NCBI GenBank assembly: GCA_903927025.1
Contig: CAIYLG010000014.1
Span: 1-64,000 of the forward strand
DNA from: an uncultured Armatimonadota bacterium
GTDB taxonomy: Bacteria > Armatimonadota > Fimbriimonadia > Fimbriimonadales > Fimbriimonadaceae
Direction of reading: 5' to 3'
Length of the DNA: 64,000 nt
Numbering within the stretch: position 1 is the first letter of the stretch; each line of letters opens with the position of its first letter. Made by a program: the position numbers and the translations under genes. The notes under the pieces were generated by a model. It worked only from the letters and a program-made list of their open reading frames with translations, had not been told where the DNA came from and searched no databases. This document shows positions 1 to 64,000 of the stretch, piece by piece.

Positions 1-311
1 AACAGCCTCGTCTGCCCAGAAACGGCTTAAATTGACACCTTAAAGCAATTATGCGGACGCGAATAGAGCCGATCCGCGACTTCCTATCTACTTACTTGCG
101 TGCGACCATAACAAACTCCCCCCTTTTTCCGAGACCTGCTATGCAGAAAAGTGCAGCCTGCAACGGTAGTAGCGGAGATAGTAGGTGTAAAGGTACGACG
201 CCTGACATGCCTTATTGGCCGGCAGGCGGCAGACTTCCGCCCAACTGCTACAACAAATCTCCGTGGTGCAAGCTGTGGTGAAAGCGATTCTTTGCGGATG
301 AGGTATCGAGC
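1..311. other. No confident gene; possible Cys-rich ORF tail
   Basis: No recognised gene is seen here. A 76-codon plus-strand ORF at 51-281 ends in a Cys/Trp-containing tail (NCYNKSPWCKLW) and stops 30 bases before the next gene. It could be the remnant of a secreted-toxin tip like the one further downstream, but it has a stop just upstream in frame, no clear ribosome site and no recognisable domain, so it is not called as a gene. Confidence 0.3.
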
Positions 312-761
312 GTGGCATCTACTAGTAAGAAATTAAGGTTCACAGTTCTGGGTTCAGTCCTCGGGTTACTTGTTCTTGGGTTCTGCATGGGAGTTCACGC
401 CTATATTCAGCAGCGAGAGGTGATGCATATGAAGCAGATCCCTTTTAATGCCAAGCTATGGCAGAATGCCTTTTTGACGAACCTTTCCGCTCCCAATGAC
501 AGGGCGGCGATGAGCCAATCCGTTGCAAAATTCTGGCCGCCTAGGTCTCTGCTTCAGAACGTGCTGACCACCCTTCGGGCACCGGACGGAGTTGTAGCTG
601 GAGAGGAGCTAGGCGCGGAGTACCTCCATGCGCCCAGCAAAGCTGAAATGGCCTTGCTGTACCATTTCGCCACACCCTGGGATGGCAGCGTCAGCTCGGT
701 CGCGTTCTTTTTTGATGCGAGCGGCAAGCTCATCCGGGCACAGGAAACATTTCTGTATTGA
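312..761 (+). CDS. Small membrane-anchored protein of unknown function
   Basis: This is a 149-residue protein with a GTG start. Residues 9-31 form one hydrophobic segment (VLGSVLGLLVLGFCMGVHAY) after a short basic N-terminus, so it is either membrane anchored or secreted, with a soluble C-terminal domain of about 115 residues. No family is recognised. It lies just upstream of an RHS remnant among other small orphan genes. A periplasmic immunity protein is one possibility, but nothing in the sequence proves it. The GTG start puts the charged end directly before the hydrophobic segment. Confidence 0.5.
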   Translation: MASTSKKLRFTVLGSVLGLLVLGFCMGVHAYIQQREVMHMKQIPFNAKLWQNAFLTNLSAPNDRAAMSQSVAKFWPPRSLLQNVLTTLRAPDGVVAGEELGAEYLHAPSKAEMALLYHFATPWDGSVSSVAFFFDASGKLIRAQETFLY

Positions 762-829
762 CCACCTAGATTGCTACCGAGGCACGGACCAGCCACTCGA
801 TCAGGCTGCGGTGATCCGCTTCAAAGTGA

Positions 830-958
830 GTCAGGTATCTGAGGCAGGCACTTACGAGGTGGCAAACGCTCGACCCGTTGTGGCCCGGAGAGGCGGCTTT
901 CTTGTACGCAAATGCGTCGCCGACGACGCTTGTAGATTCTAATGGAACGCAGCTATAG
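830..958 (+). pseudogene. RHS/YD-repeat core fragment, C-terminal end only
   Basis: Reading from 830 in the frame of the ORF that begins at 1010 gives VRYLRQALTRWQTLDPLWP, then GEAAF, then LYANASPTTLVDSNG, and a TAG stop at 956-958. This is the hallmark end of the RHS-associated core: an RYY-like motif, RW..xDPLWP, then LYAN.P...VD..G. Stops in this frame at 827-829 and 812-814 mean that no RHS body precedes it, so it is a stub left by deletion or recombination. In intact RHS proteins this motif marks the join between the conserved cage and a variable toxic tip. The downstream ORF keeps the same frame. Confidence 0.75.
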
Positions 959-1009
959 GCTCCGCCAGGGGGTGGCGGGCCGCATCGTGGCGTTCGGTTT
1001 TATCAGTGC

Positions 1010-1453
1010 ATGGGATGGTATCTGTCTCACTTCAAGGGGAGCTCACGGTCACAGGCATGTGAGTATTGCAAATCCTTTACCGGCTCATCAATCAACTGCG
1101 ATAGTCTCACTGCAACGTGCCCAGGGTCAACCAACGGTGGGCCCTATGCGCCTTCGCAACCCGTACTAGGCGGCCTAAGTCCGATTACTTGGACGTCATG
1201 GGGCCCTGCGACGGGATCTGGCAGGCGCGATTGCTTTGATAGATGCATAGAGTTCGCCAAGGATGTTGGGCAGTGGCCAAACATTGCGAAAATATTTTGT
1301 AAAGATCTCTGCAATGCTGCCCTTTCGGGAGGTTGCGATAAGCTTGAGCAATTCTGCATGCGTCAAATGGAAAAGCGGAAACGGGAGATCTGCGAACTAG
1401 CCTGGGGAACCGGCGGATGCCCAGGAAAAATTGGGTCTGGGATGCGTGATTAG
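1010..1453 (+). CDS. Cys-rich ORF, probable former RHS toxin tip
   Basis: This is a 147-residue ORF with about a dozen cysteines, several in pairs (CEYC, CFDRC, CKDLC). It is in frame with the RHS core remnant upstream and is separated from it only by the TAG at 956-958 and a Gly/Pro-rich linker (APPGGGG). In RHS proteins the variable C-terminal toxin follows the DPLWP...VDxxG motif directly, so by position this is the toxin tip of a broken RHS protein. No toxin family is recognised. Its stop overlaps the GTG of the next gene by one base. Whether it is still expressed from ATG 1010 is unknown. Confidence 0.5.
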   Translation: MGWYLSHFKGSSRSQACEYCKSFTGSSINCDSLTATCPGSTNGGPYAPSQPVLGGLSPITWTSWGPATGSGRRDCFDRCIEFAKDVGQWPNIAKIFCKDLCNAALSGGCDKLEQFCMRQMEKRKREICELAWGTGGCPGKIGSGMRD

Positions 1454-1983
1454 TGGACGAATCTAAGCCTTACCTAATTACAAGTCAGAGTTCGTCGGCT
1501 CGATGCACGGCCGCAATGCTCTTATCGGAAGAAGGTACACCGGAGGCAGTTGATCAACTTACGTCGGCGGCCAGGGTCGAAAGGGATCTGTGGTCTCTGT
1601 CATTCATCCTGTTCTGCATCGATGATGTGGGTTGTTCTGGCAACGCCGAGATTTTCAGTGACCTCGTGACGGCGATGGATGACCCTCAGAGACTTTCGGC
1701 TCTGCTGCTCGTTGTCCATGAACGGTCAATTCCCATTCATCCACAGTTGCTTGAATCGTTGCTCGGTCACCCGCAATGGTATATCCGGCTGCAAGCTTGC
1801 CAGTGCCTGATTCAGCAGAAAGCAACGGTTGACTTAGCCTGCGCGTTGAGTGACCTTAGAAAGGAACTTCAGACGCAATCCCTTGAAGCTTCAAACCGCC
1901 CGCCTTCCGTTTCACAAGGCTCAGAAGATTTCCTTGACGCAGCTGCTTTGAACCTGTTGCTTGATCGCCTGAGCAATGTCTAA
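1453..1983 (+). CDS. Helical-repeat-like protein, candidate immunity gene
   Basis: This is a 176-residue soluble protein with a GTG start that overlaps the preceding stop by one base (TAGTG), which implies translational coupling. It is rich in Leu and Ala and predicted helical. Segments such as SARCTAAMLLSEEGTPEA and LESLLGHPQWYIRLQACQCL resemble HEAT-type helical pairs. It has no signal peptide. Its place directly after a probable RHS toxin tip is the classic position of a cytoplasmic immunity protein. The immunity role is inferred from position only. Confidence 0.55.
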   Translation: MDESKPYLITSQSSSARCTAAMLLSEEGTPEAVDQLTSAARVERDLWSLSFILFCIDDVGCSGNAEIFSDLVTAMDDPQRLSALLLVVHERSIPIHPQLLESLLGHPQWYIRLQACQCLIQQKATVDLACALSDLRKELQTQSLEASNRPPSVSQGSEDFLDAAALNLLLDRLSNV

Positions 1984-2066
1984 AGGCTACATACTTCGCA
2001 GGCTATCGGTAATTCTTGAGGCTTCGCGTGAACTACGACTTCTTCTTTACTGAGCGCTAATACCGC

Positions 2067-2579
2067 GTGGCTGCCAAGTTTGAATTGCGGGTTGAGTGGA
2101 GACTGAGAAAGGCGTTTGAGCCTTTGCATCCCGAGACAGTCTCGCGTGCAATTGAAGAGCAGATTGCATTCATGGAGGCGAACAACCTCAAATTTGAGCA
2201 GCTGACATTCAACCCACATAATGTTCTCTGCGAGGAATACGAGCATCGAGTCCGCATGAGGGAGTATCTAGCCTCCGGTCAGTCTGCATACAGCCTTGCG
2301 GGTGAGCTTCTCGTCACCGATATCGCTCTTGGCATTTTGACCGCCAAAGTCGCTTGTGAGCTTCTGCCTTACGCATTGCTGTTTCGAGATGAGCATCGGT
2401 CAGGTCTCGGAATTGGTGTCTCTGCGGCATGGTTGGATGTTCAGCGCTTTTGTGATGAATTGAAGTTGGTGCTGTGTCCCTCCCAAAGATCCGCCGTTCG
2501 CGCGTATGTCCGGTTTAACCACTTGCTTGGGGACGAGGAGAAGGCATGGGTGAGGATATGGAACAAGCTTGAAATGTGA
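2067..2579 (+). CDS. Unknown soluble protein, possible second immunity-type gene
   Basis: This is a 170-residue protein with a GTG start and no signal peptide or membrane segment. It is predicted mostly helical, and no family is recognised. It follows the candidate immunity gene by 83 bases on the same strand and precedes a small membrane protein. Extra immunity-like genes often accumulate behind RHS or other polymorphic toxin loci, which makes that role possible but unproven. Several minus-strand ORFs overlap it and look like shadows. Confidence 0.5.
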   Translation: MAAKFELRVEWRLRKAFEPLHPETVSRAIEEQIAFMEANNLKFEQLTFNPHNVLCEEYEHRVRMREYLASGQSAYSLAGELLVTDIALGILTAKVACELLPYALLFRDEHRSGLGIGVSAAWLDVQRFCDELKLVLCPSQRSAVRAYVRFNHLLGDEEKAWVRIWNKLEM

Positions 2580-2634
2580 GTGTCCGCTTCACCGGCTCTT
2601 CCTTCCGGATGCGGTGTGAATTGGGGTAAGTAGA

Positions 2635-3045
2635 TTGGAACGGATGAATCTCGGATCAAAAAGCAACCCATTTGACCGGCGGAAAATGTGCACAGCCTTA
2701 TCCGCGGGCGACGGCGCCTTAGCCTTGGCTTTTATGGCATGCCAGTCGATCGCGGATCAAAGGGTCAGCGCTATGCAGGTGGTGGTGAGCGACTTCTTTT
2801 GGATGGCCGTTCTATGGGCTTGCATGTCGAAGTTCGCAGTTCCGAGATGGGTGGTCGGTGGTGCGGGGTTCTATTTAACGTTGGTCGACGTGGTCATTGG
2901 TGTGATGCGAGTGAGTTCTTTTTTGCATCATGGTAGGCCATCGGCGGCGCTGGTCAATGCCATTTTTCTGCTGGGCTGCGTTGTAAACGTCGTATTCTTT
3001 ATGCTGTGGCTGCGCAGACAGCCGCCTGCCATCACAAATCCATGA
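2635..3045 (+). CDS. Small multi-pass membrane protein of unknown function
   Basis: This is a protein of up to 136 residues with three to four hydrophobic segments, for example ALALAFMACQSIA, FFWMAVLWACM, VVGGAGFYLTLVDVVIGVM and AIFLLGCVVNVVFFMLWL. The C-terminus is basic (RRQPPA), suggesting a cytoplasmic end. The longest reading begins with TTG at 2635; ATG at 2644 is an equally good start. Its stop overlaps the next ATG (ATGA), so the two are probably cotranslated. No homologue is recognised. Confidence 0.5.
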   Translation: MERMNLGSKSNPFDRRKMCTALSAGDGALALAFMACQSIADQRVSAMQVVVSDFFWMAVLWACMSKFAVPRWVVGGAGFYLTLVDVVIGVMRVSSFLHHGRPSAALVNAIFLLGCVVNVVFFMLWLRRQPPAITNP

Positions 3046-3305
3046 GAAGCACCGACCCTTTTGACGCTCAGCGAGGTCCAATGGCTAGGAGATTCTTTCT
3101 GAACGTCAAGTTCTCTGTGTTTCGCTGTATTCTTTGGGTCGTCGGGACCCTCCAAGGCGGTAAGGGAAGAAAGCCATCGACTCGAGCAGGAGATGAGACT
3201 TCCGAGCCTAAGAGATTGAACTGGCTGGAGCGGATTGAGCTTGCCATCATCGAACTCATCGCAGATTACGAGCGGCTTACCGAGTGTTGGCCGGGGAAGA
3301 AATGA
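3042..3305 (+). CDS. Small unknown protein coupled to the upstream membrane protein
   Basis: This is an 87-residue protein whose start is chosen at ATG 3042 because it forms the ATGA overlap with the preceding stop. The N-terminal part is basic with one short hydrophobic stretch (FSVFRCILWVVGTLQGG). The C-terminal part (LNWLERIELAIIELIADYE) looks like an amphipathic acidic helix. Function is unknown. It is the last gene of the small-gene cluster before the tandem repeat. Confidence 0.4.
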   Translation: MRSTDPFDAQRGPMARRFFLNVKFSVFRCILWVVGTLQGGKGRKPSTRAGDETSEPKRLNWLERIELAIIELIADYERLTECWPGKK

Positions 3306-3457
3306 CCGGCCCTGCGGCTTCTATCTGGCGGAATTGCGTTTGGCGATAAGAGTCATCTGATTGATTGGCGTCTGTAGAGGTGACGCCATCTTTCTGAAGA
3401 TGAGAAGTTGCCACTATCGGTCAGTCTAGGAAATCCAATAGCTTTCGCCACTTTGTG

Positions 3458-3952
3458 GGGGCCGCGATGCAGCCGCGGACTTTTTGCTTCAACTTCTCCC
3501 AAACCACGGGTAGGCGCTTCGCGCCAACCGCGTGGCTAGTTTACGAAACCTCGCTGAGGTTTTTCGGAAGCTTGACTGTCCGGTGTTGACGTTTAAACCC
3601 TATTACTGGCAGTTCATGGAATCCAAAAGCCTTGGCCCCTACGGATGGGGCCGCTTTGCGGGCCCTTGGACTTTTTGCTTCAACTTCTTCCAAACCACGG
3701 GTAGGCGCTTCGCGCCAACCGCGTGGCTAGTTTACGAAACCTCGCTGAGGTTTTTTGGAGGCTTGACTGTCCGGTGTTGACGTCTAAACCCTATTACTGG
3801 CAGTTCATGGAATCCAAAATGCCTTGGCCCCTACGGATGGGGCCGCGATGCAGCCGCGGACTTTTTGCTTCAACTTCTCCCAAACCACGGGTAGGCGCTT
3901 CGCGCCAACCGCGTGGCTAGTTTACGAAACCTCGCTGAGGTTTTTCGGAGGC
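3458..3952. repeat. 190-bp tandem repeat, 2.6 copies, with hairpins
   Basis: Units begin at 3458, 3647 and 3839 (the last is partial) and are nearly identical apart from a few substitutions and small indels. Each unit holds a large imperfect hairpin (first copy 3504-3535, CCACG arm pairing with CGTGG, inner stem GGCGC/GCGCC) and the terminator-like hairpin AAACCTCGCTGAGGTTT followed by more T (3546, 3737 and 3927). Short ORFs within it are repeat shadows. The flanks 3306-3457 and 3953-4034 contain nothing recognisable. The array sits between the accessory small-gene cluster and birA. Confidence 0.85.
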
Positions 3953-4034
3953 GTGTTCCAGAAATAATGCCGCCTGGGCTTTTTTCACGGTATGGATCCA
4001 AGCGAGGGGAAATACTTGTTTCGACCCACAGGCT

Positions 4035-4742
4035 CTAGCCGAAGAGCGCTTCGGCGGCGAGGATGGAGCGGGATTCTCCGTCGACGCTGCACATGAGCTG
4101 GCCTTCTGAACCGATGGCGAGGGCGATGGCTTCTTCACCATCCGCAAGCTTGTAGCGCTTGCCGGGGGTGAAGTCGTAGAGCGCCCACACGGGGGCGAGG
4201 TCGGCCCAAATTGTGGGGTCGGGCAGAGTGGCGAGGCGTTCGACGATTTTCTTGGCGGTGATCAAGGGATCGTAGGTGCCGCCACGCGCGAGCGAGAGGC
4301 TGGTGGCGATGGCTTGGATCGGTTCCGGGAACTCAGTCTGATTCAGGTTGACGCCGATTCCGACAATCGGCACGAGCGCGCCGGTGGCGTCTGCCACGAG
4401 TTCGGTGAGGATTCCGCCCACTTTGAGTTCGCCGAACACCAAGTCGTTCGGCCAGCGGAGCTGGCACCGCAAAACTCCGGCGGCGGCGAGGGCGCAGGCC
4501 ATGCCGATGAGATGGGGCTGAGGGTGGCCGGCGTAGCCGCGAAAGATCAGAGAGAAGGTGAGGGAATCGCCCTGTCGGCTTAGCCAGGTGCGTCCGAGTC
4601 GTCCCTTGCCGGCGGTCTGCTCCAGGGCGAACACGGCGCCAACCGGCTGGCCGTCCCTAAGGTATTGGGCGGCCAAGGTTTGGGTGGATTCCACTTGGGC
4701 AACTTCGACCCATTCCTCTCCCAAACCCAACGGGGACTTCAT
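4035..4742 (-). CDS. birA: Biotin--[acetyl-CoA-carboxylase] ligase, no DNA-binding domain
   Basis: This is a 235-residue class I biotin protein ligase. It activates biotin with ATP and attaches it to the biotin carrier of acetyl-CoA carboxylase. The biotinyl-AMP loop is seen as GKGRLGRTW (45-53), followed by the family motif RWPND (96-100) and KVGG (107-110), with a small C-terminal domain. The N-terminal helix-turn-helix of E. coli BirA is absent, so it should not act as a repressor. Its ATG overlaps the stop of nadC (ATGA, 4739-4742), so the two cofactor genes are translated together. Confidence 0.93.
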   Translation of the reverse strand: MKSPLGLGEEWVEVAQVESTQTLAAQYLRDGQPVGAVFALEQTAGKGRLGRTWLSRQGDSLTFSLIFRGYAGHPQPHLIGMACALAAAGVLRCQLRWPNDLVFGELKVGGILTELVADATGALVPIVGIGVNLNQTEFPEPIQAIATSLSLARGGTYDPLITAKKIVERLATLPDPTIWADLAPVWALYDFTPGKRYKLADGEEAIALAIGSEGQLMCSVDGESRSILAAEALFG

Positions 4743-5593
4743 TCCAGCTCCATGTGGAAATTCATTGCAGGCGCGGAGTGGGTGAGGGCTCCGACGGAGA
4801 TGAGGTCGACGCCGGTTTGGGCAACCCCTCTCACCGTGTCCAGGTTGATGCCGCCGCTGGCCTCAAACAGGCACTTGCCCTTGTGCGCCTTGACCGCCTC
4901 TCGCATCATGAAAGGGTCCATGTTGTCGAGCAGGATCACATCGGCACCGGCCTCAACCGCTTCCGTGACCTGGTCCAGGGTTTCGCACTCAACCTCGATC
5001 TTGGTCATGTGGGAGACGTAGCTTTTCAGAGTCTCTACCGCACGTGTGATGGAGCCCGCCGCCGCGATATGGTTGTCCTTCAGCATCGCGCCGTCGTACA
5101 GGCCCATTCGGTGGTTGTGGCCACCTCCGCATCGCACCGCATACTTCTGTAGGCTCCGCAGGAGGGGAAGGGTCTTTCTGGTGTCGACAATTTTGGCGTT
5201 GGTGCCTTCTACTCGACGCACAAATTGGTCAGTGAGGGTCGCGACCCCACTCATGTGCATCAAGAAGTTGAGCGCAGTCCGTTCTGCGGTGAGCGTGCGT
5301 CGGCCGGGAAGATACCCGGAGATGATGCGCTCGCCACGGTGAACGAACTCGCCATCGGCACGATGGACTTCGATAAAAGAGGTCTCCGGGTCGTTTCCAT
5401 ACGGCGCAAGCAGATACTCCGCGATGGCGACACCGCTCAGGACACCATCCGACTGTGCCTCAATATGCCAACGCGCCAGCATGTCGTCGGGCAGAGCACC
5501 TGCCGTAACATCGCCGCTTCCAAGATCTTCCATGATCGCGTCATCCACGATCAGCCACCAATTTTGTGGCTCAGGCTGCAGCCAGATACTCAC
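4739..5593 (-). CDS. nadC: Nicotinate-nucleotide pyrophosphorylase (quinolinate phosphoribosyltransferase)
   Basis: This 284-residue cytoplasmic enzyme converts quinolinate and PRPP to nicotinate mononucleotide in de novo NAD synthesis. Family motifs include VDTRKT (136-141), GGGHNHRMGL (156-165), KDNHI (172-176) and a C-terminal EASGGI. Length is normal. The start is GTG at 5593; no purine-rich Shine-Dalgarno precedes it, and a TAAACC box lies nine bases upstream. It is followed directly by birA with a 4-base overlap. nadA and nadB are not in the window. Confidence 0.95.
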   Translation of the reverse strand: MSIWLQPEPQNWWLIVDDAIMEDLGSGDVTAGALPDDMLARWHIEAQSDGVLSGVAIAEYLLAPYGNDPETSFIEVHRADGEFVHRGERIISGYLPGRRTLTAERTALNFLMHMSGVATLTDQFVRRVEGTNAKIVDTRKTLPLLRSLQKYAVRCGGGHNHRMGLYDGAMLKDNHIAAAGSITRAVETLKSYVSHMTKIEVECETLDQVTEAVEAGADVILLDNMDPFMMREAVKAHKGKCLFEASGGINLDTVRGVAQTGVDLISVGALTHSAPAMNFHMELE

Positions 5594-5662
5594 CGAGAAG
5601 GAGGTTTACCCCATCTGGTCAGCGCGGATGAGGTTTAAGTGAATTACGGGAGAGTGCAGCGC

Positions 5663-6157
5663 CTACTCTTCCTGCAGCTCACAGCCGCTTCGGGCCGCTA
5701 ATTCGTGTACCAGCATCTCAAATGGAACTTCGATTCCGTTGCGCACCCAACCCACTGGAACCCTGATTCGGCCGACCACGATGAAGGCAAATGGCTTGAT
5801 CGTTGCGGTTCCTTTGTCCAAGGTCAGGGTGGCTCGGTCGCCTCTTATGGTCATGGCGACGATGCGGCTGTAAGCAATGGATCGGATGTTTCCACCGTTG
5901 ACAATGTCAAATTGATTTTCCTGCAGGACGTACTCGCTGTCTTCCGCCAGGCGGTGCATCATCTCCGCGTAGGTTCCCTTGCCGAAGTCGAACAGGGCGC
6001 CTGCCGCCGTCTTCAGGTTGTCGCCAATCGTCTGCGAGTCGATGGTGCCCGTGCGAAGGAGATTGATCCCCCGGTTCCGGGCCCCTCTTCGAATATTGTC
6101 GCCGCCCGTCTCCAGCCAACGGATCGCCTCACCAGGTCTGTACCGAACCAATTCCAC
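5663..6157 (-). CDS. Conserved-looking protein of unknown function beside the 155-bp repeat
   Basis: The reading frame runs back into the repeat array to 6427, but residues upstream of 6157 are low-complexity repeat translation (many Pro, Arg and His). GTG at 6157 gives a coherent 164-residue protein. It has an alternating strand pattern (RATLTLDKGTATI, FAFIVVGRIRVPVGW) and no signal peptide or membrane segment. No family is recognised. The N-terminus is uncertain because the array may have replaced the original upstream sequence. It is transcribed toward nadC, 70 bases away. Confidence 0.5.
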   Translation of the reverse strand: MELVRYRPGEAIRWLETGGDNIRRGARNRGINLLRTGTIDSQTIGDNLKTAAGALFDFGKGTYAEMMHRLAEDSEYVLQENQFDIVNGGNIRSIAYSRIVAMTIRGDRATLTLDKGTATIKPFAFIVVGRIRVPVGWVRNGIEVPFEMLVHELAARSGCELQEE

Positions 6158-6369
6158 GCTTTTACGACTGTGAATTGGGTGGTTGGGATGCAGCGGCGTT
6201 GGAAATAATGGGATGGGTAGGCGTATTGGCGGTTCGGACGTGCCCCAAGGGGGCCGTTTCTGCGTAGCGAGGGGATGCGCTCGTGAAACCAGGGCTTCCC
6301 TGGTAACCGTGGTGCGCCCGCGGCCCCATACCGCAAGGCGGTAGTTTCCCCGGAAACGTGTGGGGCCCA

Positions 6370-6985
6370 TCCGGTTGATGGCGTGCGATCCATGCGGGTT
6401 GTCGATTCCGAGTTCCCGGAGAAACAACGCCTTGGGCGTTGGGCGTGCGTGGCGGCGCCTGGTACCAGGGTGGCCGCGGGAGCGGCGACCCTTCGCCTCG
6501 CAGAAACCACCCCGTTGGGGTGATTTGGGTTGATGTCGGGCGATCCCGATGGGACGTCGATTCCGGGTTTCCGGAGAAACAACGCCTTGGGCGTTGGGCG
6601 CGCATGGCGGCGGCTGGTACCAGGGTGGCCGCGGGAGCGGCGACCCTTCGCTTCGCAGAAACCACCCCGTTGGGGTGATTTGGGTTGATGTCGGGCGATC
6701 CCGATGGGTTGTCGATTCCGGGTTCCCGGAGAAACAACGCCTTTGGCGTTAGGCGTGCGTGGCGGCGCCTGGTACCAGGGTGGCCGCGGGAGCGGCCACC
6801 CTTCGTTTCGCAGAAACCACCCCGTTGGGGTGATTTGGGTTGATGTCGGGCGATCCCGATGGGTTGTCGATTCCGAGTTCCCGGAGAAACAACGCCGTTG
6901 GCGTTGGGCGTGCGTGGCGGCGCCTGGTACCAGGGTGGCCGCGGGAGCGGCGACCCTTCGCTTCGCACCACCTCGTTGAGGTGAA
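6370..6985. repeat. 155-bp tandem repeat, about four copies, stem-loop rich
   Basis: The anchor GAAACAACGCC recurs at 6421, 6576, 6731 and 6886, exactly 155 bases apart; the first copy has a degenerate left part and the last is cut at about 6985. Each unit has short palindromes with three-base loops: AACGCC/GGCGTT (loop TTG, TTG, TTT, GTT in order) and CACCCC/GGGGTG, which in the last copy is CACCTC/GAGGTG, changed on both sides. Since 155 is not a multiple of three, ORFs appear in all frames but are artefacts. The stretch 6158-6369 holds more small hairpins (for example ACCAGGG/CCCTGGT near 6292) and no gene. Confidence 0.9.
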
Positions 6986-7834
6986 TTACCGCCCGCCGAG
7001 GCCGCTTAGGTTGATCCCTCGCAGGAAGTACCGCTGGGCGAAGAAGAACAACACGACTGTAGGCAGGAGGTGAATCATGGAGGCGGCCATTACCTGTTCG
7101 AAATTCGTGCCGAAGCTGTCTTGGAACATCCTGAGGCCGATGCTTACCGTGTATTTCTCAGGCGAGTTCAGATAGATGAGCGGGCCCTCGAAATTGTCCC
7201 ACTGACCCAGGAATGAGAACAGGGCGACCGAGGCGAGCACCGGGCCGCTGAGGGGGAGGAGCACGCGCCACCAGACGGCGAAGTAGCTGGCCCCATCGAT
7301 CATCGCCGCCTCATCGAACTCCTTGGGAATCGAAAGGAAGAACTGCCGAATCAGGAAGATATTGAATGCCCCACCGCCGAAGAAGGCCGGTGCGATCAGG
7401 GGGTAGTAGGTGTCGATGGCGTGAAGCTGACGCCAGATGAGGAAGACAGGAATCTGGGTCACCTGCCCGGGGAGCATCATCGTTGCCAGCAACATGTAGA
7501 AAAGCGGGTTTCTGGCTCGAAACTGAAATCTCGAGAAGCCGTAGGCCACCAGGGAGCCTGAGACGACACTCGCGACGGTCGTGGTCGCGGTGATCAGGAC
7601 TGTGTTCAGCATGAACCGCGAGAAGGGAAGCTCTGTCCATGCCTTGGGGAAGTTGGACCACACGGGATGCCTGGGAATCAACTGGCCCGGGTTTGAGGCA
7701 AACTCCTCACTCGACTTGAGCGCGGTGGCAAACGTCCAGATGAACGGCACCGTGAACAGAATCGCCCCACCGATGAGCAGCGCGTAGACGAAGCTGCGGG
7801 AGAACCTGCCGGTCCATAAATCGGTTCGGGTCAC
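6986..7834 (-). CDS. Sugar ABC transporter permease, MalG/UgpE type
   Basis: This 282-residue inner-membrane permease has six predicted helices and the BPD-transport EAA loop at about 172-181 (EFDEAAMIDG), where the ATPase docks. Its order after a MalF-type permease and a solute-binding lipoprotein fits a CUT1 carbohydrate or glycoside importer. The ATG overlaps the upstream permease stop by 4 bases. No ATP-binding subunit is encoded nearby; CUT1 systems often share one MsmK/UgpC-type ATPase encoded elsewhere. Its stop touches the 155-bp repeat array. Confidence 0.9.
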   Translation of the reverse strand: MTRTDLWTGRFSRSFVYALLIGGAILFTVPFIWTFATALKSSEEFASNPGQLIPRHPVWSNFPKAWTELPFSRFMLNTVLITATTTVASVVSGSLVAYGFSRFQFRARNPLFYMLLATMMLPGQVTQIPVFLIWRQLHAIDTYYPLIAPAFFGGGAFNIFLIRQFFLSIPKEFDEAAMIDGASYFAVWWRVLLPLSGPVLASVALFSFLGQWDNFEGPLIYLNSPEKYTVSIGLRMFQDSFGTNFEQVMAASMIHLLPTVVLFFFAQRYFLRGINLSGLGGR

Positions 7835-8748
7835 TTATCACCCCCCTCATAATGGACCCACCGCTTCGACGTTCGAAATTGAACGAAGGTGAGCACCAGC
7901 AGGATGGCAAAGAGCACCCATGCCATCGCGGACGCCTTGCCAAGCTTGAGATAGAGGAATGCGTTTCGGAACAGGTAGAGCGCATAGAAGAGGCTGGAGT
8001 TGTTCGGTCCGCCGCCCGTCATCACGTAGGCGTTGGTAAACACCTGAAAGGACCCGATGACCCCCAGCACGAGGTTGAAGAACATGACGGGAGAGAGGAG
8101 AGGCAGCGTGACTCTTCGGAAGCAGACCCACGTACCCGCCCCGTCCAGTTTTGCCGCCTCGTAGTAGCTCTCCGAAATCCCCTGCAGTCCCGCAAGGAAG
8201 ATCACCATCCGGGCACCTCCAACTCCCCAAAGCGACATCAGAACAAACGCCCACGGAGTAAAGCGCTCATCCTGAAGCCACTGCGGTCCGGGTAGCCCGA
8301 TAAGGTGGAGGCCGGAATTGAGGATTCCGTTGTCCGAGTTGAAGATCCACTGCCAGATGAGGCTGGCGGCGACTGCCGGCACCAGCGATGGCAGATAGAA
8401 GCAGGTTCGAAAGAGCCTTTGCCCCTTCATCGGCTGGTTGAGGAGCAGGGCGATGCCAAGCGAGCCGGCGATTCCCAGGGGCACCGTCACGATTGCGTAG
8501 AAAAGGGTGTTCTTCAGAGACTTCCAGAAGAGCGGATCTTCCGTAAACAGTCGCCGGTAATTCTCAAAACCGACAAATTTCGAACTCGCAAGGTCGTATC
8601 GCTGGAACGACAGATAGAGCGAAGCCAGCATCGGCCCTGCGGTAAGAAAGAGGAACCCAAAGAGCCAGGGGCAGATAAACAGAAAGCCCCAGAACTCTGG
8701 TCGGTCAGTGAGACGGCGCCTTGTGCGTTTTCCGGTAGCGGGTCTCAA
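7831..8748 (-). CDS. Sugar ABC transporter permease, MalF/UgpA type
   Basis: This 305-residue partner permease has a basic N-terminus, about six membrane helices and an EAA loop at about 195-204 (YYEAAKLDGA). It forms the heterodimeric channel with the downstream MalG-type protein. It overlaps both neighbours by 4 bases (upstream binding-protein gene at 8745-8748), so the three are one translationally coupled operon. The substrate is not predictable from sequence alone. Confidence 0.9.
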   Translation of the reverse strand: MRPATGKRTRRRLTDRPEFWGFLFICPWLFGFLFLTAGPMLASLYLSFQRYDLASSKFVGFENYRRLFTEDPLFWKSLKNTLFYAIVTVPLGIAGSLGIALLLNQPMKGQRLFRTCFYLPSLVPAVAASLIWQWIFNSDNGILNSGLHLIGLPGPQWLQDERFTPWAFVLMSLWGVGGARMVIFLAGLQGISESYYEAAKLDGAGTWVCFRRVTLPLLSPVMFFNLVLGVIGSFQVFTNAYVMTGGGPNNSSLFYALYLFRNAFLYLKLGKASAMAWVLFAILLVLTFVQFRTSKRWVHYEGGDK

Positions 8749-10061
8749 AAGCCGGGCTCCTCGGAAAGCACCTTATCCACTCGCTTCTTCGCCCGCTTGA
8801 GAACTTTAGCGGCATCACGTTCCCGTCCAGCGATCAAGTTGTCGATTTCCGAGTTGAACTCGTTGGTCCATTCCGCCCAACGGTCATTGATTGGGAGGGG
8901 GCGGCTGTGCTCGATCGCATCGACAAAAACCCAATTGTTGAATGGAGGAAGATTTGATTCGAGGTACTCCTTTGAGTGAGCAACGCCCACCCGAGTGGGA
9001 AAGCACCGTCTGCGCTGCACATAAAGGTCCTCCTCGGTTTCCTTACTCGTAACAAACCTCTGAAATTCCCATGCTTCCTGGGGATGCTTCGTCTCGCTGT
9101 ACATCACCAGTTGGTTGCCTTTGCACAGGGTGGGGTGTCCGTACGGCCCGCTGGGGACCGGGCACACGTCCCAGTCGAACTTATGGATCACCTTTCGATA
9201 CCGAGGCGTCATCCCCATGAAGTCAAAAACCATTCCCAGCTTTCCGCTTTCAAACGTGAACAGGGAATTCTCCCCTTGGGCCTGGGTCGGGCTGCAATGA
9301 TCCTTCCATCGGAAGTCTGCAAGCATCTGAAACGCGGCAGCCGCTTTCGGGCTATCGAATACCGCATGGGTGAGTGATGGGTCCAGCATGTCGCCGCCAT
9401 TCCCCCAAAGGGCGCATGCCAGCACTGGGAACGTCGCTGAACTGACCGGAGGACCAAAGCCGAACTGCTTGGGATGACCATCTGAGTTTTGCGCAGACAT
9501 CTGGATGGCATCCTTGCGGAACTGATCCCATGTCCACTTTCCCTGACGAGCGAGCTGTGCGGGATCTTCCAGATGCGCCTGCCTGAACATCGCCTTGTTG
9601 TAGTAGATGATCACGCCGCCAAACAGCACGTTCAGCCCATAGAGTCGACCCTTGTACAATCCTTCCTGAATCGCTTGAGGGAAGAAATCCGAACGATGAA
9701 AGCTGGCGTCCGCTTTTGCCAGGTCTGTAAGGTCGTGGAAATATCCCTTTTCAACAAGACTTGGGAAGTTATAGTGATCCACCCGCATGACGTCCGGCGC
9801 CGAGTGAGACGCAAGCATCAGCATCATCTTTAGGCTGTACTCCGAGCCAGGGACTCGCAAGAACTTCACTTCGATGTTGGGATGCTTGGCATTGAATTCA
9901 TCGCACAGTCTTTGCTCAAGCGCAAGCTGTTCCGGGTTGCCCCAAGCCATGTACCGGAGGGGCACTTTTCCTGGAGTCGAAGTTGGAGAACATCCACCCA
10001 AAACCGTTAGTGCCGTCAGTGAAGCCAATCCAATTTGAGTGACATTCGGTGTGAGCTTCAT
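8745..10061 (-). CDS. Sugar-binding lipoprotein of the ABC importer
   Basis: This 438-residue family 1 extracellular solute-binding protein begins with a lipoprotein signal (LASLTALTVLGGC, lipid-modified Cys at 24). ATG 10061 is chosen because it places this signal at the N-terminus; the frame extends to a GTG at 10109. The mature part shows the family pattern of residues early in the fold (MAWGNPEQ, DEFNAKHPNIEVKF) and SAPDVMRVD. It is the first gene of the operon and delivers substrate to the two permeases. Confidence 0.88.
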   Translation of the reverse strand: MKLTPNVTQIGLASLTALTVLGGCSPTSTPGKVPLRYMAWGNPEQLALEQRLCDEFNAKHPNIEVKFLRVPGSEYSLKMMLMLASHSAPDVMRVDHYNFPSLVEKGYFHDLTDLAKADASFHRSDFFPQAIQEGLYKGRLYGLNVLFGGVIIYYNKAMFRQAHLEDPAQLARQGKWTWDQFRKDAIQMSAQNSDGHPKQFGFGPPVSSATFPVLACALWGNGGDMLDPSLTHAVFDSPKAAAAFQMLADFRWKDHCSPTQAQGENSLFTFESGKLGMVFDFMGMTPRYRKVIHKFDWDVCPVPSGPYGHPTLCKGNQLVMYSETKHPQEAWEFQRFVTSKETEEDLYVQRRRCFPTRVGVAHSKEYLESNLPPFNNWVFVDAIEHSRPLPINDRWAEWTNEFNSEIDNLIAGRERDAAKVLKRAKKRVDKVLSEEPGF

Positions 10062-10249
10062 CGCTGACTTCGAGGGAGATGCATCGCCGCTAGGCGCAGG
10101 TGAGAGCACATGATAACAGCATGTCGATTCACTCGCTTACGTGAACTTGGGTTTTGCCCAAAACATTCTTGATTCGGGATCGAAAACATAACAGATTTCT
10201 AACAAACTTTTTGAGAGAGACAAGCGATCTTACTAGTGTGAACGGCTCT

Positions 10250-12199
10250 ATGGGAGATGGATGTAGAGAAGCCGCTAAAGGGGCGGAGTCTGAGGCGGAT
10301 TCGTCTGAAATAGGTAGGCTGCTCAAGCAGGCGAGAACGCTTCTTGACGTGGGCAAGCTCTCTGATGTCGAAATGGTGTGCCGGGAAGTTTTGGCCAGAG
10401 ATCGCGCTAATCTGGAAGCAAAGCGACTCCTGGGAATCGCCTTCGTCAAGGCCGGCCAGTTTCGACCTGCGGATGAATCCCTTCGCTATGTTCTCAGTAA
10501 AGATCCAGAATCGTATGAGGCGAACTATTGGCTAAGTCAGCTTCATCTGCTTTCCGGCGATCGCCTTCAGGCGGTAGCGTTTGCCGAAAGAGCGGTGAAA
10601 TCGAACCCAAGCCTTGCAGAGGGTTATGGCAATCTGGGCACCGCCCTGCTGGCGTTTGGCCAACCGTGGAAAGCACTGAGTCCGCTACAGACTGCCATCA
10701 GGCTGGACCCGAACTCCTCGGCCCATCGGCACAGTATCGGCGTGGCTTACTACCGGTTAAGGCAGCTTGACGAAGCCGAAGCCCACCTAATTGCGGCCCG
10801 CAGCTTGGCACCTCTCAGTCCGTCATCCTACGTGACCTTAATTCAGGTTTACAGAGACCAGAGGAGGTTCTCTGCCGGTGAGGAGTGCCTGACTTCGATT
10901 CAAAAGCTGATCGGGGAGAACCCGGCGTCGCTGGCTGACCTCGCGGTAAGGCTCTTTCGTGAGGGAATGTTTGCAGAGACACTCTCAGTTGGGCAGCGGC
11001 TTCTTGCTGTTGACGCGAATCACCTTCAGGGGCTGATGTTGGTCGGGCAAAGCTTAAAAAAGCTCGGACGATTTCCTGAAGCAGTGGAAACGCTGGAGCG
11101 AGTGGTTAAGCTGCGCCCAAACCAAATGAACGCGCATGTCGACATTCTGAGCAGCCGGCGTGCGACGGAAGAAGACCGGCCGAGGATAGCAATTTTGGAG
11201 ACCACCGTTCAAAACCCTCAAATGCCTACGGAAGGTGCGAAGTCGATCCACTACGCTTTAGGCAAGGCTCATGACGATCTTGGTGACTATGAGCGAGCCT
11301 ACCGGCACTTTGCCTCTGCAAACGCGATAGTCTATGCATCGCTCGGAGCCAGTCGTCTCGACATGAACGAGCACCGCCAAGTCGTGTCCAATACGATCAA
11401 GCTGTTTCCTAAAGAGTTCATCGCAGGCCGTACGCGCGAGCCGGACAAGTTCCCAACTCCCATCCTCGTCGTGGGAATGATCCGTTCAGGCACGACTCTA
11501 CTTGAGCAGATACTGAGCAATCACCCAGACATCGCCGCCGGCGGCGAATTGGACTACCTCACTCGTAAATCAAAGGCGTTTGTCGACTATTTGGCCCCGT
11601 CCGTCGATCTCAGCCGCTCGTATGACTACGTTCAGGGCTACGAAGCTCTTTTGCGTGCCCGCGCTAACGGAAAGCTGTTCATTACTGACAAGATGCCCAC
11701 CAATTTCCTGGTGCTAGGCCTCATCAGTCGGCTGTTTCCGGCCGCAAAGATCATTCACTGCCGACGAGATCCGCTAGACACGTGCCTCTCCATTTTCACG
11801 ACCCAATTCGAAGAGCCCGTGAACTTCGCCCACTCACCGGGCCAAATCGTGGCTTGGTACCGGGAGTATCAGCGGCTCATGGAGCACTGGCGGTCCGTTC
11901 TGCCTCCCGAACAGTTCCTAGAAGTGGACTACGAGGAGATCGTCCGAGACCGAGAACCCGTGATCCGAAGAGTCCTAGAGCACTGCGAGGCATCCTGGCA
12001 CCCCGACTGTATGGACCACCATCAAAACAGCCAAGCCATCCGAACCCCAAGCTGGTGGCAGGCCAGGCAACCGGTTTACCGTTCCTCCGTCGGAAGGTGG
12101 AAACACTACGAGCCATGGCTCCCTGAGTTCAAGGAACTGACCGACCTCTCGGTTATAGGCCAAGTAGGGGGAGGAGTTGGGAGAGGGTCTCTATGGTAG
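10250..12199 (+). CDS. TPR-repeat sulfotransferase
   Basis: This protein has about 649 residues. The N-terminal 370 or so residues are tandem TPR units (for example ESYEANYWLSQLHLLSGD and LAEGYGNLGTALLAFGQ). The C-terminal 230 residues are a PAPS-dependent sulfotransferase: the 5'-phosphosulfate loop IRSGTTLLEQ starts at about 411 and the 3'-phosphate motif IIHCRRDPLDTCLS at about 501. TPR-sulfotransferases modify proteins or glycans; the acceptor here is unknown. ATG 10250 is preferred, but GTG 10238 or ATG 10154 are possible. The 3' end overlaps the convergent HAD gene by 47 bases. Confidence 0.85.
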   Translation: MGDGCREAAKGAESEADSSEIGRLLKQARTLLDVGKLSDVEMVCREVLARDRANLEAKRLLGIAFVKAGQFRPADESLRYVLSKDPESYEANYWLSQLHLLSGDRLQAVAFAERAVKSNPSLAEGYGNLGTALLAFGQPWKALSPLQTAIRLDPNSSAHRHSIGVAYYRLRQLDEAEAHLIAARSLAPLSPSSYVTLIQVYRDQRRFSAGEECLTSIQKLIGENPASLADLAVRLFREGMFAETLSVGQRLLAVDANHLQGLMLVGQSLKKLGRFPEAVETLERVVKLRPNQMNAHVDILSSRRATEEDRPRIAILETTVQNPQMPTEGAKSIHYALGKAHDDLGDYERAYRHFASANAIVYASLGASRLDMNEHRQVVSNTIKLFPKEFIAGRTREPDKFPTPILVVGMIRSGTTLLEQILSNHPDIAAGGELDYLTRKSKAFVDYLAPSVDLSRSYDYVQGYEALLRARANGKLFITDKMPTNFLVLGLISRLFPAAKIIHCRRDPLDTCLSIFTTQFEEPVNFAHSPGQIVAWYREYQRLMEHWRSVLPPEQFLEVDYEEIVRDREPVIRRVLEHCEASWHPDCMDHHQNSQAIRTPSWWQARQPVYRSSVGRWKHYEPWLPEFKELTDLSVIGQVGGGVGRGSLW

Positions 12200-12941
12200 C
12201 GTCCGGCTCTGGGGCTCCTTCGGGTTTGGATTCTGGCTTTGAGTCCTTGCCGTCGGCGCTGGGGGGAACGTCGCTGTCGCGGCGGATCCAGATGGCATGC
12301 CAGCCGGCTTCCAGCGCGCCCTTGATGTCGTGGCCGTAGCTGTTGCCTACCATCAGGACCTCATGAGGTTGGCACTCGACTGCGGCGGCGGCGCGATTGA
12401 AAACGGAGAGCAGCGGTTTCCCCTCGCCCATCTCGCCTTCGATGTAGATGTTATTGAAATACGACTCGACCTGTAAGGTCTCAATCTCTTGTCGCTGGAC
12501 ATCGGCGGGGCCGTTGGTGATGAGTCCCAGCGGGTACCGATCCTTGAGGAGTCCAAGCACATGCAGCGCGTCAGGAAAGAGCTTGAGAGCTCGATCTCGC
12601 TCCGTCATGTACGCGTGACTCAGTTTGGAAGCGTGGTCTGGGTCCGAGATGCCTAGGCGCTCCAGGGTAAGCCTCATCTGTTCGGTTCGGCTGGGCTCTG
12701 CATTTTTGAGATAGCCCTCATACCAAGTCGTTTTTTTGATGTGGGGGGCGAAGCCGCGAAACGCCGCCGCCCAGTGCATGATGAGGTCCGGTATGGCGTG
12801 GCCCTCTGGCCCGTGCTGTTCAAACGCCTTGCGCAGACCTTCTTTGCTGGCGTCCCAGTACCCACAGAGCGTATCGTCAAGGTCGAAATAGATCGCCCGA
12901 ACTTCGTTGAGTCCGCCCTTTGGTCGCAGGGAATCTACCAA
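12153..12941 (-). CDS. HAD-superfamily hydrolase, YjjG/pyrimidine-nucleotidase-like
   Basis: This protein has about 262 residues. Motif I is DLDDT (D20 and D22 as nucleophile and acid/base), motif II is ITNG, and the motif III/IV region contains GKPLL and MVGNSYGHDIKGA. The helical cap inserted after motif I fits subclass I phosphatases that act on small phosphorylated metabolites. The frame continues upstream through trpS, so the start is set at TTG 12941, which overlaps the trpS stop by 7 bases and follows GGGG. The C-terminus has a non-conserved acidic/Pro tail. Confidence 0.85.
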   Translation of the reverse strand: MVDSLRPKGGLNEVRAIYFDLDDTLCGYWDASKEGLRKAFEQHGPEGHAIPDLIMHWAAAFRGFAPHIKKTTWYEGYLKNAEPSRTEQMRLTLERLGISDPDHASKLSHAYMTERDRALKLFPDALHVLGLLKDRYPLGLITNGPADVQRQEIETLQVESYFNNIYIEGEMGEGKPLLSVFNRAAAAVECQPHEVLMVGNSYGHDIKGALEAGWHAIWIRRDSDVPPSADGKDSKPESKPEGAPEPDATIETLSQLLPLLGL

Positions 12942-13915
12942 AGCCCCATCGCCTGACGCACTTCCTGCATCGTTTGCTGAGCCACTTCTCGGGCTTCGTC
13001 CGCACCCTTCTTCAGAATCTCTTCGATGGTGGCATCGTCCAACTGAGCACGCCGTTCTCGAATCGGCCGAAGGAATTCGTTGACCGCCTCGATGCACTCA
13101 TTCTTGTTTTTGCTGCACCCGCGAAGCCCCTCTCGATCCTCTTCCCACTGGGTCTTCCAGTCTGGAGAATAAACCTTGAGGTACTGGCACACCGCGCAGC
13201 CTTCGGGAACGCCGGGGTCCGTCATCTTGATCTTGCTGGGTGTCGTGAAGGCACCCTTGATCTTCTTCGCCGTCTCTTCGGGAGTCTCGTTGATGTAGAC
13301 GCAGTTGTCGTATGACTTGGACATCTTGCGCATATCAATGCCGGGCAGCACCGCAACCTCTCCGATCATGCTGGCGAACTCAGGGAAGACGTCGCCATAG
13401 AGATGGTTGAACCGGCGTGCAATCTCGCGTGAGATCTCAAGATGCGGCGCCTGATCCTTACCCACGGGAACGCCGTACGGCTTGTACATCAGGATGTCGG
13501 CACTCTGGAGCACGGGGTAGCCCAACAGGCCGTACGGCTCTCTCTCCGCGCCGCCCAGGTCCTGTTGCTTTTCTTTGTAGGTCGGAACCCGTTCCAACCA
13601 TCCCAATGGAGTGACCATGGAGAGGAGCAGATGGAGCTCGGCATGCTCCTTCACGTGCGACTGAACGAATACGGGAGACTTTTCTGGGTCGATCCCTGCC
13701 GCTACAAAATCCTTTGCCACTTCTCGCGAGTTCTGCCCAATCTTGCTGGGGTCATCAAATTGAGTCGTGAGCGCATGCCAGTCGGCGACCATGGCAAAGA
13801 CCTTGTAGTCGCTTTGAAGCTTGACCCAGTTTCGCAGGGCGCCTTCGTAGTTGCCCAGGTGGAGCTTGGCTCCGGTGGATCGCATGCCGCTGAGGATTCG
13901 CTTTTGTGGAGTCAT
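12935..13915 (-). CDS. trpS: Tryptophanyl-tRNA synthetase
   Basis: This 326-residue class I aminoacyl-tRNA synthetase charges tRNA-Trp. The HIGH-type motif is HLGNY at 19-23 (after STGAK) and the second ATP motif is KMSKS at about 197-201. The tail AREVAQQTMQEVRQAMGL is typical of the family, and length is normal. It starts 3 bases after the stop of the M50 protease gene and overlaps the HAD gene, so it sits in a minus-strand run lysA-M50-trpS-HAD. Confidence 0.96.
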   Translation of the reverse strand: MTPQKRILSGMRSTGAKLHLGNYEGALRNWVKLQSDYKVFAMVADWHALTTQFDDPSKIGQNSREVAKDFVAAGIDPEKSPVFVQSHVKEHAELHLLLSMVTPLGWLERVPTYKEKQQDLGGAEREPYGLLGYPVLQSADILMYKPYGVPVGKDQAPHLEISREIARRFNHLYGDVFPEFASMIGEVAVLPGIDMRKMSKSYDNCVYINETPEETAKKIKGAFTTPSKIKMTDPGVPEGCAVCQYLKVYSPDWKTQWEEDREGLRGCSKNKNECIEAVNEFLRPIRERRAQLDDATIEEILKKGADEAREVAQQTMQEVRQAMGLW

Positions 13916-13918
13916 GAA

Positions 13919-14620
13919 TTAGTACAGGCCATAGATTTGCCGGAGAGCGTCTAGCACGCTGGTCCCGACGAAGAGGTGAAACAGGTAGCCAATCGGTCCG
14001 CCAAGAATGTTCACGTGAAAAAGCTGGATGGCCATGACGACGATGAAGAGGCCGGGCATTCCAACTTGGCGATTGAACTTGAACCAATAATATCTGGGCT
14101 TTTCAGGCAACAGCAGCCCGACCAGCCAATGCCCGTCCAATGGACCGAACGGTATCAGATTGAAGCAGGCAAGGCCTAGGTTGATGGCAACCCCGCCAAA
14201 CAGTAGGTAGCCGACAAACTCTCGGGTGCTGCCCATTGGCAGCTGAGGGAACAAATTGGTGATCAGCGCGATGCGAAGCAGAAACGCGTAGATAAAGGCC
14301 TGGCAGATATTGGAAATCGGCCCGGCCGCGACCGAAACAAACCAGTCCACTCTCGGGTTTTTCATCTTTTCAGGGTTCACCGGAGAAGGTTTGCCCCAGC
14401 CCATGCCAAAGCCAGACATGGTGGAAAGGACCATCATGATCACTCCCGACATTTCGAAGTGCTTGGTGAGGTCCAGGGTAACGCGTCCGTAGTATCTCGG
14501 AGTGGGGTCACCCGCCATGTCCGCAAACTTACAGTGGGCGTACTCGTGAACGCCGATGCCGAGAAAGAGGATGAGGGCCGTGGCCAACATCTGTGCGATA
14601 TGAACTCCGCCGCCAAACAT
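13919..14620 (-). CDS. M50-family (site-2-protease-like) membrane protease
   Basis: This 233-residue multi-pass membrane protein has the zinc-protease motif HEYAH at 25-29 in the first helix and a later NLIPFGPLDGH motif (the NPxDG-type third zinc ligand). This is the short, PDZ-less SpoIVFB/YwhC-like subgroup. ATG 14620, just after the lysA stop, is chosen; the frame extends into lysA to 14695 but that part is not conserved-looking. Substrate is unknown. A second, PDZ-containing M50 protease (rseP) lies at 17123. Confidence 0.88.
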   Translation of the reverse strand: MFGGGVHIAQMLATALILFLGIGVHEYAHCKFADMAGDPTPRYYGRVTLDLTKHFEMSGVIMMVLSTMSGFGMGWGKPSPVNPEKMKNPRVDWFVSVAAGPISNICQAFIYAFLLRIALITNLFPQLPMGSTREFVGYLLFGGVAINLGLACFNLIPFGPLDGHWLVGLLLPEKPRYYWFKFNRQVGMPGLFIVVMAIQLFHVNILGGPIGYLFHLFVGTSVLDALRQIYGLY

Positions 14621-14622
14621 AT

Positions 14623-15939
14623 TTAGATCAAGCCCTCCGGCAAAATTTCCCGGGCCAACATCTCTTCCCAGGAATCTCGTCTCTGGATGAGGCACAGGCT
14701 CCCGTCTTTTCGAACAAGTGCAGTCGCCGGGCGCGGGTATCGGTTGTAGTTGCTTGCCATAGATGCGTTGTAGGCGCCGGTGCAGAGGACTTGGAGCAGA
14801 TCTCCCGCCTTCAAATCCGACGGCAGTTCCACCGCATCAAAAAGCTTGTCCGTTTCACAGTGCTTTCCAGAAACAGTGACGGTTTGAGAGCCGGTTGGGT
14901 CGGCATTCGGCGCGACTCGCTCAACTGTGTATTTCGACCCGTAAAGGGCAGGTCTGGGGTTGTCGCTGAGACCGCCATCCACCGCGACATAGGTTCTTCT
15001 TCCGACTTCAGGTGCAGGCACTGTTTTAATAACGCCAACCCGGTAGAGCGTAACGCCGCTTTCCGCGATCAGGGATCGTCCTGGCTCCTGGCCGAGAATA
15101 GGGTCAATCCCGGAGCCCGCCAAGGCCTCGATGACCGACTGGACTACAAGTCGGCAGTAGTCTTCAACTCCCATCGGCTGCTGGTCTGCAGTGTAGGCCA
15201 CCCCGAGTCCGCCTCCCACGTTGAGGTACTCGGCCGCGAAGCCAAGTTTCTCCTTCATGTCCACCGCGAACGCGGCGATCAGTTCGCCACCCGAGCGCTG
15301 TGCCTCCGGGTCGAGGAGCTGGGAACCGACGTGGCAGTGAAACCCATACAGGTTCAGCTTGAGTTCCAGGCACTTCGCCGCCGCTTTCTCGGCAGAGCCG
15401 TCCGCAATGTTGAATCCAAACTTGGTATCCGCCTGCCCGGTGGACATCTTGGCGTGGGTGATCGGATCCACTCCGGGGGCAAGACGGAGGACGATCTTGG
15501 TCGCGCTGCGCTGAGCCGGAGTCATGAGGCCGTCCAGCAAGGCGAGTTCTTCAAAACTGTCGGCGACGATGTGTCCAATTCCGGCGGTTAGGGCGAATTC
15601 CAATTCTGCGGCCTGTTTGTTGTTTCCGTGAAGATGACACTCGTCGGCGGGAACGCCTGCGGCAAGCGCCACTCGCAGCTCGCCTTCGCTGGCCACGTCG
15701 ATGGAGCAGCCTTCCTGGTAGGCAATCTTGATGAGGGCAAGAGTGGAATTTGCCTTGCTTGCGTAGCTGATCTTTCCGCGGCTGTAGGCGGTTTTGAATG
15801 CATTTCGATACCGCTGAATGCGGCTCCGAAAGTGCTCTTCGCTCACCACGTACAGCGGGGTGCCGAACTCTGAGGCAAGCTGAATCGCTGTCTCTTCAGA
15901 CAGCCGAAATCTGCTGTCGACAACCGGAGAGGCAACCAT
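14623..15939 (-). CDS. lysA: Diaminopimelate decarboxylase
   Basis: This is about 438 residues. It is the PLP enzyme that decarboxylates meso-diaminopimelate to L-lysine. The PLP lysine is in YASKAN (K62), the phosphate-binding glycine motif is VGGGLG, EPGRS follows, and the C-terminal barrel has CTGAYNASMASNYN. ATG 15939 is used because the 20 residues upstream are not family-like and approach the divergent dxr start. It heads the minus-strand run with the M50 protease and trpS. Confidence 0.94.
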   Translation of the reverse strand: MVASPVVDSRFRLSEETAIQLASEFGTPLYVVSEEHFRSRIQRYRNAFKTAYSRGKISYASKANSTLALIKIAYQEGCSIDVASEGELRVALAAGVPADECHLHGNNKQAAELEFALTAGIGHIVADSFEELALLDGLMTPAQRSATKIVLRLAPGVDPITHAKMSTGQADTKFGFNIADGSAEKAAAKCLELKLNLYGFHCHVGSQLLDPEAQRSGGELIAAFAVDMKEKLGFAAEYLNVGGGLGVAYTADQQPMGVEDYCRLVVQSVIEALAGSGIDPILGQEPGRSLIAESGVTLYRVGVIKTVPAPEVGRRTYVAVDGGLSDNPRPALYGSKYTVERVAPNADPTGSQTVTVSGKHCETDKLFDAVELPSDLKAGDLLQVLCTGAYNASMASNYNRYPRPATALVRKDGSLCLIQRRDSWEEMLAREILPEGLI

Positions 15940-15984
15940 GGGAAGGAGTATGGCATTCCAACCCCTTTGGATGATGCGGGAGGC

Positions 15985-15990
15985 TAAACT
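15985..15990 (+). promoter_or_regulatory. TAAACT -10-like box before dxr
   Basis: TAAACT lies 8 bases before ATG 15999, close enough that transcription would begin at or near the start codon. No -35 box is evident. One of a set of similar sites in the window. Confidence 0.45.
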
Positions 15991-15998
15991 AGTGGGCA

Positions 15999-17123
15999 AT
16001 GAAGCGCGTGGTTGTGTTGGGTGCTACCGGAAGTATCGGCACTCAAACATTGGATGCGGTCTCCCAGCATCCGGATGACCTTAAGATCGTTGGACTGGCC
16101 GCACACTCGAATGCCGACCTTCTTAAGGAGCAGGCCCAAAAGTTTGGGGTGAGCCGTCTGGCCCTGTTCAATGAGGTGTCGGGTTCCGGTATTCCCCACG
16201 GAATGGCGGCGCTGGAGGATCTCGCATGCATGGCCGAGGCCGATATTGTGGTCATCAGCGTGGCTGGAGTGATTGGACTGCTGCCGACACTTGCCGCGAT
16301 TCGTGCCAAGAAGAACATTGCGCTTGCCAGTAAAGAGGTTCTCGTTGCGGCGGGCGAACTGGTAATGCCGCTGGTGAGAGAGGCTGGAGTCGTGATGACG
16401 CCGATCGACAGTGAGCACAGTGCTCTTTTTCAGTGCCTTCAGGGCTACCGGTCCGACCAGATCGCCGAGCTGATCATCACCGCGAGCGGCGGTCCCTTCC
16501 GGGGGCAGAAGCAAGCGGCGCTGAAAGACGTCACCGTTGAACAGGCTTTAAACCATCCGACTTGGCGAATGGGCGGGAAGATCACCATTGACTCGGCAAC
16601 TTTAATGAACAAAGGACTTGAAGCGGTGGAGGCGAGGTGGCTGTTCGATGTGCCCATCGATCAGGTGAACGTCGTCGTGCATCCTCAGAGCGTTGTTCAC
16701 TCGATGGTGAAGTTCCTGGATGGAAGCGTGCTCGGACAAATGGGCTGGCCAAATATGCGCCTCCCGATTGCGTATGCACTCCTGTATCCCGAGCGAAAGC
16801 CAAACGACCTAAAGCCTTGGAACCCAATCGACACACCGAACCTCACTTTCGAAGCGGTGGATCACGAAACATTTCCATGCCTTGGCCTGGCCAAAGAGAG
16901 TTCGCGCATCGGCGGAACCATGCCATGCGTCATGAATGCTGCGAACGAAATCGCCGCAAATGCATTCCTTAAGGGTGAATTGAGCTTCTTGGGAATTCCC
17001 AACGTAGTAGAACTCACGATGCAGGAACACAATCCTGTCCAGCCGACGTTGGATAATGTGTTGCAGGCGGACGAAGCCGCGAGAAGCCGAGCCAGGGCAC
17101 TGATAACCGGCAACCAAATCTGA
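15999..17123 (+). CDS. dxr: 1-deoxy-D-xylulose 5-phosphate reductoisomerase
   Basis: This 374-residue NADPH-dependent enzyme makes 2-C-methyl-D-erythritol 4-phosphate, the first committed step of the MEP isoprenoid pathway. It has the Rossmann start GATGSIGTQTLDAV, SKEVLVAAGE, metal and substrate residues in SEHSALFQCLQG, ASGGPFRG, and HPTWRMGGKITIDSATLMNK. Length is normal. The stop overlaps the rseP start by one base; dxr-rseP pairing is common in bacteria. Confidence 0.97.
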   Translation: MKRVVVLGATGSIGTQTLDAVSQHPDDLKIVGLAAHSNADLLKEQAQKFGVSRLALFNEVSGSGIPHGMAALEDLACMAEADIVVISVAGVIGLLPTLAAIRAKKNIALASKEVLVAAGELVMPLVREAGVVMTPIDSEHSALFQCLQGYRSDQIAELIITASGGPFRGQKQAALKDVTVEQALNHPTWRMGGKITIDSATLMNKGLEAVEARWLFDVPIDQVNVVVHPQSVVHSMVKFLDGSVLGQMGWPNMRLPIAYALLYPERKPNDLKPWNPIDTPNLTFEAVDHETFPCLGLAKESSRIGGTMPCVMNAANEIAANAFLKGELSFLGIPNVVELTMQEHNPVQPTLDNVLQADEAARSRARALITGNQI

Positions 17124-18412
17124 TGGGATCCATCTTTTACTATTTAGAAACCGCCGTTGTGCTGGTTGTGATGTTCAGCGTGCTGGTAGCGGCACATGAG
17201 CTGGGCCACTACCTTTTTGCCCGCCTGTTCAACATGGGCGTTGAGGAATTCGCGATTGGATTTGGCAAAGAGCCGATCTTCCAATGGATGAAGCGGACCT
17301 ACACGATTCCGATCAAGGACGACGAGGTCGCCGCAATCGTCCACACCAGTTCTGGCATTGACATTGAAGGGTCTGGACATCGCCCTGCCGAAGACATGGT
17401 GGAGGAGGAAAGTCCAAGCGGAAAGATTCTTCGCGAGACCACCCGCTTCACAGTTCGGCCTTGGCCACTCGGTGGGTTTGTGCGAATCAAGGGAATGCTG
17501 CCGGAAGAAGATGGAAGCGAGACAACCATCGCGGGCGGGTTCTACAACAAGCCTCCGATTCAGCGACTTGTCGTCCTATTTGCCGGTCCACTCTTTAGCG
17601 TCCTCGCTGGAATTTTGATTCTTACTCCGCTTTACATGACCACGGGTAAGGGCGTGCCCGACCTGTCCCCACAAATTGGAGCGGTCAGCCCGGAAGGACC
17701 TGCCGGCAAAGCGGGCCTGAAGGAAAAGGACATTGTCGACAGCGTCGACGGCAAGCCGATCAGCAAATTCTATGAGCTCATCAGCATAGTGCGGGTAAGC
17801 CCAGATAAGGAACTTACTCTGGGAATCCACCGTCAGGGCAAGCCAATGACCATCAAGGTCACGCCGATTCTTGAAAAGAAGCCATCTCCGGTTCTCGGGC
17901 CCGATCTGGAGCCGACGAAGGAGATGAAGATCCAGGCCAAGCTCCTCACCGGCCCCAACGTGACACGGGTTCCCGTTGGATTCACCGAAGCGCTGGCCAT
18001 GGCCGTATCCAGGCCAGTTGAGGCAGTGACCGGTCTGTTCGATATGCTCAAAAAGCCGGCGACGATCAAAGACTCCGTCGGCGGCACCATTTCCATCACG
18101 GTTGTTACCTACGACCGTGTTCAGCAGGGCCTTGCTGCAATATTTGAACTTGCCGCACTCCTCAGCATCTCAGTAGGAATTCTCAATCTCCTGCCGATTG
18201 TTCCTCTTGATGGCGGGCAAATGGCGTTGTGCTTTGCGGAGCTGTTCAGGGGCGGCAGGCGGTTGAGCATGAAGGTGCAGAACGTGGCCAGCCTTTGTGG
18301 AATGGCGTTTATCGGGATGTTGATCATCTCAGTCTGCTTCCTAGACATCAATCGTCTCTTTACCGCAAATCAATCCTCCAAGCCAGCGGCATCCAAGAAA
18401 GCGAATCCGTAG
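17123..18412 (+). CDS. rseP: RIP metalloprotease RseP (site-2 protease with PDZ domain)
   Basis: This 429-residue inner-membrane zinc protease has HELGH (25-29) in the first helix, one PDZ domain in the middle (AVSPEGPAGKAGLKEKDIV) and the C-terminal metal-binding motif NLLPIVPLDGGQ. In other bacteria RseP cleaves anti-sigma factors and leftover signal peptides. An insertion of about 60 residues between the first helix and LGGFVRIKGM is longer than in E. coli. Translation is coupled to dxr. Confidence 0.95.
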   Translation: MGSIFYYLETAVVLVVMFSVLVAAHELGHYLFARLFNMGVEEFAIGFGKEPIFQWMKRTYTIPIKDDEVAAIVHTSSGIDIEGSGHRPAEDMVEEESPSGKILRETTRFTVRPWPLGGFVRIKGMLPEEDGSETTIAGGFYNKPPIQRLVVLFAGPLFSVLAGILILTPLYMTTGKGVPDLSPQIGAVSPEGPAGKAGLKEKDIVDSVDGKPISKFYELISIVRVSPDKELTLGIHRQGKPMTIKVTPILEKKPSPVLGPDLEPTKEMKIQAKLLTGPNVTRVPVGFTEALAMAVSRPVEAVTGLFDMLKKPATIKDSVGGTISITVVTYDRVQQGLAAIFELAALLSISVGILNLLPIVPLDGGQMALCFAELFRGGRRLSMKVQNVASLCGMAFIGMLIISVCFLDINRLFTANQSSKPAASKKANP

Positions 18413-18434
18413 CATTCGTGCCAAAATCCAGAAC

Positions 18435-19394
18435 ATGAAAGTTGGAGTCGTCGGAACCGGCGGCATGGGAAATGCCCACGCCAGGCAGTACCGCAAAATG
18501 CCAGGCGTTGAATTGGGCTACCGTGAGAGAAATCACGTTCGCGCAGATTCCTTTAAGGACACCTTCGGCGCAACGTATTTCGAGTCGATCGATGCTCTGT
18601 TGGATTGGGCTGACGTCATCGATATCTGCCTTCCCACCGACGTTCACCCCGAATATGCCCACAAGGCAATCGCGGCAGGGAAGCCACTGTTCCTCGAAAA
18701 GCCGATCGCTCGAACGATCGTCGAGGCTGAAGAGATTGTCGAAGCGGCAGCCAAAGCAGGCGTTACCCTGATGATTGGCCATGTCGTGCGATTCTTCCCA
18801 GAATTTGCGCTGGCGCGAAAGATGGTTTTGGAGGGCGCAGTTGGCAAGCCGGCCGCGATCCGAACTCGCCGTGGCGGAGGTGCACCGAAGGGCTCTTTGG
18901 GATGGTTTATGGACCACGAGCGCTCTGGCGGCGTTCTGCTGGACCTTGCTATTCACGATTTCGACTGGCTCCAGTGGACCTTTGGCAAAGTGAAGTTCCT
19001 GTACAGCCGATCCCTCGGAGCCCAAACGGGTCAGGGACCTGACTACGCGCTGACCACGCTCACGTTTGAGTCAGGCGCGGTCGCCCACGTGGAAGCGACT
19101 TGGATGGACCCAGCCGGTTTCCGAACGATGTTTGATATCGCCGGCAGCGAGGGGCTTCTCGAATTTGACAGCAGGAAGACTCCTGCTCTGAAAACGGTGA
19201 CCACCGAATCCACCGTTTACGAGCCGTCGCTCGCCCCGGATGAGGACCCTTACTATCTGGAATTGAAGTCCTTTCTGGATGCGGTTGAAAACGGCACTCC
19301 GGTGCCGATCACGGGAGAGGACGGGCTGGTGGCTTTGCGGCTATCGCTCGCTGCTCTGGAGAGCGCTCGCACCGGACAGGTCATTACCCTGTAG
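18435..19394 (+). CDS. Gfo/Idh/MocA family oxidoreductase
   Basis: This 319-residue NAD(P)-dependent sugar or polyol dehydrogenase has a Rossmann domain with GTGGMGNAH (7-15) and the family EKP at 88-90 (LFLEKPIA). The C-terminal alpha/beta substrate domain includes GGGAPKG and a DLAIHDFDW motif with the catalytic-type HD. The exact substrate cannot be deduced. It follows rseP by 22 bases. A CAAAAT box 7 bases before the ATG could allow independent transcription. Its last 54 bases overlap the convergent VanW-fusion gene. Confidence 0.88.
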   Translation: MKVGVVGTGGMGNAHARQYRKMPGVELGYRERNHVRADSFKDTFGATYFESIDALLDWADVIDICLPTDVHPEYAHKAIAAGKPLFLEKPIARTIVEAEEIVEAAAKAGVTLMIGHVVRFFPEFALARKMVLEGAVGKPAAIRTRRGGGAPKGSLGWFMDHERSGGVLLDLAIHDFDWLQWTFGKVKFLYSRSLGAQTGQGPDYALTTLTFESGAVAHVEATWMDPAGFRTMFDIAGSEGLLEFDSRKTPALKTVTTESTVYEPSLAPDEDPYYLELKSFLDAVENGTPVPITGEDGLVALRLSLAALESARTGQVITL

Positions 19395-21128
19395 CTTCTT
19401 CAGCGCCTGGATGATCGCGGACGCATCATTTGGCTGAACGTGAATCACGTTCGGATATTCTGCCAGACCGCACTGAAGGGAGCAGATCACTGGACAGCCT
19501 GAGGCGATCGCACTAAGCAGTCGCCTTGGCTTGTCTTCAATGGTTGCCGGCTGGACCACGGCCAGCACGCCCTCGAGCCATGCCTCGCCCGGCATCATCC
19601 GCCGGGTTTTGACTCCTACCCAAAAGTGGGTGCCTTCGAGGTCTGCGCCTAAGAGGACGACTTCAAGATCGAGCGCAAGGGCGGCTTCGCGAACTTCATA
19701 CGCTCCCTTCCGACCCAGGGTCGGACCTGGGAAGACGATTCGGTCTCCCTTTGTCCATGATTGATTCACTCCTGGTTCCCAGGTGAGGAGCAACTTCCGC
19801 GGGTCGTTGCAGGCTATGAAGCTGTGTGGAGAAATCAGCCTTTGGGCTGCGCGCAGGGCTCTCGTTTCGGATGTGATCAAAGAATCTGGGGCTCTGAAAT
19901 CTGACAAGGTCGGGCTATCCGGGTGGTGTCGTGATGCCTGATCGAGTTGAGTGTGAATTTCTGCCAGCGGAAGCCGTGTCATCAGGACGTCGAAGGTCCG
20001 ACCGCCAAGCACGCCCAAATCCCAAAGGAAGGGCAGCAGGGTTTGAGCCACAACAACATGCTCGGCGGTGTGTGGGATTTGTTTGGCGAGAGCAGTCGCC
20101 AACACTCTGGCGTCTGCGATCATGGCAAGTTGCCTTTCGGCACCTTGGGCAGCCAGCTTTCGTGATCGGATCGACCGGACTATGGTCTGAATGGGTGCGC
20201 TGCCGACCTGTGAATAACTGTTGGTCGACCAGCCGTAGCGTGAAAGGTTCCACCGCTTGCCGTCGATTGGGAGGAGAAGTGTGTCTGAGGCCGTCCTCCG
20301 AGAAGCTATGTAGGCTTCAAACTCGGGAGAAATTTCGTCCACGATGAAAGCAGTTGATGCGCTGACCTGGCCACGGAACGCATCGTGAAGGTGGCAGTCT
20401 GTCTGTCCGCAGAGCCCGCACGAATGGGCGACCGGGTCGATTAAGGTTCGCAGCGGTATCCGCTTGGACTCTTTCACGATAGGTTGAATCGGTTGCCCCG
20501 CATGAAGCTGAACGCTGAGAGAATCTTTGGATAGGGCTACCGACAGTCGGCAGTCCACCGGAAGATTGAACCGCAGGTCGATATAGTTCCAGGCGACCGT
20601 CGCATCTCGGTTTCGCTCGGCAGCTGAACCTGGAATAATTCGAGAGTGAGCATGTCGCTCGACAATCTCCGCTCCCGCCTGAACGGCAACGTCGTAGAGC
20701 GCGTTCGAGAGCTGACAGATTCCTCCGCCAACCGCGGGCATCAGGCACCCTTCCTGAAGCTGGCGCCCCTCGACGTAGCCACGCCGACGCGTGCACTTGC
20801 CAACAGTGCGCCAGAAACTGAATTCGGTTCCCGCCCCCAGAACCAACCCATTCAGGCTCTGGGCCGCAATCCTTAGGTTCTGTACCTTGCCAAATTCGAG
20901 AATCTTTTCTTCGGGCTGGTCCGCGGCATAGAGCCGTGATTTGGCTTCGGCAACAAGGCACCCATACTCTCCAACCTCTGCCTTCGAAAAGGTCGGAATC
21001 GGATGACAAGCGTTTTTCACCGTCCGCCGCAGGCGCAGCACACTCGCCTTGACCTGAAACAGCAAGAGGGAAGCACGGGAGGGTAACTCCTGCCTCGGGT
21101 TCTCAGCCGCTTGTGCCTCCAGTTTCAT
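19341..21128 (-). CDS. VanW-family protein fused to a glycosyltransferase-like domain
   Basis: This is a 595-residue protein. Residues 40-290 or so carry the VanW domain (LVLGAGTEFSFWRTVG, GGGICQLSNALYD, HAHSRIIPGS), here with a Cys cluster CGLCGQTDCHLH after it. The C-terminal part resembles a GT-B glycosyltransferase second domain (GDRIVFPGPTLGRKGAYEV, LLSAIASGCPVICSL, VIHVQPNDASAIIQAL). No signal peptide is evident. VanW proteins are linked to cell-surface or vancomycin-resistance loci but their activity is not well defined. The fusion suggests a role in envelope glycan assembly. Confidence 0.75.
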   Translation of the reverse strand: MKLEAQAAENPRQELPSRASLLLFQVKASVLRLRRTVKNACHPIPTFSKAEVGEYGCLVAEAKSRLYAADQPEEKILEFGKVQNLRIAAQSLNGLVLGAGTEFSFWRTVGKCTRRRGYVEGRQLQEGCLMPAVGGGICQLSNALYDVAVQAGAEIVERHAHSRIIPGSAAERNRDATVAWNYIDLRFNLPVDCRLSVALSKDSLSVQLHAGQPIQPIVKESKRIPLRTLIDPVAHSCGLCGQTDCHLHDAFRGQVSASTAFIVDEISPEFEAYIASRRTASDTLLLPIDGKRWNLSRYGWSTNSYSQVGSAPIQTIVRSIRSRKLAAQGAERQLAMIADARVLATALAKQIPHTAEHVVVAQTLLPFLWDLGVLGGRTFDVLMTRLPLAEIHTQLDQASRHHPDSPTLSDFRAPDSLITSETRALRAAQRLISPHSFIACNDPRKLLLTWEPGVNQSWTKGDRIVFPGPTLGRKGAYEVREAALALDLEVVLLGADLEGTHFWVGVKTRRMMPGEAWLEGVLAVVQPATIEDKPRRLLSAIASGCPVICSLQCGLAEYPNVIHVQPNDASAIIQALKKLQGNDLSGASALQSSER

Positions 21129-21214
21129 AGTTCTGTTCGATTTCGCAGTGCATTGGTCGGACGTACAGCGCCCCCAACCCGTTTCTGAATGCGCCGGGCA
21201 AATTCACAATTCGG

Positions 21215-21220
21215 TACCCT
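21215..21220 (+). promoter_or_regulatory. TACCCT -10-like box before rph
   Basis: TACCCT is 6 bases upstream of ATG 21227 in the 98-base gap between divergent genes. The spacing fits a leaderless transcript; no matching -35 element is seen. Confidence 0.4.
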
Positions 21221-21226
21221 CTAGGA

Positions 21227-21940
21227 ATGCGCAACGACGGCAGACAGCCGGACCAACTTCGCCCCTTCACCCTCGAGAGAAACTTTGCCAAGTTTGCTGA
21301 GGGATCCTGTCTTATCAAGATCGGAGATACCCACATGTTGGTTACCGCCACGGTGGAAGACCGAGTTCCGCCATTCATGAAGGGTAAGGGAAGCGGTTGG
21401 GTTACCGCCGAGTACTCGATGTTGCCAAGATCGGGCCGGCAGCGAAATCAGCGCGACTTGATGAAGCCAAACGGCCGCAACATGGAAATCCAGCGGCTGA
21501 TAGGCCGAGCCATGCGTACGGCATTCGATCTGGAAGCACTTGGCGAGCGGACAATCACGCTCGACTGCGACGCGCTTCGAGCCGATGGTGGCACTCGATG
21601 CGCCGCGATCACCGCAGCGTACGTCGCCGCCTATGATGCCGTTGCCTGGATGCAGAAGAATCGAATGCTGAAGCGATCACCGATCAAAGAGCCGATCGCC
21701 GCGATTTCGGTTGGCGTGGTGCGAGGGATGGAAGTTCTGGATCTCAACTACGAAGAGGACAGCAGTGCCAACACGGACATGAACGTGGTGATGACGGCGA
21801 GCGGCAAGTTCATCGAGATTCAGGGCACCGCCGAGCACGACCCGTTCAGCGTGGATGCTTTGGGCAAAATGCTCAAACTCGGGCAGAAGGGCATCAACGA
21901 ACTGATTGCCGCCCAAAGGGCCGTTCTCGAAATCGACTAG
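21227..21940 (+). CDS. rph: Ribonuclease PH
   Basis: This 237-residue phosphorolytic 3' exoribonuclease trims tRNA 3' ends. It begins with the family pattern RPFTLERNFAKFAEGSCL and has the hallmark blocks AEYSMLPRSGRQRNQRD, IGRAMRTAFD, DCDALRADGGTRCAAI and the TDMNVVMTASG active-site region, ending QGTAEHDPFS. Length is typical. rdgB starts one base after its stop codon, an arrangement (rph-rdgB) found widely. Confidence 0.97.
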   Translation: MRNDGRQPDQLRPFTLERNFAKFAEGSCLIKIGDTHMLVTATVEDRVPPFMKGKGSGWVTAEYSMLPRSGRQRNQRDLMKPNGRNMEIQRLIGRAMRTAFDLEALGERTITLDCDALRADGGTRCAAITAAYVAAYDAVAWMQKNRMLKRSPIKEPIAAISVGVVRGMEVLDLNYEEDSSANTDMNVVMTASGKFIEIQGTAEHDPFSVDALGKMLKLGQKGINELIAAQRAVLEID

Positions 21941-21941
21941 C

Positions 21942-22559
21942 ATGGCGATTCCGTTCTCAACCCTGGTGATCGCCACTCACAACCGCAAAAAGGCGGGCGA
22001 GATGATCACGATCCTCGGGGCTAGGTTTCCTGGCCTCGAACTTAAGACGCTTGCGGATTATGAAGGTGCACCGGAGCCGGATGAAACCGGTTCCGACTAT
22101 GCGTCCAACGCGGTAATCAAATCCGAGAGTGCGGCTAAGTTCACGGGTGAGTGGTGCGTGGCCGACGATGCCGGTCTCGAGATCGATGCTCTGGACGGTG
22201 CCCCTGGCCTTTACAGCAAGCGATTTGGCGGCGAGGATATGCCGTTCCCGGAGAAGATTGCCAAGATCTTGGACCTTCTCATCGGCATTCCTACCGAGCG
22301 GCGCGGTGCCCGTTTTCGTTGCTTCGTTTCTCTGTCCCAGCCATACGCTGAGGGTGAACCGGCCGTGTTCAGCGCGATCTGCGAAGGCAGGATTGCGGAG
22401 ACCGTGAGTGGCAACGGAGGATTTGGCTACGATCCCATCTTCTATCTACCGGAGCTCGACTGCACGATGGCAGACCTCACCGCGGAGCAGAAGCATCAGA
22501 TCAGCCATCGGGGAAAGGTCCTGGCCGCCTTTGGCGATCACTTGGATCAGCTCGCTTAA
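21942..22559 (+). CDS. rdgB: dITP/XTP pyrophosphatase (Ham1 family)
   Basis: This 205-residue enzyme hydrolyses non-canonical purine nucleoside triphosphates (ITP, XTP) to monophosphates, preventing their incorporation. Motifs: VIATHNRKKAGEM (substrate loop), ETGSDYASNAVIKS, CVADDAGLEIDALDGAPGLYS and GFGYDPIFYLPE, then the HQISHRGKVLAAF end. ATG 21942 is chosen; the open frame extends into rph but that part is not family-like. It is placed in an operon with rph. Confidence 0.95.
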   Translation: MAIPFSTLVIATHNRKKAGEMITILGARFPGLELKTLADYEGAPEPDETGSDYASNAVIKSESAAKFTGEWCVADDAGLEIDALDGAPGLYSKRFGGEDMPFPEKIAKILDLLIGIPTERRGARFRCFVSLSQPYAEGEPAVFSAICEGRIAETVSGNGGFGYDPIFYLPELDCTMADLTAEQKHQISHRGKVLAAFGDHLDQLA

Positions 22560-22585
22560 GAGCGCCTTTACTGGCCGTCCTATGA

Positions 22586-22591
22586 TAGGAT
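22586..22591 (+). promoter_or_regulatory. TAGGAT -10-like box before the DUF3667 gene
   Basis: TAGGAT lies 8 bases before ATG 22600; an overlapping TATGAT lies 5 bases further upstream. Either would give no leader or a very short one. Confidence 0.35.
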
Positions 22592-22599
22592 GATCAACC

Positions 22600-23685
22600 A
22601 TGGATTCCCGACAGCCCTCCGAACATCCGGCCGCCGGTGAAACCATCACGCCTCCGATCCACTGTCGAAACTGCGGCAAGGAAATCCAGCACGCCTTCTG
22701 TGGCCATTGCGGTCAGCATCGGGCGGACCATAACCAAGGGCTCGGGCACTTTCTCAAGGAGTTCTGGGGCGAGTTTGTCCAGGTCGATTCGAAGTTCATC
22801 CGCACAATCGTTCCGCTCTGCCTCAAACCGGGCTATCTCACCCAACAGTGGGTCGCAGGCAAACGAGTCCGGTATATCACGCCACTGAAGCTGTATTTAA
22901 CGATCAGTGCCCTTTGCTTCCTGATCGTGTCTTACCAGTACAGCCAGAATGCGGACTTCAAGTCGCAAGATCTTTCCAAGAAGGGAAGCTCTGCGACAAG
23001 CATCAAGATTAATGGGACCGATGTGATGAACTTTGACGAGGGCGACGGCTCCTCTGAAAAGCTCACCAAAAAGCAGAAAGAGAAGTTGTCTGCCGTCGAC
23101 GCATTCTTTGAGGAACTGTTCTCAGGAATTGGCAAGCCCGGACCGGAGGGTGATGCCAAGCGGAAAGACTTCAGCGATAAGTTTGTGGGGCGCCTGTCCA
23201 CCGCCAACTTTCTCCTCTTGCCCGTTTTTGCCCTCCTGTTCAAGGTGCTCTATATCAGGCGCAGCCGCTTCTACGTGGAACACCTCGTGTTTGCGCTGCA
23301 CTATTACGCCTTCTTTTTCCTGGGTCTAGGTATCTGCATGCTCGCGAAGACACCGTACGTGGTGGTTCCGATTACGATTTGGATGACCGTCTATCTACCG
23401 ATCGCAATGTATCAGCACTACCGACAGGGAGTCATTAAGACATTCTTCAAGTGCACTATTTTTGGATTCTCGTACCTCATCGCGGTATCGATTGCCCTGG
23501 TGGGTCTAGTGATCATCACTGCTATCGACACCGAGCACCTCAACGCCGCCAAGATAGCTTCGGCGGCGAAAAAGCTGGATGCAGCTCAGAAATTAAAGAC
23601 GCCAAAGGCGGACACAAAGCCGGCTGCGCCATCCGTGAGTCCAAGTTCTGCTCCCCTGTCTCCATCTTCCGCAGCACATCCGTGA
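22600..23685 (+). CDS. DUF3667-type membrane protein with zinc ribbon
   Basis: This is a 361-residue protein. The N-terminus carries a four-Cys zinc ribbon (HCRNCGK and FCGHCGQH; C22, C25, C34, C37), then the DUF3667 signature (a lead-in to LKPGYLTQQWVAGKRVRYI) and a membrane helix. After an acidic/Lys-rich loop of about 90 residues there are three or four further helices. The C-terminal tail is Ala/Pro/Ser rich and likely disordered. The family is common in Bacteroidetes and related diderms; its biochemical role is not known. Confidence 0.8.
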   Translation: MDSRQPSEHPAAGETITPPIHCRNCGKEIQHAFCGHCGQHRADHNQGLGHFLKEFWGEFVQVDSKFIRTIVPLCLKPGYLTQQWVAGKRVRYITPLKLYLTISALCFLIVSYQYSQNADFKSQDLSKKGSSATSIKINGTDVMNFDEGDGSSEKLTKKQKEKLSAVDAFFEELFSGIGKPGPEGDAKRKDFSDKFVGRLSTANFLLLPVFALLFKVLYIRRSRFYVEHLVFALHYYAFFFLGLGICMLAKTPYVVVPITIWMTVYLPIAMYQHYRQGVIKTFFKCTIFGFSYLIAVSIALVGLVIITAIDTEHLNAAKIASAAKKLDAAQKLKTPKADTKPAAPSVSPSSAPLSPSSAAHP

Positions 23686-23837
23686 GATGAGTTCGTGGCT
23701 TCGCCGGGGTTCTTGTCCTTCGCGATTTGTGGCTGGCGATTGACCCGATCTTGTACCGATTTGCAGGGAAAATCCAGACTCCCGAATTTCTGTTTGCTGG
23801 ATGACCTACAAGAAACCTGAAAAAGGACCATCGCGAG

Positions 23838-23843
23838 TATTCT
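23838..23843 (+). promoter_or_regulatory. TATTCT -10-like box before the tricorn-like gene
   Basis: TATTCT is 8 bases upstream of ATG 23852, which supports that start over the upstream in-frame ATG at 23801 and fits a leaderless transcript. Confidence 0.45.
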
Positions 23844-23851
23844 CTCACCCT

Positions 23852-26800
23852 ATGAGTCCTTCGTTGCTCAAAGCCGGCGCTTCGCTGGCACCTCTGCTTG
23901 CGTTCTGTTTCGCAGGCGCTTCTCAGAGAAGCTTTTATACTCGCCCAGATATCCACGGAGACAGCGTGGTCTTTACCTGTGAAGGGGACTTGTGGCTCGG
24001 CAGCATCACCGGCCATTCTGCCCATCGAATTACGTCTCATCCGGGCACCGAAACATCAGCCCATTTCTCTCCAGACGGAACTCAAATCGCGTTTACCGCC
24101 CAATATGACGGTGGAGTCGACGTGTATGTGATGCCGGTCAGCGGAGATGCTCCAAAGCGATTGACCTTCGACCCACGAGGAGCCCAAGTGCTCGGCTGGT
24201 CGCCTGACGGAAAGAACATCCTGTTCCGATCCAGCAGGAATAGTCCTCACGGCGAGCATCGGCTCTATACGGTTTCCGCACAGGGCGGTCAGGCTCAGCT
24301 GCTTCCCGTGCCCCACGGCGAGTTTGCAAGCTATTCACCCGATGGCAAGCTCGCTTACGTGCCTACCAGCATCGAGTGGGCCAACTGGTTCCGATACCGA
24401 GCAGGTGAAGCAGACAAGATTTGGCTCACCGATCTTCGCGGAACATTTAAGAAGCTCACCGATTTTCGTGGAGTCGATACAACGCCCGTTTGGTGCGGCT
24501 CTGACCTGTTCATGATCAGCGAGCGGAGCGGCAGTTCAAACCTTTTCCACCTGGGGCTCAACGGGAGCGCACAGCAGATTTCGCACTACAGCGATGTGCC
24601 CGTCCGATATCCATCTTCCGACGGTAAGCGCATTATCTTCCAGCATGGAGCCGCCCTGGCGGTTTACGATCCGAGTTCGAAGCAGTCGACAGAATTGTCG
24701 TTTGACCTAAACTCAGATCGAATTCACTCCCGAGACCAGCGCATTCCGCTTGCCGCAGTTGCAAAGCAGGCAAGCATCGGTCCATCCGGAAAGCGAGTTG
24801 TGGTTGAGGCCCGAGGGCAAATCGTCAGCGTTGCCGCAGAGAACGGAGACGTTCGCGTTCTCGAAAACACCCCAGGTGCCAGGGCAATGCTCCCATCTTG
24901 GTCACCCGACGGAAAGCAGATTGCCTTCATCAGCGACCGCTCTGGTGAATACGAGCTTTGGCTCACTGATGCCGCCAATGGACAGCATACAAAGCAGCTC
25001 ACCAAGGGCCTAGCCGGGAACTTCTTTATTCCCGTTTGGGCACCTAACAGCAAATCCATCGCGATTGGAGATCGAAACGGTCGAGTGCTGCTTGTTGACG
25101 CCACAACCGGCTCATTCAAAACGATCGACAAGACGGATTATCTTCCTTCGTACGATGGCAACACCCCTGGAATCGCATTCAGCCCAGACAGCCGATTTGT
25201 CGCATTCAACCACGGCGAAGCCACTTGGATGACGCAGGTTTACGTCTACGACACGCAGACCAATAAGTCGGTGCGCGTCAGTAATTTGAACGTGAACAAC
25301 CAGGCCCCATCGTTCAGCACGGACGGAAAATATCTACTGTTCCTGGCAGCTAGCCAGCTTGATCCAATCGCTCTTGATGTGACGCAAAAGTATGCGTACG
25401 ACAATGTGTGGCGCGTCTACATGGCCTCACTCGCCGTCGATACTCCTTCGCCATTCCTAGTGAAGAGTGATGATGAAGCTGCCGCAGAGAAGTCAGCGGC
25501 TAAAACGAGTGTGCCGACACTGGATGGCCTTGCGGATCGAGTCTTCGAAGCTCCTGCACCATCGGGCCGATACCAGCAGGTTGGGCTGGTGGGTTCCAAG
25601 ATCCTCCTGATCAACCTTGCGGCGATTCCTCCTCTGGGTGGGACGTCAGCCGGCCTCGGCATTCTTCAGGCCTTCGATGTGGAGCACAAGGCCCTCTCGA
25701 CCCTTTCCGGTGGAATTGACTCGTTCGACGTTTCTGCCGACGGAAAGAAGCTGCTCCTTCATCGCGGAACTGCATTCGCAGTGGCCGATGCGAGCGGCGC
25801 TCCGGTTGGATTCAGCCCTGTAAATGTCGGTTCGTTTGCGGTCGTTGTCCAGCCAGATAAGGAGTGGAAGCAGATCCTTGAGGAGAGCTGGCGAATCGCC
25901 CGCGACTTCTTCTATGACCCGAACATGCACGGTGTGGACTGGAAGAAGGTTCATGCCAAATATGAGGCGCTTCTGCCGCTAGTGGGCGACCGAGCCGACT
26001 TGGGCCGTCTCCAGCAAGACATGGTTAGCGAGTTGAATTCCGGCCACGCCTACATCGGCACGCCGGGTGCGCGAGTGCCAATGACCCCGATGGGCTACCT
26101 TGGCGCGGACCTCGCACCGGCAGGAAATGCAGTTAAGGTTGTCAAGCTGTTTAAGGGCGACGGTTTCTCAGGAAATCGCTCACCGCTTCTTGAGCAGGGA
26201 CTCAATATCAAGGAAGGCGACTACATCGTCTCCATTGGTGGCCAGCCTGTCCGGTCCGACCAGGATGTGCAGGCGCTTCTGATTGGTACGGCTGGTCAAA
26301 CAGTCGCGCTCGGAGTTTCGTCCAGCCCGTCTCTCGAAGGATCCCGGACCGTCCTGGTTCAGCCAGTCGGATCGGAAGCCGGCATGCGCTACACCGACTG
26401 GGTTCAGGGACGAACGGCTTACGTGCAGCAGCACGGCGGCGCCGACCTTGGCTACCTCCACGTCTCCGACATGGTTGCCGGCGGCACGATCGGCTTCACG
26501 AAGGGGCAGTTCCAGAACGTGCTTAAGCCTGGAATGATCTACGACTTCCGCTACAACGGCGGAGGCTATGTGTCCTCACTCCTGCTTGAGAATATTGCCG
26601 CAAGCCCTCAGGCTTGGTTCAAGCCTCGCGGTTTTGAGACTTGGACTCGTGAAAGCTGGGCAAATATCGGTCACCACGTCGCCCTCTGCAATGAAGAGAA
26701 CTTCAGCGATGGAGAACTGGTGATTGAGGACTGGAAGCGAATGAAGCTGGGACCAGTCATCGGCACTCGAACCGGCGGCGGAGAAGTTGGAAGCGGCGGT

Positions 26801-27046
26801 GGGTACGACCTGATCGACGGCGGCTCCATATTCATCCCGAACTATGGCGCGTTTGCGGACGGCCACTGGATCATCGAGGGCAACGGAGCCGAACCCGATA
26901 TCGAGGTGGAGCAGAATCCAGCCGATGTCATGAAGGGAATCGATCCGCAGCTCGACAAGGCGATCGCTATCCTGAAGGGAATGATCTCGAAGGATCCAAG
27001 AAAGAAGCCAGCAACTCCGGCTTTCCCGAATAAATCGGGGAAGTAG
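23852..27046 (+). CDS. Tricorn-protease-like exported peptidase (beta-propellers, PDZ, S41 domain)
   Basis: This is a protein of about 1064 residues. A signal peptide (SLLKAGASLAPLLAFCFAGA) is followed by propeller blades with TolB/WD-like repeats (SPDGTQIAFTAQYDG, SPDGKQIAFISDRSG), a middle linker, a PDZ domain (LNIKEGDYIVSIGGQPV) and a C-terminal S41 serine protease. The catalytic block is DFRYNGGGYVSSLLLEN, with NEENFSDGE and RTGGGEVGSGG further on. Tricorn degrades peptides in the archaeal cytosol, whereas this version is predicted to be exported. ATG 23852 puts the signal peptide at the N-terminus. Confidence 0.9.
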   Translation: MSPSLLKAGASLAPLLAFCFAGASQRSFYTRPDIHGDSVVFTCEGDLWLGSITGHSAHRITSHPGTETSAHFSPDGTQIAFTAQYDGGVDVYVMPVSGDAPKRLTFDPRGAQVLGWSPDGKNILFRSSRNSPHGEHRLYTVSAQGGQAQLLPVPHGEFASYSPDGKLAYVPTSIEWANWFRYRAGEADKIWLTDLRGTFKKLTDFRGVDTTPVWCGSDLFMISERSGSSNLFHLGLNGSAQQISHYSDVPVRYPSSDGKRIIFQHGAALAVYDPSSKQSTELSFDLNSDRIHSRDQRIPLAAVAKQASIGPSGKRVVVEARGQIVSVAAENGDVRVLENTPGARAMLPSWSPDGKQIAFISDRSGEYELWLTDAANGQHTKQLTKGLAGNFFIPVWAPNSKSIAIGDRNGRVLLVDATTGSFKTIDKTDYLPSYDGNTPGIAFSPDSRFVAFNHGEATWMTQVYVYDTQTNKSVRVSNLNVNNQAPSFSTDGKYLLFLAASQLDPIALDVTQKYAYDNVWRVYMASLAVDTPSPFLVKSDDEAAAEKSAAKTSVPTLDGLADRVFEAPAPSGRYQQVGLVGSKILLINLAAIPPLGGTSAGLGILQAFDVEHKALSTLSGGIDSFDVSADGKKLLLHRGTAFAVADASGAPVGFSPVNVGSFAVVVQPDKEWKQILEESWRIARDFFYDPNMHGVDWKKVHAKYEALLPLVGDRADLGRLQQDMVSELNSGHAYIGTPGARVPMTPMGYLGADLAPAGNAVKVVKLFKGDGFSGNRSPLLEQGLNIKEGDYIVSIGGQPVRSDQDVQALLIGTAGQTVALGVSSSPSLEGSRTVLVQPVGSEAGMRYTDWVQGRTAYVQQHGGADLGYLHVSDMVAGGTIGFTKGQFQNVLKPGMIYDFRYNGGGYVSSLLLENIAASPQAWFKPRGFETWTRESWANIGHHVALCNEENFSDGELVIEDWKRMKLGPVIGTRTGGGEVGSGGGYDLIDGGSIFIPNYGAFADGHWIIEGNGAEPDIEVEQNPADVMKGIDPQLDKAIAILKGMISKDPRKKPATPAFPNKSGK

Positions 27047-27049
27047 AAG

Positions 27050-27092
27050 GCAATTGAAGTGTTGGCTGCATCGCAGCCAACACTTCAATTGC
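27050..27092. terminator. Perfect 20-bp hairpin, probable bidirectional terminator
   Basis: The left arm GCAATTGAAGTGTTGGCTGC (27050-27069) and its exact complement at 27073-27092 enclose the three-base loop ATC. It starts 4 bases after the tricorn-like stop. There is no long T run, but the stem is very stable and separates two convergent genes. It may equally be a mobile palindromic element. Confidence 0.6.
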
Positions 27093-27105
27093 AACCAAAA
27101 GTTTC

Positions 27106-27250
27106 CTTCCTTTCCCGCCGGCGAGAGGTAAGGGGTAGGGATGGAGAGCCGGGCCGTCTTGGCACGGTCGCATTACAAGGCCTTGTCGCTTCAGCGCTAA
27201 ACGTCCTGGCTCTCCAGCCCTCGCCTTCCTCTCGCCGGGGCGAAAGGAAG
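27106..27250. repeat. 145-bp imperfect inverted repeat (MITE/ERIC-like)
   Basis: The left arm 27106-27150 and right arm 27208-27250 are imperfect reverse complements that share CTTCCTTTC, CCGGCGAGAGG and TGGAGAGCC, with a 57-base centre holding the palindrome ACAAGGCCTTGT. It is non-coding and sits between convergent genes. Its architecture resembles the dispersed intergenic palindromes of many GC-rich genomes; copies elsewhere cannot be checked from one window. Confidence 0.65.
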
Positions 27251-27280
27251 CGACCCCGGAACGGTGATTTGGGACGCCGA

Positions 27281-28264
27281 CTAGCCCTTGAACAGCGACT
27301 TCAAGATAAACAGCGTATTCGCCGGCCGCTCAGCGAGTCGTCGCGTGAAGTACGGATACCACGCGTCTCCGAACGGAACGTAGACTCGGACGTTGTAGCC
27401 TTCGGCGGCTAGGCTTTCCTGCAGATCACGGCGAATGCCGTAGAGCATCTGGAACTCGAACCGAGACTTGTCGATCTTCTTCTCGGTCGCGTATGCCTTT
27501 AGTTCTTTGATGATCGCCTCATCCTGAGATGCGAAAGCGGGGTACGTACCGGCATCAAGAAGGCGCTTGCCCAGTTCGATGTAGGCGCTGTCAACTTTGG
27601 ACTTCTCCGGGAAGGCGACTGAAGCGGGCTCCAAGTAGGCGCCCTTTACCAGCCGCACACGTATTTTCCACTCGACAATCTTTTCAACGTCACCGGGTGT
27701 TCGGTACAGGTACGTCTGCAGAACCGTGGAGGTGTTGGAATAATCTCCGCGCACACGGTCGATCATTTCCATGGTTCGCTCGGTGTACTCGGAGGCTTCC
27801 ATATCCACTCGAACGAAGTTGTGGAGCCGCTTCGCCGTTTCCAGCACTTCACGGTAGTTCTTCTCTGCGAATTCGACTCCCTGGTCAAGACCGCACTGGG
27901 TGAGCTTGATGGAGATATTGAGCGGCTCGATGCCATCTCCGGAGAGATTGATCGTCGGTGAGTTTCCGTGCTCTGCGTTCCACTTGGCTACAGCGGGCAC
28001 CTTGGAGATACGCTCAAGCATATCGATGTAGGTTTTCTTGGCATCGAGTGCTTCTTGCTCGGACGCCGTGTTTTCGCCTAGGTAGTCCAAAGAAACCTTC
28101 AGGCCGCGGGCGAGAATGGCCTCACTGGCCGCAATCGCCTCTTCGAGGGTGTCGCCTGCAATAAACCTCTTGACCAGGGGTTTGAAGAAGAAGGAACGTC
28201 TGACCAGGAACTTGACCGGCGTGAGTCCTGAGGTCCGGAGGATTAAATTGCGAGCGATGGACAT
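27281..28264 (-). CDS. Proline dehydrogenase
   Basis: This 327-residue FAD enzyme of the PRODH barrel family oxidises proline to pyrroline-5-carboxylate. Diagnostic blocks include SLDYLGENTAS, NISIKLTQCGLD, VRVDMEAS, VRLVKGAYLEP, FEFQMLYGIRRD and the C-terminal YVPFGDAWYPYFTRRLAERP. It is monofunctional, the stand-alone type that pairs with a separate P5C dehydrogenase, which is not in the window. The N-terminal 30 residues are basic and aromatic, possibly for membrane association. Confidence 0.95.
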   Translation of the reverse strand: MSIARNLILRTSGLTPVKFLVRRSFFFKPLVKRFIAGDTLEEAIAASEAILARGLKVSLDYLGENTASEQEALDAKKTYIDMLERISKVPAVAKWNAEHGNSPTINLSGDGIEPLNISIKLTQCGLDQGVEFAEKNYREVLETAKRLHNFVRVDMEASEYTERTMEMIDRVRGDYSNTSTVLQTYLYRTPGDVEKIVEWKIRVRLVKGAYLEPASVAFPEKSKVDSAYIELGKRLLDAGTYPAFASQDEAIIKELKAYATEKKIDKSRFEFQMLYGIRRDLQESLAAEGYNVRVYVPFGDAWYPYFTRRLAERPANTLFILKSLFKG

Positions 28265-28315
28265 GAATGAACCTGGCCAGTTTACTCGCAGGGCGATTCC
28301 CTAAACCGGAGGCGG

Positions 28316-28321
28316 TAACCT
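28316..28321 (+). promoter_or_regulatory. TAACCT -10-like box before the GT2 gene
   Basis: TAACCT ends 9 bases before ATG 28331 in the short gap between divergent genes, consistent with a leaderless or very short leader mRNA. Confidence 0.35.
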
Positions 28322-28330
28322 ACTGGGTCA

Positions 28331-29218
28331 ATGCCACGGGTTACTGTGTGTCTGTCGGTCTACAACGGCGCGGAAACCATTGCCAAATCGCTGGATTCTG
28401 TCTTCGCCCAGACCTATCGCGACTTCAACGTGCTCGTTCTGGACGATGGAAGCAAAGACGGCTCGGCCGATATTGCCGACGGTTACGATTGCCGCGTGAT
28501 CCGGATTCCCAACGGAGGAAGGGGCGCCGCACTCAAGCGAATGGTGCAAGAGGCGGATGGGGAATATATTGCCCTCATCGATTGTGATGACATCTGGCTG
28601 CCTGACAAGCTTGAAAAGCAGATGGCGCTCGTCGAAAGCACGGGTGCATCCCTTGTTCATGCCGACTGCTGGTTCGACTACTCCGACGGAACGGTAGTCG
28701 AGCGCAACTTAGTCCTGCCGGACAGCACTTTCGCCTTCGATCACATCTTGCCGAGCAACGACATCATCGCGAGCAGCGCCGTATTTCATCGAGAGGAGAT
28801 GCTTCAGGTCGGGAATTTTGCTGAGGACACCCTTCGATGCTGTGACTGGTACGGATGGTTCGTGCTTGCCCCGGGCAGGAAGTTCGTGCACTTGCCCGAA
28901 AAGCTTGTACGGTATTCGGTGCTGAGCACGAGCTTGGCAAATGCGGGATATGCGTTTCACGAGGCCCAGCATTACCTCCTGCGTGAGAAGATCCTCCCAA
29001 GGGCAAAGGAGCTTTTTGCAGGGCTGTCTATCTCAGACCAGGAGCGGTATCGAAAATATCTCGTACAGCGAGACGGAATCGCCCTTTCCTCAATGGCAAG
29101 CGCCCTCGACAAAAAAGGGGAAAAAAAGGCAGCGAGAACCCTCCACCGAAGGGCCATTGCCACGTCACCAGCCGTCGTCCGGGTTTGGACGCGGGCTCTA
29201 AAGAACCTGGTCCGTTAG
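28331..29218 (+). CDS. Family 2 glycosyltransferase
   Basis: This 295-residue GT-A glycosyltransferase has VCLSVYNGAETIAKSLDSV, the nucleotide-binding VLDDGSKDGSAD (DDGS at 38-41) and the metal-binding ALIDCDDIWLPDKLEKQM (84-87). No membrane helix is seen, so it probably works at the cytoplasmic face on surface polysaccharide. Sugar donor and acceptor are unknown. The C-terminus is Lys/Arg rich. Its stop overlaps the convergent S41 gene by 4 bases. Confidence 0.88.
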   Translation: MPRVTVCLSVYNGAETIAKSLDSVFAQTYRDFNVLVLDDGSKDGSADIADGYDCRVIRIPNGGRGAALKRMVQEADGEYIALIDCDDIWLPDKLEKQMALVESTGASLVHADCWFDYSDGTVVERNLVLPDSTFAFDHILPSNDIIASSAVFHREEMLQVGNFAEDTLRCCDWYGWFVLAPGRKFVHLPEKLVRYSVLSTSLANAGYAFHEAQHYLLREKILPRAKELFAGLSISDQERYRKYLVQRDGIALSSMASALDKKGEKKAARTLHRRAIATSPAVVRVWTRALKNLVR

Positions 29219-30711
29219 GATTTCTTATGAGCCCCGACAATCAGCGCCTCGGCCGTTTCCATGGCTCGATCTCGGCCCTGTGCAATATCGGCTCGAGTTG
29301 GGCTCGCGGCCACGTCAGGTAAGAGCCCGCAATCGGGTTGCGCCGAAATAGGCAAGGTCGCTACCAGAGGCAGGTCCATTTCAATGTGCGAATTCGGCAG
29401 GTGAAGGAAGAAGAAGGCTCCTCCGTTGATGCCACGCAGATTTCCTCCACTGGGCTCGCCGACCAATGTCCCGAGGTGGTGGCTCTGAAGCTTCTGCTCA
29501 AACTGGAACGTTGCGGAGCTGTTGTCTGAGTTCATGAGGACAACGAGCTTGCCTGCAAACCGCGTCTTGGCTACCTCCACTGTGTTGCTGGACGCTCCAT
29601 CATCGAACCTTGTCATTCGGTAGAAGACGGCATTGCCGCGCGGGTTGAACGTTGGGTTCTTGGCATCACTCCCCCAGTCCAGGAAGCTTCGATCCCATGT
29701 GTCCAAGTAGTCATTCAATGCAAGGTCAGCCTTCTTGTATCGAGTGAACCGCTGCATCGCTGAGAACTCCGTTCGGGTTGCCACGATGTATCGAAGGATC
29801 TCGTCACCCACGTCGATTCCTCCCTCATTCCCTCGGAGGTCGATGATGAGACCCTTTGCTTGGGAGTCTGTCAATTGGGCAAAAGTTTTGGCGAGGAAGG
29901 TTTGCCAATCCCACTTGGAGTTGTAGAGTGCCCAAGTTGGCATCCTAAGGTGACCAATATTGTTTTGGTCCAACAGGAACTGCCACTGCGCATCAATGTC
30001 CGTGGGTGGCTTCACAGCTTTGAGGCGCTCTTCTGCAGTCATCAGATTGACTCGAAGCGTTTCCGACTTGGTGCTTGAAACTCTCCTGAATTTCACCTCG
30101 ACCGAATTGGCGATGGACGGATAGTAGAGGGGAAGGAAGATATCGAATGCTTCCCACTTATCATTCCCTTCCACATTCAGATACGCCCTTCGCTTGTAGT
30201 CATTGGCGCCATCTGCCCGCGTGATCTTCATCAATTTAGAGAAAATCGATTTGCAGGAGATGCCGTTGATTGCCTGAATCTCGGTGCCTGGCGGCAGTGA
30301 GGGCAACTCACCGACCCACCTTGTGATCACCATTCGACCCCCGATCCACTGAAACAGAAAGGGAACACGATTCCGACCTTTGAATAGAGCCCGGACGACT
30401 TCTGTTTCCTGGTTGTAGAAGTTGGCGTAGGTGTGCCCACAATGGATGGTTGCCGCGAACTCCGAGAAGGTGAGGTAGGCCTCTCGAAGGGAAGTGCCAT
30501 TCTTTAGGCGCATACGCAGGCTCGCGAACCCTGCCTTGCTCTGTGCCTGAGACTGATACCGATAGAGGCCTGCGTGCATCGCCGTGTAGGCGCGTTCTAG
30601 GATATCGACGTCCTTCAACAGCAGATCCCCTGGTATTTGGGATTCGGCATTCTGGGCGATAACTACGAGAGCGAGCAGTGGAGTCACGATCGAAATGTTG
30701 CCTGCAATCAA
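29215..30711 (-). CDS. S41-family peptidase, exported
   Basis: This protein has about 498 residues. The C-terminal half is a tail-specific-protease-like S41 domain: LIIDLRGNEGG, VVLMNSDNSSATFQFEQ with the probable catalytic Ser, and LVGEPSGGN. The frame runs upstream into dusB, so the start is set at TTG 30711, giving a plausible signal peptide (IAGNISIVTPLLALVVIA); a GTG a few codons later is an alternative. No PDZ domain is obvious. It follows dusB by 28 bases, likely in one transcript. Confidence 0.8.
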   Translation of the reverse strand: MIAGNISIVTPLLALVVIAQNAESQIPGDLLLKDVDILERAYTAMHAGLYRYQSQAQSKAGFASLRMRLKNGTSLREAYLTFSEFAATIHCGHTYANFYNQETEVVRALFKGRNRVPFLFQWIGGRMVITRWVGELPSLPPGTEIQAINGISCKSIFSKLMKITRADGANDYKRRAYLNVEGNDKWEAFDIFLPLYYPSIANSVEVKFRRVSSTKSETLRVNLMTAEERLKAVKPPTDIDAQWQFLLDQNNIGHLRMPTWALYNSKWDWQTFLAKTFAQLTDSQAKGLIIDLRGNEGGIDVGDEILRYIVATRTEFSAMQRFTRYKKADLALNDYLDTWDRSFLDWGSDAKNPTFNPRGNAVFYRMTRFDDGASSNTVEVAKTRFAGKLVVLMNSDNSSATFQFEQKLQSHHLGTLVGEPSGGNLRGINGGAFFFLHLPNSHIEMDLPLVATLPISAQPDCGLLPDVAASPTRADIAQGRDRAMETAEALIVGAHKKS

Positions 30712-30739
30712 CTTCGCAATCCGTCCAACTTCTTCGATT

Positions 30740-31789
30740 TCAGGAAATTGAGACGGATTGGTGGGCTGCAGTTTGAAGGGCGAACCCTTCGAGGATGTCC
30801 TGGTACTCCTGAATGGTGGAGCAACGGGTGAGCTGATTGCGAATCTGAGAAGCACCAAACTCGCCCTTGATATAGAGGGGGATTTGCCCGCGAAGGGCTC
30901 GGCACGCCCGCAGTTCTGCGTCGGCGAAAGACTCACAGTTCTTGGCTTCTTCGTAGGAGGCCGCATCCGCCTCGCAGGCAACCATCATCCGCAAGTGCTC
31001 CAAAGCCGTCTCGATGCGTTCGCGCAAATTCGGTTCACCGGGAATGGGGCTCCCCTCGATGCCGCATCGGATTCGGTCGAGGGCCCACGGATTCGAAATT
31101 GCGGCACGCCCCACCATGACTCCATCGCAGCCGGTCTCACGCACCATCCGCAGAGCGTCCTCGGGCGTCTTGACGTCTCCGTTGCCAATAAGGGGAACCT
31201 GGACCGCCTCTCGAAGCTGACCGATGAGTCTCCAATCGGCTTCTCCCTCAAATCCCTGCTTGGCAAAGCGCGCATGGAGAGTAAGCATCTGCGCGCCTGC
31301 TCCTTGGAATCGCTTGGCAAGATCGGGTGCCGCGAATAGGGAATAGTCCCAGCCCGCACGTACCTTGACGGTTACGGGCACCTTAACCGCCTTCACCACG
31401 CTGGAAACGATCCTCTCTGCCAAGTCGGGATCTTTAAGAAGCGCCGCGCCAGAACCCGTCTTGCATACCTTCGGGACCCAGCAGCCCATGTTGATGTCCA
31501 CGAGGTCGGCACCCATCTCCTCGGCAATTCGGGCGGTTTCGGCCATGACATCGGGCTCGCCGCCAAAAATCTGAATACCCAAGGGGCGCTCACCAGGATC
31601 AATGCGCATCTTTCGATAGGTCTTCACTGCACCGTAATGAATCGCCATCGCGGAGACGAACTCGGTGAACATCAGGCCGGGCCCTGCAATGCGCTTGGCA
31701 ATCAGGCGGAAGGGGAGGTTGGTCACATCCTCCATCGGGGCAAGCAGGAGGGGAGGGTCGACCCGGATGGGACCGATGTTGAACGGCAC
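30740..31789 (-). CDS. dusB: tRNA-dihydrouridine synthase
   Basis: This 349-residue FMN enzyme reduces uridines in the tRNA D-loop. It has the entry motif LLLAPMEDVTNLPFR, the catalytic loop DINMGCWVPKVCKTGSGAAL (Cys about 103, with Trp where most members have Pro), VKVRAGWD, LIGNGDVKTPEDA and DGVMVGRAAISNPW. The start is set at GTG 31789 just after a TACAAT box; upstream residues in frame are not family-like. DusB type is chosen by overall pattern; paralogues DusA/DusC are less likely. Confidence 0.9.
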   Translation of the reverse strand: MPFNIGPIRVDPPLLLAPMEDVTNLPFRLIAKRIAGPGLMFTEFVSAMAIHYGAVKTYRKMRIDPGERPLGIQIFGGEPDVMAETARIAEEMGADLVDINMGCWVPKVCKTGSGAALLKDPDLAERIVSSVVKAVKVPVTVKVRAGWDYSLFAAPDLAKRFQGAGAQMLTLHARFAKQGFEGEADWRLIGQLREAVQVPLIGNGDVKTPEDALRMVRETGCDGVMVGRAAISNPWALDRIRCGIEGSPIPGEPNLRERIETALEHLRMMVACEADAASYEEAKNCESFADAELRACRALRGQIPLYIKGEFGASQIRNQLTRCSTIQEYQDILEGFALQTAAHQSVSIS

Positions 31790-31794
31790 GATAG

Positions 31795-31800
31795 ATTGTA
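31795..31800 (-). promoter_or_regulatory. TACAAT -10-like box before dusB
   Basis: TACAAT, close to the TATAAT consensus, is 5 bases from GTG 31789. This is the clearest example of the leaderless-like arrangement in the window. Confidence 0.5.
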
Positions 31801-31877
31801 GCGCCTGACGCGGCCAGCCTTGACGCCCGAGCCTCCGGGGCCCCAAAATGCGAACGTACCGCGAGGAAGTGGGAAGG

Positions 31878-33032
31878 ATGTCAAAGAAGCAAATCAACGT
31901 CGGCCTAATCGGCTATCAATTCATGGGGAAAGCCCATTCAAACGCCTATCGCCAGGTAGGTCGATTCTTCGATTTGCCCGTCGATGTGCACATGCACACG
32001 ATTTGCGGCCGAAATGAGGCTGCGGTCAAAAAGGCGGCTGAGTCTTACGGATGGACGAACTACGAAACGGACTGGCGCAAAGTCATTGCCAATCCCGAAA
32101 TCGATGTCATCGACGTCAGCACTCCCGGAAACCTTCACGCTGAAATCGCCATTGCCGCCGCGAAGGCAGGGAAGGCAGTGTTCTGTGAAAAGCCAATCGG
32201 AAACACCTTGGAAGAGGCCAAGAGCATGCTGGATGCTGTTCAGGCCGCTGGCGTTCCCCATGCCGTCTTCCACAACTACCGCAAGGCTCCTGCCGTCGCT
32301 CTCGCCAAGAAGCTAATCATGGATGGCCGACTTGGCACCATCTATCACATGCGGGCAACGTACCTGCAGGACTGGATTGCAGACCCGAATTTCCCCCTCG
32401 TGTGGAGGCTTCAGAAGGAAGTTGCCGGCTCTGGCACTCACGGCGACATCAACGCCCACATCATCGACCTTGGCCGGCATCTGGTGGGTGAATTCGATGA
32501 AGTCGTTGGCACCCTCCACACCTTCATCAAGAAGCGGCCGCTCGCAGGAGAAATCGATGCGAACCTCGGTGCCAAGGCGAGCGAAAAGATGGGCGACGTC
32601 ACGGTGGATGACGCGGCTATGTTCCTGGCGAAGTTTAAGAACGGTGCCCTGGGCACGTTCGAAGCAAGTCGGTTCGCGGTAGGGCGCAAAAACTACAACC
32701 GATTCGAGATCAACGGGTCTGGCGGAAGCTTGGTGTTCAACCTTGAGCGAATGAACGAGCTTGAGTTCTTCGACAATAGCGTTCCAGAAGAAACCCACGG
32801 ATTCACCCTGATTCAGGCCACAGAGGGAAGTCATCCGTATGCCGGTCACTACTGGCCGGTCGCCCACATCATCGGATACGGTGAGACGTTCACGAACCTC
32901 CTCGCGGATGCGTTTACGAACATGGCCGCAGGAACTCGGATCGAGCCTGACTTCGTGGACGGCTATGAGAATCAGCGAGTTCTGGATGCGGTGGAGCGCA
33001 GCAGTGAGACTCGAAGTTGGATCAAGCTGTGA
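31878..33032 (+). CDS. Gfo/Idh/MocA family oxidoreductase
   Basis: This 384-residue NAD(P)-binding dehydrogenase begins INVGLIGYQFMGKAHSNAY and has DVSTPGNLHAEIAIAA, CEKPIGN and the C-terminal sugar-binding domain with GDINAHIIDLGRH. The ATG at 31878 is preceded by GGAAGG, a usable Shine-Dalgarno; in-frame ATG 31848 upstream is less likely. It is divergent from dusB and shares little with the other Gfo/Idh gene in the window beyond the fold. The substrate is probably a sugar or inositol derivative. Confidence 0.9.
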   Translation: MSKKQINVGLIGYQFMGKAHSNAYRQVGRFFDLPVDVHMHTICGRNEAAVKKAAESYGWTNYETDWRKVIANPEIDVIDVSTPGNLHAEIAIAAAKAGKAVFCEKPIGNTLEEAKSMLDAVQAAGVPHAVFHNYRKAPAVALAKKLIMDGRLGTIYHMRATYLQDWIADPNFPLVWRLQKEVAGSGTHGDINAHIIDLGRHLVGEFDEVVGTLHTFIKKRPLAGEIDANLGAKASEKMGDVTVDDAAMFLAKFKNGALGTFEASRFAVGRKNYNRFEINGSGGSLVFNLERMNELEFFDNSVPEETHGFTLIQATEGSHPYAGHYWPVAHIIGYGETFTNLLADAFTNMAAGTRIEPDFVDGYENQRVLDAVERSSETRSWIKL

Positions 33033-33074
33033 AGCCTGTATAGTTTAATGTAACTCGGGCACTGCTTACACGTC

Positions 33075-33092
33075 TGATTTCGTAGGAAATCA
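33075..33092 (+). terminator. Hairpin after the Gfo/Idh gene
   Basis: TGATTTC pairs with GAAATCA around the loop GTAG, 42 bases after the stop. There is no T run, so termination is only plausible. The rest of the 173-base gap to the barrel gene is AT-richer and probably holds its promoter. Confidence 0.35.
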
Positions 33093-33205
33093 CGTTAAGA
33101 TTTGGGCGAATTGACCATAAGGATGTGGTTAGTTCGTCAGAGGTCCTAATTGGGCCGCCAAATGGAATATCATATTTCATGGGGCATAGTGCCTGAAGAT
33201 TGGCC

Positions 33206-36200
33206 ATGGGAAGGCTTAAGAAGGGGTTGATAGGGGTTGCTTTGATAAGCGCACTGCCAGTAGCGGCAGCGGCGCAGACTCCTACGGCTGTCATTTCCCA
33301 GCCCGGCGATCCCAACGCTCCTGCTTCGGTCGGCGGCATTCCCAGCGTTGACTTCATTACCCTAGGCCCAATGGGTCCCGGAGCGCCTCTTCGGTTTGGC
33401 AACGTCCTCACCAATTCGGAAGTCGTCCAGCTCGAAGGCACCACCCTAAAGCAAGGTTCTGACTACTTTATGGACTACGCAGTTGGCGTGGTCTACTTGA
33501 AGATTGCTCAAAGGGCAGGTCAGGTTCTTACCGTCAGCTATCGCTACAAAGCGGGCCAGGCTGCTGCGGCGCCAGGCACTTCCTCGTTGGCGGCGCTTAC
33601 CCAGTTTAAATACACCATCTCACCGGGAGCTATGCAGTTCCTTACCGGGGTGGGGCTCACGGAGCGTGGAAGCGATGGCAGCATCATGCAGAACAATTTG
33701 TTCGGCCTGAACAACTCCTTCAAACTTTCCCAGAGCTCTTCGCTTTCGGGTCTGTTCATTGTTGGAGAGCGCGAGCGGTCTCAGAACACCGGCGGGCTCA
33801 ACATGGACATGGGAGCCTCCGGTGGCTCGAATTCCTACCGGTCCGGCAAAGAGCAGCTGATTGTCCAGAGCCTCAATTCATCGATCCTTGGTGGTAGCGC
33901 AAAACTGGATTACCAAGATATCAGCCGCAATTTCAACGGCCTGAACTCCCTTGCGGGTGTCGATCCAGCAACGGCGAACCGTCTTCAGGCGGAAAGGGGC
34001 ATCAAGCGAACCGGCTTCAGTCTGGACGACATGAAGCTGGGCAATACCTTGATGAGCACTTCCTATCGGGACGTTCGCCAAGATGAATCCGGGATTTTCT
34101 GGCGCGGCTACGGAATAAAGAATGGCGGCTTTGGCCTCAACTTCTCTTCTCAGCAGGTCGACAGCAACTTTAACCGATTTGGCGATCTGTCCGAGTCTTC
34201 CAAGGCTCAGCTCGCCGCCGAAGCGGGCATGCGCAGGCAGAATGTCAATGGCGGTTGGGCGACCGAGTTTGGAAAGCTGAGCTACGCATCAGGCAAAATT
34301 TCCGACGACTCCACTCACACCAACATCAACCATAGCGAGTACGCCCTCAACACCTCGAAGCTTCGCTTCGACATGGGCAATGAGCGTGTGGACAGCGGCT
34401 TCATGAGATTCAACAGTCTTATGGCCCCTGAACAGGCGGCGTTTGGTCGCGAAGCAGGCGTCAAGCGAGACTGGATGGCAGCCCAGTCCAACCTTCTTGG
34501 TCGCACCGTGCCCGTGAACTTTAGCCAGACCACGCTCACGTCAGCCAACACTACTTTCAAAGGACAGGACGCAGCAATCGGCAGTCGAACCTGGAGCCTT
34601 GAGCATATTGATCGAAACATCAGCCAAGGGTTTATGTCGATTGGCGCGATGTCCGATCCAGAAATCGACTCAAACGTGAAGTCGATTGCCAATATGTACG
34701 GCTCTGACGTTCACCCGGGCGGAAACGACCGAGCCGAATTCTTGACCAACTCAGGCATCGATCGAAAGTACGATGGATTTTCGACAGATGCCTTAAAGGG
34801 TTGGAAGCTCATTGGAAGCATTCTAGACCTCAAAGGACGCTCGGACAAAGGAAAAGTTGATTCGTTCGCTGCATCTAGCAAGAACGTTCTCCTCTTCGTT
34901 CGCAAGGAGAGCCTCGGCACCCGATTCTCTGAAATCAATGAGATGATGGATTTCGAGAAAATGCGTCTCAGCACGCTCCCTGGTCTAAACAGAACCGATA
35001 TGGGTGCGACAGTCTTTGAAGGGCGATCGCGCATGGACGCGAACAGCCTCAGTCTCTCCACATCCACTGGCTCGGTAGATCGAAAGACCTTTGCCTTCGA
35101 CGATCCAAACCGCATCAATGTGCAGGTTGGGGAGCGCAACGTCTCCAAGAACTTCCAAGATGGCGCTGCACTTTCCGATCCAGAGTCGATGCTTCTGCAG
35201 TCTCTCGCTGGATTCCATGAGGCGGATGCTAAAGTGAAGTGGAATCTCGCGCCAGGATCGACCCTGGACTCTTTCGCAGAGCAACAGTACAATCCGTCAA
35301 ATCGACAGACTTGGTCGACGCACAACACCGTGCTGGACTACCGGCTGGATAAGACCACCGCGTTCAACTACACCGATACAGAGCAGCACGACAACGCTCC
35401 CCTCAGCACGATTTTTTCAAGTGTTGTCTCAAAGATGTCGCTCACCAAGGATTTCGGCCGCTACGGCCTGATCAAGGTGCTTGACGAGAACGACTCCTAC
35501 ACTGGGCCGAACGCAACCGGGCTCGATCAGCACCATGACTACTTGGGCTACCAGGCTAAGCTGACGTCTGCCACAACGTTCAAGACAGAACAGTCGTTCA
35601 CGACTTACGACCACGGCCAGAAAGAGAATATCAACGCCAATACGATCAGCACTTCGCTGACGAAGAACACTGGCGTGAGCCTCACCGACACCGAAGTGAG
35701 CCGAACCGGGTCGCCCGATGAGAGCCACCGCAACTATGGCTTCTGGTACGACCTCGGGAATGGCGTCAAGCTTAGCTATGGCTATGCTCGCGACATCTTG
35801 CCAAATGGCGTTGCCAATGAAACCAGTCAGGGCCTTACCATCGGCAAGACACCCGTTGGCCAGAGCACGGTTCAGCCAGGACAGGCGGGCAACCTGCTGA
35901 TCGGCGGTGCCTACTACCAAAATCAATGGGACGTCAATGACCGGGCTCAGACAAATGGCAACATTAGCGCAGCAAACGTTAAGCCTTTGACGCTTGGACC
36001 GATCCAAGACATCAAGTTCAACCTCAACTTTGATTCAGGCGGCGACTACTCCAAGACGCTCCACGAGTACAAGATGGGCAACGTTCAGGGACGATTTGGA
36101 ACGTACCAGTTTGGTCTGGAATATAAGGGCCAGATGGATCCAACTGGCAACCGCGCCATTGATCGAACGATCAAGCTGATCACGGATCCATCCGAGAAGA

Positions 36201-36736
36201 AACTCATCTCGGCAGGCATCTCCTACAAGGATCGAACGATGCCGGATAACTCCACGATCATCATTCGAGACTTCAATATCACGCTTCGACCGAAGAAGAA
36301 TCTTACGATTACAAACTTGCTCCAGACGAACCCAGACATCGCCAATCCTGGCGCCCTTCTCGGTTCGGTACCGCAGGCGTCGCGAAGCGATAAATGGACT
36401 GCAGACTATAAGCTGAATCCGAACCTAACATACGGCGGACTATTCCAAGAACTGATCAACGATCAGGATCACTCTTCCTCGCAGACGGGTGGATTCACCA
36501 TGAAGCTGTTTGAAAAGAGCGGGTCACCGATTACGATTTTCTACGGTCTTGAGTCCGCTGACCGATCGGACCTGTGGCGCAAGACACAGAGGTACAGCAT
36601 TCAGTTCGACCAGAAGCCCGGTCCGAACCAGACGATCAGCCTGTTCATTGCCAACCTCAGCTATGAGCACTCAGTGCCTGTAGGCAGCTACTCCAACAGT
36701 AATACGCTGCGCATCAACTACCAGTACCGATTCTAG
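33206..36736 (+). CDS. Giant outer-membrane beta-barrel protein with internal repeats
   Basis: This is a 1176-residue exported protein. The signal peptide (LIGVALISALPVAAAAQ) is followed by a small beta domain with VQLEGTTLKQGSDYFMDY, a motif seen in surface proteins that end a plug or linker. The rest is Ser/Asn/Thr rich with alternating strands and closes on RINYQYRF, the C-terminal Phe signature of outer-membrane barrels. Six internal repeats of about 76-98 residues occur at roughly 238, 318, 395, 472, 570 and 646. No known family is certain. ATG 33206 is preferred over TTG 33200. Confidence 0.75.
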   Translation: MGRLKKGLIGVALISALPVAAAAQTPTAVISQPGDPNAPASVGGIPSVDFITLGPMGPGAPLRFGNVLTNSEVVQLEGTTLKQGSDYFMDYAVGVVYLKIAQRAGQVLTVSYRYKAGQAAAAPGTSSLAALTQFKYTISPGAMQFLTGVGLTERGSDGSIMQNNLFGLNNSFKLSQSSSLSGLFIVGERERSQNTGGLNMDMGASGGSNSYRSGKEQLIVQSLNSSILGGSAKLDYQDISRNFNGLNSLAGVDPATANRLQAERGIKRTGFSLDDMKLGNTLMSTSYRDVRQDESGIFWRGYGIKNGGFGLNFSSQQVDSNFNRFGDLSESSKAQLAAEAGMRRQNVNGGWATEFGKLSYASGKISDDSTHTNINHSEYALNTSKLRFDMGNERVDSGFMRFNSLMAPEQAAFGREAGVKRDWMAAQSNLLGRTVPVNFSQTTLTSANTTFKGQDAAIGSRTWSLEHIDRNISQGFMSIGAMSDPEIDSNVKSIANMYGSDVHPGGNDRAEFLTNSGIDRKYDGFSTDALKGWKLIGSILDLKGRSDKGKVDSFAASSKNVLLFVRKESLGTRFSEINEMMDFEKMRLSTLPGLNRTDMGATVFEGRSRMDANSLSLSTSTGSVDRKTFAFDDPNRINVQVGERNVSKNFQDGAALSDPESMLLQSLAGFHEADAKVKWNLAPGSTLDSFAEQQYNPSNRQTWSTHNTVLDYRLDKTTAFNYTDTEQHDNAPLSTIFSSVVSKMSLTKDFGRYGLIKVLDENDSYTGPNATGLDQHHDYLGYQAKLTSATTFKTEQSFTTYDHGQKENINANTISTSLTKNTGVSLTDTEVSRTGSPDESHRNYGFWYDLGNGVKLSYGYARDILPNGVANETSQGLTIGKTPVGQSTVQPGQAGNLLIGGAYYQNQWDVNDRAQTNGNISAANVKPLTLGPIQDIKFNLNFDSGGDYSKTLHEYKMGNVQGRFGTYQFGLEYKGQMDPTGNRAIDRTIKLITDPSEKKLISAGISYKDRTMPDNSTIIIRDFNITLRPKKNLTITNLLQTNPDIANPGALLGSVPQASRSDKWTADYKLNPNLTYGGLFQELINDQDHSSSQTGGFTMKLFEKSGSPITIFYGLESADRSDLWRKTQRYSIQFDQKPGPNQTISLFIANLSYEHSVPVGSYSNSNTLRINYQYRF

Positions 36737-36773
36737 TCCCATTGGGTCTCCCAGACTAGGTAAAACTGAAGGC

Positions 36774-37673
36774 ATGAACCTGGTGCCTTTCGGTGGCTGG
36801 CAGCGCAATGCCAAGATCGTATGCAATGACGTCGAGATGATCGTCACGTTGGAAGTGGGTCCCCGCGTGCTTTTCTACGGCTTCACCGGTGGCCCGAACA
36901 TCTTTGCCGTTCACGAGTCTGATGCTGGTCGCTCCGGCGGAGATCAATTCCACTCTTATGGTGGTCACAGGCTGTGGATCGCGCCAGAAGAGCCACTTCG
37001 TACCCTGCGGCCAGACAATGAACCCGTGGGATACACCATCGACGGAGAGTTCCATGTGTTCACGTCTCCGACAGACGAGTACCACACCCAAAAGCAGATC
37101 CGAATTAAGTCAGATCCGCTGAACAACCGGTTCGTGCTCGAGCATCGCATCTACAACCACGGTGCCTACCCAATCGAACTCTCGGCTTGGGCGCCTACTC
37201 AGTGCTCTGGCGGCGTCGTGCTTTTCCCACAGGCTCCATTTCAGAGCCACAGCGAGAGGCTCCTGCCCACGAGGCCCATGGTGATGTGGGGCTACACCAA
37301 ATTCCAGGATCCACGCTGGACGTGGGGAGATCAGGTCGTTCGCCTTAAGCATGATCCAGACATGGGTCCTCAGAAGATCGGTGCTCTGATTCAGCAGGGC
37401 TATGCTGCCTGCGTCAATCACGGAAGCATGTTCCTAAAGCGATTCCCATTTGAGGCTGGCGCAACCTACCCAGACTTCAACAGCAACTTCGAGACGTTCA
37501 CGCGCCAGGACATGCTGGAGATTGAGACACTTGGGCCAATGGTCACCGTTGCGCCAGGCAAGTACGTGGAGCACCAGGAGACCTGGTATCTCCTGCCGGA
37601 CATTAGCGTGCCAGAAGATGATGCCGAGTGCGGTTCCTGGTTTGCGGATATCGCCGAATCACATCCGCTCTAG
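36774..37673 (+). CDS. Galactose-mutarotase-like (beta-sandwich) protein
   Basis: This 299-residue cytoplasmic protein resembles the aldose-epimerase/DUF4380-like beta-sandwich: EVGPRVLFYGFTGGPNIF, GGHRLWIAPEEPLRT, an Asn/Tyr-rich IYNHGAYPIELSAWAPTQ and the end LGPMVTVAPGKYVEHQETW. Catalytic His and Glu of true mutarotases cannot be assigned with certainty, so it may bind rather than isomerise sugars. It follows the barrel gene by 37 bases and may be cotranscribed. Confidence 0.7.
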   Translation: MNLVPFGGWQRNAKIVCNDVEMIVTLEVGPRVLFYGFTGGPNIFAVHESDAGRSGGDQFHSYGGHRLWIAPEEPLRTLRPDNEPVGYTIDGEFHVFTSPTDEYHTQKQIRIKSDPLNNRFVLEHRIYNHGAYPIELSAWAPTQCSGGVVLFPQAPFQSHSERLLPTRPMVMWGYTKFQDPRWTWGDQVVRLKHDPDMGPQKIGALIQQGYAACVNHGSMFLKRFPFEAGATYPDFNSNFETFTRQDMLEIETLGPMVTVAPGKYVEHQETWYLLPDISVPEDDAECGSWFADIAESHPL

Positions 37674-37684
37674 CCGCGGAAGAC

Positions 37685-38530
37685 TTACTTATGCCGCTTC
37701 GCTGTAAGCGGCATCTCCCATGGAGCGATCGGGTCCTTCTTGTATCGGAGCACGACGTTAGCCACATTGGGCTTGATGGTTCGCAGGTGGCCTGTCACGG
37801 TGAGGACAAAGGTGCCTTCATCGTGGCGACCCTCGCCATCCTTCTCAAACTTGCCGTTGGCAGAACCAGGGAAGGCCATGCGAGTGACAAACTTTGAGTG
37901 ATTGTCTCCATCGAAGTTGTCATTGTCCCAGCCGATCGCCATGCCGTCGTACGGCATCTTGTTGCCATTGCCGTCTTTGAATCCGAGTGGATCGTACGTG
38001 TTGTTGGCTCCGTTGTTCGAAGTCTCTCCGATGAGAATCGCTTCATCCGGATTTTCAACGAGCGACTTGTTGAAGTTGCTCATCGGCGCGAACATGCCGT
38101 AGCTCAGCGCAAATGACTCCTTCTCGTGGTGGCTGTCCTGAGATCGACTGAGCTCAGCTTCGAGGGTAGATGGGCACTTGAACGAGGCTCGCTTATTCAT
38201 GTACTCCTGAAGCGTGCTCGCCCAGGTGAAAGGGGTGTTGGATGCCTGGAGCATCGGTTCATCCTTGGGGCCGGTATCAAAAATGGGTGGAAATTTATCG
38301 TCATTCTGGATGGCGTACTGGTTGATCGCCTCCATGACGCTGTTCAGGTTGTTGATACAGCGCGCCTTTTCGCTTCGGCGTACCAGGACGTTGACAACTG
38401 GCCACAGCAACAAGCCGAGCAAGATCATCCCAAATGCCACGACCTTAATGTCCTTCTTGGAAACGTATGCCGAGCCCTTGGGAGATTCCCCCTCCGCGGC
38501 CTGTGGGTCGTAAGGGTCAGATGTGCTCAT
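37685..38530 (-). CDS. Pseudopilin-like protein (DUF1559-like architecture)
   Basis: This 281-residue protein has a hydrophilic N-terminus of about 27 residues, one hydrophobic helix (VVAFGMILLGLLLWPVVNVL), then RCINNLNSVMEAINQYAIQN, the register typical of type-II-secretion pseudopilins (RxxCxxNLxxxxxA.xxY). The periplasmic part has paired Cys residues and an Asp/Asn-rich DGDNH loop. The prepilin-peptidase motif GFTLxE is missing, so it may be a membrane-anchored derivative. Its start overlaps the LCP stop (TAATG). Confidence 0.65.
   Translation of the reverse strand: MSTSDPYDPQAAEGESPKGSAYVSKKDIKVVAFGMILLGLLLWPVVNVLVRRSEKARCINNLNSVMEAINQYAIQNDDKFPPIFDTGPKDEPMLQASNTPFTWASTLQEYMNKRASFKCPSTLEAELSRSQDSHHEKESFALSYGMFAPMSNFNKSLVENPDEAILIGETSNNGANNTYDPLGFKDGNGNKMPYDGMAIGWDNDNFDGDNHSKFVTRMAFPGSANGKFEKDGEGRHDEGTFVLTVTGHLRTIKPNVANVVLRYKKDPIAPWEMPLTAKRHK
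37691..37714. terminator. Hairpin between convergent genes
   Basis: ATGCCGCTT (37691-37699) pairs with AAGCGGCAT (37706-37714) around a six-base loop. It spans the last codons of the pseudopilin-like gene and lies 18 bases after the mutarotase-like stop, so it may end transcription from the plus strand. Confidence 0.4.
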
Positions 38531-39516
38531 TAGTTGTTCGAATGCTTATTTGAAGCGGACGGGGCTAAATCGGTCAGTCGGTACTGGGCCAATACGCTAG
38601 GAAGCTTGTCTTCGTCCAGGGTGAGATCATTGCCAGGCCCATCGGTGACGGGGACCTGTCCCCATTGGATATTTTGGGGTGGCACGCTCCTGGCAAATAG
38701 GGCAAGGGAAGCGATCTCATCCGAGCTGAGGGCCCCGCCCAACACTTTTTCACCTTCGTTTACGATTTGCGGCAGTTTGGTCCAGTCCTTCATCGCTTGC
38801 TGCTTAAAGGCGAGCATGAACTGCTTCTGCCGCTTCTGCCGCATGAAGTCGGAGTCCGCATGTCGATACCTAACAAAGCCCATGGCGGTGACGCCGTCCA
38901 TCAATTGGTAGCCCTTCTTTATATGGATATGGAGCTTTGCAGCATAGTCATCCCAGTTGAGATTCTTCTCGACTGTCATGGGGACCCCGCCAACGATGTT
39001 TACCAAGTCTTGGAAGTGGTCAAAGTCAAGGGTGACCACCTTATCGATTTTGATGCCAGGTAAAAGAAACTCAACCGCTTGTTGTGTCAGTTCCGCTTCA
39101 TGCCCTTTCTTGGCAATCGCGTGAAATGCGTTGATCTTCACCGGCTTGTACCCAGGCATCTCGCACCGGGTGTCACGCGGGATCGATACCCCGGTGACCA
39201 TCTTGTTTTTGAAGTCGAGCTTGCAGACGAGCATCATGTCCGACCTTGCCTGATGCTTGGTGACTTTCTTGGTGTGCTCGTCGATATCCTCGTCACAGCC
39301 TAGGATCAGGAGAGTGATCGTGTCGCCTTTGAAGGTCACCTCGGGAGGGGTGGGCCGCAGGACCTGTTTGAGAACATTCCCCATGATCTTGCTCTGAGAA
39401 ACCCAGCCGCCTAGAGAGCCCACGAGAAGGGCAAATATAAGGAACACTCCGTAACCCATTGCACCGGCAATGGATCTGGAACCTGATTGCTTGTTTGATT
39501 TGCCTTTCTTTCCCAA
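38530..39516 (-). CDS. LytR-CpsA-Psr (LCP) family protein
   Basis: This protein has about 328 residues. A membrane helix (GVFLIFALLVGSLGGWV) precedes an extracytoplasmic LCP domain with LILGCDED, SDMMLVCKLDFKNKMVTGVSIPRDT, INAFHAIAKKGHE and GFVRYRHADSDFMRQKRQ, which carry the conserved Arg and Asp residues for polyprenyl phosphate. LCP enzymes attach glycopolymers to peptidoglycan or proteins. TTG 39516 is preferred over GTG 39552 because a CATAAT box lies 10 bases before it; this is uncertain. Confidence 0.88.
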   Translation of the reverse strand: MGKKGKSNKQSGSRSIAGAMGYGVFLIFALLVGSLGGWVSQSKIMGNVLKQVLRPTPPEVTFKGDTITLLILGCDEDIDEHTKKVTKHQARSDMMLVCKLDFKNKMVTGVSIPRDTRCEMPGYKPVKINAFHAIAKKGHEAELTQQAVEFLLPGIKIDKVVTLDFDHFQDLVNIVGGVPMTVEKNLNWDDYAAKLHIHIKKGYQLMDGVTAMGFVRYRHADSDFMRQKRQKQFMLAFKQQAMKDWTKLPQIVNEGEKVLGGALSSDEIASLALFARSVPPQNIQWGQVPVTDGPGNDLTLDEDKLPSVLAQYRLTDLAPSASNKHSNN

Positions 39517-39576
39517 AACGACCTCGATTATGGCAGACGAGAGGTTTAACACTCCGGCCTGGCGGACGGTTCCCAG

Positions 39577-40890
39577 CTAGACGAGGCGATGCGGCAGAGC
39601 GACGCGGAAGGTGGTTCCTTTGCCAAGTTCGCTATCAATGCTCACCTTGGCGTCATGGGTGGCAGCAAGCTCTAAAACAATCTTGAGCCCCCATCCAGAT
39701 CCGCTTGCCTTGTCCCATTGGCTTCTCGCATTGCCTGCGAGGATTCGCTCAGCGGTCTGAATCGTCATGCCCGGGCCAGTATCGCAGATGTCGATGAGAT
39801 GCAAATCTTCGGCGAACCGGTATCGGACCGTGACGTCACCATAGACGGGCGGTACGTAATCGTCATCGTCCTGAGTTGGATCAGGCTCTGCATTTCGAAT
39901 ATCATCCGGAATGGTTTCCTTAACCGCCTTGATTGCGTTGCCGACTAGGTTCTGGACGATACGGAATACATAAAGCTCGTCGTGAAGAGTTGGAGGAGCA
40001 TCCTCTTGGATATCAAAGTTCATGCCCACATGGCTGATTCGAGCATCCGTGATCAAGTAGGCGGTGCTGGTTTCAATGACCTGAGCAAGCCCCATCACGC
40101 GCTTGTTGGGGCGAAGTTCTCGGCCGGCGGAGATGTCGGATACCAGCCTTGAATAGCCGACAATTCGGTCTACCGAGCTCTTCAAATCTCGGAACATTGG
40201 CTCCAGCGAGGAGATGTACATCCGAACCGTTTCGTTCTGCTCTTGCAGGCTCAGCTGCTCCTGAAGCCCATGCATCGCCATGTCGCTGAAGCTCAAACTC
40301 GCGTACAGGCTGGCGGCGAGGTTCCCGATATCGTGGCTGACCTTGCCCATTCCCAGGAGGGTAGAGGCACGGGCACTTTCCTCGGTAAGGCGGTAGTTCA
40401 TGTAGGCCATCGTTGCCACGGCGGCGATGATGTCTAGGACATCCGCATCCGTTTCGTTAAAGCTGCCTTCGCCCTTGTTAAGGAGTTGGACAACGCCGAT
40501 CGGCATCTCGTCCTCCATCATCAGCGGAGTCGCCACCATGCTGAGCACCGGAACGCCGGTGGCCTTCTCGAATGGATTCCACTCCGCTTCGGGCTTCGGC
40601 TCAAACTCGCGGGTTAGGGTTTCGCGGGTTTGGAACGCCTTGCCAGACATTCCAAAGTCGTCAGCGATGTCCTTGAAGGGAAGCAGGTCGGCAATGTGCT
40701 CTGGCAGAACGTGCTGAAAGCGCAATCGGTGAGTGGCGGGGTCGTGGAGATAGATGGTGCCACCGGTAGCGCCCACAGCCTCCACGCAGATTGCCAGAAC
40801 GTCTTTCATGAGCAGGTCAAAGTTGCCGCTGCTCGCTAATTTGCGAGTAGCGACCTGCACTGCCTTGATAAGTTGATCGTTCGTGGGCAT
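39577..40890 (-). CDS. GAF-domain sensor histidine kinase
   Basis: This 437-residue soluble kinase has an N-terminal GAF sensor (about 20-165: GTIYLHDPATHRLRF, VLSMVATPLM, IGVVQLLNKGEG), a dimerisation region with the phospho-acceptor in KVSHDIGN (His 186) and a C-terminal HATPase with VGNAIKAVKE (N box), ICDTGPGM and GWGLKIVLEL. No transmembrane segment and no response regulator gene are adjacent. CAGGGA just before the ATG is a usable ribosome site. Confidence 0.92.
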   Translation of the reverse strand: MPTNDQLIKAVQVATRKLASSGNFDLLMKDVLAICVEAVGATGGTIYLHDPATHRLRFQHVLPEHIADLLPFKDIADDFGMSGKAFQTRETLTREFEPKPEAEWNPFEKATGVPVLSMVATPLMMEDEMPIGVVQLLNKGEGSFNETDADVLDIIAAVATMAYMNYRLTEESARASTLLGMGKVSHDIGNLAASLYASLSFSDMAMHGLQEQLSLQEQNETVRMYISSLEPMFRDLKSSVDRIVGYSRLVSDISAGRELRPNKRVMGLAQVIETSTAYLITDARISHVGMNFDIQEDAPPTLHDELYVFRIVQNLVGNAIKAVKETIPDDIRNAEPDPTQDDDDYVPPVYGDVTVRYRFAEDLHLIDICDTGPGMTIQTAERILAGNARSQWDKASGSGWGLKIVLELAATHDAKVSIDSELGKGTTFRVALPHRLV

Positions 40891-40925
40891 TCCCTGTTTC
40901 GAGTGTACTTTACGCAGAAAGGGGG

Positions 40926-42293
40926 CTAGTCTCCTTGACCCTCTTGTTCGCGAAGTGCCTGCTCTCTCAACTCCATACGTTTGCGGATCTCATTTTCGAA
41001 CCCACGATCTGTTGGATGGTAGTAACTTCGACCTTTGAGAGACTCAGGAAAGTTCTCTTGGGCGACAAATCCATCGGCGTAATCATGGGCATAGCGGTAG
41101 CCCGCGCCATAGTCCAGCTGCTTCATCAGCTTTGTTGGAGCGTTTCGCAGGTGGAGTGGCACCGGGTCGTTTCGTGTGTTTTCAACGTCTGCCATGGCCG
41201 CACTCCATGCCGTGTAGATCGCGTTGCTCTTGGGAGCCGCGGCAAGGTAGGCGACCGCCTCGGCGAGGGCCAGAGCCCCTTCCGGCAACCCGATAAAGTG
41301 AAGGGCTTGCTGTGCGGCTAAGGTCACCGTGAGCGCCTGCGGGTTGGCAAGACCAATATCCTCGGTCGCCATTCGGACGATTCGGCGGGCCAGATACATC
41401 GGGTCCTCGCCTCCATCGAGCATGCGGGCGAGCCAGTAGAGCGATGCATCCACGTCGCTGCCGCGTACGCTCTTGTGGAGGGCACTAATGAGGTCGTAAT
41501 GCATCTCACCGTTCTTGTCGTACAAGACGGCGCGGCGCTGGACCGCGCTGGTTACCGCCTCGACGGTGATCGTCAGTGTTTCATCGGGATCGGAGCTGAT
41601 CGCCTCAGCGACTGCCACCGAGAGTTCCAACATATTCAGAGAGCTTCGGGCATCTCCGTTGGCCAGGTTCACGATTGTGTCCAGGGCACCTTCTTCGAAT
41701 GTCAGTCGCCGTTTCGCCAATCCCCGCTCCGCATCGCTTAAGGCGGAATTGAGCACCTCCGCGATCTCTTCGTCGGTGAGTGCTTTGAGAACATAGACCC
41801 TTGAGCGCGAAAGCAAAGCAGAATTGACCTCAAAGGAAGGGTTTTCCGTGGTCGCTCCGATCAGGGTGACGGTTCCATCTTCGACAACGGGAAGGATGGC
41901 ATCCTGTTGGGCTTTGTTGAAGCGATGGATTTCATCGATGAAGAGAATCGTTCGATGTCCCATGGAACGCCGGTGCCGTGCCATCTCGACGATCCTTCTC
42001 AGATCGGCCACGCCCGCTGATACGGCGCTGACTCGATCAAAGCTTGCCGAGGTCACCCTGGCGACGATTTCAGCGAGGGTTGTCTTCCCGACACCAGGAG
42101 GTCCCCACAAAATCACACTGCCCAGTTTGTCGCTCTCTACCAGGCGTCGGAACGCCGCTTTAGGGCCGACGAGGTGGTGCTGGCCAAAGAACTCGTCGAA
42201 GCTCCGGGGGCGCATTCGTGCTGCCAGCGGCGCGTTGGATTGGTTCAACGCCGCTGAAAAAAGTCCGTCTTGTTGCTCGGACTCCCGACGCAT
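40926..42293 (-). CDS. rarA: Replication-associated recombination protein A (AAA ATPase)
   Basis: This 455-residue MgsA/RarA/Mgs1-family clamp-loader-like ATPase acts at stalled replication forks. It has LAARMRPRSFDEFFGQ, Walker A GPPGVGKTT (64-72), Walker B LFIDEIHRFNKAQQD, sensor 1 GATTENPSFEVN and the C-terminal tetramerisation part with RRIVRMATEDIGLANP and LRNAPTKLMKQLDYG. ATG 42293 is chosen because a TATCGT box sits 6 bases upstream; GTG 42308 is an alternative. Confidence 0.95.
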   Translation of the reverse strand: MRRESEQQDGLFSAALNQSNAPLAARMRPRSFDEFFGQHHLVGPKAAFRRLVESDKLGSVILWGPPGVGKTTLAEIVARVTSASFDRVSAVSAGVADLRRIVEMARHRRSMGHRTILFIDEIHRFNKAQQDAILPVVEDGTVTLIGATTENPSFEVNSALLSRSRVYVLKALTDEEIAEVLNSALSDAERGLAKRRLTFEEGALDTIVNLANGDARSSLNMLELSVAVAEAISSDPDETLTITVEAVTSAVQRRAVLYDKNGEMHYDLISALHKSVRGSDVDASLYWLARMLDGGEDPMYLARRIVRMATEDIGLANPQALTVTLAAQQALHFIGLPEGALALAEAVAYLAAAPKSNAIYTAWSAAMADVENTRNDPVPLHLRNAPTKLMKQLDYGAGYRYAHDYADGFVAQENFPESLKGRSYYHPTDRGFENEIRKRMELREQALREQEGQGD

Positions 42294-42299
42294 GTGCTT

Positions 42300-42305
42300 A
42301 CGATA
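42300..42305 (-). promoter_or_regulatory. TATCGT -10-like box before rarA
   Basis: Read on the minus strand, TATCGT is 6 bases from ATG 42293, in the short gap after pstB. It could give rarA a leaderless transcript of its own. Confidence 0.35.
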
Positions 42306-42322
42306 CACGAACGGAGCCGCGC

Positions 42323-43117
42323 TCAGCCAAACCGGCCCGAGATATAGTCTTCGGTCTGTTTCTTCTGCGGATACAGAAAGATGTTTTGCGTGGTGTTCAC
42401 TTCGATCAGCTGGCCCATCATGAAAAAGGCTGTGAAGTCGCTGGCACGCTGAGCCTGCTGCATGTTGTGGGTCACGATGATGATCGTGTAGTCCTTCTTG
42501 AGCTCAAAGATGAGGTCCTCAATGCGAGACGTCGCAATTGGATCCAGGGCAGAGCATGGCTCGTCCATCAAGATGATTTTGGGTCCTACCGCCATCGTCC
42601 GGGCGATGCACAGCCGTTGCTGTTGCCCACCGGAAAGGGAGAGTCCGCTCTGCTTCAGCTTGTCTTTGACTTCGTCCCAGAGGGCGGCCTTTCTCAACGA
42701 GACCTCGACGATCTGGTCGAGCTCAGTCTTGTCTCGCACGCCGTGAATCTTGGGGCCGTAGGCGATGTTCTCGTAAATCGACATCGGGAACGGGTTCGGC
42801 TTTTGGAACACCATGCCGACTTCTTTACGGAGTTCCACGGGGTCAACACCCGGAGCGTAGATGTTCTCGCCGTCCAGCGTAATCTGCCCTTCGTACCGGG
42901 TCCCGTCAATCAACTCGTTCATCCGATTGAAGCATCGGAGGAACGTCGATTTACCGCAGCCAGATGGCCCGATAAACGCTGAAACCCTGTTCGCGGGGAT
43001 ATCGATATCAATCGCCCGCAGCGCCTGAAACTGTCCGTAATAGAAATTGAGGTTTCGGACAGAGATTTTAGGCGTAAGGGAAGTCTGTGCCGGCGCGCTC
43101 ATCTGCTGAGTCATCAT
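42323..43117 (-). CDS. pstB: Phosphate ABC transporter ATP-binding protein
   Basis: This 264-residue ATPase has Walker [11 protein letters not shown]-loop [19 protein letters not shown] (a PstB-specific block), signature LSGGQQQR and Walker [16 protein letters not shown]. It energises phosphate import by PstSCA. None of pstS, pstC, pstA or phoU is next to it, which is unusual. Two ATG codons (43117, 43114) follow TAAATC on the minus strand. Upstream hexamers TTAACA and TTTCAA (43131-43147) at 11-base spacing resemble part of a Pho box. Confidence 0.95.
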
Positions 43118-43130
43118 GCCAGATTTACGG

Positions 43131-43147
43131 TTGAAAACGGATGTTAA
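43131..43147 (-). promoter_or_regulatory. Possible Pho-box-like direct hexamers before pstB
   Basis: On the minus strand TTAACA and TTTCAA are separated by 5 bases, the spacing of PhoP/PhoB half sites, and AATCTG follows 5 bases later. The match is imperfect and based only on resemblance plus the downstream gene. Confidence 0.25.
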
Positions 43148-43231
43148 GAATACGTTTTTGATTCTAAGGGAACGCTTGCTTCAGCGCCTGCTAAAGAGTT
43201 GGGGTGCTTGCCGGCTGAAGGAAGAATTGCC

Positions 43232-44311
43232 TTATCCTCGCAGGGCGCGCTGACGGAGGGCGTGGTCGACGAGGACTAAGGCGACCATGGCTTCCACCAT
43301 GGGGACTGCCCGGGGGAGGACGCAGGGGTCGTGGCGACCTCGGCCTTTTAGGGTGGTGTTCTCGTGCTGATCGTCCACTGTGTGCTGCTCGGTCATGATC
43401 GTGGCGGTGGGCTTAAAGGCGGCGTGCAGGACGATCGGCATTCCGTTGGAGATGCCGCCTTGGATTCCGCCGCTGTGGTTGGTGCGGGTGAACACGTGCT
43501 TGTCCGCATCTGCCTCAAACTCGTCGTTAATCTCGGACCCAGTGAAATCGGTCATCCCGAAGCCGCCCCCAATTTCGAAGCCCTTGCAGGCAGGAAGGGA
43601 TAGGATTGCTTTGCCGAGGTCAGCTTCCAACTTGTCGAAAACGGGTTCGCCCCAGCCTGCTGGAACGCCTCGGGCAACGCAACCCACCACACCGCCAACG
43701 GAATTGCCCTGTTTGCGGATCTCTTCAATGTGGGTCAGCATCTCTGCGGCTACCGCTTGATCGGGGCATCGAACGATGTTTGCTTCCACATCGGCCAGCG
43801 TAACGGTGAGCGGGTCTACCGTGGCGTGAAGGTGATGGACCTTTTCGACGTAGCCGACGATTTCGACTCCAAAGTTGGAAAGCACTCGCTTGGCAATCGC
43901 CCCAGCGGCAACTCGACCGATTGTTTCGCGGGCAGAAGATCGGCCTCCGCCTGACCAGGCACGGATTCCGTATTTTTTATCGTAGGCAAAGTCCGCGTGA
44001 GAAGGGCGGTACTTGTGCTGAATCTCGTCGTAGTCACGAGACCGCTGATCTTCATTGCGCACCAGCATCGCGATCGGAGTGCCCAGGGAGAGTCCGTCCT
44101 GGACTCCGCTCAGAATCTCGACAGTGTCCGATTCTTTGCGTTGAGTCGTAATCTTAGATTGCCCTGGCTTACGGCGGTCGAGCTCAAACTGAATCTCTTC
44201 AAGCGAAATAGGAACGAGTGGCGGGCATCCATCCACCACCACGCCGACGCCGCCCCCATGGGATTCGCCCCATGTGGAGATTGAAAAGATCGTGCCAAAC
44301 CTGCTGGACAT
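43232..44311 (-). CDS. aroC: Chorismate synthase
   Basis: This 359-residue flavin-dependent enzyme converts 5-enolpyruvylshikimate 3-phosphate to chorismate, the last common step of aromatic synthesis. It has [52 protein letters not shown] and the C-terminal [18 protein letters not shown]. Start ATG 44311 matches the family N-terminus; the frame extends to 44416 but those residues are not conserved-looking. A TATCCT box lies 8 bases before the ATG. Confidence 0.96.
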
Positions 44312-44319
44312 TGGAATGG

Positions 44320-44325
44320 AGGATA
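44320..44325 (-). promoter_or_regulatory. TATCCT -10-like box before aroC
   Basis: Minus-strand TATCCT sits 8 bases from ATG 44311. It supports that start codon over the upstream in-frame ones. Confidence 0.45.
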
Positions 44326-44405
44326 CCGGGATCGGGTGTGACTGGGCAGGTTGGGATTCGCTCGAAGTCTTTCGGAAAGTAATCTGATCTGTCAGACGGA
44401 CCGCT

Positions 44406-45509
44406 ATGCTCAGCAACTTCTTTCACTCCAACTACATCAGCATGTACGACTTCGGGCCCCAGCATCCGCTAAAGCCCGTCCGTCTCGCGCGCACGATGGA
44501 GTTGCTGAATCGATACGGTGTTGAGTCGGTTGACCCAGGAATTGGGTCTGACGTCAACGAGTTTGACCCTGGGCTTCGATTCGAGAAGGAGCTGCTGCGG
44601 GTTCACGATGCGGAATACGTGGAAGTTGTGAAGGCACTGTCATTAGGGCAGGTGACAGCCGATCCATACCAGTACGGGCTTGCGAAGGGTGACACCCCTC
44701 ACTTTAGGGGAATGTTCGATGCCGCTCTCGCTTACACAGCATGTACGGTGGAAGCTGCGAAGCGAGTCGCAGCCGGTGCCCCCATCGCCTTTGCCATCGG
44801 TGGAGGACTTCATCATGCCCACCGAAATCGAGCCAGCGGCTTCTGCGTCTTTAACGACGCTTCGGTTGCCTGCGACATCCTTTTGGAGAAATTTGACCGT
44901 GTCGCCTATGTCGACATCGACGTTCACCACGGCGATGGAGTCCAGTGGATGTTCTTTGATGACCCTAGGGTGTTGACCTGCAGCATTCATGAGGAGGGGC
45001 GGACCCTCTTTCCCGGTACCGGTGGACTACATGAAACTGGCGCCGCCCACACCAGCCTCAATGTCCCCATCCAGGCGAGAACGACCGGCGACGTTTGGCT
45101 AAGCGCTTTCCTGCGAACCATTCCTTTGGCGGTCGAGAAGTTTGGCGCCCAGGCTATCGTTCTTCAGCTTGGCACCGATACTCACGAGGCGGACCCGCTC
45201 GGCCATGTCCGCTGCCGTCAGCAGGATTGGCTGGCGGCAGTGAGGGAAGTGGCGAGTTGGAAGCTGCCCATTGTTGCGGTTGGCGGCGGAGGCTACAACC
45301 TCACCACCGTTCCCAGAATGTGGGCCTCCGCCTGCCTTACTCTGGGTGGCCAAGAGTTCGACGACAGAATCCCAAAGGACCTCGCCGACAAATGGAACAT
45401 GCCGACCTTCTCCGACGCCCCCAGCGAAACCCGAGAAATTGGAAAGGAGTATGCCGACGGGGTTGTTGATTGGCTGTTAGAAAACCACGTTCCGCAGATC
45501 GGAAGGTGA
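44406..45509 (+). CDS. Histone-deacetylase-family (AcuC-type) deacetylase
   Basis: This 367-residue zinc-dependent deacylase of the arginase/deacetylase fold has [20 protein letters not shown] (paired His 136-137), [10 protein letters not shown] (zinc ligands D172 and H174), [12 protein letters not shown] (third Asp) and VGGGGYN (Tyr). In bacteria AcuC-type enzymes remove acetyl groups from lysines such as that of acetyl-CoA synthetase; here the partner is not encoded nearby, so the substrate is open. It is divergent from aroC. Confidence 0.9.
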
Positions 45510-45529
45510 CAGGGGATTTACGCCATCCT

Positions 45530-45546
45530 TACGCGGTTGCCGCGTA
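45530..45546. terminator. Short GC-rich hairpin before the UPF0182 gene
   Basis: TACGCGG and CCGCGTA enclose the loop TTG. The right arm overlaps the TATGCT box, so the palindrome could end the upstream transcript or bind a regulator at the promoter. Confidence 0.35.
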
Positions 45547-45550
45547 TGCT
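45545..45550 (+). promoter_or_regulatory. TATGCT -10-like box before the UPF0182 gene
   Basis: TATGCT lies 8 bases before ATG 45559; no -35 match is visible upstream. Confidence 0.4.
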
Positions 45551-45558
45551 ATGGGTTA

Positions 45559-48387
45559 ATGCAAAACGATCCGGGTTCGCAGCGAATTCAGCTGGACCCT
45601 TCTCAGATCCAGCGGGTTACCAAAACAGGGAGAACCCTCCTCACGCTGGCACTGATCCTCTTCGGATTGGTTTCGTGCATCGTTCCGTACACGGATTTCT
45701 TGTGGTTTTCCCACGATGCACGGCATCCCGATGTTTTTGAGACAGCCTACGGCACCCGCGGTGTGCTCATGCTGCTCGCGTTTGTCCTGAGTTGGATCTT
45801 CATCTATTTCAATGTGAAGAAGGCGTTTAAGGTCAGCCTGATCTTCCTCCAGTCGCCGCAAGGTGGCAACCAGATGATGATGTCCAATCTCATCGATTGG
45901 ATCACACGTAAGGGAGCCGTCATCGTGAGCCTCGTCGCGCCTCTTCTCGCCTTCACGATGGCGACGGAGTTTTCGACCGAGTGGAACACGCTCCTACTTG
46001 CCAGGCATCCGCAGGTATTTGGAGTCAAGGACCCGATGCTGAACCTCGACTTAGGGTTCTATGTCTTCAGCCTTCCATGGTACAGGGCGCTGTCCAACTA
46101 TGTTTTCGGTGTGCTTCTCGTTACCACCATCATCTCAGTTGCCGTTTACATCGGCCTTCAGGCGCTAGCGCTGATCGCGAAGATTGAACTCAGCCGACCC
46201 CACATTCGAGCTCATATCAGCACGCTTGTCGGAATCTCGTTCATCAGCTATGCCGTCCAGGTTTGGCTCAAGACATACGAATATGGGCTGATCGACAGTG
46301 GGCACTTTACGGGCGCGGGTTACTCTGCCTCCTACCAATTTGGGTTCGAACGGCTACTGGCTGTGATCATTGGACTTGTGGGCTTTGCGTCAATTCTTGG
46401 CCAAAAGGTCGGTCGGCCCTACGCGGCTCCCTCCTATGGTGGCGTCGTGATCGCGGTTTTCTACCTGGTGGTGGTTCAGGGCGCGACGTTTGTGATCCAG
46501 CGCTTCGTGGTCGTGCCGGACCCATTCCGGAAGGAAGCTCAATACGCTCGACGGGCGATCGACATGACCCGCTTTGGATACGGGCTAGACAAGATCACCG
46601 CCCGAGATTGGGATCCCGTTGATGCACCCACAGCCGCACAGGTTGCCGACTCCAAGCAGACCTTGGACAACATGCGGCTTTGGGACCCAGAGGTGCTGAG
46701 GCACGCTCTGGAGGGACTCCAGAGTTTCAAGCAGTTCTATAGCTTCAACGACGTCGACATTGACCGGTACACGGTGAAGGGAAAGGAGACGATGCTCATG
46801 CTCTCACCGAGGGACATGAACGTAAACGGCCTCCCTGCACAGGCGCAGAACTGGGCTAACCAGCGGCTGCGCTACACCCACGGCTACGGCTTGACCATCT
46901 CCGAAGTTGATACCAGCACTGCAGATGGCCAACCGACCCTGCTGACGAAGGACATGCCGGTCCAGTCGATTCCCGATATCCCTGTCACCGAGCCTCGCAT
47001 CTACTTCAACAACATGCGGGACGAGGCCAACGACCCTGTGGACGAGTACGCGCTCGTAGATACGGGTCAGGCAGAGTTTGACTATCCGACGTCCGGAAAC
47101 AGCTCGGCCATTCACCAATGGGCGGGTGACCGAGGCGTTCCGATTGGTGGGCTCATCTCACGGCTTGCGTTCAGCATCCTTTTGGGAGACGGAAACCTCC
47201 TGATTTCAGGCAACGTGAAGGGGAACACCCGATTGCTGATGCGGCGCAATATTCTCGAGCGTGCCGGCAAGATCTATCCGTTCCTGCGGTTCGATCCAGA
47301 CCCTTACATCGTGGTGTCCAAGGGAAGAATGGTTTGGATCCTCGACGGCTACACCTCCAGCGACATGATTCCTTACTCGGAACGCACGGAGCTAAACCCT
47401 CGCGGCTCGCTCAACTACGTTCGAAACTCGGTGAAGATCGTGATCGACGCGTACACCGGAGAGTCCACCGCGTTTGCGATCGAGCCTGACGAGCCCCTTC
47501 TGAAGGCTTACCGACAGATCTATCCCGGTCTTGTCAAAAATCTCAACACGCTGCCCGACGGCCTAGCTGAGCACTTCCGTTATCCGGAGCAGCTGTTCCA
47601 GATGCAGTCTGCCAAGCTGCTCAACTACCATGCGACGGACACCACCGTTTTTCTGACCAAGTCAGACGCATGGGATATCGCCAGGGAGCGGGATCTGAAC
47701 GGTGACAAGGCGCCCATTCGACCTTACTACGTTCTGATGAAGCTTCGGCACGAAGCCAAACCGCAGTTTCAGCTCATTCTGCCGTTTACTCCGTACCAAA
47801 AGCCGAATATGAGCGGATGGCTGACGGCCCAGTGCGACCCTGGGGTTTACGGACAAATGAATCTCTACCGGTTCAAGGGACCACTTCCGAAGGGACCTGA
47901 ACTGATGGAGGCGGACTTCAGCAGCACCCCGGCGATCAGCTACATCAACCGCCAGTATCGAAATGACCAAAGCGACGTCATCGTCGGCAATCTTCTTGTC
48001 ATTCCGATTGGCAAGAGCGTGATGTACTCCGAGTCGCTGTTCCTTCAGAGCAAGACTCAGGGGATTCAGGCGGTACCCAAGCTGTTCCGCGTGATCCTTG
48101 CGTTGAATAACAAAGTGGTGGTTGGGGAAACATACACTGACGCGCTGAAGCAACTGTTCCAATCTGAAGTAGCACCCGCTACCAACGCAGAGGTCCAGAC
48201 GCCGTCTCAAGCAAGTGCTCCGCCCGTCTCAACGCAGCCTACTGCGCAGACGATTGCGACAGCGAAGAATGCCCTGGAACTGTTCGATCAGGCGAATACG
48301 GCATTGAAACAGGGAGACTTCGCCAAGTACGGAGAGCTTCAGAAGCGACTGCGCAAGCAGTTAGCGGATCTCGCCGCTAAGCCATAA
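45559..48387 (+). CDS. UPF0182 family integral membrane protein
   Basis: This 942-residue protein has seven predicted N-terminal helices in the first 310 residues (for example LLTLALILFGLVSCIVPYTD, FGVLLVTTIISVAVYIG, ERLLAVIIGLVGFASILG) and a large extracytoplasmic domain with family blocks QRFVVVPDPFRKEAQYARRA, LGDGNLLISGNVKGNTRLL, SRGR-like VSKGRMVWILDGYT and PRGSLNYVRNSVK. The Ala/Gln-rich linker is followed by a short C-terminal coiled helix (DQANTALKQGDFAKYGELQK). Function is unknown; the family occurs in actinobacteria, cyanobacteria and related phyla. Confidence 0.9.
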   Translation: MQNDPGSQRIQLDPSQIQRVTKTGRTLLTLALILFGLVSCIVPYTDFLWFSHDARHPDVFETAYGTRGVLMLLAFVLSWIFIYFNVKKAFKVSLIFLQSPQGGNQMMMSNLIDWITRKGAVIVSLVAPLLAFTMATEFSTEWNTLLLARHPQVFGVKDPMLNLDLGFYVFSLPWYRALSNYVFGVLLVTTIISVAVYIGLQALALIAKIELSRPHIRAHISTLVGISFISYAVQVWLKTYEYGLIDSGHFTGAGYSASYQFGFERLLAVIIGLVGFASILGQKVGRPYAAPSYGGVVIAVFYLVVVQGATFVIQRFVVVPDPFRKEAQYARRAIDMTRFGYGLDKITARDWDPVDAPTAAQVADSKQTLDNMRLWDPEVLRHALEGLQSFKQFYSFNDVDIDRYTVKGKETMLMLSPRDMNVNGLPAQAQNWANQRLRYTHGYGLTISEVDTSTADGQPTLLTKDMPVQSIPDIPVTEPRIYFNNMRDEANDPVDEYALVDTGQAEFDYPTSGNSSAIHQWAGDRGVPIGGLISRLAFSILLGDGNLLISGNVKGNTRLLMRRNILERAGKIYPFLRFDPDPYIVVSKGRMVWILDGYTSSDMIPYSERTELNPRGSLNYVRNSVKIVIDAYTGESTAFAIEPDEPLLKAYRQIYPGLVKNLNTLPDGLAEHFRYPEQLFQMQSAKLLNYHATDTTVFLTKSDAWDIARERDLNGDKAPIRPYYVLMKLRHEAKPQFQLILPFTPYQKPNMSGWLTAQCDPGVYGQMNLYRFKGPLPKGPELMEADFSSTPAISYINRQYRNDQSDVIVGNLLVIPIGKSVMYSESLFLQSKTQGIQAVPKLFRVILALNNKVVVGETYTDALKQLFQSEVAPATNAEVQTPSQASAPPVSTQPTAQTIATAKNALELFDQANTALKQGDFAKYGELQKRLRKQLADLAAKP

Positions 48388-48388
48388 T
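48383..48388 (+). promoter_or_regulatory. CATAAT -10-like box before tyrA
   Basis: CATAAT overlaps the end of the UPF0182 gene and lies 7 bases before ATG 48396, suggesting a start for the tyrA-aroA-cmk transcript. Confidence 0.45.
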
Positions 48389-48395
48389 CGTCTCT

Positions 48396-49211
48396 ATGAC
48401 CGTTGGCATCGTGGGGCTGGGCCTAATTGGAGGATCCATCGGCCTTGCCCTGCGAGAGCCGGGCAGGACGGTGATCGGCTGCGACGTCAGTCCCGCTTCC
48501 GAGAAGACCGCCCTCGACCGATTCTGTGTTGACCGCATCTCTACATTCGAAGAAACCGCCTCTGCCGACCTCGTTTTTGTCGCGGTGCCTCCAGGTGCCG
48601 TCGTGGACACCCTAGAACGATTGAAATCGGTAAAGGGAGCGGAGACAGTAGTTGCCGACTGCACAAGTGCCAAGGGGGAAGTGCAGGCTTGGGCAGAACG
48701 GGAGAAAGACCCCCATTTCATTATCTCGCACCCGATGGCTGGGCATGAGAAGTCTGGGGCGGCCTACGCCTCCGCGTGGATGTTCCGGAGCGCCAAGTGG
48801 ATTCTGAGTCCCCAGCCGTGGAACACCAAGTCCTGCCTCAAGCTCGTCGAGCAGGCAGTGAAGGACATGGGCGCCGTGCCGGTTCGAATGGATCCTGCCG
48901 AGCACGATCGCGAGATCGCTCGGGTCAGCCACCTTCCGCATGCGTTTGCTGCAGTGCTTGTCCTGTTGAAGGCCGGCAACTCGGCAATTGACGTGTCTGG
49001 CGGTTCTTGGCGGGACCTGACGCGGGTGGCGGGCGTGGATCCACAGCTCTGGACGCAAATATTTATGGCAAATCGATCCGAGATCTCGAAAGCTTTGGCT
49101 GAAGCAGAGGTGCATATCGCCAAGCTCAAAACAGACCTTGATTCCGCTGACGCGGCATCGGTTGAGGCGTTTTTCAAGGCCGCTCGCACCGCCAAGCAGG
49201 GTGGGGAATGA
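48396..49211 (+). CDS. tyrA: Prephenate dehydrogenase
   Basis: This 271-residue NAD-dependent enzyme converts prephenate to 4-hydroxyphenylpyruvate for tyrosine. It has the nucleotide motif GLGLIGGS (7-14), CTSAKGE, the catalytic His block SHPMAGHEKSG and the C-terminal helical dimer domain with SHLPHAFAAVL. No chorismate mutase or ACT domain is attached. Its stop overlaps aroA by 4 bases (ATGA). Confidence 0.93.
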   Translation: MTVGIVGLGLIGGSIGLALREPGRTVIGCDVSPASEKTALDRFCVDRISTFEETASADLVFVAVPPGAVVDTLERLKSVKGAETVVADCTSAKGEVQAWAEREKDPHFIISHPMAGHEKSGAAYASAWMFRSAKWILSPQPWNTKSCLKLVEQAVKDMGAVPVRMDPAEHDREIARVSHLPHAFAAVLVLLKAGNSAIDVSGGSWRDLTRVAGVDPQLWTQIFMANRSEISKALAEAEVHIAKLKTDLDSADAASVEAFFKAARTAKQGGE

Positions 49212-50497
49212 CGCTCACCATTCATCGAGTCGCTTCGTTGGAAGGGGAGCTGCGTGCGCCAAGCGATAAGTCTCTCACCCACCGGTCCTATATGTTTGCC
49301 GGCCTGGCCAGCGGACCGTCTCGTGTGACCCATCCGCTCCGAGGAGAAGACTGCGAATCCACGCTGCGCTGCATGGGACAGTTGGGTCTTCAACATGAGT
49401 GGCTGTCTGAAACGGAAGTGCTGCTCACCCCAGCTGCCAGGTGGTCCCAGCCTACTGAGCCCCTGGATTGTGGAAACAGCGGCACCACGATGCGACTGCT
49501 GAGTGGACTCCTCGCCTCGAGAGAACTCGACTGCACACTGATTGGAGATGCCTCACTCTCTAAGCGCCCGATGAAGCGAATCGGCACGCCGCTTCGGTCA
49601 ATGGGTGCGACTTTTGAGGGAGATACACCTCCCGTTCGCATCCTCGGAGGGAATCTCAAAGGGATTGTCTACGATAGTCCGGTGGCAAGCGCCCAGATCA
49701 AAAGCTGCTGCCTCCTTGCTGGCCTAGGTGCCGAGGGCGATACGATCGTTCGTGAGCCGAGCCTCAGCCGAGATCACACGGAGCGGATGCTTTTGGCGAT
49801 GGGTGCCTCCGTGGTGCGTGGAGTTCTGGAAGATGGAAGGTCCACCTCGGGGATCAGTCCAACAGACGCTCTATCTCCTTTCGAATTTTCGGTTCCTGCT
49901 GATATCAGCAGCGCCGCGTTCTTCATCGTCGCGGCAGCCATCCTTCCGCAGGCGCGGTTGGTATTGCGAGACCTTAGCGTCAACCCCACCCGAACCGGCA
50001 TCTTCGATGTCCTTGAGCAGTGTCGAGTACCGTTCGATCTCGGTGAAGAGCGTTCTGAGCTTGGTGAGCCGGTTGCGGACGCAGTCGTAGGTTGGGCAAG
50101 AGATCCTCTGCCCTTCGAAATCTCCGGACCGCTGGTGCCGCGCCTGATCGATGAGATTCCGGTGATGGCGGTTCTAGCCACCCAGTGCTTGGGGACCAGC
50201 ATCATTCGCGATGCGCGAGAGCTTCGAGTGAAGGAAAGCGATCGGATCGAACTTGTCGCCAATGGTCTGCGCGCGATGGGTGCGACCGTGGAGACATTTG
50301 AAGATGGGATGGCAATCAGCGGTCCTACCGCGCTTTCTGGTGCCACGATTGATGCCCATGGCGACCATCGAATCGCAATGGCATTCGCGATTGCCGGACT
50401 GATTGCAGAAGGAACCACCACGATTACGGGAGCCGACGCGATTGCGACCAGCTATCCCAATTTTGAATCCGATTTGATGAGGCTCACTATTGTCTAA
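49208..50497 (+). CDS. aroA: 3-phosphoshikimate 1-carboxyvinyltransferase (EPSP synthase)
   Basis: This 429-residue enzyme joins PEP and shikimate 3-phosphate. It has PSDKSLTHRSYMFAGLASG, DCGNSGTTMRLLSGLLA, the LGDASLSKRPM-like block GDASLSKRPMKRIG, SAQIKSCCLLAGL, DISSAAFFIVAAAI and RELRVKESDRI. Length is normal. It overlaps tyrA by 4 bases and cmk by 8 bases, forming the tyrA-aroA-cmk cluster known from many bacteria. Confidence 0.96.
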   Translation: MTLTIHRVASLEGELRAPSDKSLTHRSYMFAGLASGPSRVTHPLRGEDCESTLRCMGQLGLQHEWLSETEVLLTPAARWSQPTEPLDCGNSGTTMRLLSGLLASRELDCTLIGDASLSKRPMKRIGTPLRSMGATFEGDTPPVRILGGNLKGIVYDSPVASAQIKSCCLLAGLGAEGDTIVREPSLSRDHTERMLLAMGASVVRGVLEDGRSTSGISPTDALSPFEFSVPADISSAAFFIVAAAILPQARLVLRDLSVNPTRTGIFDVLEQCRVPFDLGEERSELGEPVADAVVGWARDPLPFEISGPLVPRLIDEIPVMAVLATQCLGTSIIRDARELRVKESDRIELVANGLRAMGATVETFEDGMAISGPTALSGATIDAHGDHRIAMAFAIAGLIAEGTTTITGADAIATSYPNFESDLMRLTIV

Positions 50498-51155
50498 AGA
50501 CTTGAAAAAGATTGTCGTTGCCATTGACGGACCAGCCGGAGCGGGGAAGAGTACGGTCTCCAAAGCGCTTGCCAAGGATCTCGGACTCAGCTACCTGGAC
50601 ACCGGCGCTATGTATCGGTCGCTGGCACTCAAGGCACAGAGACTAGGACTAGTGGGTGCAGACGAAGAAGGCGTGGCCAGCCTTATGTCGACCACCTCAA
50701 TCACCTTTGGCACCGGGGACCCTCAGCCCGTATTCTTGGATGGAGAAGAGGTCACTGCGGACATTCGCACTGCGGAAGTCAGTGAATTCGCCAGTGCCAT
50801 CAGTGCTCACTCTTCGGTTCGACGGGCATTGGTCGCGCGGCAGCAGGATCTGGTTGCCACGGGAGGCGTGATCCTTGAAGGTCGGGATGCTACGACGGTG
50901 ATTGCCCCAAATGCAGATCTCAAGATCTATCTCACCGCCTCTTTAGAGGAGCGAGCTAGAAGACGCCGGATCGAATTTGAACAGAAAGGCGAGACTGGAG
51001 ACTTCGAAACGGTACGGCAACAGATCGAAAACCGAGATCATCGGGATATCACCCGAAACGACAGCCCGCTGCGAGTTGCCGAAGATGCAGTCATCGTAGA
51101 AAGCGGTGGCGTTCCAGTTGATCAGGTTATCGCCCGAATCAAGGAGCTTCTGTAA
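50490..51155 (+). CDS. cmk: Cytidylate kinase
   Basis: This 221-residue P-loop kinase phosphorylates CMP and dCMP. GPAGAGKS is at 14-21, followed by LGLSYLDTGAMYRSLAL, EGRDATTVIAPNADLKIYLT and the lid ARRRRIEFEQKGE. Start is TTG 50490 inside the aroA end. The typical next gene in this order, rpsA, is missing; dapA follows instead after 55 bases. Confidence 0.95.
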   Translation: MSKDLKKIVVAIDGPAGAGKSTVSKALAKDLGLSYLDTGAMYRSLALKAQRLGLVGADEEGVASLMSTTSITFGTGDPQPVFLDGEEVTADIRTAEVSEFASAISAHSSVRRALVARQQDLVATGGVILEGRDATTVIAPNADLKIYLTASLEERARRRRIEFEQKGETGDFETVRQQIENRDHRDITRNDSPLRVAEDAVIVESGGVPVDQVIARIKELL

Positions 51156-51199
51156 GGTTCTGTCAGCCGCATACGTTTAGAGTGCGGTACAACGCTTGT

Positions 51200-51205
51200 T
51201 AGATT
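51200..51205 (+). promoter_or_regulatory. TAGATT -10-like box before dapA
   Basis: TAGATT is 5 bases before ATG 51211. It supports that start rather than the in-frame TTG at 51196. Confidence 0.4.
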
Positions 51206-51210
51206 CCACT

Positions 51211-52098
51211 ATGGGTGCATTTTTCGGTCCGAGAGATTGGGGCACGCTTCTCACAGCGATGCTCACGCCGTTCCACAGCGACGGCAGCGTGAACTATTCA
51301 GAGGCCGCTCGCCTCGCGGAATACCTTGTTGACGAACAGAAGAACGATGGTCTGGTCGTGAACGGAACGACTGGCGAATCGCCAACACTGTCTGAAGAAG
51401 AGAAGCTCAAGCTTCTCGAAGTGGTCCTCGAAACGGTCGGAGATCGGGCTGCGATCTTGTTCGGCGCAGGCTCCTACAACACGGCTGAATCCGTCCACAT
51501 GACCCGTGAGGCAGAAAAGCTTGGCGCGCACGGCATTATGCTGGTGAATCCGTATTACAACCGACCGGGCCAGGAAGGCTTGTACGCTCACTTCTCAACC
51601 GTAGCCAAGGAAACGGGACTGCCGGTTCTTCTTTACAACATCATGCCTCGCAGCGCCATCAATCTAGAGACCCCAACCCTGTTGAGACTCGCTGAAATTC
51701 CCAACATCGTTGGTGTGAAGGAAGCCAGCGGAAGCATTCCGCAGATCACGGATGTTTGCGCTCAGGCTCCAGCAGGCTTCCGAGTCTATAGCGGAGACGA
51801 CGGTCTTACGCTCCCTATTCTCAGTGTTGGCGGATGCGGAATCGTCAGCGTTGCCGCCCACGTTGTGGGAGCCAAGATCAAGCAGATGTGCGAAATCTTC
51901 CTCGCCGATCCGGTCGGGGCCAAGAAGCTGCACCACGAATTGATTCCCGTCTACAAAGCTCTGTTCTCTGCGCCAAGCCCGGTGCCGGTGAAATACGCCA
52001 CGAGCCTCAAGGGGTTTGATTGTGAGCAGGTTCGCCTTCCGCTGGTTCAGCTTAACGATGCTGAGAAGAAGGTTGTCCGAGACGCTTTGAGCTTATAG
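51211..52098 (+). CDS. dapA: 4-hydroxy-tetrahydrodipicolinate synthase
   Basis: This 295-residue (beta/alpha)8 aldolase condenses pyruvate with aspartate semialdehyde, the first step of the lysine and diaminopimelate branch. It has VVNGTTGESPTLSEEEKL, NPYYNRPGQEGLYAHF, YNIMPRSAIN with the catalytic Tyr, and the Schiff-base Lys in VGVKEASGS (K170). It pairs functionally with lysA at 14623. A stable hairpin begins directly after its stop. Confidence 0.95.
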   Translation: MGAFFGPRDWGTLLTAMLTPFHSDGSVNYSEAARLAEYLVDEQKNDGLVVNGTTGESPTLSEEEKLKLLEVVLETVGDRAAILFGAGSYNTAESVHMTREAEKLGAHGIMLVNPYYNRPGQEGLYAHFSTVAKETGLPVLLYNIMPRSAINLETPTLLRLAEIPNIVGVKEASGSIPQITDVCAQAPAGFRVYSGDDGLTLPILSVGGCGIVSVAAHVVGAKIKQMCEIFLADPVGAKKLHHELIPVYKALFSAPSPVPVKYATSLKGFDCEQVRLPLVQLNDAEKKVVRDALSL

Positions 52099-52132
52099 TC
52101 GAGAATTCTGTTCAATCTTGTTGAACTCTCGA
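52099..52132 (+). terminator. Nested hairpin after dapA
   Basis: The outer stem TCGAGA/TCTCGA (52099-52104, 52127-52132) encloses the inner stem GTTCAA/TTGAAC (52110-52115, 52121-52126). It starts at the base after the stop codon. No T tract follows. Confidence 0.5.
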
Positions 52133-52158
52133 GATCTGCGAGGACACTAACTCCCTGA

Positions 52159-52183
52159 AGCGGAATTCTTTCCGCTCCAGGAG
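52159..52183 (+). promoter_or_regulatory. Leader hairpin and Shine-Dalgarno of the first DUF4139 gene
   Basis: AGCGGAA (52159-52165) pairs with TTCCGCT (52170-52176), and the ribosome site AGGAG (52179-52183) follows 2 bases later, 5 bases before ATG 52189. The hairpin could modulate access to the site. Unlike many genes here, this one has a clear leader. Confidence 0.45.
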
Positions 52184-52188
52184 TCTGA

Positions 52189-53592
52189 ATGATAGGTTTT
52201 CTCGCGGTGGCTGCCTTGGCAGCTTCGACTTCTCAAACCGAAATTACCGTTTACAATGCCGGCTTTGGGCTCGTCAAAGAGTCAAGAAAGCTTGCAGTGA
52301 AAAAGGGTCGGCAATCGTTGGCCATTCAAGATGTGCCTTCGCAGATCAACCCGACGAGCGTGGCGATCAAGCCGCTGGCCGGCAAGGCTCCCTTCTCGCT
52401 CCTTGAGCAGAACTATGAGTACGACCTCATCAGCACTCAAGCGATCCTGAATAAGTCGGTAGGTCAGGAGGTGCGGTTCGTCCGAACGATCGGCCAAAAG
52501 AAGGAAGTCTTGACGGGCACTCTACTCAGTGCCCCGACCGCCATTGTTTCAAGCGGCGGTGCCTCTCAGCCAACCTACAACGGGATGGTCATCCGCACCG
52601 ATGACAACAGAATCGTTCTGGACCCAACTGGAGAAATTGAGGTCAGGGCGATCCCGCCCGGGCTTATCAGTCGCCCCACCCTGACTTGGGACGTGGACTC
52701 CCCTGGAACCGGAATGGAGGATGTTGAACTCAGCTACATCACCAACGGATTAGGCTGGGATGCCAACTACGTGCTCACCCTCAACAGTAAGGGTGGTGCC
52801 GATCTGCAGGGATGGGTCACGCTGAACAACACAAGCGGTGCCACTTGGAAGGACGCACGCCTAAAGCTGCTCGCAGGCAACGTCAACGTTGTCCAAGCGA
52901 AAGCTCCTGTTGAGTTGGGCGTGGTAACCAAATCCGACGCTGTTGCCGCCGCCCCTGCGTTTGCGGAGCAGGCGCTCTTCGAGTATCACCTTTACACGCT
53001 TCAGCGCCCCACCACCTTGCGAAACAACGAGACCAAGCAGATTTCGCTTCTAGAGGGGCACGGTGTAAGTGTCACCAAGAAGCTGATTATCGATAGCATT
53101 GATGGCCAGTACCACCCAGGTGAGGGAGAGGTCGGCACTGGGGATATTAAGCCGGATGTGAGGCTGGAGTTTGTCAATTCCGCAACCAACGGACTGGGGA
53201 TGCCGCTTCCGAAAGGGAGCTTCCGTGTGTACCAGCGCGATAAGTCGGGCTCGGTGCAGATGCTTGGCGAGGACAGCAATGACCACACCCCACGAAATGA
53301 GAAGATCGCCCTGAACGTGGGGACCTCTTTTGATGTCGTCGCCACGCGAAAGCGCCTGGCCTACAAAGTGATCAACCACCGGCGCTATCGCGAGGAGTTT
53401 TCCATCGAGGTGCGAAACCGCAAGACAGAGCCAGAGACAGTCTATGTATTTGAGAGGCACTACGGAGATTGGCGCATTACTGCGGAGACACAGCCCTATA
53501 CCAAGTTGGATTCCAACACGGCTCAGTTCGTCGTGACCCTGAAGCCCAACGAATCCAAGACTGTGACCTACTCCGTGGATACAAGGTGGTAA
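52189..53592 (+). CDS. DUF4139-domain exported protein, first of three
   Basis: This 467-residue protein has a short signal peptide (IGFLAVAALAAS), then an N-terminal beta domain beginning with VYNAGFGLVKESRKL, the block GMVIRTDDNRIVLDPTGEIE, and the DUF4139 core (WVTLNNTSGATWKDARLKL, FEYHLYTLQRPTTLRNNETK, RVYQRDKSGSVQMLGED). It ends with PNESKTVTYSVDTRW. The function is unknown; a secreted, non-enzymatic, mucoidy/surface-related role is sometimes guessed. It is the most divergent of the three paralogues. Confidence 0.85.
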   Translation: MIGFLAVAALAASTSQTEITVYNAGFGLVKESRKLAVKKGRQSLAIQDVPSQINPTSVAIKPLAGKAPFSLLEQNYEYDLISTQAILNKSVGQEVRFVRTIGQKKEVLTGTLLSAPTAIVSSGGASQPTYNGMVIRTDDNRIVLDPTGEIEVRAIPPGLISRPTLTWDVDSPGTGMEDVELSYITNGLGWDANYVLTLNSKGGADLQGWVTLNNTSGATWKDARLKLLAGNVNVVQAKAPVELGVVTKSDAVAAAPAFAEQALFEYHLYTLQRPTTLRNNETKQISLLEGHGVSVTKKLIIDSIDGQYHPGEGEVGTGDIKPDVRLEFVNSATNGLGMPLPKGSFRVYQRDKSGSVQMLGEDSNDHTPRNEKIALNVGTSFDVVATRKRLAYKVINHRRYREEFSIEVRNRKTEPETVYVFERHYGDWRITAETQPYTKLDSNTAQFVVTLKPNESKTVTYSVDTRW

Positions 53593-53625
53593 ACCTGCGG
53601 TTCGCCTCTACTGGTTTCAAGATTG

Positions 53626-53633
53626 AAAGGAAG
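53626..53633 (+). promoter_or_regulatory. Shine-Dalgarno of the second DUF4139 gene
   Basis: AAAGGAAG lies 5 bases before ATG 53639 in the 46-base gap, implying translation from a polycistronic mRNA with the first paralogue. Confidence 0.5.
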
Positions 53634-53638
53634 AAGAT

Positions 53639-55045
53639 ATGATTGCAACACTTGCCTCATTGGCATTGATCCTGGGTCCATCCCAAACCGAACTTACCAT
53701 CTATAACCAAGGGTTCGGCCTCGTCAAGGAGCTGCGCCAATTCAAGCTGAAGGAAGGCCAGCAAACGATCGAAGTGACGGATGTCGCCTCGATGATCGAC
53801 CCGACGAGCGTCGGCTTTAGAAGCATCACAGACGCCCACTCCTTCACGGTGCTGGAGCAGAACTATCAGTACGACCTTATCAATCCGCAGGCGATTCTGA
53901 ATAAGTCTGTTGGTCAGAAGATCCGATTCATTCGCACGATTGGGCATCAGAAGGATGTGCTGGAAGGCGTGCTGCTGAGCGCACCCACGAGCGTTATCGC
54001 CCGACCCGAAGGTGGCTCAGAGTCCACTTACAACGGAATGGTGATCCGCACCGATGACAATCGGATCGTGCTCGACCCGACCGGGGAAGTGGAGGTCAAG
54101 TCGGTCCCGCCTGGACTCATCAGTCGCCCTACGCTGCTGTGGAACATCGACTCCTCCAAGTCAGGAGACAACAGTGTGGAGCTCAGCTACATCACTCAAG
54201 GGCTCAGTTGGAGTGCGGACTACGTGGTGACGATTGATGGATTGGGTAAGGGCGACATGCAGGGTTGGGTCACCCTTAACAATCAGAGTGGCGCCACTTG
54301 GGAGAACGCCAAGCTGAAGCTTTTGGCGGGTGACGTTCACGTGGCACAACCTGATCGCTCTCAGCTTAGGATGGCGATGGGAAGGGCAGGAGGCATGGGT
54401 GGAGCCGGCGAATTCAAGGAAGAGTCCCTTTTCGAATACCACCTTTACACACTTCAGCGGCCGGCGACGGTTGCGAACAAGCAGACGAAGCAGCTATCCC
54501 TTCTGGAAGGGCATGACATTCCGATCCGAAAGAAGCTGATCGTCGATTCCATCGCCGGACGCTACTACCCAGGCGAAGGTGAGATTGGAACCGGCGACGT
54601 GAAGCCGCAGGTTCGTCTCGAATTTGTGAACGACGAAGCCAGCGGCCTTGGAATGCCGCTTCCGAAAGGGAAGATGCGCATCTATCAGCGCGATAAGTCG
54701 GGTTCGGTCCAACTTCTGGGTGAAGACCAGATCGACCATACCCCCCGGAACGAGAAGGTGTCGCTTGTCGTCGGCAAGACCTTCGATGTCGTCAGCACCC
54801 GAAAGCGAACCAACTTCACCCGAATCTCAGATCGCTCCGTCAGCGAGAAATTTGAAGTCGAAGTTCGAAACCGCAAGGAAGAGCCCACAACCGTGAACGT
54901 TTGGGAGCGACACTACGGGGACTGGAAAGTGCGAGACAACAACCTCAATTTCAAGAAGCTGGACTCAGACGTCATGGAGTTCGTGCTTGAGCTCAAGCCG
55001 AACGAGGTGAAGACCGTGCGGTACACCGTGGAGACTCACTGGTAG
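53639..55045 (+). CDS. DUF4139-domain exported protein, second of three
   Basis: This 468-residue paralogue has signal IATLASLALILGPS, IYNQGFGLVKELRQFKLKEG, the same GMVIRTDDNRIVLDPTGEVE block, a Gly/Met-rich variable loop (MAMGRAGGMGGAGEF) in place of the first gene's Ala-rich loop, and RIYQRDKSGSVQLLGEDQID. The end is PNEVKTVRYTVETHW. It is far closer to the third copy than to the first, so these two are a recent tandem duplicate. Confidence 0.87.
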   Translation: MIATLASLALILGPSQTELTIYNQGFGLVKELRQFKLKEGQQTIEVTDVASMIDPTSVGFRSITDAHSFTVLEQNYQYDLINPQAILNKSVGQKIRFIRTIGHQKDVLEGVLLSAPTSVIARPEGGSESTYNGMVIRTDDNRIVLDPTGEVEVKSVPPGLISRPTLLWNIDSSKSGDNSVELSYITQGLSWSADYVVTIDGLGKGDMQGWVTLNNQSGATWENAKLKLLAGDVHVAQPDRSQLRMAMGRAGGMGGAGEFKEESLFEYHLYTLQRPATVANKQTKQLSLLEGHDIPIRKKLIVDSIAGRYYPGEGEIGTGDVKPQVRLEFVNDEASGLGMPLPKGKMRIYQRDKSGSVQLLGEDQIDHTPRNEKVSLVVGKTFDVVSTRKRTNFTRISDRSVSEKFEVEVRNRKEEPTTVNVWERHYGDWKVRDNNLNFKKLDSDVMEFVLELKPNEVKTVRYTVETHW

Positions 55046-55178
55046 TCGCTTGGCGGTCAAGCCGGTGTGTCGCCACAATTGGATGCAAATCAGACGTACA
55101 TTGTTCGGTGCATTGCGAAAACAACTGTGTTGACTTCCAAATTGTGCCATCAGATTTGCGACCCGAATGAATGAACAT

Positions 55179-56585
55179 ATGATTGCAACACTTGCCTCGC
55201 TGGCATTGCTTCTCAGCCCAGGTCAAACAGAGCTCACGATCTACAACCAAGGCTTTGGAGTCGTGAAGGAACTTCGTCAACTCAAGTTGAAAGAAGGCGT
55301 TCAAACGATCGAAGTTACTGATGTTGCCTCTATGATCGACCCCACCAGCGTTGGGTTTCGAAGCATTACGGATGCCCACTCCTTCACAGTGTTGGAGCAG
55401 AATTATCAATACGACCTCATCAATCCGCAGGCGATCTTGAACAAATCGGTTGGGCAGAAGATTCGCTTTATTCGGACGCTTGGCAACATGAAGGATGTTC
55501 TGGAAGGGACCCTTTTGAGTGCACCAACTTCGGTGGTCGCAAGACCAGAAGGAGGCTCAGAGTCGACCTACAACGGCATGGTCATCCGGACTGACGACAA
55601 CCGGATCGTGCTGGATCCGACCGGTGAAGTTGAGGTGAACACCGTTCCGGCGGGTCTCATCAGCCGCCCAACCCTTCTGTGGAGTGTCGATTCTGCCAAG
55701 GCGGGCGAAAACAGCGTGGAGCTCAGCTACATCACCCAAGGGCTCAGTTGGAACGCCGACTACGTTGTCACGATTGATGGGCTCGGCAAAGGGGACTTGC
55801 AGGGCTGGGTGACGGTAAATAATCAGAGCGGTGCAACGTGGGAGAATGCGAAGCTTAAGCTTTTGGCGGGTGATGTCAATACCGTGAGGGCCACTCGCCC
55901 GGAGGCAACTTTTGGGCTTCATCGTGATCGCACCTTGAACGGCGTAAATAGGCTGAAGGAAGAAATGCTGTTCGAGTATCACCTGTACACCCTTGAGCGC
56001 CCGGCTACGGTGGCCAACAAGCAGACGAAGCAGCTCTCGCTGCTTGAAGGGCACGATATTCCAATTCGAAAAAAGCTGTTCGTGGACTCGATCGCCGGTC
56101 GGTACTACCCAGGCGAAGGTGAGATAGGCACCGGCGACGTGAAGCCGCAGGTTAGGCTAGAGTTCGTGAACGACAAGGAAAGCGGGCTGGGGATGCCGCT
56201 GCCAAAAGGGAAGATGCGCATCTACCAGCGGGATAAGAGCGGCTCCGTCCAGCTTCTGGGAGAGGATCAGATCGATCACACGCCTCGGAATGAGAAGGTG
56301 TCTGTAGTCGTCGGACGGTCCTTCGACGTAGTCAGCACTCGCAAGCGAACCAAGTTCACTCGGCTCTCAGATCAGTCTGTAAGCGAATCGTTTTCGATCG
56401 AGCTTCGCAATCGCAAGGAAGAAGCCGAAACGGTGAACGTGCTGGAGCGTCATTACGGTGACTGGACCGTTCAAAGCCACTCGCAAGAATTCAAAAAGCT
56501 GGACTCTGAGTCCATGGAGTTCGTGGTGATCCTAAAGCCAAACGAGGTCAAAACCGTCCGATATACAGTTGAAACCCGCTGGTAG
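55179..56585 (+). CDS. DUF4139-domain exported protein, third of three
   Basis: This 468-residue protein has exactly the same length as the second copy. ATG 55179 is chosen because IATLASLALLLSPGQTE aligns with the second copy from its first residue. Differences concentrate in the loop at about 240-260 (ATRPEATFGLHRDRTLNGVN) and near the C-terminus. The end is PNEVKTVRYTVETRW. The 133-base gap before it has no clear ribosome site. Confidence 0.87.
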   Translation: MIATLASLALLLSPGQTELTIYNQGFGVVKELRQLKLKEGVQTIEVTDVASMIDPTSVGFRSITDAHSFTVLEQNYQYDLINPQAILNKSVGQKIRFIRTLGNMKDVLEGTLLSAPTSVVARPEGGSESTYNGMVIRTDDNRIVLDPTGEVEVNTVPAGLISRPTLLWSVDSAKAGENSVELSYITQGLSWNADYVVTIDGLGKGDLQGWVTVNNQSGATWENAKLKLLAGDVNTVRATRPEATFGLHRDRTLNGVNRLKEEMLFEYHLYTLERPATVANKQTKQLSLLEGHDIPIRKKLFVDSIAGRYYPGEGEIGTGDVKPQVRLEFVNDKESGLGMPLPKGKMRIYQRDKSGSVQLLGEDQIDHTPRNEKVSVVVGRSFDVVSTRKRTKFTRLSDQSVSESFSIELRNRKEEAETVNVLERHYGDWTVQSHSQEFKKLDSESMEFVVILKPNEVKTVRYTVETRW

Positions 56586-56627
56586 TTGTGTTGTGAATCC
56601 CTAAGGGTCACACCCCAAATGGATCGC

Positions 56628-56741
56628 GGGCTTCAGCACGCTTGCGCCCCAAAACTTCAGTTTGGGGCCTTGTGGAAGTGCATTAGAGTCTTGGCGTAAG
56701 TGACCCGGATTGAAATCCGGGCCGCAAGCGTGCTGAAGCCC
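56628..56741. repeat. Nested palindromic element with 19-bp terminal inverted repeats
   Basis: GGGCTTCAGCACGCTTGCG (56628-56646) is repeated exactly inverted at 56723-56741. Inside are two further hairpins, GCCCCAAA/TTTGGGGC (56646-56653, 56661-56668) and CCCGGATT/AATCCGGG (56704-56711, 56714-56721), so the single strand can fold as a cloverleaf. The element lies after the DUF4139 cluster, is non-coding, and looks like a mobile palindromic unit or a strong transcription barrier. Confidence 0.8.
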
Positions 56742-56800
56742 ACGCTCCTGGGGGTGATCGGTTTTGCGAGTTTTTGTCCGTGTTATAAGGACCGAAATCT

Positions 56801-57262
56801 ATGGAGTGTTCACCCATCATCATCGCGGCTGGTGCGCTTTGCATTGCCAGCGCGGCTGCCGCCAGAAGCTTTGACGTTATCCATGCCAAGCGAACTGGCA
56901 CCTACCGATCTATAGACAAGCTGTACGTCGCAACGTTGAAGATTGGAGAGGGTGAGGCAGGGGAGCTCAAAGTCTTCAATGCGGACAATTTGAAGGAGCG
57001 ACCTATCATGAGTGAGACCGATGTAACCGGCCTCATCTGGGACCCTGGAATGCGTCACCGCCTGATCTACAGCGAATCTGCAATCTACGGAGACGGCAAA
57101 ATTGTGCTTTGGGATGGGATAAAGCTAAGGACGATTTACCGCGGAAATGAAGTGATTGAAGACCTCCGATGGGATCGAACGAGCCATCAGCTTCAATTCA
57201 AAGTTCTAGATTTAAATCAGGACGGCAATGTATGGAAGCAAAAGAGGATCAAGTTCAAGTGA
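56801..57262 (+). CDS. Small exported protein of unknown function
   Basis: This 153-residue protein has an N-terminal signal-like segment (SPIIIAAGALCIASAAAA) and a beta-rich remainder with a propeller-blade look (LIWDPGMRHRLIYSESA, KIVLWDGIKLRTIYRGN). TTATAA lies about 13 bases before the ATG and could be its -10 box. No family is recognised. Confidence 0.55.
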   Translation: MECSPIIIAAGALCIASAAAARSFDVIHAKRTGTYRSIDKLYVATLKIGEGEAGELKVFNADNLKERPIMSETDVTGLIWDPGMRHRLIYSESAIYGDGKIVLWDGIKLRTIYRGNEVIEDLRWDRTSHQLQFKVLDLNQDGNVWKQKRIKFK

Positions 57263-57325
57263 ATCTTCTTGGTGTCGTCGGCGAGCGTCACTTTTTGGAT
57301 TTGCGTCAATGAGCAGGGTGTTGAT

Positions 57326-57805
57326 TTGAAAATATGGATTGTAGCGGTCAGCTTCTTTCTGGTTGTCGCTGGAATTCGAGGAACTACCTTCCACAGTCCA
57401 GTCGTGTGGTGGCTCCACGATCGGAAGTTTATTTGGAGGCTGCCGCCCGGTTACTTCGTGAAGCTCGCAAAACCAGGTCCCGCCATTCAACGTCGGTACG
57501 CGGAATTCACGCTTGTACGCAAGTCGCGGACAGGCAAGGTAATTCGAGAACTGTCTGGCCAATTCAATTTCATGTCTCGAAACAGAGTCAAGTCGTTTAA
57601 TCGCTTTGAAAATTGGTTTCCTCCTTCTTCACTTCCGAAGATTGAGCGGAGACACCGAGTGACGATGCTTAAAGGTCCCTATCGCGCGGAGTGTTTGATT
57701 TACGCTGGCCACGAATACTTTCTGAACGCCGAGATCGCGTCATCGGATTACAACGTGGTCGTAGAAGTGAGGAAGCTCATGCACGGTATTAGCCTGGTGC
57801 GTTGA
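57326..57805 (+). CDS. Small membrane-anchored protein of unknown function
   Basis: This protein has about 159 residues. The start is set at TTG 57326, which places KIWIVAVSFFLVVAGIRG as a signal or anchor at the N-terminus; TTG 57269 is the upstream alternative. The remainder is basic and aromatic with WWLHDRKFIWRLPPGYFVKL and no recognised domain. It follows the previous small exported gene on the same strand. Confidence 0.45.
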   Translation: MKIWIVAVSFFLVVAGIRGTTFHSPVVWWLHDRKFIWRLPPGYFVKLAKPGPAIQRRYAEFTLVRKSRTGKVIRELSGQFNFMSRNRVKSFNRFENWFPPSSLPKIERRHRVTMLKGPYRAECLIYAGHEYFLNAEIASSDYNVVVEVRKLMHGISLVR

Positions 57806-57861
57806 TAATCGAATTGTTTCCGGTTGGCACTGGCTGACGGGCATCGGCGGGTGGACGCCAT

Positions 57862-57902
57862 TTTCCGGAGAAACAACCCCGTTGGGGTTGTTTCTCCGGA
57901 AA
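57862..57902. repeat. Perfect 19-bp palindrome related to the 155-bp array
   Basis: TTTCCGGAGAAACAACCCC (57862-57880) and its exact complement (57884-57902) flank the loop GTT. Its left arm matches the 155-bp repeat segment TTTCCGGAGAAACAACGCC near 6568 except for one base in the stem, where the partner base is changed too. It lies between convergent genes and may terminate both. Confidence 0.75.
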
Positions 57903-57952
57903 CCTCTTAGATTCCATCACCATGGCCCATGCGAATTGGCAGAGGAGGCAGC

Positions 57953-58876
57953 CTACAGAAAGAGCTTTAGGAGCTCGGCGGAGCCGGTGGTCATGCCGGT
58001 TCTTGAGAACAGGCTGAGGCCCTGTTTCAGGTCTTCTCGTAGATCCTTCTTTACGGTTTCCGTCACGACTCGGTCTGAGTCGTCCATCACGTGACCACTC
58101 AATCGCAATGCGATCGTTTCTCCGACGTAGAAGCACGCTTCCAGTGCTTGGACGGGCGCAGGGTTGATGGGGAGGCTGAAGCCGATGGTGACGCCAACGT
58201 GAGTCATGCCTAGCTGGACGTTGCGAAGGGAAAAGGCGTCGGTTTGTCCGATTGGGGTGACGCTTAATAATGGGCAGGGATGCCCCGGAAGTCGCCAGTC
58301 GAATGACCCGGCTGGTGAATACTCCAAACCTAGGTTTGAGCAGGCGATCCAGAGATCTTTCTCGGTAAACGATGCGGTTGAGGACATCACCGTGAGCTCA
58401 AAGCCGATATCCAGCATATCCTTTGCCTGCTGGAGGTTTCGAACGGCCCCATTCACCTCAGCGGGGACGGGCATCGCGAGGGCTCGCCGTTGAATGTAGG
58501 GCGCAAATCGTTCAGCAAGCTCCAACAGGTGCTTTGCGGACGCTCCGGAGATGCTCCCTAGAGGCGTGAGCAGGTCCCAGGTCATCGCGAGGGAATCGTA
58601 AGAGCCATCGACCGCTGGCGTAAGGGGCTGCCATTGAAGGTCAGCCGGCCTCATTGCGAGCAGGTTGGGCTGACCGAGTGCTTGAAACCAATCCGGGCTC
58701 AAGAGCTGTGCGGCATTTCCGGCGAGGACGGTCCTCTGGCCAACGAACTCAATAACAAACTGGACCTTGTGAAGCGGCCCAGTCTTAACAGGGAAGTCAA
58801 GCTCAAATGGTTTGAGCGCGATCGTTGGATCGGGACCCAAGGGCTGACCAAATAAATCTGGTCCGCCCGGTGTCAA
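57953..58876 (-). CDS. Unknown protein with a ZipA-C-like C-terminal half
   Basis: This 307-residue soluble protein starts at TTG 58876, overlapping the era stop (TTGA), so it is coupled to era. The N-terminal 130 residues are Pro/Leu rich. The rest (FELTVMSSTASFTEKDLWIA, AGSFDWRLP, AFSLRNVQLGMTHVGVTIGF, VQALEACFYVGETIALRLSG) follows the order of the ZipA C-terminal FtsZ-binding domain: strand-helix, SL.N, a MTHVGVTIGF-like strand, then a helix and DD block. No ZipA membrane anchor is present. The match is by eye only. Confidence 0.5.
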   Translation of the reverse strand: MTPGGPDLFGQPLGPDPTIALKPFELDFPVKTGPLHKVQFVIEFVGQRTVLAGNAAQLLSPDWFQALGQPNLLAMRPADLQWQPLTPAVDGSYDSLAMTWDLLTPLGSISGASAKHLLELAERFAPYIQRRALAMPVPAEVNGAVRNLQQAKDMLDIGFELTVMSSTASFTEKDLWIACSNLGLEYSPAGSFDWRLPGHPCPLLSVTPIGQTDAFSLRNVQLGMTHVGVTIGFSLPINPAPVQALEACFYVGETIALRLSGHVMDDSDRVVTETVKKDLREDLKQGLSLFSRTGMTTGSAELLKLFL

Positions 58877-59790
58877 TCGCTGTACTCCAGGTCGTGGAGG
58901 ATCCTTGGGCTCATTCGCCAGTCTTCGCTCACCTTGACGTGGAGCTGAAGAAAGACCTTGTGGCCAAGCATCTCTTCGATCTCAAGTCTGGCTTCGGTAC
59001 CAATCTTCTTGAGGAATTGGCCCTGCTTGCCAATGATGATCGCCCGCTGGCTGGCTTTCTCGACGAGGATGGTTGCGCCAATACGCGTCATCGCTCCATC
59101 TTCTTCCCAGTCGTCAACTAGGACCGCGACGGAGTGAGGAACTTCTTCGCGAGCGGCGTGAAGGATCTTTTCTCGAACGAGTTCAGCGGTGAGGAACCGG
59201 CTGGACTGGTCTGTAAACTCATCCTCTGAGTAAAGGGGATCCTGGACCGGGAGCTTCGCGACAATCAGCTCGATCAACTTGTCGACGTTATGGCCGCGAA
59301 TAGCGGTGGTCAACATGAGATCGTCTGGACCGACGCCTAGAAGGGTGCTGAATGCGTCAACATTTCGTTGGACGTCCTCGGCTTTCAGCAGGTCCATCTT
59401 GTTCATGCAAAGAACCTTGGGAAGCTTAATATCCTGCTTGAGAAGCTTGGCCGCCTCTTTGTCCTGCTCGCCGGGGTGGTGGGAGCCATCGGCGACATAG
59501 AGAATGACGTCGGCATCTCCAAGCGACATTCTCGCCTGCTCAATCATCGCCTTGCCAAGCTGCGTGTGCGGCTCGTGGATTCCAGGCGTGTCGATGAAGG
59601 CGATTTGGTAGGTTGGGGTGGTAACAATGCCAATGACGCGGCGTCGCGTGGTTTGGGGTTTGTTGCTGACAATGGACACCTTCTGACCCACGATGTGGTT
59701 CATGAGGGTGCTCTTGCCAACGTTTGGCTTTCCGAGCAGGGCAACGTACCCTGATCGGAAGCCTGTGGAAGCGGCTGAGTTATCTGACAT
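58873..59790 (-). CDS. era: GTPase Era
   Basis: This 305-residue ribosome-assembly GTPase binds the 3' end of 16S rRNA. G1 GKPNVGKST (20-28), G2 with KPQTTRRRV, G3 DTPG, G4 CMNKMD and a C-terminal KH domain (IIGKQGQFLKKIGTEARLEI, then HVKVSEDWR) are all present. Length is typical. It starts 7 bases after the GH42-like gene and its stop overlaps the next gene. Confidence 0.97.
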   Translation of the reverse strand: MSDNSAASTGFRSGYVALLGKPNVGKSTLMNHIVGQKVSIVSNKPQTTRRRVIGIVTTPTYQIAFIDTPGIHEPHTQLGKAMIEQARMSLGDADVILYVADGSHHPGEQDKEAAKLLKQDIKLPKVLCMNKMDLLKAEDVQRNVDAFSTLLGVGPDDLMLTTAIRGHNVDKLIELIVAKLPVQDPLYSEDEFTDQSSRFLTAELVREKILHAAREEVPHSVAVLVDDWEEDGAMTRIGATILVEKASQRAIIIGKQGQFLKKIGTEARLEIEEMLGHKVFLQLHVKVSEDWRMSPRILHDLEYSD

Positions 59791-59796
59791 ATTGGT

Positions 59797-62700
59797 CTAC
59801 TCTCGCTTCCGGAACATGACGTTCATGCCCAGATCAGCAAGCATCGGGTCGGGCTGCCCGGAGGGTTCGCGTCTCGGATTCGCCGACTCTTCGGAGCCGC
59901 CACGGTCGTTGCGTCCACGACGCTTGCGTCGCCTTCGCCCGACTTTCTCGGTGCCTTCATCCTCGGTTTCTGGTTCTTCAACGATGTGCTGTGGCTTGAG
60001 GAACCACTCGTCGGCAACTTCGTCACCATCGCCGCCTTCCATCCACTCATCGAGCTTCATGATGGGGACGTCGAAGTTCGAAATGTCATCTCGAATATTG
60101 GCTTCCCGCTTTGGCAGCTCGTCCATGGTGAGAACCTTGGAAGGATCCGAATCGAGCAGATGCTCGAGGTCTTCCTTGGGGCCGACCAAGAATACGTGGG
60201 TGGAACCATCAATCGCGTTGAAGCGGAGATGGGTGGAATCCACTGACGCCCACTCGTTGGAAAGGAGGTTGTAGGCCGAGAACTTGTTGGGAAGGGTGAT
60301 CGTTCGCTGACCGGAGCCGGAGCAGTGAATCGTGCAGAACGGAGCTCGAACGTGGACGACATCCTCATGGAAGTTCCAAACGTGGGCACCTGCCATCTGC
60401 GCAAGTCCTCGAATCAAGGCTGCGTTGACGATGGGCTCGCCAAGGAACACGCTGGTCCAGTGGGACTCAGCAGGGCCATCCTTGAACTCCTTGACAACAA
60501 AGCTAGGCAGACCGGTCTGACTATATTCGCCAAGGACGGTTGCGCCCTCTGGAATCGCGAAGTAGCTTGGTTCCAGCTTGGTGCTGCCGATCAGGCTGCG
60601 ATCTGGGAACGCCTCGCTGAGCGGGTGACGACGGTTCAAGATCGTGGTACCGGACTTGCTGTAGAACGGCTGTGGCTTGAGGGCAATTCCTGTGACTTCA
60701 CGTGCTCGCTCTAGCGAGTTTCGACCCGCATCAAAGAGACCTGCCGAGTACAGCCAGAAGAGAACCTTGTTGTCCTTCTGCAGACGAGACTTGATCGCAG
60801 CTCGAAGTTCTGGCCGAACATCCCATGCGTTGAGGAACAGGTATAGCTTGCTCTCAGGGAACTTCTCGCGGTGGGCAAGGTCGCTGAGGAGGTAGAAAGC
60901 GGCGCTGACGCCAGCTCGAAGAACGGATTCGCGGACGTTCTGTACCAGTAGCTTAAATGCGTTGGAATCGACCAAGTAAGCCAGTGCGCGCTCATCAATG
61001 AAGATGGCGACCTCGGGATCCCCGAGACCCGTTTGCATTCGATCGGTCAGAAGGTCCCGCACCTGGGCGGCACGCTCCCAAACTGAGTTCGTCTTGAGCC
61101 AACCGTTGCCCCACAGGTCCATCCACGCAACACCGGAAGCGTGGGCCAGAGCGACACCGGCACCTCTCCAATGGGCTCCTTCCAGCGCCTGCGGCGTCTT
61201 CAGAGTCGGGTTGAAGTCATCAGGCTCGTGTCCAGTGCTGAGCGAGGTCTTGAAGTCCTCTTCGCTGATATACAGCTTGCCATTGAGTGCAAAGCTGTCG
61301 ATAGGGCAGGGGAATGCGGCAGTACCGCCCGGCTCTCGGGTGCGATAGCTTGGAGGTCCCGCAATGAAGTCGATCTCTGGAGTTCTCAGCAGTTTGCCCA
61401 GCGAAAGGTGACCGCTCGAAGGGTGAGACCACTCGAACGTATATCCGTAGCTTGCTCCAATCAGGAAGTAGCCTTCGCTGGCGGCCTTGGCGGCGTAGGC
61501 AAGATCGCCTACGCGCGCTACCGTGGCATCGGAGAGGAAGAGGTGGTAGTCCACATACTTTCTCTGCTTGCGCGAGGAACGAATGAACTTCTCCGTCTCG
61601 TCGCCAGAGTCACCGGACTCGGGAACCTGAATATTGTCAAATCGTGCTGTGCCATCGAACCATGAAGCGCGAAGAGTGACTTCGTCGTTGTTGTAGCGAG
61701 TTCGCGCCCAGTCCCGGAACTTGGTTTGTGCCGCCTTGGAGTTGTCGTATCCCAGCCCTTCGGCAAAGAACCACTCGCCGCGCTCAAGATGAAGGCCAAG
61801 GATGTTCTCGTTTTGAGGCAGGAGCCGAACCAGCTTGGTGAATCGCTCCAGACAGTTTTGTGCCACGGTCCAGAACTCATCGTCGCAGACGCTGGGCTCA
61901 GCAAGGCTGCCGTCAGCGTATCGGTATCGCGCGTTCTGATACTTGTCCTGCCAGCCGCGTGGGGCCTGGAAGACGACGCGGAAGATGACCTGCGCCTGAG
62001 GGTCGACTTCTACTGCCTTGGCAAGCAGGTAACCGGCGAATCCTGCCGCATGATCGACCGCTTCAGGATCCACATCGAAGTCGATGAGGAACGAGTGGAG
62101 ATGAACCCCTGCTTCGGCGGCCATTCGAAGCTCATCAAGAACGATTGCGGATCGCTTTTCGTCGGCAGGACTGCCGAAGAACATGATGGGCGGATAAACG
62201 CGATGATTTCGGACGAGGGTCGGGACTCCGTCTCGAATGACAACCTGAGGTGCCTCATCAGGAATTGAAACTACTGGCTTGGGTGGCGGTGCGGCAACTC
62301 TCTCGCGTCGGAACGTCGGTTTAGGCGTTTCGGCAACCGGAGCTGGCGTAGCAGCTTCAACTGGCGCGTCTTCTAATTCTTCCGCTTCGTCAATGGATTC
62401 TGAGTCAACTGTCGTCGCAGCTGTGGTGCCTGGAGCCTTTCGACGTCGATCTCTTCGGCGACGAGGACCACGGTCCTTTCCTTCGGGATCCACAGCCGCT
62501 TCGTCCCCCTTTGGCTGACTGGCGGCTGCTGGAACAGGTTTGACCGCTGACTTCACGTGAGCGCGCCAAGTAGGGATCGGAAGTTCCTCGCCACTTAAGA
62601 GGAGCGAGTCATCCACCGAGAAGACAGGAATTGGGATCGGAGAGACGTAATCTGCCGCGACCTCAACCGGAGTGGATGCATCCACAGTCGCCGGTTTGGT

Positions 62701-63117
62701 GCGTGGTGTACCGCGCTTGGCCGCTCCAGCTTTGGCAACCGGCAACTCAACGGGCTTGGAGGCGACTTCCTTGACCGGAATCTCAACCTTACCGCCACGT
62801 TTGCCCGTTTGCCTGGGTCGGAAGCTGATCATCGCGCGCTCCGCCTCGTCAAAGAGGTCTGCCAGCGGATCTACGACTGGTGCGTCGACGATTGGAGCAG
62901 AAGCTTCAACCTTCTTTTCAGCTTTTTTGGCCGGCCGTTTGGGCTTGGGCGCGACTGTTTCTACAGCGGGAGCTGCAGCTTCAATTACGGGTTCAGGTGT
63001 TGCCGGCTTTCTGGCTCGTATGCTCTTCTTGGGCTTCGTGTCCGGGGCGGCAAGGCTTGGTGAAGTTTGTGTCGTTTCGACGGGATCGGTAGGTGTAGCT
63101 AGCTTCTTTCGGGGCAT
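59797..63117 (-). CDS. GH42-like TIM-barrel protein with Lys/Arg-rich disordered ends
   Basis: This 1106-residue cytoplasmic protein has no signal peptide. Residues 1-290 are low-complexity Ala/Pro/Lys (PKRPAKKAEKK, RRRRDRRRKAPG). The core (about 290-980) looks like a beta-galactosidase-type (GH42/GH-A) barrel: MFFGSPADEKRSAIVLDELR, ILGLHLERGEWFFAEGLGYD with a candidate acid/base Glu, FRDWARTRYNN, and a sandwich-like part with CTIHCSGSGQRTITLPNKFS. The last 60 residues are charged (GRRRRKRRGRNDRGG). Its start lies 19 bases inside the preceding HAD gene. The activity is unproven. Confidence 0.65.
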   Translation of the reverse strand: MPRKKLATPTDPVETTQTSPSLAAPDTKPKKSIRARKPATPEPVIEAAAPAVETVAPKPKRPAKKAEKKVEASAPIVDAPVVDPLADLFDEAERAMISFRPRQTGKRGGKVEIPVKEVASKPVELPVAKAGAAKRGTPRTKPATVDASTPVEVAADYVSPIPIPVFSVDDSLLLSGEELPIPTWRAHVKSAVKPVPAAASQPKGDEAAVDPEGKDRGPRRRRDRRRKAPGTTAATTVDSESIDEAEELEDAPVEAATPAPVAETPKPTFRRERVAAPPPKPVVSIPDEAPQVVIRDGVPTLVRNHRVYPPIMFFGSPADEKRSAIVLDELRMAAEAGVHLHSFLIDFDVDPEAVDHAAGFAGYLLAKAVEVDPQAQVIFRVVFQAPRGWQDKYQNARYRYADGSLAEPSVCDDEFWTVAQNCLERFTKLVRLLPQNENILGLHLERGEWFFAEGLGYDNSKAAQTKFRDWARTRYNNDEVTLRASWFDGTARFDNIQVPESGDSGDETEKFIRSSRKQRKYVDYHLFLSDATVARVGDLAYAAKAASEGYFLIGASYGYTFEWSHPSSGHLSLGKLLRTPEIDFIAGPPSYRTREPGGTAAFPCPIDSFALNGKLYISEEDFKTSLSTGHEPDDFNPTLKTPQALEGAHWRGAGVALAHASGVAWMDLWGNGWLKTNSVWERAAQVRDLLTDRMQTGLGDPEVAIFIDERALAYLVDSNAFKLLVQNVRESVLRAGVSAAFYLLSDLAHREKFPESKLYLFLNAWDVRPELRAAIKSRLQKDNKVLFWLYSAGLFDAGRNSLERAREVTGIALKPQPFYSKSGTTILNRRHPLSEAFPDRSLIGSTKLEPSYFAIPEGATVLGEYSQTGLPSFVVKEFKDGPAESHWTSVFLGEPIVNAALIRGLAQMAGAHVWNFHEDVVHVRAPFCTIHCSGSGQRTITLPNKFSAYNLLSNEWASVDSTHLRFNAIDGSTHVFLVGPKEDLEHLLDSDPSKVLTMDELPKREANIRDDISNFDVPIMKLDEWMEGGDGDEVADEWFLKPQHIVEEPETEDEGTEKVGRRRRKRRGRNDRGGSEESANPRREPSGQPDPMLADLGMNVMFRKRE

Positions 63118-63803
63118 GGCGTTTGTAAAAATGCGGACTCGGCCCAGGCGTACAGTTCTTCAGGAGTATCAACGAGAAAATCGGGATTCTCCGCCAGGAG
63201 TGTGTCTCGGTGGGCGGCACCGTACGCGACGGCGACGCAGGTTGCACCTGCTCCGCGCGCACAGCGAAGGTCATAAACCGAGTCGCCGATGAGGACGGCG
63301 CGAGCGGGATCTACATTGAGCCGCTGGCAGGCCAAAATGGCGCTTTCGGGGTTAGGTTTAGGAAAAACAACGTCGGAGGCGCAGACAGCTGTGTCCAGAT
63401 ACTGTGCTCCGTGAAAATCTTCTAGGAACGTAGCAAGCTCCATCGAATCCTTGCTGGTGACAAGGCCTGCTTTAAGGCCCTGCTTATGGCAGAGAATCAG
63501 TGCCGCTACGGCGGGGTCAAACAGCGATTCATGCTGTCGGTGAACCTCATAACGTCCGAGCGTGTATATCGACATCTCTGAAAGTCGCTCTTCCTCGATC
63601 TGAGTTTCAGAATAGAGGGCGAACTGGTCGCGGAGCGGCATGCCGATAAGATCGCGAATCTGACGGATTGAGGGGCGATGACCGAAGTAGTGCTCGATTG
63701 CGTCACCAAGGCCACGCACAATCATTTCCAGGCTGTCGACCAGCGTTCCATCTACATCAAACAGAACGGCGTCGAAATTCGACAGGGAAAGCCTCTCAGG
63801 CAT
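63099..63803 (-). CDS. HAD phosphatase, phosphoglycolate-phosphatase-like
   Basis: This 234-residue HAD subclass I enzyme has DVDGT (D16, D18), a helical cap with GMPLRDQFALY, motif II VTSKD and KPNPESAILA, then GDSVYDLRCARGAGATCVAV. It fits Gph or PpaX (pyrophosphatase) but substrate cannot be fixed by sequence. A CATACT box lies 7 bases before ATG 63803. The last 19 bases overlap the next gene on the same strand. Confidence 0.88.
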   Translation of the reverse strand: MPERLSLSNFDAVLFDVDGTLVDSLEMIVRGLGDAIEHYFGHRPSIRQIRDLIGMPLRDQFALYSETQIEEERLSEMSIYTLGRYEVHRQHESLFDPAVAALILCHKQGLKAGLVTSKDSMELATFLEDFHGAQYLDTAVCASDVVFPKPNPESAILACQRLNVDPARAVLIGDSVYDLRCARGAGATCVAVAYGAAHRDTLLAENPDFLVDTPEELYAWAESAFLQTPCPERS

Positions 63804-63810
63804 CCTCGCA

Positions 63811-63816
63811 AGTATG
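63811..63816 (-). promoter_or_regulatory. CATACT -10-like box before the HAD phosphatase
   Basis: Minus-strand CATACT is 7 bases from ATG 63803, the probable start of the HAD-GH42-era-ZipA-like transcript. A GAGG touches the ATG but is too close to be a normal ribosome site. Confidence 0.4.
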
Positions 63817-63852
63817 ACAGAAGCAAGGCACAGCGCGCCCGGATTCGGCGGG

Positions 63853-63858
63853 TATCCT
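63853..63858 (+). promoter_or_regulatory. TATCCT -10-like box before the RidA gene
   Basis: TATCCT is 7 bases before ATG 63866, divergent from the HAD gene's own box about 40 bases away. Confidence 0.45.
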
Positions 63859-63865
63859 GCCCCGG

Positions 63866-64000
63866 ATGATGAGAGAGAGGATATCCACTACCGATGCCCC
63901 TGGGGCAATTGGCCCTTACAGCCAAGCCATTCGAGCTGAAGGACGCTTCCTGTTTTTGAGTGGGCAGATCCCTCTTACACCCGATGGTCAGCTCCTCGTA
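63866..64000 (+). CDS. RidA/YjgF-family protein, 5' part only
   Basis: Only 45 codons lie inside the window; the gene is cut by the window end. The family start is clear: [20 protein letters not shown] then [12 protein letters not shown]. RidA proteins deaminate reactive enamine or imine intermediates from PLP enzymes, but some homologues have other roles, and the key Arg lies beyond the window. ATG 63866 or the next ATG at 63869 may be used. Confidence 0.85.

Follow-up and report, generated by a model that had tools for sequence, protein, structure and literature searches.

Introduction

Orphan rhs-CT/rhsI and cdiA-CT/cdiI modules have been described by Poole et al. in 2011 (PMC3150448), and some of the orphan tips and immunity proteins proved functional in tests, while one orphan RHS module carried an in-frame stop in its retained core and orphan CDI modules had been struck by insertion sequence (IS) elements. 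HEAT repeats are among the listed types of immunity protein (PMC3482391), where they are given together with Tox-REase-7.

Here, we analyzed a window of 64,000 nucleotides that forms the start of contig C14 in the 5.25-Mb genome (66 contigs) of an uncultured Armatimonadota bacterium. The segment from 830 to 1983 is, with little doubt on our part, a displaced (orphan) RHS tip/immunity cassette with predicted toxin and immunity roles, because the end of an RHS core is followed by a tip that is fused to cores elsewhere and by an overlapping, cytoplasmic-looking partner (Table 1). The resemblance to the described orphans (PMC3150448) is extensive, comprising displaced 3' fragments, a conserved junction motif, a variable tip and an adjacent immunity gene, as well as tandem arrays, IS insertions and an in-frame stop in one retained core. 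The junction motif differs, being DPLWP...VDPSG-like here but PxxxxDPxGL in those orphans, as do the phylum (Armatimonadota, family Fimbriimonadaceae) and the tips, which here are mostly Cys-rich. The HEAT-repeat protein adjoining the tip as predicted immunity protein is shared with the listed case (PMC3482391), but its tip is an unnamed Cys-rich one and, unlike in that case, Clp_N or pentapeptide partners replace HEAT in some relatives. Compared with the TIGR03696 Rhs_assc_core proteins, the window holds the end of the same core domain, but only the last 40 of its 76 positions and with a TAG before the tip. The spare-cassette mechanism is thus already known, and what is new is the tip/partner family together with the arrays, for which we found no report in this phylum.

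Table 1. Features at the start of the window
Feature	Position	Strand	Basis
Repeat end forming the start of contig C14, most likely an insertion-sequence end	1..141	.	Contig-start identity, terminal motif
Probable C-terminal remnant of a preceding Cys-rich tip (SAACNGSSGDSRCKGTTPDMPYWPAGGRLPPNCYNKSPWCKLW), truncated by the repeat	142..281	+	Composition and position
Small protein with a hydrophobic N-terminal stretch; candidate immunity gene for the preceding tip	312..761	+	Position only
RHS core C-terminal end (RYLRQALTRWQTLDPLWP...LVDSNG), junction side of the core	830..955	+	TIGR03696 and sister cores
In-frame TAG between core and tip	956..958	+	Translation; most sister modules read through
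Cys-rich tip read in the core frame; its C-terminal half holds eight family cysteines	959..1453	+	Alignments and homologues
HEAT-repeat protein, predicted immunity protein	1453..1983	+	PF13646, PF02985, AF2, Foldseek, family context
170-aa protein; possibly a further immunity gene or unrelated	2067..2579	+	ORF listing
Membrane-like protein of 136 aa; may be an immunity gene left behind	2635..3045	+	Inference

Results and Discussion

Translation of positions 830 to 1453 in frame 1 gives VRYLRQALTRWQTLDPLWPGEAAFLYANASPTTLVDSNGTQL, the TAG at 956 to 958 and then 164 codons up to the TAG at 1451 to 1453, in agreement with the first-pass annotation, which had read the end of an RHS core, a stop and the continuation of the same frame into a Cys-rich ORF. 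That annotation would have fallen without an RHS profile match to the translation of 830 to 958. Such a match is present: the core piece of 42 amino acids aligns to positions 36 to 75 of the 76 in TIGR03696 with an E value of 6e-4 and 20.2 bits, which is below the cut-off of 32.5 bits because the core is truncated and half of the domain is missing. A Pfam profile search of the same piece gave no match. Its best relatives are found among the other cores of this genome (up to 62 to 66% amino acid identity; best tblastn match among the same-genome loci 62%, E value of 8e-15, G000:C48 and C39), and these cores themselves pass the TIGR03696 cut-off. At the DNA level, positions 833 to 886 are 89% identical to G000:C48. 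The readable core begins at about position 830, upstream of which homology to the sister copies is lost, and just inside it there is an apparent in-frame loss of 6 nt relative to these copies. The body of the toxin gene is absent, as had been proposed: the frame extends only 14 residues upstream of the DP motif before it closes, and positions 312 to 829 are occupied by another gene and a spacer. A reassigned TAG is not favored, since stop codons end this tip and other modules normally.

The tip had been given as 147 residues long, a length that is correct when counted from the ATG at 1010, the start used for residue numbering here, but the frame opens directly behind the TAG. As a single-sequence query, the tip translation matched its homologues with an E value of 7.6e-7, and a profile built from four tips found its best locus outside the seed with an E value of 3.5e-11. 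This profile finds members in 14 of the 291 genomes of the phylum, and weaker matches extend the family. The cysteines at residues 97, 101, 109, 116, 128 and 137 are invariant or nearly so, and those at 75 and 79 are present in most members. In 9 of 16 related loci, an RHS core and the tip are joined in one reading frame, the tip either standing behind the core (L092, L094, L105 and L106) or ending RHS proteins with long open frames (L095, L096, L097, L101 and L107). Membership of the tip ORF in an unrelated intact gene family, which would have spoken against the earlier reading, was not observed. In L093, core and tip are split over two frames, which makes it another damaged copy.

No close relative of the window tip was found, the nearest homologue being approximately 27% identical. 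The first-pass annotation recognized no toxin family in the tip, and this holds for the Pfam, NCBIfam, PADLOC and PDB sequence sets searched; likewise, no member of the tip family had a convincing match in Pfam or NCBIfam. Weak conotoxin-like and beta-KTx matches of the tip were taken as chance resemblance of Cys-rich sequence, and the first weak tip matches, L037 and L038 (E value of approximately 0.006), were dropped since they lie across other long open frames. A single-sequence tip search of the named genomes and a plasmid search gave no match, and an alignment built from 16 tips diverged too far to be of use for scanning. The structure model of the tip is all-helical and poor (mean pLDDT of 60), and a fold search with it returned no match. 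Only the N-terminal motif ACxxCKSxTGS..CD of the window tip recurs in the tip at L133:2914-3354, whose genome is labelled Acidimicrobiales, a hint that the tips themselves may be assembled from exchangeable submodules.

With a TAG ahead of the tip and no body, this copy cannot yield an RHS protein that carries the tip, and the cell may still be protected by the predicted HEAT immunity gene. Since the copy is both displaced and interrupted, this gene is the most plausible remaining benefit. A possible reading, to which we give somewhat less than even weight, is that the HEAT gene and what lies downstream form the functional unit, an immunity island, and that core and tip are dead DNA free of selection. 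The stop, the mere 126 bp of core and the codon usage of the tip frame, which is not gene-like, fit this reading, and in Escherichia coli an orphan CDI module produces its immunity protein but not its toxin (PMC3150448). The Cys-rich composition could, however, be the cause of the untypical codon usage, and the 164 codons from 959 to 1450 have stayed open (P of approximately 0.00025 by mononucleotide shuffling) with all eight family cysteines kept. An immunity island is moreover compatible with a displaced toxin/immunity cassette rather than opposed to it. The decay of the tip that the first-pass annotation had considered is plausible in view of the TAG and the short core, although the tip frame and its cysteines are intact.

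The same annotation had allowed for an assembly error at the TAG, and this has to be judged against the nature of the contig start, which it had missed. Bases 2 to 141 are 99 to 100% identical to the starts of contigs C30 and C35, and the terminal motif CTTTTTCCGAGACCTGCTA at 123 to 141 is also found at the start of contig C11 and as an inverted pair, 147 bp apart, on C45 (C45:52630-52795), where it looks like a small nonautonomous element. The shared contig starts and the inverted pair make it most likely that C14 begins in a collapsed insertion-sequence end. The assembler thus met repeats here, a single stop interrupts 208 codons of core and tip, and sister and homologous modules read from core into tip without a stop, all of which would agree with a miscalled base in an ordinary orphan module. 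The stop lies 815 bp inside the contig, however, away from the collapsed repeat, and an orphan module with a stop has been described before (PMC3150448). We regard a miscall as unlikely, and as the core is truncated as well, the displacement of the module does not depend on the TAG.

The first-pass annotation had also overlooked the HEAT-repeat gene, whose GTG start overlaps the TAG of the tip by one base (TAGTG, 1451 to 1455). Its product matches PF13646 (HEAT_2; E value of 1.3e-5) and PF02985 (E value of 1.7e-4), each narrowly missing the gathering score. AlphaFold2 models it as an all-helical solenoid (pLDDT of 79), for which Foldseek returned a designed HEAT-like alphaRep with a probability of 1.00 and an E value of 1.3e-3. 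The position directly 3' of the tip, as expected of an immunity gene, is seen both here and elsewhere in the tip family, and the HEAT-repeat alpha solenoid beside a polymorphic tip is the arrangement that defines Imm-HEAT. An ORF stands directly behind the tip in all 16 related loci, with gaps of -26 to +41 nt and one of 146 nt. The partner was defined as the longest ORF with a start no more than 160 nt away, and one such ORF, with 81 amino acids, is doubtful. Of the 16 partners, five are HEAT proteins, two Clp_N and two pentapeptide proteins, and the rest are without a family match. Including the window, HEAT partners follow 6 of 17 tips of this family versus none of 52 other tips (Fisher P of 1e-4), related loci not being statistically independent in these partner comparisons. 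By a crude hydropathy rule for export or membrane insertion, a signal peptide or transmembrane-like segment is present in none of the 17 partners of the tip family versus 35 of the 52 partners of other tips (P of 4e-7).

From gene order, coupling and the lack of export signals, we infer that the HEAT-repeat protein is the immunity protein of the tip and that it would bind the tip and shield the producer. The tip, itself probably an antibacterial toxin, would then be neutralized in the cytoplasm and therefore act there. That the tip is instead an inert disulfide-stapled or metal-binding cap, or an adhesion module of RHS surface proteins, is quite improbable, since its lack of a toxin profile or catalytic motif and its Cys-rich, all-helical nature are outweighed by its regular pairing, kept even in displaced modules, with an adjacent partner that differs by tip lineage (HEAT, Clp_N or pentapeptide) and never carries an export signal.

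Cores of this type occur in 61 of the 85 genomes of the bacterial family, and the named relatives that carry it are mostly Fimbriimonadaceae and other Armatimonadota. Twenty regions were fetched, many of them with tandem modules, each consisting of a core fragment of 75 to 130 amino acids, a mostly Cys-rich tip of 115 to 230 amino acids and a small gene overlapping it or directly 3'. L072 holds five modules within 6.4 kb, and some loci carry long genes (1,370 amino acids in L085). Across 65 within-locus module pairs from 16 loci, aligned at the end of DPLWP, identity fell from 0.82 over the final 60 bp ahead of this point to 0.51 over the following 30 bp and 0.25 beyond 60 bp. For the window copy and G000:C48, the corresponding values are 0.89 over the last 54 bp of the core and 0.37 beyond. 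The drop right after DPLWP is the signature expected of tip exchange. The sister tandem modules and the end of core homology at DPLWP support the earlier proposal of a displaced tip in a genome with a reservoir of alternative tips. This assembly showed no full-length RHS gene with the core subtype of the cassette, its longest open frame with a DPLWP-type core being 363 amino acids. On C48 (L011:2942-3469 and the frame upstream), a core of this subtype is out of frame with its RHS body, apparently another broken copy in this genome.

In the mechanism that we propose, the 3' end of an RHS core, a variable tip and its immunity gene would stand without the long RHS body as a spare cassette. Homologous recombination in the core would transfer the spare tip, along with the gene that protects against it, to an RHS gene of full length, an exchange suggested because sister cores are near-identical up to DPLWP and the tips unrelated beyond. 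The loaded tip would be delivered into neighboring bacteria and act in their cytoplasm.

The other Cys-rich tips of these arrays are diverse. Among loci L072 to L091, whose tips are mostly Cys-rich, some show HExxH-like or phospholipase A2-like motifs by eye. Two-thirds of the partner genes at these loci look exported or membrane bound, suggesting envelope targets. Whether the window tip belongs to a new toxin family is, in our view, evenly balanced; such a family would comprise all-helical, eight-cysteine tips acting in the cytoplasm, with interchangeable HEAT, Clp_N-like or pentapeptide immunity, within large exchangeable Armatimonadota arrays in which most other Cys-rich tips would be envelope acting with exported immunity. 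In a literature search that drew mostly on papers available without subscription, we found no report of RHS or polymorphic-toxin arrays in Armatimonadota and no paper on RHS with Fimbriimonas. The arrays constitute a large untapped set of tips, and the presence or absence of export signals in the partners could sort unknown tips by their compartment of action, making their targets testable.

The products of the neighboring genes at 312 to 761 (Pfam and NCBIfam) and 2067 to 2579 (above the cut-off) gave no family match. Among the fetched loci, no homologue was found for the remnant at 142 to 281 or for the genes at 312 to 761, 2067 to 2579 and 2635 to 3045, the only strong matches of these three genes being the window copies. 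Further into the window, positions 3458 to 3952 hold a tandem array that contains short palindromes and repeats a 191-bp unit in 2.6 copies; parts of this array recur on about 10 other contigs. A second array, of a 155-bp unit in 3.8 copies, occupies positions 6373 to 6967 and is open in several frames, and the repetitive ORFs listed there are therefore probably spurious.

Follow-up and report, generated by a model that had tools for sequence, protein, structure and literature searches.

What kind of element is a tandem array of 155-bp units that keeps its palindromes while the letters of their stems change? The array lies in the window, by which we mean the whole 64,000-nucleotide stretch of DNA analysed here, from the genome of an uncultured Armatimonadota bacterium. 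Its neighbours, which both read on the minus strand, are a permease gene (6986-7834) and a hypothetical gene; the permease stop codon is 2 nt from the end of hairpin A in the last unit. Tandem Repeats Finder (TRF) places the array at 6373-6967 (period 155, 3.8 copies, 93% matches, 0% indels, score 1043), and TRF and alignment together give four 155-bp units spanning 6373-6988, which differ by several percent. A preliminary description had reported four units at a constant 155-base period, and this holds except for the last hairpin of unit 4, where a 4-bp deletion (GAAA) before hairpin A takes that hairpin off the 155-bp register. The loops it gave for hairpin C (AACGCC-loop-GGCGTT; TTG, TTG, TTT and GTT in units 1-4) and the paired change of hairpin A from CACCCC/GGGGTG in units 1-3 to CACCTC/GAGGTG in unit 4 are likewise correct by sequence. 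Just beyond the range that it covered (6370-6985) sits a related half, 6236-6372, inverted with respect to the four units and carrying hairpins A, B and C from outside in. Copies were scored with a covariance model, R1, made from 32 half-modules of this genome that lie away from any transposase gene and outside the contigs that carry the genome's two subclass-1.2-like tnpA genes (see below). The features of the array are:

6236-6372, plus strand: left half-module at the array start (R1 117.6 bits; left and right profiles cross-match on opposite strands)
6373-6527, minus strand: right half-module, unit 1 (TRF, alignment; R1 match 6397-6527, 118.5 bits)
6528-6682, minus strand: right half-module, unit 2 (TRF, alignment; R1 match 6552-6682, 123 bits)
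6683-6837, minus strand: right half-module, unit 3 (TRF, alignment; R1 match 6707-6837, 122.4 bits)
6838-6988, minus strand: right half-module, unit 4, truncated (TRF, alignment; R1 match 6862-6988, 108.6 bits)
6426-6440, unstranded: hairpin C of unit 1, AACGCC TTG GGCGTT (sequence; helix 3, 94.0% of cells paired in 32 copies)
6467-6492, unstranded: hairpin B of unit 1, AGGGTGGCCGC GGGA GCGGCGACCCT, one mismatch (inverted repeat; helix 2, 92.2% paired)
6508-6522, unstranded: hairpin A of unit 1, CACCCC GTT GGGGTG (sequence; helix 1, 87.5% paired)
6969-6983, unstranded: hairpin A of unit 4, covarying form, CACCTC GTT GAGGTG (sequence, alignment)

From outside in, each half-module runs from hairpin A through a linker to hairpin B, which ends in ACCCTGG; a variable spacer, hairpin C and finally a tag follow. 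The consensus of 32 half-modules holds the three hairpins in about 136 positions. The 32 rows used for covariation were hand-picked from profile matches: complete or almost complete copies were taken and shorter fragments excluded. Pairing was found in 91.1% of 573 cells, compared to 70.5 ± 1.2% in shuffles, and 110 cells were doubly changed, compared to 40.9 ± 4.5 in shuffles (none of 500 reaching 110) and 8-24 with slid partners. Changes occur on both sides in 15 of the 19 pairs. The preliminary description had proposed selection on pairing, whether as DNA or as RNA, with genome-wide copies as the check; the 110 doubly changed paired cells across the 32 copies bear this out, and unpaired cells are fewer (51; the outermost pair of stem A accounts for 11 of them and a single pair of stem B for 12). 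The stems exist in many forms (23 for stem A and 11 for stem C among the 32 rows, mean column identity 0.75 and 0.76, respectively). Identity is 0.87-1.0 at the first two loop positions, 0.56-1.0 in the linker (12 of 16 positions at 0.8 or above) and 0.79-0.97 in the tag. Departures from pairing are G-T in 14 cases and A-C in 11, a balance that, as a weak test, gives no sign of either RNA strand being favoured.

Single units folded as RNA are not exceptionally stable (z of −0.68, −1.37, −2.60 and −2.57), and a full element of left and right half (L-R) gives similar values as RNA (−2.59) and as DNA (−2.67); on these grounds one long RNA fold was rejected. What is conserved is a set of separate hairpins and not a fold of the whole unit. 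A coding reading was also rejected, despite open reading frames that do cross the array: the stems are compensated and the period is not a multiple of three, the latter being the argument by which the preliminary description had already spoken against coding.

The units have many relatives in the genome (5.25 Mb in 66 contigs). A search with one unit gives 23 places and a search with the left module 17; the linker GTTTCTGCGAAGCGAAGGG, allowing up to 3 mismatches, occurs 37 times compared to 3 for a reversed control. Since the left and right module profiles match each other on opposite strands, the two modules are related inverted halves; the 155-bp unit is one half of a bipartite palindromic element. 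Complete L-R elements measure about 290 bp (e.g. C26:28517-28807 and C48:67169-67459). At E≤1e-3, R1 finds 92 half-modules at 60 separate places; their 28 adjacent pairs are inward-facing in 16 cases, tandem in nine (three in this array) and outward-facing in three. A further copy lies elsewhere in the window:

57846-57980, minus strand: diverged half-module of the array's family (R1 35.8 bits, E 5.5e-8 over 77 kb)

Among relatives the distribution is patchy. Half-modules were found with R1 at E≤1e-3 in 5 of 60 (42, 32, 14, 5 and 3 copies), in a scan with stricter filters that returned 48 of this genome's own copies versus 92 and from which weak copies may escape. Within the same genus, 3 of 19 genomes carry them (42, 32 and 3 copies) and 16 gave none at this threshold.

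Half-modules also stand beside transposase genes. We collected 34 loci with a PF01797 gene from this genome, which has four, and from nine of the ten relatives searched. The product carries the motif Y---Q--HH in 19 of these loci. R1 matches at E≤1e-3 occur in seven, all among the 19, and none was found at this threshold in the 15 other PF01797 loci examined. They lie on both sides of tnpA at L153, L072 and L132 and are one-sided or less regular at L136, L129, L152 and L131 (at L131, one match 448 bp away from the gene). Two-sided matches are also present at L310 and L321, from the same family and from genera outside the model. Wherever halves occupy both sides they face inward, i.e. they are mutually inverted. 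A comparison that uses no model, of the upstream flank against the reverse-complemented downstream flank, scored 10 of the 19 loci above all 342 cross-pairs and six at intermediate values; at the remaining three (L128, L134 and L136) scores were at background and this comparison found no inverted flank match. The hint at small RNAs in the preliminary description is not supported by these results: the units belong to a dispersed, patchy family that also forms inverted flanks of transposase genes.

The TnpA profile (A3) matches the ISHp608 TnpA 2a6m (E 1.6e-12). The NCBIfam model transpos_IS200, which has its cut-off at 55 bits, gives scores of 58.3, 54.2 and 49.3; scores with the REP_Tyr_transpos model reach at most 21.5 bits against a cut-off of 80, and H56, H58 and Y116 are invariant in 17 aligned proteins. 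Judged by its sequence, the partner protein is an IS200-type HUH/Y1 enzyme; the Y---Q--HH motif is the single character that suggests placing it in TnpA_Y1 subclass 1.2. There are two genes of this kind in this genome (C41:6943-7392 and C58:14243-14695) and up to 10 matches in some relatives, e.g. G009. In the Armatimonadota group, 113 of 291 genomes have matches at E≤1e-3, the weak ones of which may be other Y1 types. The C58 gene is bracketed by half-modules at C58:14046-14142 (plus strand) and 14696-14824 (minus strand), which is the L-R orientation with the gene in the middle. The R1 scores there are 34.7 and 35.5 bits (E about 1e-7), compared to 108-123 bits for the array units. Because these ends score only about 35 bits, it is uncertain which tnpA serves the 155-bp family.

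The other gene, on C41, has its own repeat, which forms a second array in the window:

3458-3952, unstranded: palindrome-rich array, period 191, 2.6 copies (TRF; repeat family around the other subclass-1.2-like tnpA)

Of 27 genomic places of this repeat, 12 fall in C41:4416-7896, around the tnpA gene, whose flanks show an inverted match of about 300 bp (score 113) and a direct score of 509. One genome thus seems to carry two pairs of tnpA and repeat, both repeats standing in tandem arrays in this window.

When named genomes were scanned with the same profile, A3, the best 80 of at least 580 relatives were kept; they suggest that the arrangement extends to other phyla. By record titles the 80 loci are mostly from Verrucomicrobia and Planctomycetota, with Bacteroidetes, Lentisphaerae, Acidobacteria, Armatimonadetes, Deltaproteobacteria and others also represented, and all 80 have Y...Q..HH. 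(L203 among them is the same locus as L135, so that these 80 and the 19 above make 98 distinct loci.) With two loci excluded for having less than 150 nt on one side, 42 of the 78 others show inverted flank similarity above the 99th percentile of 920 cross-pairs; direct similarity passed the same threshold in 26 of 78, which is to be expected of loci with tandem half-modules. A ground-plan rule (short hairpin, gap, AGC, longer hairpin), written after viewing the 80 loci, fires in 108 of 158 flanks; in control windows placed at three distances it does so in 5 of 141, 9 of 139 and 3 of 136. Its rate over background windows is 8 in 442. For the 19 nearer loci the corresponding counts are 21 of 37 flanks and 2 of 36 and 0 of 36 controls. 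In 24 previously unviewed loci, a set that left out L303-L306, L308, L309 and L313 as coming from genomes already viewed, it fires in 22 of 47 flanks and in 0 of 44 and 0 of 42 controls. Two of the 24, L311 and L319, are identical to L204 and L232, and L318 is similar to L232; all six of their flanks are negative, and their removal leaves 22 of 41. The strict rule misses all five modules of the window's array, because hairpin B is interrupted or the AGC changed.

The candidate RNA family Acido-Lenti-1 (RF01687) adjoins the same type of gene. A 2010 table (PMC2864571) enters it among the probable RNAs, with Acidobacteria and Lentisphaerae as its source groups, and a 2026 paper describes its function as little known (PMC13298647); in the parts of these two open-licence sources that were available, we found no link to a transposase. 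Among the 80 tnpA loci (best 80 of at least 580) RF01687 has 35 matches at gathering score. Of these, 34 lie within 380 bp of tnpA, a zone of 58.7 kb out of 382.9 kb. Matches upstream of the gene are on the minus strand and those downstream on the plus strand in 31 of these 34 cases, with one exception each in L210, L202 and L232. At least one match occurs in 17 of these best 80 loci and matches on both sides occur in eight. Twelve genomes were hand-chosen from the tnpA loci and scanned: RF01687 was found at E≤1e-3 in 11 (above cut-off in nine), compared to 0 of 14 control genomes. Among the matches listed, there are up to 62 per genome, and minus/plus neighbours stand about 90-105 bp apart (e.g. 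G064:C255:1681-1862 and G068:C55:39681-39875). Tandem runs occur beside tnpA in a deltaproteobacterial locus (L202:3008-3322, three copies, spacing 107) and in a planctomycete one (L223:645-952, four copies, spacing 86-90), and are the same type of arrangement as the array in the window. The order hairpin B, CTA, about 12 nt, hairpin A is shared, by alignment, with the outer part of the right half. However, the sequence of the window family is too distant for the RF01687 model, which gave no match at E≤1 in window positions 6200-7000 and none in 19 loci of the window's genus and family. As none of those 19 loci matches, the likeness in this clade is one of ground plan and not of sequence. No Rfam family reached its gathering score within the window; a ClpQY_promoter hit at 6243-6285 (16.2 bits versus 42) was rejected.

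We inspected 13 nadC neighbourhoods, all lacking half-modules, and found no clean empty site corresponding to the window locus. A permease homologue lies beside nadC in only one of them, from G004 of the same genus (L283:13-2349), and the other 12 say little on insertion. In G004 the stop codons of the permease and hypothetical genes nearly touch, no array lies between them, and the hypothetical gene, which sits between the permease gene and nadC, has the opposite orientation to that in the window. In the window, a nine-base direct repeat, GTGAATTAC, is present at 6981-6989, at the permease stop codon and beside the last hairpin of the array, and again at 5639-5647, between the hypothetical gene and nadC; it is possibly a trace of the rearrangement that brought the hypothetical gene and the array here, or due to chance. 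As regards the gene, a scan of viral contigs by short peptide patterns gave 89 pattern matches to the TnpA alignment, none of which was confirmed, and 2 of 72,556 plasmid records have TnpA matches. Given these two results, tnpA behaves more as a resident than as a spreading insertion sequence.

IS200/IS605 elements have hairpins at both ends in the same orientation. The present system shares with them a Y1 HUH TnpA (PF01797 and PDB matches) but differs in that its ends are mutually inverted with several hairpins each, and in that its gene is rare on plasmids and unconfirmed in viral contigs. The system also resembles the REP/BIME/REPIN sequences and their TnpA_REP (RAYT), the 'REPtrons', which the available parts of PMC3733652 and PMC6006769 describe as inverted pairs and clusters of palindromes in many gene-free copies, with a low-copy Y1 HUH gene flanked by copies. 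Those sources give REP hairpins of 20-40 bp with a GTAG or GGAG-like tetranucleotide at the foot, whereas the halves here are 130-155 bp long with three hairpins; moreover, the consensus of 32 half-modules has no GTAG at the hairpin foot, and the protein has Y---Q--HH and at most a weak REP_Tyr_transpos match (21.5 versus 80 bits). We found no open-licence literature joining Armatimonadetes with repetitive extragenic palindromes.

According to the available parts of PMC6006769, TnpA_Y1 subclass 1.2 has the Y---Q--HH signature, comes mostly from Cyanobacteria and Bacteroidetes and is generally without typical IS200 end structures. The genes described here resemble it in that motif (19 loci, and 80 of 80 among the best 80), an IS200-like core and perhaps few genes per type, and differ in their multi-hairpin inverted flanks and their occurrence in Armatimonadota, Verrucomicrobia, Planctomycetota and others. 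Class 3 TnpA_Y1, subclass 2.6 (with 'atypical secondary structures') and the TIRYTs with their TIRtrons are similar in that their Y1 genes lie between unusual structures or inverted repeats, copies of which are also scattered through the genome (for class 3, about 600 in Solibacter); they are set apart by description, class 3 having Y----Q and a CnGA foot and TIRYTs being mainly subclass 2.1 with a GGGGWSAS motif (available parts of PMC6006769 and PMC3733652).

Taking these data together, we consider it highly probable that the array consists of REP/BIME-like DNA ends acted on in trans by a subclass-1.2 TnpA, with one half tandemly multiplied; mobilisation itself we infer. The sequences show that the halves combine compensated, variable stems with mostly constant loops and linkers, often form inward L-R pairs and flank, also facing inward, Y1 HUH tnpA genes with the subclass 1.2 signature. 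Against the reading speak the lack of a clean empty site among the loci inspected, the low R1 scores at C58, the three loci at background in the flank comparison, the direct flank similarity in 26 of 78 loci, the five modules of the window's array that the strict ground-plan rule misses and the distant match at L131. It is known that IS200/IS605 TnpA and TnpA_REP recognise hairpins in single-stranded DNA. By analogy with IS608 TnpA and TnpA_REP, the enzyme would recognise the half-module hairpins in single-stranded DNA and move or copy the halves in trans, which would leave most copies gene-free, as in REPINs and BIMEs, and tnpA low in copy number. Stems may drift yet stay paired because selection acts on the recognition of paired hairpins, and an HUH enzyme of this kind would fit the drifting paired stems, the steadier loops and tags, the inverted pairs and the gene-free copies. 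The array could have arisen from the right half of one L-R element, multiplied in tandem by slippage, unequal exchange or repeated TnpA action.

Such strong covariation, with 110 doubly changed cells, and a last hairpin 2 nt from the permease stop codon would also suit a small RNA with a defined structure or an RNA element that acts in cis downstream of the permease gene, for instance as terminator or mRNA stabiliser, with the covariation then reflecting RNA folding; RF01687, with its similar ground plan, is itself listed as a probable RNA in the available part of PMC2864571. This is nonetheless improbable, since the halves form inverted pairs and surround tnpA genes, are patchy among species of one genus, match no Rfam family at gathering score in the window, show balanced G-T and A-C departures and fold alike as RNA and as DNA. 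It is scarcely credible that the array arose by tandem duplication of some common intergenic palindrome, or of a MITE belonging to an unrelated transposase, and that the likeness to tnpA flanks is coincidental: with 35 bits at C58 it is uncertain which gene is cognate to precisely this subfamily, but several tnpA loci, some of them from genera outside the model, have two-sided, correctly oriented R1 matches, and none of the 15 other PF01797 loci examined has any at E≤1e-3.

A domesticated system, in which TnpA and repeats are kept for a host function such as chromosome structure or DNA processing and now hardly move, is possible though doubtful. Domestication of this kind has been argued for RAYTs. 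It would agree with the two such genes in this genome, with their absence from confirmed viral matches and near-absence from plasmid records, unlike a spreading insertion sequence, and with array copies that differ by several percent. Against it, copy numbers vary widely within the genus (92 here, then 42, 32 and 3, with 16 genomes without), and G004 lacks the array at the equivalent locus, the adjacent gene there being inverted too. Domestication is in any case compatible with past mobility.

Returning to the REP/BIME-like reading, a broader version of it seems reasonably probable to us, namely that subclass-1.2 TnpA and the 'Acido-Lenti-1 RNA' form one further REP-like single-stranded DNA system, besides IS200/IS605 and GTAG-RAYT, with multi-hairpin inverted ends and present in many phyla. 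RF01687 would then represent DNA ends rather than RNA, the two arrays of the window would be two variants served by separate tnpA genes, and half-modules would repeatedly be multiplied in tandem as a by-product. If this is true, a published transposase group that had no partner gains a concrete DNA substrate that is testable in vitro, and a candidate RNA family has a DNA explanation. More generally, covariation need not mean RNA, as an HUH enzyme reading single-stranded DNA could leave the same mark.

Two minor observations concern sequence details. In relatives (L076-L101; G007 and G025) GCGTC or CCGTC often follows hairpins A and C, where the window family carries TGTTTCT; a label of CGTC REP, which by published description have no transposase, was rejected for this reason. 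Further along the window, TRF reports a short tandem repeat at 59125-59176 (period 24, 2.2 copies).
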